From: an uncultured Lachnospiraceae bacterium
GTDB taxonomy: Bacteria > Bacillota > Clostridia > Lachnospirales > Lachnospiraceae
DNA: 16,991 bases
NCBI GenBank assembly: GCA_947068385.1
Contig: CAMTBF010000018.1
Coordinates: 1 to 16,991, forward strand
Reading direction: 5' to 3'
The position numbers and the translations under genes are program-made. Below are positions 1 to 16,991 of the stretch, in pieces (the stretch's first letter is position 1; the number at the start of each line of letters is the position of its first letter). Below the pieces are notes generated by a model. The model saw only the letters and a program-made list of their open reading frames with translations. It ran no database searches and had not been told where the DNA came from.

Positions 1-161
1 GCTTCGCCTGTGAGCAGCTGCAGCACAGCGTGAGCTCCGTTAAGGAAATCGCAAGACTTTCGGGATACAGGGATGCCGGATATTTCAACAAGGTATTTAG
101 GCGCAGCATGAACATGACGCCCGGGGAATATCGGGAGAAGTACTGGCACAGGAATGGATAG
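1..161 (+). CDS. AraC-type HTH protein, C-terminal fragment (probable response regulator)
   Basis: Only the last 52 codons lie in the window, read in frame from base 3 to the TAG at 159-161. The translation shows the second helix-turn-helix of an AraC/XylS DNA-binding domain: a VKEIARLSGY segment, then DAGYFNKVFRRSMNMTPGEYR, which matches the family signature around the recognition helix and the conserved MTPxEYR end. The stop codon overlaps the ribosome site of a downstream YesM-type sensor kinase. By family knowledge this makes a YesN-type response regulator (receiver plus AraC output) the likely full protein, but the receiver domain is outside the window. A plain AraC regulator cannot be excluded. 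Confidence 0.8.
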   Translation, partial: FACEQLQHSVSSVKEIARLSGYRDAGYFNKVFRRSMNMTPGEYREKYWHRNG

Positions 162-170
162 GAGAAGGAG
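160..170 (+). promoter_or_regulatory. Ribosome binding site deciding the histidine kinase start
   Basis: The purine run AGGAGAAGGAG begins inside the stop codon of the upstream gene. It places AAGGAG 4 bases, and the first AGGAG 10 bases, before the ATG at 175. It supports that ATG over the in-frame ATG at 154, which lies inside the upstream gene and has no such site. The layout implies translational coupling of regulator and kinase. Confidence 0.7.
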
Positions 171-174
171 TGGG

Positions 175-1992
175 ATGAGTAAGATATATCGGGACATGAG
201 TCTGCGCAAAAAGATGTCAGCGTTGTTCTGCGGGCTGCTTCTGATATTGATTCTTGCAGCGGGCATTTTTCTTTTTAGATATTATAAAAATGTCTTCAAA
301 CAGTATTTCCAGAAGAATTTTTCTATGGCAATTACTACGAATGCGAATGGTATCAGGGATATCTTCCGCTCCGTGGGTGATGCTGTGGATGTGGTGTGCG
401 ATAACGAAAATTCTTATATTACAGATGACAGGAAAAACGTGTCCAGTATAGCAGAGAGGATTATTTTTACAGATCCCCGGGAAGAGGGATTCGATTTCAG
501 GGTCATGGTGGACACGCATCATGTTCATGAAGCTATGCTGGAGGTACTGTTTTACCCCACAGACGTACACGCCCTCCTGGTGTCGGGGGAGTATCCCATG
601 GCGGTGTACCTGGAGAAGTGGAACGGTTTTGAAAGCGGATTTTACCGGAATACGGGCATGGAGGCTTTCGGCTGGTACGAAAAGGTCATGGAGAAAGCCG
701 GGGAGAGCCATTGGTTCGTGGATGAGACGGCTCCGGGAAGGCTGTTCATGGCAAAGCTTCTGCGGTACCAGTATTTCACCTGGCAGGAGGGGTATGAGGT
801 GAAAGACCTGGGCGTGATGGTGGCGGGCATCGACTTCGCCGAAATCGAGAACCGCATCGACATGTCGGAGATGCCGGACAGGGCCCAGCTGGCCATCCTG
901 GACGAAAAGGGCAATGTCCTATATGCCAACCAGGGGATGGAGGGGCTTTTATCCGCGGAAAGCCTGGTCTCAGTCTGGAAATCTATGGGTCAGGACACGG
1001 ATTACTGCAGCTACCAGGGAAAGCAGTACCTGGTACAGAAGGACAGGGTTGCCCAGGGGATGGAGCTTCTGACGGTCATCCCGGCGGACGATATCAACAG
1101 GATGTCCCTGCAGATGCTGTGGATCCTGCCGGTGCTCCTGGCGGTGGCCTTTTTGGTGGGAATCTTTTTCATCACCTTGCTGAGCCGTACCATCACCGCG
1201 CCCATCGTCCGCCTGGCGGGGCAGATGGAGCGGGGACTTGTGGAGCCTGTGGAGGAGCGGAATCTGGGCAATGACGAAATCGGCATCCTGTACCGTGGCT
1301 ATAACCGGATGCAGGAGAAGATCCGACAGATGCTGCGTGACGTATGGGAGAGCGCGGAAAAACAGAAAAACGCGGAGCTGCAGCTCCTGCAGGCCCAGAT
1401 CAATCCCCATTTTGTCTATAACACCCTGGGGACTGTGAGCTGCCACGCGCTTCTGTGCGGGCAGGAGGCGATCGCGAAGCAGCTCAACCGCCTGGTGCAG
1501 ATCATGCGCTACAATACCAGGGAGCCCAACGGCCTGGTCCCTCTGGAAAAGGAGATTGGAATCATCCGCCAATATGAGGAGCTGCAGAAGATGAGCGGCG
1601 GAGGGACGGTTCAGTTTGTGTACTCCATCGCGCCGGAGTGCAGCGCGGTGCTGATTCCGAAGCTGATCATCCAGCCCCTGGTGGAAAACTGTATCATCCA
1701 CGGCTTCGACTCCGTCCGGGAGGATGGCCGGATCGAGATATGCGCCGAGATGGCGGGCCTGGGAGAGATCCGGATCTCCGTCACCGACAATGGCCGGGGC
1801 GGCGACATGGAGGCGGTGAACCGGTATATCCATGGAGAGGGCCCGACGGACAGCGCCCACGACAGCCTGGGCGTGAAGAATGTCTACGACCGCATCCGGC
1901 GGGTGTACGGGCCGGCTGGCGGGCTGGAATACTGCACGGGGCCCTGGGGCGGGGCCAGGGCCGTGATCACCATTCGGAGCAATGCCACATAG
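175..1992 (+). CDS. Sensor histidine kinase, LytS/YesM family
   Basis: A 605-residue membrane sensor that should autophosphorylate on histidine and pass phosphate to the AraC-type regulator encoded just upstream. Two transmembrane helices (about residues 15-37 and 314-337) enclose a roughly 275-residue extracellular sensing region. A HAMP linker (about 338-384) follows. A His_kinase segment then reads QINPHFVYNTL with the phosphoacceptor His412. A HATPase region has the N-box asparagine N505 (PLVENCIIHGF), the G1 box DNGRGGD at 538-544 and a G2-like SLGVKNVYDRI. All expected catalytic residues are present. Such pairs often control carbohydrate uptake, but the ligand cannot be read from the sequence. 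The first 300-350 bases are visibly more AT-rich than the rest of the gene. It converges on the leftward ABC gene with only a 71-base gap and no clear terminator. Confidence 0.93.
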   Translation: MSKIYRDMSLRKKMSALFCGLLLILILAAGIFLFRYYKNVFKQYFQKNFSMAITTNANGIRDIFRSVGDAVDVVCDNENSYITDDRKNVSSIAERIIFTDPREEGFDFRVMVDTHHVHEAMLEVLFYPTDVHALLVSGEYPMAVYLEKWNGFESGFYRNTGMEAFGWYEKVMEKAGESHWFVDETAPGRLFMAKLLRYQYFTWQEGYEVKDLGVMVAGIDFAEIENRIDMSEMPDRAQLAILDEKGNVLYANQGMEGLLSAESLVSVWKSMGQDTDYCSYQGKQYLVQKDRVAQGMELLTVIPADDINRMSLQMLWILPVLLAVAFLVGIFFITLLSRTITAPIVRLAGQMERGLVEPVEERNLGNDEIGILYRGYNRMQEKIRQMLRDVWESAEKQKNAELQLLQAQINPHFVYNTLGTVSCHALLCGQEAIAKQLNRLVQIMRYNTREPNGLVPLEKEIGIIRQYEELQKMSGGGTVQFVYSIAPECSAVLIPKLIIQPLVENCIIHGFDSVREDGRIEICAEMAGLGEIRISVTDNGRGGDMEAVNRYIHGEGPTDSAHDSLGVKNVYDRIRRVYGPAGGLEYCTGPWGGARAVITIRSNAT

Positions 1993-2063
1993 TGGGGGCC
2001 AGGGAATGAGCCGCCTGCGGCAGGAATGAGGCAGCCGACCAGAACCTCCAAATGCCTTTGCCA

Positions 2064-3740
2064 TCACTCCTCCAGAACCTTATACAGCCTATGGAACGCC
2101 CCTTCCCTCTCCATCAGTTCATCGAAGCTTCCCCTCTCCACGATCCTCCCGCCGTCCATCACGATGATTTCGCTGTACTTCCGCATCAGCGTCCTGTTGT
2201 ATCGGTGGGTGATGCTTACGATGGTCATGTCTTCATCCAGCAGCCTTTCCTCGATCTCATAGGCGGTGGCATTGTCTAGGCCGGAGGTGATCTCGTCCAG
2301 GAAGGTCATCGCCTTGTTCCGAAGGAACAGCCTGGCCAGGGCTATCCTCTGCAGCTCGCCGCCGGAAAAGTTCTTCCCGTTCTCCTGGATCTCCTCCTCT
2401 ATCCCCTTGGGGAGCCTGCGGACGGTGTCGTAGATGCCCGCTTTCTTTAGGGCCTCCACCACCTGCTCTTTGGTATAGTCCTGGTACAGCACCACGTTGT
2501 TGAAGATTGTGTCGTTGAAGAGGTAGGTCTGCTGGTAGCACACCGGGCTCAGGTGCATGACGCTCTCCCTGTCGATTCCAGAAAGCTCCCGCCCGTTGAC
2601 CAGGATATGGCCTGTGTACTCCGGCCCGTATTCGGTGAGCAGCCTGATGATGCTGGACTTCCCGCTTCCGCTCCTGCCCACGATGGCGTACTTCCCACCC
2701 TTCTCAAAGGTCAGGTCCAGCCCCTCCAGGGAAAAGTTCTCGCCGATTCTCTGGCTGACCTGCTCCAGGCGGATTTCCCGGATTTCCTCCCGGAGGGCCT
2801 CCTTTCCCTGCCTCTCGCTCTCCAGCGCCAGCAGAGCCTCCAGCTCGGCCTTCACCTTCTCCATGGCTTTTAACTGGATCATGCCGTTGGCGATGGACAT
2901 GCATGGGGTCAGAATGAAGTTCATCATATTGGTGATTGCCACTACCTCGCCCACGGTCATCCTGCCCGCCGTCACGAAGAACATGCAGCTTCCCAGGACT
3001 ACCAAGAAGGCCCCGTTGTTCACGAAGGAAGCCAGGGCCTGGGCGCTGTACAGGGTCTGGGAGGAGGACTCGTTCTTCCTGCAGACGAAGTCGCTGAGCT
3101 TCTCCTGCTTCCCCAAAATCTGCCTTATGGCGCCGAAGGTCCTTATGACCTTGTGGCCGCCCAGGTCGTTCTTCACCCCGTCCAGATAGATTTCCAGGGC
3201 CTCCGTATACTCCTTCCTGGAGGAGGCGATCCTCTTTTTCAGCAGGTTCGGCACCGCGAACTGTAGGGCGCTCACCCCTGCAACGATGAGCAGGATGAGC
3301 GGCTCCACACAGATCAGATAGGCGACAGCCACCACCATGAAGATGGCCTGCATGATCATGCCATAGACATTGTTGATGCCATCGTCCAATATAATCTTGA
3401 TGTCCGTGGTGAACTTGGAGAGGTAATATGCCAGGCCCTTTTCTTCGAACTGGTTCGCGGAGATATGGAACAGGTTGCACATCAGGTCGTTGCGCAGATT
3501 CTTCTCGATGCGCCGCACCACGATGGTCTGGCTCTTTTTGCTGCCCCATTCAAAGAGGAATACCCCCAGGCTGAAGACTGCGGCCAGGAGGCATCTCTCC
3601 AGCAGCTCCCGGCGGTCGGAGGAATCGATTAAGAGCTGCATGATATAGGAGCGCAGCGGAGCCATGACGCCCACGATCACCACCGGTATCAGGCTGAGCA
3701 GGAACGGGGTTCTGTTCTTTTTCAGTATGTTCTTTAACAT
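2064..3740 (-). CDS. ABC half-transporter, fused permease and ATPase
   Basis: A 558-residue type-I exporter-like half-transporter expected to work as a dimer. The N-terminal half (about 10-290) holds several hydrophobic helices of an ABC membrane domain. The ATPase half is complete: Walker A GRSGSGKS with K361, a Q-loop in CYQQTYLFNDTIF, a signature FSGGE replacing the more common LSGGQ, Walker B MTFLDEITSGLD with catalytic E483, and the switch histidine H512 in SITHR. The ATG at 3740 is chosen because GGAGGAAAG stands 3 bases upstream (core GGAGG 7 bases away). A longer frame from a TTG at 3830 lacks such a site. It lies about 105 bases downstream of the DUF1266 gene on the same strand and could be the last gene of that transcript. 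The cargo is unknown; peptide, lipid or drug export are all possible. Confidence 0.9.
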   Translation of the reverse strand: MLKNILKKNRTPFLLSLIPVVIVGVMAPLRSYIMQLLIDSSDRRELLERCLLAAVFSLGVFLFEWGSKKSQTIVVRRIEKNLRNDLMCNLFHISANQFEEKGLAYYLSKFTTDIKIILDDGINNVYGMIMQAIFMVVAVAYLICVEPLILLIVAGVSALQFAVPNLLKKRIASSRKEYTEALEIYLDGVKNDLGGHKVIRTFGAIRQILGKQEKLSDFVCRKNESSSQTLYSAQALASFVNNGAFLVVLGSCMFFVTAGRMTVGEVVAITNMMNFILTPCMSIANGMIQLKAMEKVKAELEALLALESERQGKEALREEIREIRLEQVSQRIGENFSLEGLDLTFEKGGKYAIVGRSGSGKSSIIRLLTEYGPEYTGHILVNGRELSGIDRESVMHLSPVCYQQTYLFNDTIFNNVVLYQDYTKEQVVEALKKAGIYDTVRRLPKGIEEEIQENGKNFSGGELQRIALARLFLRNKAMTFLDEITSGLDNATAYEIEERLLDEDMTIVSITHRYNRTLMRKYSEIIVMDGGRIVERGSFDELMEREGAFHRLYKVLEE

Positions 3741-3743
3741 TAT

Positions 3744-3752
3744 CTTTCCTCC
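3744..3752 (-). promoter_or_regulatory. Ribosome binding site of the ABC transporter gene
   Basis: On the minus strand GGAGGAAAG precedes the ATG at 3740, with the GGAGG core 7 bases from the start. This near-perfect Shine-Dalgarno decides the start codon against the upstream in-frame TTG. Confidence 0.8.
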
Positions 3753-3845
3753 ATATACATCTGTGCCGTCCAGGGTGATTGCATGCTTTGTCCTGTGTTC
3801 CTTCAAATATATCTCCCCTTTTTGGGTCAATCCGGAAAATACAAG

Positions 3846-5108
3846 TCACAGCTTCGGATCCCGATACCGGGACAGCACCCTTTTCAGCACCCTGCGCTCC
3901 CCTTCGCCCGGGGTGGCGGTGAGATCCACTCTCCAGGGCACCGAGTAGGGGCCGTCAGGATCCGCCTTCAGCTGCAGGTAGATGCTCCTGCGCCTGGCGG
4001 CGTACTGGGCCGCGTCCGACTGCCCGCACCTGGCCAGCCAGGCCTCATACCCCTCCAGATAGCTCTCGGCCAGCTCGTCCCAGGAGCCGAACCGCTGCTG
4101 GATCACTCTCCCGGCTCTGACGAACTCCACATCCAGCTCTTCGCGGTTTATCATCCGCACCAGGTACATCATGCCCAAAAGCTGGGTGGCCCTGCACAGG
4201 TCCCAGCCCGCGCAGGGGGTATCGTAGCGCCCGGAATGCTTTTCCGTCAGCTCATGTACGGTCTGGAGGCCACCCCGGCGGTCATGGATGTCCCACTGCT
4301 CCCCCAGGGAGGTCTGGCGGAAATTCGCCACCACCTTCCGGCTCCCGTGGACGCCCGTCACCAGAGGCCAGCCCTCCAGCATGGAAAAGGAATGGGCCCA
4401 GATGGCGAAGGTGGAGGCGCACCAAAGCTCGGTGTCGTTTTTGGGCAGCGGGGGATCCCGCTTCCAGAAGATGGCAGGGGCGAAGCGCCAGAGCCGCACC
4501 CCGATCACCCTGTAGAGGAAGAGGAGGATCACGAAGAGCCACGCAGAGGCCATCCTGCCCAGGGCCATGCCGTAATCCGACTGGGAGAGCACCGGCACAT
4601 AGTCCCCGTACATGTCCACATAATGATCCGGGGCCGCCAGCAGCTCTTCGTAGACCAGGACTTCCGCAGGCGGCTCCCACTCTCTCCATACCCCTGTGGG
4701 CAGGCGGTAGACGCCCGCCTCCTCCGTTTCCTGGATCGCTTTTTTGTTGATGTGGGCGATCACCAGCTCTCCGCTGGGGAGGTGCAGGCGGTGGTAGAGC
4801 TGGTCTCCGCTGCGGACAGTGTCATGATTGACCACCGCGCCCTTGGTGATCAGGGTAAAGGTGCCCAGCCGCTCCATGTCCGCAATGGACTCCGCCACCT
4901 GGACATGGGCCCCGGCCTCGCTTCCGGCCGCGCCTTCTTCCAGGGCGGCATCCTTTTGGTAGAATCCATACAGCACAGGCCCCAGGACGAACTCCGCCAG
5001 CAGGGACAGGACAATCAGCAGCGGAATCATCAGAAGCATCATCTGGTACATGCCTGTCCGGAAGCCGTATATATTCTTGTTCGATATCTTGTATCTTGTT
5101 GCGCTCAT
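3846..5108 (-). CDS. DUF1266-domain membrane protein
   Basis: A 420-residue protein with no assigned activity. A hydrophobic helix at about residues 23-47 and a second one at about 185-205 (ASAWLFVILLFLYRVIGV) bracket a roughly 130-residue segment that probably faces outside. The C-terminal half carries the hallmarks of DUF1266 (the YbeU/YbeR family of E. coli): W-D-I-x-D-R, then AGWDLCRATQLLG, then an I-x-x-E-E segment and QRFGSWDELAESYLEGYEAW. By topology the DUF1266 part should be cytoplasmic. The gene starts 10 bases after the stop of the 5'-nucleotidase gene on the same strand, with a GAGG 9 bases before its ATG, so the two are almost certainly co-transcribed. The family match rests on motif pattern. 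The role is unknown. Confidence 0.85.
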   Translation of the reverse strand: MSATRYKISNKNIYGFRTGMYQMMLLMIPLLIVLSLLAEFVLGPVLYGFYQKDAALEEGAAGSEAGAHVQVAESIADMERLGTFTLITKGAVVNHDTVRSGDQLYHRLHLPSGELVIAHINKKAIQETEEAGVYRLPTGVWREWEPPAEVLVYEELLAAPDHYVDMYGDYVPVLSQSDYGMALGRMASAWLFVILLFLYRVIGVRLWRFAPAIFWKRDPPLPKNDTELWCASTFAIWAHSFSMLEGWPLVTGVHGSRKVVANFRQTSLGEQWDIHDRRGGLQTVHELTEKHSGRYDTPCAGWDLCRATQLLGMMYLVRMINREELDVEFVRAGRVIQQRFGSWDELAESYLEGYEAWLARCGQSDAAQYAARRRSIYLQLKADPDGPYSVPWRVDLTATPGEGERRVLKRVLSRYRDPKL

Positions 5109-5118
5109 GACCGAATCC

Positions 5119-7092
5119 TCATCCTTTCCTGCGGGCGCTTCTGCCCGTCAGCCTGCGCACCAGCTTTATGAGCAGCCAGAGCAACAGGGCAATCAGGGCC
5201 AGGAGCAGCACAATGACACCCAGGATGATAAACGCGAATTTATTAGGGCTCTTTACCAAATCGCCGATGGCCCTGCTGTCCTCGATCACCTTGCGGCCCT
5301 GGGCGGAAGCGTAAGCCTCCGGTATGTCAGAGACGCCGTCCCCGTCCAGATCCTCCAGGGAATCCAGGTAAGCGGCGATGGCTGCCCAGGCCTTCAGCTC
5401 CCGCCCGCCGTCCGTGATGATGGCGTCCTCGATGTCCTCTATGGGGGTGCCGTCTGCGAACTTGGGCTGCACGGACAGGATGCCGTAGGACACGTCCGTG
5501 ACGGCGCCCAGCATCTGGCCGCTGTAGAGGTCGCAGACCACACGGTAGAGCTTGTCGTCCTCTATTTCCACACGGTTGCCATTTTCATCGGTCATATAGC
5601 AGTCCGTGACCTTGTTCAGGATGATCCGGTGGGGATTGAAGGTGAAGTGCAGGCCGCTGATGTAGAGCCTGGCGGACTTCATGAAATCCGATACGGAGGC
5701 GTCTATCTCCGCCCCGGTCTTCAGCTCCGCCCCGGTGAGGTACATGCTGATCAGGGGGTAGCCGGGGATGCCGTCCGGGCCTATCCCCAGGGAGTAGGCG
5801 TTGAACACGTCCGTGACGGTGACGTCCCCTGTGGCGAAGGTGTCGCGGACACAGCCTGAGGGCACGATGGCCACGTCGATCGGATGGTCGTCAGGGTCGT
5901 CCGCCTGCGCCGCGGCGTAGGCGAAGGAGTCGGCCAGGAGATTGCCCAGGTTGTGCTCCGTGTGAGTCTCGTACAGGTCGTCCGAGGTGGCGAATTCGAT
6001 GCCGTTTCGGGCCAGGACCTGCTCCGTGGTGTAGCCGAACCGGGCCAGGTAGGTGGCGTCTATCTTCTCCTTCAGGCCATCGATCTTGGCCTGGGCATCG
6101 TCATCGGGCCGGATGTCCTGGGTGACGGGGATCAGCTCATAGGAATCCATCTGCCAGCGCCCGTCCGCCTGCCTGGACATGGACAGGCTCCCCAGGTTCC
6201 TGCCATAGGAGCCGCAGGAGACGATGTAGGTGTCCCCGTGGCGGATGGGTTCATAGAGGGAGGTGTGGGTATGGCCGCTGACGATCAGGTCGATTTCGGG
6301 CACGGCCTTTGCCAGGATTTCGTCCTCGGACTTGTCGGCTTCCTCGCTGGTGCCGCTGTGGGAGACGCAGACTATCATATCAACGTCTTCATTCTCCCGG
6401 ATTTCCTTCACTGTGTCGGCTGCCGCCTCCGAGATGTCCCGGAATTTCAGCACGCAGGTGGGAGCGCAGGCCAGGGAATCCTCCCCGAAGACGCCCAGCA
6501 CCGCGATGCGGATGCCGCCTTTGTCCAGCATGACGTAATCCTTTACGCCATAGGCCGCGAAGGCTTCTTTTAAGAGCCGCTGGTCTTCCGTGAGCCCCTC
6601 CGCCTCCATGGCCTCCCAGTCCACGTTGCACAGGGCCAGGGCGGGGACAGGGTCGCCGCTTTCCGCCGCGGCCTCCAGGGCTCCGGCCAGGCCTACGGAG
6701 CGGTAGTCGAACTCATGGTTGCCGAAGGTGCTGACCTCGCATCCCAGATAGCCCAGCATCCGAAGCTCCGGCGCGTCCGTGTGGAAGATGGTCTGGACCA
6801 GGGTTCCCATGGAGAAGTCCCCGGCATCCAGGAGCAGGGCGTCGGGATTTCCGTCCCTTTTTTCGTCGATCAATGTCTGTATGCGGGCGAAGCCGCCCAA
6901 AGTCACGTTCTGGCCGCCCTCCACGGTGGGGAAGCTGTCCAGATGGGAATGGGTGTCATGGAGGAACAGGATGTCCACCTGCTCCGCGTCCGCCTCCGCC
7001 GCCGCGGCAGGCAGGGAAAACAGCGGGAGCAGGGGGAGCAGCAGCATGACGGCCAGGGAAATGCCCGCGAATTTCTTGGAAAAGCTCTTCAT
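5119..7092 (-). CDS. Secreted, membrane-anchored 5'-nucleotidase/metallophosphatase
   Basis: A 657-residue surface enzyme of the UshA/CpdB/YfkN type, expected to remove phosphate from extracellular nucleotides or related phosphoesters. A signal peptide spans about residues 1-33 (ending LPAAAAEA). The metallophosphatase domain shows D46 and H48 in HDTHSHL, D92 in DAGDF, N125-H126 in FGNHEFDY, a VSHSGT segment and H274/H276 in SGHTHTSL, so both metal sites look intact. The 5'-nucleotidase C-terminal domain follows (HNLGNLLADSF, then VPSGCVRDTF and FNAYSLGIG). A calcium-loop-like DLDGDGVSD lies at 581-589. A transmembrane helix at about 619-642 with an Arg/Lys tail anchors the protein. The ATG at 7092 is chosen for AGAGGAG 11 bases upstream and because it opens directly onto the signal peptide. 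The exact substrate cannot be told. Confidence 0.92.
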   Translation of the reverse strand: MKSFSKKFAGISLAVMLLLPLLPLFSLPAAAAEADAEQVDILFLHDTHSHLDSFPTVEGGQNVTLGGFARIQTLIDEKRDGNPDALLLDAGDFSMGTLVQTIFHTDAPELRMLGYLGCEVSTFGNHEFDYRSVGLAGALEAAAESGDPVPALALCNVDWEAMEAEGLTEDQRLLKEAFAAYGVKDYVMLDKGGIRIAVLGVFGEDSLACAPTCVLKFRDISEAAADTVKEIRENEDVDMIVCVSHSGTSEEADKSEDEILAKAVPEIDLIVSGHTHTSLYEPIRHGDTYIVSCGSYGRNLGSLSMSRQADGRWQMDSYELIPVTQDIRPDDDAQAKIDGLKEKIDATYLARFGYTTEQVLARNGIEFATSDDLYETHTEHNLGNLLADSFAYAAAQADDPDDHPIDVAIVPSGCVRDTFATGDVTVTDVFNAYSLGIGPDGIPGYPLISMYLTGAELKTGAEIDASVSDFMKSARLYISGLHFTFNPHRIILNKVTDCYMTDENGNRVEIEDDKLYRVVCDLYSGQMLGAVTDVSYGILSVQPKFADGTPIEDIEDAIITDGGRELKAWAAIAAYLDSLEDLDGDGVSDIPEAYASAQGRKVIEDSRAIGDLVKSPNKFAFIILGVIVLLLALIALLLWLLIKLVRRLTGRSARRKG

Positions 7093-7154
7093 AATCGAAT
7101 TTACTCCTCTTTTTTGTGAGAATAACATTGGCAAGCAGGTATTTTTACATTATA

Positions 7155-7183
7155 ATAATAATATCTGGGAGGGGAAAAGGCAA
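7155..7183 (-). promoter_or_regulatory. Putative sigma-A promoter of the nucleotidase-DUF1266 unit
   Basis: On the minus strand TTGCCT (7183-7178) and TATTAT (7160-7155) are separated by 17 bases in an AT-rich stretch. The -10 box is about 60 bases before the ATG at 7092. The -35 box matches only 4 of 6 consensus bases, and a nearby TATAAT lacks a well-placed -35. Confidence 0.5.
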
Positions 7184-7198
7184 TATTTAAAAAATATT
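7182..7198. repeat. AT-rich inverted repeat between divergent promoters
   Basis: AATATT, a 5-base spacer TAAAA, and AATATT again form a perfect 6-base inverted repeat. It touches the -35 box of the leftward promoter and lies just upstream of the -35 box of the rightward one. It could be an operator, an UP-like element or chance in AT-rich DNA. Confidence 0.35.
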
Positions 7199-7211
7199 AA
7201 TGTTTCTTTTC

Positions 7212-7240
7212 GTGACGGATGCGCCGGGATGTGGTATAGT
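7212..7240 (+). promoter_or_regulatory. Sigma-A promoter of the LCP operon
   Basis: GTGACG at 7212-7217 (4 of 6 matches to TTGACA) and TATAGT at 7235-7240 (5 of 6 to TATAAT) are separated by exactly 17 bases. The start of transcription should fall near 7247, giving a leader of about 27 bases before the ATG at 7274 that contains the GAGGTGG ribosome site. Confidence 0.7.
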
Positions 7241-7273
7241 GCTCATAAGTCAGTGCAAGAGGTGGAAGGGCAG

Positions 7274-8986
7274 ATGGACGACAGCAACAAAAATGAGATG
7301 GAGCAGATCCAGCGGGGGCTGGAGGCGTTCCTGGAGAAGGAGATGGACGGGGCCGGAGATGCCGGAAGCGGGAAGGGCCCGGGGCCGGATGGCCCGAATC
7401 CCCGGAAGGAGCCGCAGGATGTCCGGATTATAGAAGGGCCTTGGAGCAGAGGCGGTTCCCGGAGAGAGCGGGGGCCCCGGGAGGACGGGGACGCGTATGC
7501 GGAGGACGGCGAGGACTGGGACGACTGGGAGGACGAGTCCCGCTGGAGCCCGGAGGACGGGGAATACGACGAGGACGGGGAACCCTGGCCGGAGGATTGG
7601 CAGGAGGACGAGGACAGGCTGCCGCCCCGTGGGAGGGGAACCGGATACGGGGAAGAGCCGCGCCCCGGGAGGAGAACCGAATACGAGGGGAATCCGTCCC
7701 GGAGGCGAGGAAGCGGATACGAGGAGGATTTGCCCCGGAGGCGAGGAACCGGATACGGGGAGGGGCCGCCCCGGAGGCGGGAGCCGGAGTACGAGGACGA
7801 GGTGCCGGGGAAGCAGCCCCACAGATACCGGGACGAAGCCCCCAGGAGGGGGAGGCCGGCATACGGGGAGCAGGACGGATACGGAGAATACGAAGAGGAG
7901 GAGAGGCCTCAGAAGAGAAAGAAGTCCCAAAAGAAAGGGAATTCCAAAGAGACAGAGCCGGAACAGAGGGAGGGGGATTCCCGGATGACGAAGAAGCCGA
8001 AGACGCCGCCGAAGGCGCAGAAGAAGCGCCGCAAGAAGAAACACGGGCTCAGGAAATTCCTGATAGCCGTGGCGCTGATAATCGCCCTGCTGGGCGTGGG
8101 CCTGTACCAGCTGGTGGGAGCGGTGTACGGAAAGATGAATTATAAGGAGCTGGCGGCCGTGGCCGCGGAGCCCATGAAGGAAGACGGGGTCGTGAACATC
8201 CTTCTGATCGGCAACGACTCCAGGGAGAACGGGGAGGACGGCCGCTCCGACGCCATGATCCTCCTGTCCATCAGCAGCAGGACGAAGACCATCTACATGA
8301 CCTCCCTGCTGCGGGACATCTATGTGGACATCCCCGGGCATGACGGCAACCGCCTGAACGCGGCATACGCCTTCGGCGGCGCGGAGCTCCTGATGGAGAC
8401 CATCGAGCACAATTTCGGCATCCCGGTGAACCGGTACATGCTGGTGAACTTCCAGGCCTTCGCCAATCTGGTGGACGCGGTGGGCGGCATCGAGCTGGAG
8501 CTGACCCGGGACGAGATAGAGTATGTGAACGGCTATCTGGTGGAGTACAACATGCTCACCGGCAGGGAGCAGGGCACGGACAATATGGACCTCTCCGTAG
8601 CCGACAACGGCCCCGCGGTGGTGCACCTGAACGGCCCCCAGGCCCTGGCCTACAGCAGGAACCGCTACCTGGGCACGGATTTCGGCAGGACGGAGCGCCA
8701 GAGGAAGGTCCTGACGGCGGTGATCGGCAAGCTTCCGGGGGCAGTGCTCACCAATGCGGGAGGGCTGATAGACGGCCTCATGCCTAACCTGACCACCAAC
8801 CTGACCAAGAACGAGTGCTTTCGCCTGAGCCTGATGGCGGGGAAGCTGCTGACCTACGACATCGTGTCCGACAATATCCCCCAGCCGGACACCTACCGGG
8901 ACGTGACGATCCGGGAGATGCAGGTGCTGGAGGTGGATTTCGAGACGAATATCAAATATCTGAGAGAGAAGATATACGGAGAATAG
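7274..8986 (+). CDS. LCP (LytR-CpsA-Psr) family cell-wall ligase with long repeat-rich cytoplasmic tail
   Basis: A 570-residue membrane enzyme of the LCP family, which attaches lipid-linked glycopolymers such as teichoic acids or capsule to peptidoglycan. A transmembrane helix at about 262-283 separates a 260-residue cytoplasmic tail from the extracellular LCP domain (about 305-490). The domain shows NILLIGNDSR, GRSDAMILLSI with D326, SLLRDIYVDIPG with R347, RLNAAYAFGGAELLMETI, and the late arginines YSRNRYLGTDFGRTERQRK (R472). There is no LytR_C tail domain. The tail is much longer than usual and divides into an acidic Trp-rich block (70-116), seven 12-residue repeats (117-200) and a Lys-rich block next to the membrane. 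The ATG at 7274 is chosen for GAGGTGG 8 bases upstream and for the promoter just before it; the frame stays open further upstream. First gene of a probable five-gene unit. Confidence 0.92.
   Translation: MDDSNKNEMEQIQRGLEAFLEKEMDGAGDAGSGKGPGPDGPNPRKEPQDVRIIEGPWSRGGSRRERGPREDGDAYAEDGEDWDDWEDESRWSPEDGEYDEDGEPWPEDWQEDEDRLPPRGRGTGYGEEPRPGRRTEYEGNPSRRRGSGYEEDLPRRRGTGYGEGPPRRREPEYEDEVPGKQPHRYRDEAPRRGRPAYGEQDGYGEYEEEERPQKRKKSQKKGNSKETEPEQREGDSRMTKKPKTPPKAQKKRRKKKHGLRKFLIAVALIIALLGVGLYQLVGAVYGKMNYKELAAVAAEPMKEDGVVNILLIGNDSRENGEDGRSDAMILLSISSRTKTIYMTSLLRDIYVDIPGHDGNRLNAAYAFGGAELLMETIEHNFGIPVNRYMLVNFQAFANLVDAVGGIELELTRDEIEYVNGYLVEYNMLTGREQGTDNMDLSVADNGPAVVHLNGPQALAYSRNRYLGTDFGRTERQRKVLTAVIGKLPGAVLTNAGGLIDGLMPNLTTNLTKNECFRLSLMAGKLLTYDIVSDNIPQPDTYRDVTIREMQVLEVDFETNIKYLREKIYGE
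7622..7873 (+). repeat. Seven tandem 36-bp units encoding 12-residue Arg/Gly/Tyr repeats
   Basis: Inside the LCP gene seven in-frame 36-bp units follow without gaps (starts at 7622, 7658, 7694, 7730, 7766, 7802, 7838). The third and fourth read PSRRRGSGYEED and LPRRRGTGYGEG. Tyrosine is at position 9 of all seven and proline is at position 1 or 2 of every copy. The middle copies are most alike and the outer ones have drifted, as expected of duplication followed by decay. Confidence 0.85.
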
Positions 8987-8995
8987 GAGGAGAGT

Positions 8996-9304
8996 ATGGA
9001 TCTGGTATTGCTATTGTTCATAGGAGGTACGTGCGCTTATGTGGGCGCGAAGATTCTCAGCAGCGATGAGAGGAACAAGGTGTTCAACAAGTTCCCCATC
9101 CAGGTGGAGGACGTGAAGAAGTACAATAGGTTCTGCGCCAAGCTGGTCATGGGCTTTGGCGTGGCGGCGGTGGTCACCATGTTCTGCACCTACCTTATCG
9201 GAGGGTGGGTCAGCCTGGTGGGCACGCTGCTCTTGATCGTGGAGGCGTATGTCACCATGAAGATTTACAACAAGGGCGAGAAGAAGATGCTGAAGAAAAG
9301 ATAG
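8996..9304 (+). CDS. Small three-helix membrane protein, unknown function
   Basis: A 102-residue protein starting 9 bases after the LCP stop with an AGGAGGAGAGT ribosome site, so it is very likely co-transcribed. A first hydrophobic helix (about 2-18) is followed by a charged loop containing a VFNKFPIQVEDVKKYNRF segment, two further hydrophobic stretches (about 48-69 and 70-88), and a Lys/Arg tail. The pattern of a short N-terminal helix, a charged K-Y-N loop and a helix pair resembles the small clostridial DUF3784-type proteins, but I do not recognise it firmly. Partnership with the LCP protein is inferred only from position. Confidence 0.8.
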   Translation: MDLVLLLFIGGTCAYVGAKILSSDERNKVFNKFPIQVEDVKKYNRFCAKLVMGFGVAAVVTMFCTYLIGGWVSLVGTLLLIVEAYVTMKIYNKGEKKMLKKR

Positions 9305-9319
9305 CGCATCATAACGAAT

Positions 9320-9326
9320 GGAGGAG
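9320..9326 (+). promoter_or_regulatory. Ribosome binding site deciding the aldo/keto reductase start
   Basis: GGAGGAG ends 6 bases before the ATG at 9333. An in-frame ATG at 9318 overlaps this site and cannot use it, so 9333 is the start. Confidence 0.75.
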
Positions 9327-9332
9327 AATAAA

Positions 9333-10469
9333 ATGGAGAAAAGAAAACTGGAGAAACTGGGAATCGAGACATCGCTGCTGGGATTCGGCTGCATGCGCTT
9401 CCCGGTGACCGCGGATGGGAAGATCGACGAGCCGGAGGCGGAGCGGATGCTGGATAAGGCCATCGCCGCCGGAGTGAACTATATCGACACCGCCTATCCC
9501 TACCACGACGGCGCAAGCGAGCCCTTCGTGGGCAGGGCCCTGAAGAAATACGACAGGCATTCCTTCTTCCTGGCCACCAAGCTGCCCTGCTGGAAGGTGG
9601 AGAAGCTGGATGACGTGGAGGCGACCTTCCAGGAGCAGCTGGGCCGCCTGCAGACGGACTACATAGACTTCTACCTGCTCCACGCCCTGAACAAGGACAG
9701 CTTCCACAAGATGGTGGAGCTGGGGGCAGTGGAGAAGCTGGAGGCCCTGAAGGCGGAGGGGAAGATCCGGTACCTGGGCTTCTCCTTCCATGACGACTAT
9801 AACGTCTTCGAGGAGATCTTGAACTACAGGGACTGGGACTTCTGCCAGATCCAGCTCAACTACATGGACACGGAGGAGCAGGCCGGGATGAAGGGCTACC
9901 GCCTCACCGAGGAGAAGGGCATCCCCCTGGTCATCATGGAGCCTGTCAAGGGCGGCTCCCTGGCGGCCTTCGCGGACGACATCACCGGGAAGTTCAGGGC
10001 CCTGGATCCGGAGGCTTCCATCGCCTCCTACGCCCTGCGCTGGGTGGGGAGCCTGCCCAACGTGAAGGTCATCTTAAGCGGCATGAGCACCATGGAGCAG
10101 GTGGAGGACAATCTGAAGACCTTTGAGGGCTTCCGGCCCCTGTCCCCGGAGGAGGGCGCCACCATAGAGGACATCGTGGCGCTGATCAAGGGCCGCGTCC
10201 AGAACGGCTGCACAGGCTGCCGCTACTGCATGCCCTGCCCGGCGGGCGTGGACATCCCCGGCAATTTCCGGGTGTGGAACACCTACCACATGTACCAGAA
10301 CTACAACATGGTCAAGGGGAGCTGGGAGCGGAACCTGGGCGACGAGAAGCAGGCGAAGAACTGCGTGAAGTGCGGCAAGTGCGAGATGGCCTGCCCCCAG
10401 AAGCTCCACATCCGGGAGGATCTGGAGAAGGTGCAGGCGGATCTGGACAGGAAGGAATTCGTGTTCTGA
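9333..10469 (+). CDS. Aldo/keto reductase with C-terminal twin [4Fe-4S] motifs
   Basis: A 378-residue cytoplasmic oxidoreductase. The aldo/keto reductase barrel (about 1-270) shows the catalytic set expected of the family: D52 and Y57 (or Y55) in YIDTAYPYHDG, K83 in ATKLP and H117 in LLHALN. The C-terminal part carries two iron-sulfur motifs: C293, C296, C299 and C302 in CTGCRYCMPCP, and C344, C347, C350 and C354 in CVKCGKCEMACP. This ferredoxin-tailed AKR architecture is known and common in anaerobic Firmicutes, where electrons probably pass to or from the clusters. Substrate unknown. It follows the small membrane protein after 28 bases, and its stop overlaps the ribosome site of the following AraC gene, indicating translational coupling. 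Confidence 0.93.
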   Translation: MEKRKLEKLGIETSLLGFGCMRFPVTADGKIDEPEAERMLDKAIAAGVNYIDTAYPYHDGASEPFVGRALKKYDRHSFFLATKLPCWKVEKLDDVEATFQEQLGRLQTDYIDFYLLHALNKDSFHKMVELGAVEKLEALKAEGKIRYLGFSFHDDYNVFEEILNYRDWDFCQIQLNYMDTEEQAGMKGYRLTEEKGIPLVIMEPVKGGSLAAFADDITGKFRALDPEASIASYALRWVGSLPNVKVILSGMSTMEQVEDNLKTFEGFRPLSPEEGATIEDIVALIKGRVQNGCTGCRYCMPCPAGVDIPGNFRVWNTYHMYQNYNMVKGSWERNLGDEKQAKNCVKCGKCEMACPQKLHIREDLEKVQADLDRKEFVF

Positions 10470-10483
10470 GGAGATGGTTTCCC

Positions 10484-11371
10484 ATGGAGAAGGCCTTTAA
10501 GCTGGACTTTGAGAATGATAAGGCGGGCAGCCTGTATGTGAACTGCTGCGGCTGCTCCCGGACGGAGGGGCTGCACAGCTTCGGCCCTGCCTCCAAGCCC
10601 CATTACCTGATCCACTATGTGCTGAGCGGCAGGGGGCTGTTCCGGTTCCACGACAAGGAATACCGGCTGGAGGCGGGGTACGGATTCCTGATACAGCCCA
10701 ATGAGCTGGCATTCTACCAGTCGGATCGGGAGGAGCCCTGGAGCTATCTGTGGGTGGGCTTCGGCGGGAGCCGGGCGGGAGAGTACCTGAGCGCCATGGG
10801 GCTGTCCGCCAGGCATCCCATCTTTTCCTGCGACAGGGACCAGGAGCTGTATTCCATCGTAAAGGACATGATGGAGCACAACACCTTCGGCGTGGCCGAC
10901 GACCTGCGCCGCAACGGCCTGCTGGGGGTCTTCCTCTCGGTGCTGGCCGAGAGCGCAGGCGTGGTGGCCAGGGACCAGGAGGACAAGGGCAACCAGTATG
11001 TGAAGAAGGCCGTGTCCTTCATCCAGAGCAATTACTGCAATCCCATCAAGGTGACGGATGTGGCGGATTACGTGTGCATCAACAGAAGCTATCTCTATAC
11101 GCTGTTCCAGAATTATCTCGGGATGTCCCCCCAGCAGTTCCTCTCCACGTTCCGCATCACAAAGGCCAGAGAGCTGCTGGACTCCACCACTTACCCCATA
11201 GAGAGCATCGCCCTGTCCTGCGGCTACAATGACGCGCTGGTGTTCACCAAGGCCTTCCGGGCCATGAAGGGCATGTCCCCCTCGGAGTACCGCAGGGCCA
11301 GCCACAGGGAGAACAGCAGGGAACAGCTCCACGAGGTGGAGCATCTGATCGCGCAGCTGCTGAAGGAGTGA
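10484..11371 (+). CDS. AraC-family transcriptional regulator with N-terminal cupin domain
   Basis: A 295-residue cytoplasmic regulator. The N-terminal half has the AraC-type cupin pattern (HYLIHYVLSGRGLFRF, then a Y-R-L-E-A-G-x-G-F-L-I-Q-P segment). The C-terminal domain (about 170-272) has both helix-turn-helix units of the family: VTDVADYVCINRSYLYTLF, then IESIALSCGYNDALVFTKAF followed by GMSPSEYR. The ATG at 10484 follows AGGAGA (10469-10474) by 9 bases, and that site overlaps the stop of the reductase gene. Such proteins usually bind sugars or related small ligands, but no transporter is adjacent, so it may control the reductase or the whole unit. The ligand cannot be inferred. Confidence 0.92.
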   Translation: MEKAFKLDFENDKAGSLYVNCCGCSRTEGLHSFGPASKPHYLIHYVLSGRGLFRFHDKEYRLEAGYGFLIQPNELAFYQSDREEPWSYLWVGFGGSRAGEYLSAMGLSARHPIFSCDRDQELYSIVKDMMEHNTFGVADDLRRNGLLGVFLSVLAESAGVVARDQEDKGNQYVKKAVSFIQSNYCNPIKVTDVADYVCINRSYLYTLFQNYLGMSPQQFLSTFRITKARELLDSTTYPIESIALSCGYNDALVFTKAFRAMKGMSPSEYRRASHRENSREQLHEVEHLIAQLLKE

Positions 11372-11404
11372 GGGAGGGGCGCTCTGGCGGCAGGATTTAT
11401 GTTT

Positions 11405-11410
11405 GGGAGG
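11405..11410 (+). promoter_or_regulatory. Ribosome binding site deciding the RNA repair enzyme start
   Basis: GGGAGG stands 7 bases before the ATG at 11418 and only 1 base before the in-frame ATG at 11412. The second ATG is therefore the usable one, and it places the kinase P-loop close to the N-terminus as in the T4 Pnkp family. Confidence 0.75.
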
Positions 11411-11417
11411 AATGAAA

Positions 11418-13619
11418 ATGAGGATTTTGCTATTGTTAAGGGGCTCCGCCAGCTGCGGGAAGTCCACCTGGATCGCCCAGCATGGCCTAAAGCCCTATGC
11501 GCTGTCGGCGGACGACATCCGGCTGCTGTGCCAGAGCCCGGTGATGCTGCCGGACGGCACGGAGGGAATCAGCCAGGACAATGACGCCACGGTGTGGAAG
11601 ACCCTGTTCGCCATCCTGGAGGTCAGGATGCAGAGGGGCGACTTCACGGTCATCGACGCGACGAACTCCAAGACCAGCGAGATGAACCGGTACAAGGAGA
11701 TGTGCGACACCTACCGTTACAGGATATACTGCGTGGACTTCACGGACATCCCCATCCAGGAGGTGAAGCGCAGGAACGCGGGCAGAGAGGTGGTGAAGAG
11801 GGTGCCGGAGGCCGTGATCGACAATATGTACGCCCGGTTCCGCACCCAGAAGATTCCCTCGGGCATCAAGGTGATCCGGCCCGACGAGCTGGACACGGTG
11901 TGGACCAGGCTCTTCGACATGTCCTCCTACAAGCGCGTCCACCACATCGGCGATATCCACGGCTGCAACACCGCCCTGCAGAAGTACCTGGCGGACAACG
12001 GCGGCATCAAGGATGATGAAATGTACATTTTTATAGGGGATTACATCGACAGGGGGCTGGAGAACGTGGAGGTGGTGGAGTTCCTGATGTCCATCATGGG
12101 CCGCAAGAACGTGCTGATGCTGGAGGGCAACCACGAGAGGTGGCTGTGGCACTGGGCCAATGATACCACGGGCAGGTCCAAGGAATTCGAGCTGGTCACC
12201 AGGCCCCAGCTGGATGCCGCCGGGCTGGACAAGAAGCAGGTCAGGCAGCTGTACCGGAAGTTCGGCCAGTGCGCCTATTATCGGTATGACGACAAGATAT
12301 TCCTGGTCACCCACGCGGGCCTGAGCACCCTGCCGGAGAACATCTCCTTCGTGGCCACGGAGCAGATGATCAAGGGCGTGGGCAGCTACAATGACTTCGA
12401 GGTCATAGCGGAGTCCTTCTTCGACACCACGCCGGCCAACTGCTACCAGATCCACGGGCACCGCAACACCAAGCAACTGCCCGTGCAGGTCAACGACAGG
12501 GTGTTCAACCTGGAGGGGCAGGTGGAGTACGGCGGCTGCCTGCGCTGCGTCCAGGTGGACAGGGAGGGCATCCGCTGCGTCGAGGTGCCCAATGAGGTGT
12601 ACAGGACGCCGGAGGCGGCACAGGAGCAGACGGTGACGGAGAGCGACATCGGGGACGTGATCATCGCCCTGCGCCAGAACAGATACATCCAGGAGAAGAA
12701 GTACGGCAACATCTCCTCCTTCAACTACACGGACAAGGCCTTCTACGACAGGGTCTGGGACGCCCAGACCACCAAGGCCAGGGGGCTGTACCTGGATACC
12801 GCGAAGGGGAAGGTGGTGGCCAGGGCCTACGACAAGTTCTTCAATGTCAACGAGCGGCCGGAGACCAGGTTCGACATGCTGCAGCATAAGCTGCGGTTCC
12901 CGGTGACGGCCTATGTGAAGGAGAACGGGTTCCTGGGGATCGCCAGCTACAACGAATACGAGGACGCCCTGTTCCTGGCCAGCAAGTCCACCATAGACAG
13001 CCAGTACGCCGGGTATTTCCAGGAGATGGTGCGGCGGAAGGTGTCCCCGGAGCATCTGGAGGGGCTGAAGGCCTACTGCAGGGAGCATGAAGTCTCCTTT
13101 GTCTTCGAATGCGTGGACATGGAGAACGACCCGCATATCATCGAGTATCCGGAGAGCAGGCTGTTCCTGCTGGACATCGTGCACAATAAGATGGAATTTG
13201 AGAGATACGGCTATGAGGACATGTGCCATGTGGCGGAAGGGCTGGGGCTGACGCCCAAGGAGAGGGCGGCGGAGCTGGGCACCTGGCAGGAGTTCTTCGA
13301 CTGGTACTATGAGGTCATGGAGGCGGACTACGAATACCGGGGGCACAGGATCGAGGGCTTCGTCATCGAGGACAGCGCCGGGTACATGACCAAGCTGAAG
13401 CTGACCTACTACAATTTCTGGAAGTTCATGCGCAGCGTGTCCCACGAGGCCATCCGCAAGGGCTACATCACCAAGACCTCCGCCCTGACCACGCCCCTGG
13501 CCAACGAGTATTACGCCTGGGTCAGGAAGCTCCACGATGTGGAGGACAGGGAGGCCCTGCCCAAGGACATCTGCACGCTGCGGCGGATGTTCTACCAGGA
13601 GAAAGGAACGGCGCATTGA
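11418..13619 (+). CDS. Three-domain RNA repair enzyme: 5'-kinase, metallophosphatase and T4 Rnl1-like RNA ligase
   Basis: A 733-residue protein that appears to hold a complete RNA end-healing and sealing pathway. Residues 1 to about 165 form a T4-Pnkp-like P-loop kinase: GSASCGKSTW with K15, VIDATN and the lid-like VKRRNAGREVVKRVP. About 172-400 is a calcineurin-like phosphatase: GDIHGC (D179, H181), GDYIDRG (D208, D211), GNHE (N238, H239), THAGLS and HGHRN. About 430-733 is a ligase of the T4 Rnl1 type: ARAYDKFFNVNE, motif I VKENGFLGI with nucleophile K501, motif IIIa-like FVFECVD (E564), motif IV IEGFVIED (E646) and motif V TKLKL (K659, K661). The order matches bacterial Pnkp, as in Clostridium thermocellum (about 870 residues), but the ligase looks phage Rnl1-like and the chain is shorter. 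No Hen1 methyltransferase gene is in the window. It follows the AraC gene by 46 bases. Activities are inferred from motifs. Confidence 0.9.
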   Translation: MRILLLLRGSASCGKSTWIAQHGLKPYALSADDIRLLCQSPVMLPDGTEGISQDNDATVWKTLFAILEVRMQRGDFTVIDATNSKTSEMNRYKEMCDTYRYRIYCVDFTDIPIQEVKRRNAGREVVKRVPEAVIDNMYARFRTQKIPSGIKVIRPDELDTVWTRLFDMSSYKRVHHIGDIHGCNTALQKYLADNGGIKDDEMYIFIGDYIDRGLENVEVVEFLMSIMGRKNVLMLEGNHERWLWHWANDTTGRSKEFELVTRPQLDAAGLDKKQVRQLYRKFGQCAYYRYDDKIFLVTHAGLSTLPENISFVATEQMIKGVGSYNDFEVIAESFFDTTPANCYQIHGHRNTKQLPVQVNDRVFNLEGQVEYGGCLRCVQVDREGIRCVEVPNEVYRTPEAAQEQTVTESDIGDVIIALRQNRYIQEKKYGNISSFNYTDKAFYDRVWDAQTTKARGLYLDTAKGKVVARAYDKFFNVNERPETRFDMLQHKLRFPVTAYVKENGFLGIASYNEYEDALFLASKSTIDSQYAGYFQEMVRRKVSPEHLEGLKAYCREHEVSFVFECVDMENDPHIIEYPESRLFLLDIVHNKMEFERYGYEDMCHVAEGLGLTPKERAAELGTWQEFFDWYYEVMEADYEYRGHRIEGFVIEDSAGYMTKLKLTYYNFWKFMRSVSHEAIRKGYITKTSALTTPLANEYYAWVRKLHDVEDREALPKDICTLRRMFYQEKGTAH

Positions 13620-13658
13620 GGCACTGCCCGGATAGTCTGGAAGTGCAGCCGGAAAATC

Positions 13659-13686
13659 AAAAAAGCCCATCTCCATGGGCTTTTTT
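13659..13686. terminator. Bidirectional intrinsic terminator
   Basis: A perfect 12-base-pair hairpin: AAAAAAGCCCAT (13659-13670), loop ctcc, ATGGGCTTTTTT (13675-13686). The flanking A and T runs give a U-tract in either direction. It ends the rightward RNA repair gene 40 bases after its stop and the leftward tRNA-Pro 5 bases after its 3' end. Confidence 0.92.
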
Positions 13687-13690
13687 ATAG

Positions 13691-13764
13691 TCGGCGCGAC
13701 AAGATTTGAACTTGCGACCTCTGCGTCCCGAACGCAGCGCTCTACCAAGCTGAGCCACGCGCCG
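13691..13764 (-). tRNA. tRNA-Pro (anticodon CGG)
   Basis: On the minus strand a 74-base cloverleaf folds with the 7-pair acceptor stem CGGCGCG/CGCGCCG and discriminator A. The D-arm lies in GTGGCTCAGCTTGGTAGAGC. The anticodon stem CTGCG/CGCAG encloses the loop TTCGGGA, giving anticodon CGG (reads CCG, proline). A T-loop GTTCAAATC follows. The 3' CCA is not encoded (CTA follows). Confidence 0.95.
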
Positions 13765-13806
13765 ATATGCTTTCAGACCTTCAATAGAAAAATAGATAAC
13801 ATAAAA

Positions 13807-13835
13807 ATAATAAATAAAAAATGCTTGCTTGTCAA
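13807..13835 (-). promoter_or_regulatory. Strong sigma-A promoter of tRNA-Pro
   Basis: On the minus strand a perfect TTGACA (13835-13830) and TATTAT (13812-13807) are 17 bases apart. The -10 box is 42 bases before the tRNA 5' end, leaving a leader of roughly 35 bases for RNase P removal. Confidence 0.88.
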
Positions 13836-13853
13836 GAGGAAAAAGGATATTAT
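13825..13853 (+). promoter_or_regulatory. Putative sigma-A promoter of the rlmI-like gene
   Basis: TTGCTT (13825-13830) and TATTAT (13848-13853) are separated by 17 bases, 33 bases before the ATG at 13887. Its -35 box shares base 13830 with the -35 box of the divergent tRNA-Pro promoter. Confidence 0.6.
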
Positions 13854-13886
13854 GTAAGAAATATTTCAGAAATAAAGAGGAAGAGA

Positions 13887-15089
13887 ATGTACCAGACAAT
13901 CGTGACATTGAAAAAAGGGGAGGGACGCACCCTGAAGGCCGGCGGCATGTGGGTGTACGACAACGAGATCGCCTCCGTCACAGGGGATTTTGAAGACGGA
14001 GATATAGTAGAAGTGCATGACTTCGACGGCTACTGCATGGGCTGCGGCTACATCAACAGGAAGTCCAAGATCACCCTGCGGATGCTGTCCCGCAAAAAGG
14101 ACGCCGTCATAGACGAGAGCTTCCTGGAGAGGCGCGTCCGGGACGCCTGGGAGTACCGCAGGCAGACCATCGACACCTCCAGCTGCCGCCTGATATTCGG
14201 CGAGGCGGATTTCCTGCCGGGCATCGTGGTGGACAAATTCGCCGACGTGCTGGTGGTGGAGTCCCTGGCGCTGGGGATAGACCGGTGGAAGGGCGCGATC
14301 GTGGAGGCGCTGAAGAAGGTGCTGGCGGAGGACGGCATCCATATCCGGGGCGTCTATGAGCGCAGCGATGCCAAGGTGCGCCTGCAGGAGGGCATGGAGC
14401 GGGTCAAGGGCTTCATCGGCGAGGCCTTCGACACCAAGGTGGAGATCGTGGAGAACGGTGTCCGGTACATGGTGGACGTGGAGGACGGACAGAAGACGGG
14501 CTTTTTCCTGGACCAGAAGAACAACAGGGCCGCGGTGGGGAGGCTCTGCAAAGGGAAGAAGGTGCTGGACTGCTTTACCCACACGGGATCCTTCGCCCTG
14601 AACGCCGGCATGGCCGGGGCGGAGAGCGTGCTGGGGGTGGACGCCTCGCAGCTGGCCGTGGAGCAGGCCAGGGAGAACGCCAGGCTCAACGGCTTGGAGG
14701 AGAGGGTGCGGTTCGAATGCGCGGACGTGTTCGAGCTCCTGCCCCGGCTGGAGCAGCAGGGGGAGCGGTTCGACGTGGTCATCCTGGACCCTCCTGCATT
14801 TACAAAATCACGGAATTCCGTGAAAAATGCCGCAAAGGGCTATCGGGAGATTAACCTCCGGGGCATGAAGCTGGTGCGGGACGGCGGCTTCCTGGCCACC
14901 TGCTCCTGTTCCCATTTCATGGAGCCGGAGCTGTTCGCCAAGACCATCCGGGAGGCTGCGGCGGGGGCCCACAGGAGGCTGCGCCAGGTGGAGTTCCGCA
15001 CCCAGGGGCCTGACCACCCGATCCTCTGGGCGGCGGATCAGTCGTATTATCTGAAGTTCTACATTTTCCAGTTGATCGGCGAACGCTGA
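13887..15089 (+). CDS. rlmI: RlmI-like 23S rRNA cytosine-C5 methyltransferase
   Basis: A 400-residue S-adenosylmethionine-dependent methyltransferase of the RlmI (YccW) family. In E. coli this enzyme makes 5-methylcytosine at position 1962 of 23S rRNA. An N-terminal PUA RNA-binding domain (about 1-72) is followed by the family's central segment (DFLPGIVVDKFADVLVVESL and KTGFFLDQKNNRA) and a Rossmann domain. There motif I reads LDCFTHTGSFALNAG, the acidic residue lies in LGVDASQ, and motif IV is DPPAFTK (D301-P303). Cysteines C339 and C341 lie in ATCSCSHFM, where the catalytic cysteine of the family lies. The ATG at 13887 follows AGAGG by 6 bases and begins the PUA domain directly. The exact target base in this organism is inferred from the family. 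Confidence 0.92.
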   Translation: MYQTIVTLKKGEGRTLKAGGMWVYDNEIASVTGDFEDGDIVEVHDFDGYCMGCGYINRKSKITLRMLSRKKDAVIDESFLERRVRDAWEYRRQTIDTSSCRLIFGEADFLPGIVVDKFADVLVVESLALGIDRWKGAIVEALKKVLAEDGIHIRGVYERSDAKVRLQEGMERVKGFIGEAFDTKVEIVENGVRYMVDVEDGQKTGFFLDQKNNRAAVGRLCKGKKVLDCFTHTGSFALNAGMAGAESVLGVDASQLAVEQARENARLNGLEERVRFECADVFELLPRLEQQGERFDVVILDPPAFTKSRNSVKNAAKGYREINLRGMKLVRDGGFLATCSCSHFMEPELFAKTIREAAAGAHRRLRQVEFRTQGPDHPILWAADQSYYLKFYIFQLIGER

Positions 15090-15140
15090 ACCGCCCTTCC
15101 TGATTCTGGACAGATGTAAGGCACAGGAAGGAGCCGGGCT

Positions 15141-16067
15141 ATGAGGATAGGAAAATTTATTTTGCGGACATTGCTCTTTCTGCTGCTGGCCACGGCTGCA
15201 GGCGCGGCGCTGTACCTGTATCCCGCATGGAAGGCCGCGAAGGCCCTGGAGGATGGGATGGAGCTGCCCTGCAAGGCCTTTGAGCTGGAGGTGGAGCTGG
15301 ACAGGGAGGCGGTGCCTCAGGAGCAGGAGAAGATGCTGGGGACGCTGGCCAGGCTTACGGGAACGCCGGAGGATGCCATGTACAGGCTTTCCGTCCAGGG
15401 GAGCGCGCTGGAGGGAAAGGCCCATCTGCTGATCTATCCGGACGGCAGGGCGGAGCCTTTGGTGGAGCTGTATTTAAGCGATGACATGAGCGTCATAAAC
15501 GAGACCATGCTGTACGACGCCGTCCGCGGCAACCTGACGGAAAAGCTTGGGCTGCTGGATTATCTGATGCCCAGGCAGGAGGAGACGCTGTACATGACCC
15601 TGGAGCAGGTGGAACAGCTCTTCGGCACGGACCTGAGCGGGATTGGGGACATGGGCCTGCCTGCGCCGGGGAAGGAGATTGGGGCAAAGGAGTATTTCCT
15701 GATGCTGGCTGTCATGGCCAGGGAAAAGAGCGGGGACGGATACAGCTTCGCGCTGGAGCGGGAGCAGCTGAGCCTTGGCTTCGACTTGGCCGATGGAGGC
15801 GGCGCGACGATGCGGCTCCGGATAGAGGATCCTGCACAGGCCCTTGCAAAGGCGGACGGGCTGCTGTCCTGGCTGGGAAAGGCGCTGCCCTGGGAGGGGC
15901 CGGTTCGGGAGGGGCTGCAGGGCGTGAAGAGCCTTTCCGTGACGCTGACGCCACAGGAGGGCGGAAGCCTGACGATTCCCACGAACCTTGTCGGTCAGGA
16001 TACCATAAATATATTGACTAATATCCGCACATGGGTTCAGGAGGCGTTCGGCGGTTTTGGCGGGTAG
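15141..16067 (+). CDS. Unrecognised signal-anchored extracellular protein
   Basis: A 308-residue protein I do not recognise. A basic start (MRIGKFILR) and a hydrophobic helix at about 8-27 form a signal anchor or signal peptide; no lipobox cysteine is present. The remaining 280 residues are rich in Leu, Glu and Gly with no internal helix, so they should lie outside the membrane. No catalytic motif stands out. The only cysteine is in ELPCKAFELEVEL. AAGGAG lies 8 bases before the ATG. It starts 51 bases after the methyltransferase stop with no terminator between, so it may share that transcript. The next gene also encodes a membrane protein, so the two may form a pair. Confidence 0.8.
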   Translation: MRIGKFILRTLLFLLLATAAGAALYLYPAWKAAKALEDGMELPCKAFELEVELDREAVPQEQEKMLGTLARLTGTPEDAMYRLSVQGSALEGKAHLLIYPDGRAEPLVELYLSDDMSVINETMLYDAVRGNLTEKLGLLDYLMPRQEETLYMTLEQVEQLFGTDLSGIGDMGLPAPGKEIGAKEYFLMLAVMAREKSGDGYSFALEREQLSLGFDLADGGGATMRLRIEDPAQALAKADGLLSWLGKALPWEGPVREGLQGVKSLSVTLTPQEGGSLTIPTNLVGQDTINILTNIRTWVQEAFGGFGG

Positions 16068-16133
16068 CGCCGTAGGCGGGGATTAGGCCGCTGTTTTAGG
16101 CAGAGGCTTCAGGGAATGCGGGAGATTCAGATC

Positions 16134-16139
16134 GGAGGG
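16134..16139 (+). promoter_or_regulatory. Ribosome binding site deciding the start of the last protein gene
   Basis: GGAGGG ends 6 bases before the ATG at 16146 and directly abuts the ATG at 16140. It favours 16146 over 16140 and over a longer start at 16116. Confidence 0.55.
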
Positions 16140-16145
16140 ATGAGG

Positions 16146-16808
16146 ATGGCGGCCAACTGGAAGGACGACTGGAAAGAGGATCTGGGCAAGACGATCGTGG
16201 GCGTTGCGATCGGCTGCCTGTGGGTGATAGGGCTCCTGCTCCTGGTGGCGAACGGCGGGAACTTCTGGATGGCGGCGAAGCCCGGGACGGACATAGCGCA
16301 GCTGATGGAAAACGGCGGAGCCCGGGAGGGGATGCACGTGACGGGGCGGGTGCCCTATGTCTATGACTGCTTCGCGAACCTGTCGGATTCCGAGGGCGGG
16401 GACGCCAGCGAATACTATTACGCGCTGCCCTCTGCGGACGGGATATTGATCCTGGGCGTTCCGGCCCAGCGCCAGGAGGCTGTGGAAGCGCTCTGGGAGG
16501 AAAGCTGGGAGTACGCGGCGGACGGGACCATGCCGTCTTCCGCGGTGGCGCTGGAGGGCTATGTGACCAAGGCCAGGGGAAGGCTTCCGTATCTGCTGTC
16601 GGAATATCTGGTGGATGTGCTGGGCTACTCCCGGGAGGAGGCGGACGCCATGGGGGAGCCGCTCTTGGTCCGGGACGCCGCCGAGGCGTTCCACAGGGCC
16701 AGGATCTACGGGCCGGTGGGCATGATCCTGCTGACTTCCGGAATCCTTCTTCTGATCCTGTACCTGTTCCTCCGGAAGCGCCATGCGCAAAAAGAGACAG
16801 GAAAATAG
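16146..16808 (+). CDS. Unrecognised two-helix membrane protein
   Basis: A 220-residue protein with a short charged N-terminus, a transmembrane helix at about 16-37 (TIVGVAIGCLWVIGLLLLVA), an extracellular region of about 150 residues and a second helix near 190-210 (GMILLTSGILLLILYLFL) before a basic tail. This predicts a hairpin with both ends in the cytoplasm. The loop has VTGRVPYVYDCFAN and ASEYYYALPSADGILILGVPA, reminiscent of a small beta-rich module, but I cannot name a family. An alternative start at 16116 would add 10 residues. It follows the preceding gene by 78 bases with no terminator, so co-transcription is likely. Confidence 0.8.
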   Translation: MAANWKDDWKEDLGKTIVGVAIGCLWVIGLLLLVANGGNFWMAAKPGTDIAQLMENGGAREGMHVTGRVPYVYDCFANLSDSEGGDASEYYYALPSADGILILGVPAQRQEAVEALWEESWEYAADGTMPSSAVALEGYVTKARGRLPYLLSEYLVDVLGYSREEADAMGEPLLVRDAAEAFHRARIYGPVGMILLTSGILLLILYLFLRKRHAQKETGK

Positions 16809-16810
16809 GA

Positions 16811-16840
16811 ATTTTAAAAAATTTTAAAAAATTTGCAAAA
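16811..16840 (+). promoter_or_regulatory. Helically phased A-tracts, probable UP element
   Basis: Three successive 10-base units (ATTTTAAAAA at 16811, the same at 16821, ATTTGCAAAA at 16831) place A/T tracts in phase with the helix. They lie just upstream of the -35 box of the tRNA-Lys promoter, where RNA polymerase alpha subunits bind. Confidence 0.55.
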
Positions 16841-16845
16841 AACAC

Positions 16846-16874
16846 TTGCATTTATGCGCGGAATATAATATAAT
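16846..16874 (+). promoter_or_regulatory. Sigma-A promoter of tRNA-Lys
   Basis: TTGCAT (16846-16851) and a perfect TATAAT (16869-16874) are 17 bases apart. The expected start near 16881 leaves a leader of about 50 bases before the tRNA. Confidence 0.85.
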
Positions 16875-16930
16875 CTATTTTGTTCTTGTGAGAGACACAT
16901 ACGGCGAAAGCAGTATGGCACATAAGAGAT

Positions 16931-16991
16931 GCGCCACTAGCTCAGTTGGTAGAGCACCTGACTCTTAATCAGGGTGTCCAGGGTTCGAGCC
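16931..16991 (+). tRNA. tRNA-Lys (anticodon CTT), cut by window end
   Basis: The first 61 bases show the acceptor strand GCGCCAC, TA linker, D-arm GCTCAGTTGGTAGAGC, anticodon stem CCTGA/TCAGG around the loop CTCTTAA (anticodon CTT, reads AAG, lysine), and the start of the T-arm with GTTCGAG. The 3' acceptor strand lies beyond the window, so stem pairing cannot be checked. Confidence 0.92.

What the first reader, a model, noticed from the sequence alone, without database searches (positions are those of the whole stretch)
11418..13619. Single-chain kinase-phosphatase-ligase RNA repair enzyme with a T4 Rnl1-like ligase
The sequence shows three complete active-site sets in one 733-residue chain. 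The kinase resembles T4 Pnkp, the phosphatase is calcineurin-like as in bacterial Pnkp, and the ligase follows T4 Rnl1 through its whole length (DKFFNVNE, K501 motif I, IIIa, IEGFVIED, TKLKL). T4 phage splits these jobs between Pnkp and Rnl1 to mend tRNA cut by anticodon nucleases. Known bacterial Pnkp works with Hen1, which is not in this window. A stand-alone, all-in-one healer and sealer without Hen1 would be a distinct repair or anti-nuclease system.
Basis: partly seen in the sequence, partly recalled or inferred. Interest (0 to 1): 0.75.

Follow-up and report, generated by a model that had tools for sequence, protein, structure and literature searches.

The report
Phage-derived three-in-one RNA repair enzyme
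A gut bacterium carries, in one gene that seems to come from phages, all three enzyme parts needed to clean and rejoin broken RNA, with a joining part that looks more like the tRNA-splicing ligase of fungi than like the textbook phage T4 enzyme.

Summary
The gene is real: one 733-residue ORF (11418-13619) with a P-loop kinase, a calcineurin-type phosphatase and an ATP-dependent RNA ligase; nearly every catalytic residue checked is invariant in the relatives aligned. Two details of the finding change. Kinase and phosphatase are nearest to bacterial (Clostridium thermocellum) Pnkp. The ligase is nearest to fungal Trl1, not T4 Rnl1: its C-terminal domain aligns with Trl1 to the end, and four residues that hold a phosphate-mimicking sulfate in Trl1 are kept (one Arg as Lys), while T4 Rnl1 differs at all four. 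No Hen1 was found in this genome (89.5% complete), nor over cut-off in 32 other carriers. The sequence family is not new: it fits phage family PHROG 8238 end to end and occurs in SPbeta-like, Twort-like and Brochothrix phages. A tree puts the window's copy in a bacterial clade inside phage rows; close relatives keep it behind the same AraC gene under purifying selection. Best reading: a phage RNA healing-and-sealing enzyme, captured by Lachnospiraceae, that mends ribotoxin-cut RNA, probably tRNA. Open point: whether it seals through a 2'-phosphate, as Trl1 does. New variant of a known kind.

The parts
11404..11409 (+). probable ribosome-binding site (gggagg)
   Evidence: read directly, about 8 bases before the ATG
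11418..13619 (+). kinase-phosphatase-ligase (KPL) gene, 733 aa plus stop
11418..11909 (+). 5'-OH polynucleotide kinase domain, residues 1-164 (P-loop G14 K15 S16; D32, R35, R123)
11898..12614 (+). calcineurin-type phosphatase domain, residues 161-399 (D179 H181 D208 N238 H239 H299 H348)
12636..13406 (+). ligase adenylyltransferase domain, residues 407-663 (R455, K473, motif I K501-x-N503-G504, K523, E564, H573, E646, K659, K661)
   Evidence: RNA_lig_T4_1
13407..13616 (+). ligase C-terminal helical domain, residues about 664-733, like that of fungal Trl1 (K669, R672; terminal I-x-x-L-R-x-x-F motif)
   Evidence: Trl1 alignments run to 730-731; T4 Rnl1 alignments stop at 667-691
10484..11371 (+). 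AraC-family regulator directly upstream, kept next to KPL in close relatives
   Evidence: Pfam; aldo/keto reductase-AraC-KPL order in 8 of 35 genome loci, L022-L029
13690..13764 (-). tRNA-Pro(CGG), about 70 bases after KPL; in four relatives the gap is 1.3 to 7.2 kb

Best explanation
A self-sufficient RNA end-healing and sealing enzyme of a phage-borne family, captured by a Lachnospiraceae ancestor and kept in the chromosome. The kinase phosphorylates the 5'-OH of a broken RNA; the metallophosphatase opens the 2',3'-cyclic phosphate and removes phosphate; the ligase charges K501 with AMP, passes it to the 5'-phosphate and closes the break. The likely substrate is tRNA (or other structured RNA) cut by metal-independent ribotoxins: in phages as a counter to host tRNA-cutting defences, in the bacterium to save its own RNA. 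Shown here: domain make-up, conserved catalytic residues, fold likeness of the model, phage distribution, purifying selection. Inferred: the activities, the order of steps, the substrate, the direction of transfer and both biological roles.
Against: No experiment on this protein. No conserved toxin or nuclease partner was seen beside it (the family lists are capped at 25). AAA_13 (PrrC/RloC type) is over cut-off in 0 of 11 carriers of the genus sample; other RNA-cutting toxins were not surveyed. The gene is patchy: full length in 1 of 200 family genomes, the own one, and in 11 of 61 of the genus.
Confidence: 0.75

Rival explanations
1. Trl1-like sealing: the ligase needs a 3'-OH, 2'-phosphate end. 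The phosphatase domain then acts mainly as a cyclic phosphodiesterase that leaves the 2'-phosphate, and KptA/Tpt1 removes it from the junction.
For: Trl1-type ligase and C-terminal domain. The Trl1 sulfate-pocket residues N150, H227, R334, R337 (PMC6592678, passages) align with N503, H573, K669, R672, the same in every row of A1 and A3 but for one K669R; T4 Rnl1 has D101, no His in that column, and H250 and K253 by ungapped extension. This genome has a KptA gene, as do 17 of 33 carriers in all.
Against: About half of the carriers (16 of 33) show no KptA (many are incomplete MAGs). In the genus sample KptA goes with KPL in 7 of 11 carriers against 12 of 50 non-carriers (Fisher p 0.026), but not once small genomes are left out (p 0.17 at 2.7 Mb or more, p 1.0 at 3.1 Mb or more). 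Staphylococcus phages, 96 of the 421 KPL-matching records, are not among the ten commonest organism names of the 94 KptA-matching records. H181 is kept; I recall, and could not read, that CthPnkp needs a change at its like His to give a 2'-phosphate product only.
Confidence: 0.2
2. A gene without a conflict role: general mending of RNA broken by stress, or in phages help with tail-fibre attachment, which the T4 record ascribes to RnlA.
For: No defence or toxin gene seen beside it (capped lists); no PADLOC match; T4 RnlA is annotated for tail-fibre attachment as well.
Against: Kinase and phosphatase sites are as conserved as the ligase's though tail-fibre work would not need them (inference); the bacterial copy, away from any phage, is under purifying selection.
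Confidence: 0.1
3. A decaying prophage remnant at the 3' end of tRNA-Pro, with no function.
For: Phage kin; about 70 bases from the tRNA 3' end; one relative has only a 178-residue remnant (L056).
Against: Catalytic residues intact; dN/dS far below 1; the distance to tRNA-Pro varies while the AraC side stays fixed; no integrase or other phage family among the window genes scanned.
Confidence: 0.03

Closest known systems
PHROG 8238 phage 'RNA ligase' (Twort, Brochothrix A9, SPbeta-like phages)
   Same: same domain order; full-length match; the 60 best phage records are 35-45% identical
   Different: here chromosomal in a fixed gene order, not in a phage
Bacterial Pnkp (C. thermocellum) with Hen1
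   Same: kinase and calcineurin-type phosphatase in one chain with a third, nucleotidyl-transferring domain
   Different: the ligase is of another kind, and no Hen1 was found
Fungal tRNA ligase Trl1
   Same: three activities in one chain; ligase fold with its C-terminal domain; sulfate-pocket residues
   Different: Trl1 is ligase-kinase-CPD with a 2H-type CPD (recalled); here kinase-phosphatase-ligase with a metallophosphatase
Phage T4 PseT plus RnlA (Rnl1)
   Same: kinase, phosphatase and Rnl1-superfamily ligase for tRNA repair (T4 record)
   Different: two proteins; T4 phosphatase is not calcineurin-like (recalled); another ligase C-terminal part
Baculovirus AcNPV RNA ligase-kinase-phosphatase (recalled, not tested)
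   Same: single chain with an Rnl1-like ligase
   Different: domain order and phosphatase class (recalled)

Membership tests
PHROG 8238 (phage RNA ligase family) | full-length profile match | tested here: met
   733.6 bits over residues 1-729, profile 1-733 of 737
Bacterial Pnkp (TIGR04075) | kinase and calcineurin-type phosphatase | tested here: met
Bacterial Pnkp (TIGR04075) | Pnkp-type adenylyltransferase at the C-terminus; score over the curated cut-off | tested here: not met
   76.5 bits against a cut-off of 750, match ends at residue 303; the ligase alone finds only Trl1 chains in the PDB, plus one unrelated row at E 1.5
Bacterial Pnkp-Hen1 system | Hen1 partner gene | tested here: not met
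   none in the own genome (89.5% complete); 0 of 32 other carriers over cut-off, 18 with sub-threshold matches confined to profile positions 222-427; the control rings over cut-off in 1 of 14 genomes
T4 Rnl1 (TIGR02308) | equivalog score over cut-off | tested here: not met
   34.4 bits against 242.25
T4 Rnl1 | Rnl1-superfamily adenylyltransferase (PF09511) | tested here: met
   144.1 bits, cut-off 28.3
T4 Rnl1 | T4-type C-terminal specificity domain | tested here: inconclusive
   structural alignments end at residues 671-691 and the HMM alignment at 667; a sub-profile of residues 640-733, which includes motifs IV and V, scores T4 Rnl1 at 8.7 bits
Trl1-type ligase (Rnl6, a name recalled) | adenylyltransferase plus Trl1-type all-helical C-terminal domain | tested here: met
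Trl1-type ligase | sulfate-pocket residues N150, H227, R334, R337 | tested here: met
   N503, H573, K669, R672 by sequence alignment, one Arg as Lys
Trl1-type ligase | need for a 2'-phosphate end | not testable with these tools
   needs an enzyme assay
Trl1 tRNA ligase (whole enzyme) | order LIG-KIN-CPD with a 2H cyclic phosphodiesterase (recalled) | tested here: not met
   order is kinase, metallophosphatase, ligase

The most novel reading that the evidence does not exclude
A bacterial and phage version of eukaryote-type tRNA sealing: a Trl1-like ligase fused to a Pnkp-type healer that joins ends through a 2'-phosphate, which KptA then removes. That would give the bacterial KptA/Tpt1 enzymes, whose purpose is unclear, a source of substrate, and would tie the origin of the fungal tRNA-splicing ligase to phage RNA-repair enzymes.
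Probability: 0.18. Interest if true: 0.8.

Novelty: new variant of a known kind. Interest (0 to 1): 0.45.

Why it matters
All-in-one RNA repair without Hen1 is common in phages of Gram-positive hosts and has been kept by some gut Lachnospiraceae, yet the eight paper searches that ran showed me no description of it. The likeness of the ligase to Trl1, including its phosphate pocket, makes a clean test possible: does a prokaryotic enzyme seal through a 2'-phosphate as fungi do? The authors of PMC6592678 (passages) called the Trl1 C-terminal domain unique in its superfamily; this family seems to share it.

Tried and rejected
Prophage remnant at tRNA-Pro: set aside, since the AraC side, not the tRNA side, is the fixed one and selection is purifying. 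Bacterial Pnkp member: rejected on the ligase and on Hen1. Partner genes: ORF clustering of 83 loci and the window found no gene family besides KPL in more than 14 of them; the larger ones were phosphatase relatives (from the loci) and phage-type genes. Of 196 neighbour ORFs of at least 90 aa in 23 loci I scanned 72 from 13 loci; no family matched more than 3 of 72 and no toxin partner was among the 25 of 104 Pfam and 25 of 62 PHROG families shown. A4, used for that, is an alignment of unrelated proteins made only to scan them together. KptA pairing: suggestive at first, gone when small genomes are left out. PrrC/RloC pairing: not seen. CthPnkp ligase is not among the 50 entries VIA shows; by the tool's note this excludes nothing. 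Limits: the dN/dS code is my own NG86 version, and pS passed 0.75 in four comparisons, so dS is rough. The tree (97 rows: proteins of at least 650 residues without the duplicate L001, plus 32 chosen rows of the 80 loci) uses viral rows fetched by likeness to the window, and 'genome' rows may include prophages (L034 is identical to viral L061), so the nesting does not prove the direction.

Papers: PMC6592678, PMC4411300 and PMC7824862 were seen as passages only; others as search listings. Burroughs and Aravind 2016 (tried as 10.1093/nar/gkw722) and two NAR papers tried as gky1275 and gkm715 are not held; what I say of them is recalled. My statement on print rests on the listings; searches timed out.

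Full report
What is there. Window 11418-13619 (+) encodes one 733-residue protein, called KPL here. A likely RBS lies about 8 bases before the ATG. Pfam finds a P-loop kinase, a calcineurin-like phosphoesterase and an Rnl1-superfamily ligase, all over cut-off. An AlphaFold2 model from a 51-sequence alignment is confident (pLDDT 90.6, pTM 0.69); the only segment under pLDDT 50 is the linker 400-408.

Active sites. In two alignments (A1, 21 rows including Twort, Brochothrix A9, an SPbeta-like phage and plasmid copies; A3, 51 rows) the kinase residues G14, K15, D32, R35, R123, the phosphatase residues D179, D208, N238, H239, H348 and the ligase residues R455, K473, K501, N503, G504, K523, E564, H573, E646, K659, K661, R672 are the same in every row. 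In A1, H181 and H299 each differ in one row and K669 is Arg in one; in A3 these three are invariant. S16 is Ser or Thr. Which residues are catalytic is taken from knowledge of T4 Pnkp, CthPnkp and Rnl1 (recalled).

The phosphate pocket. PMC6592678 (passages) reports that Arg334 and Arg337 of the Trl1 C-terminal domain, with His227 and Asn150, hold a sulfate near the active site, taken as a stand-in for an RNA phosphate, and asks whether this domain confers the 2'-phosphate need. By the alignment these are KPL K669, R672, H573 and N503. T4 Rnl1 has Asp101 in its KEDG motif, a gap at the His, and His250 and Lys253 by ungapped extension. This raises a 2'-phosphate mode of sealing but does not show it; the pocket was compared by sequence only, not measured in the model. 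A KptA gene is present in this genome, behind a PIN7-domain gene, and in 17 of 33 carriers. The KPL-KptA association in the genus sample (7 of 11 against 12 of 50, p 0.026) disappears when genomes under 2.7 or 3.1 Mb are left out (p 0.17, 1.0).

Where it lives. PHROG 8238 matches end to end. Of 50,697 phage records 421 match, 113 over at least 80% of the protein; of 72,556 plasmid records 61 match, 7 at that cover. A protein search scored 7996 candidates and kept 4132 at E 0.001 or better; the 120 listed carry the three Pfam domains. In genome contigs there are 35 loci, 33 near full length; 30 of the 35 titles name Lachnospiraceae or other Clostridia. The own genome has one full-length copy. 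In samples, 1 of 200 genomes of the family (own) has it full length, and 11 of 61 of the genus.

Capture and upkeep. In a 97-row tree the window sits in a clade of 13 bacterial rows (SH-aLRT 96) among phage rows. In L022-L029 the order aldo/keto reductase, AraC, KPL is kept, while tRNA-Pro lies about 70 bases away in the window and 1.3 to 7.2 kb away in the four relatives where it was found. In the genus, AraC is found in 24 of 61 genomes; 17 of these lack KPL, and in the 10 of those 17 that I fetched no KPL stands beside AraC (one of the ten ends 1.3 kb after AraC). In one carrier, G274, KPL lies near tRNA-Pro while AraC is on another contig. dN/dS is 0.04-0.16 for 7 of 11 comparisons with the window (dS saturated in 4) and 0.04-0.07 for 5 other pairs.

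Partners. No Hen1, no PADLOC match, no conserved neighbour seen. AAA_13 (PrrC/RloC type) passes cut-off in 2 of 61 genus genomes, neither a KPL carrier. In phages Murica and PAK_P1 an RNA ligase that fits the KPL ligase profile better than T4 Rnl1 does (69 and 56 bits against 40) stands near separate phosphoesterase and P-loop genes; the P-loop genes match the KPL kinase profile (E 3e-7 and 1e-6), the phosphoesterases hardly match its phosphatase profile (E 0.025 and 0.011). This suggests a toolkit found both split and fused. In Brochothrix phage A9 and an Alicyclobacillus phage KPL stands one small ORF behind a nicotinamide/nicotinate phosphoribosyltransferase gene.

Mechanism. Kinase heals the 5'-OH, phosphatase heals the cyclic phosphate, ligase seals. 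I give 0.75 to this with tRNA or another structured RNA as substrate and 0.2 to the Trl1-like 2'-phosphate variant; the two share the repair role and differ in the state of the 3' end, so they overlap. The three-activity reading is strong; the conflict role is inference from the phage setting and from known systems (T4; the Pnkp-Hen1 paper PMC4411300, passages; the jumbo-phage survey PMC7824862, passages, which reports kinase, phosphatase and ligase sets, with calcineurin-like phosphatases in a small number of phages).

Novelty. The protein family is already in databases, the principle (healing and sealing in one chain) is known from yeast and, as I recall, from baculovirus, and the parts are known. 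The combination of Pnkp-type healer and Trl1-type sealer without Hen1, and its keeping by Lachnospiraceae, I did not find described in the eight paper searches that ran; key papers were not readable. Hence: new variant of a known kind, interest 0.45.

Noticed in passing
L214 36-650 (-) and 690-1667 (-) (own genome, G000:C234): A KptA/Tpt1 RNA 2'-phosphotransferase gene directly behind a PIN7-domain gene; the pair may be an operon of its own interest.
   Followed up: partly
L086 1418-6196; L087 2193-6238: In Brochothrix phage A9 and Alicyclobacillus phage KKP_3916 KPL stands one small ORF behind a nicotinamide/nicotinate phosphoribosyltransferase gene (in A9 after an annotated ribose-phosphate pyrophosphokinase, which has no Pfam match at 1e-5), so RNA repair and NAD salvage sit together.
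   Followed up: partly
L212 326-2334; L213 1-3659: Phages Murica and PAK_P1 carry phosphoesterase, P-loop kinase-like and RNA ligase genes as separate neighbours; in PAK_P1 an annotated ribose-phosphate pyrophosphokinase gene follows.
   Followed up: partly
L056 3692-4216 and L003 (G143:C149:42687-43214): A 178-residue remnant: a stretch like the N-terminal 110 residues followed by one like residues 331-395, with the middle and the ligase missing.
   Followed up: no
L104 and L106: One 253-kb viral contig (IMGVR_UViG_3300028591_000074) holds two KPL genes, 59% and 58% identical to the window's, near its two ends.
   Followed up: no
L004 (G052:C41:124272-125195): One of 200 family genomes has an 891-residue open frame matching KPL residues 4-303 at 27% identity, possibly a bacterial Pnkp.
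   Followed up: no
window 16931-16991 (+): A second tRNA gene, cut by the window end, found by Rfam and not by ARAGORN.
   Followed up: no
window 3846-5108 (-): DUF1266 protein of unknown function between an ABC transporter and a 5'-nucleotidase-like gene, also present in L023.
   Followed up: no
window 13620-13690 and the like stretch in L024, L025, L027, L030: The stretch between KPL and tRNA-Pro varies from about 70 bases to 7.2 kb between relatives, which points to repeated insertion or loss there.
   Followed up: partly
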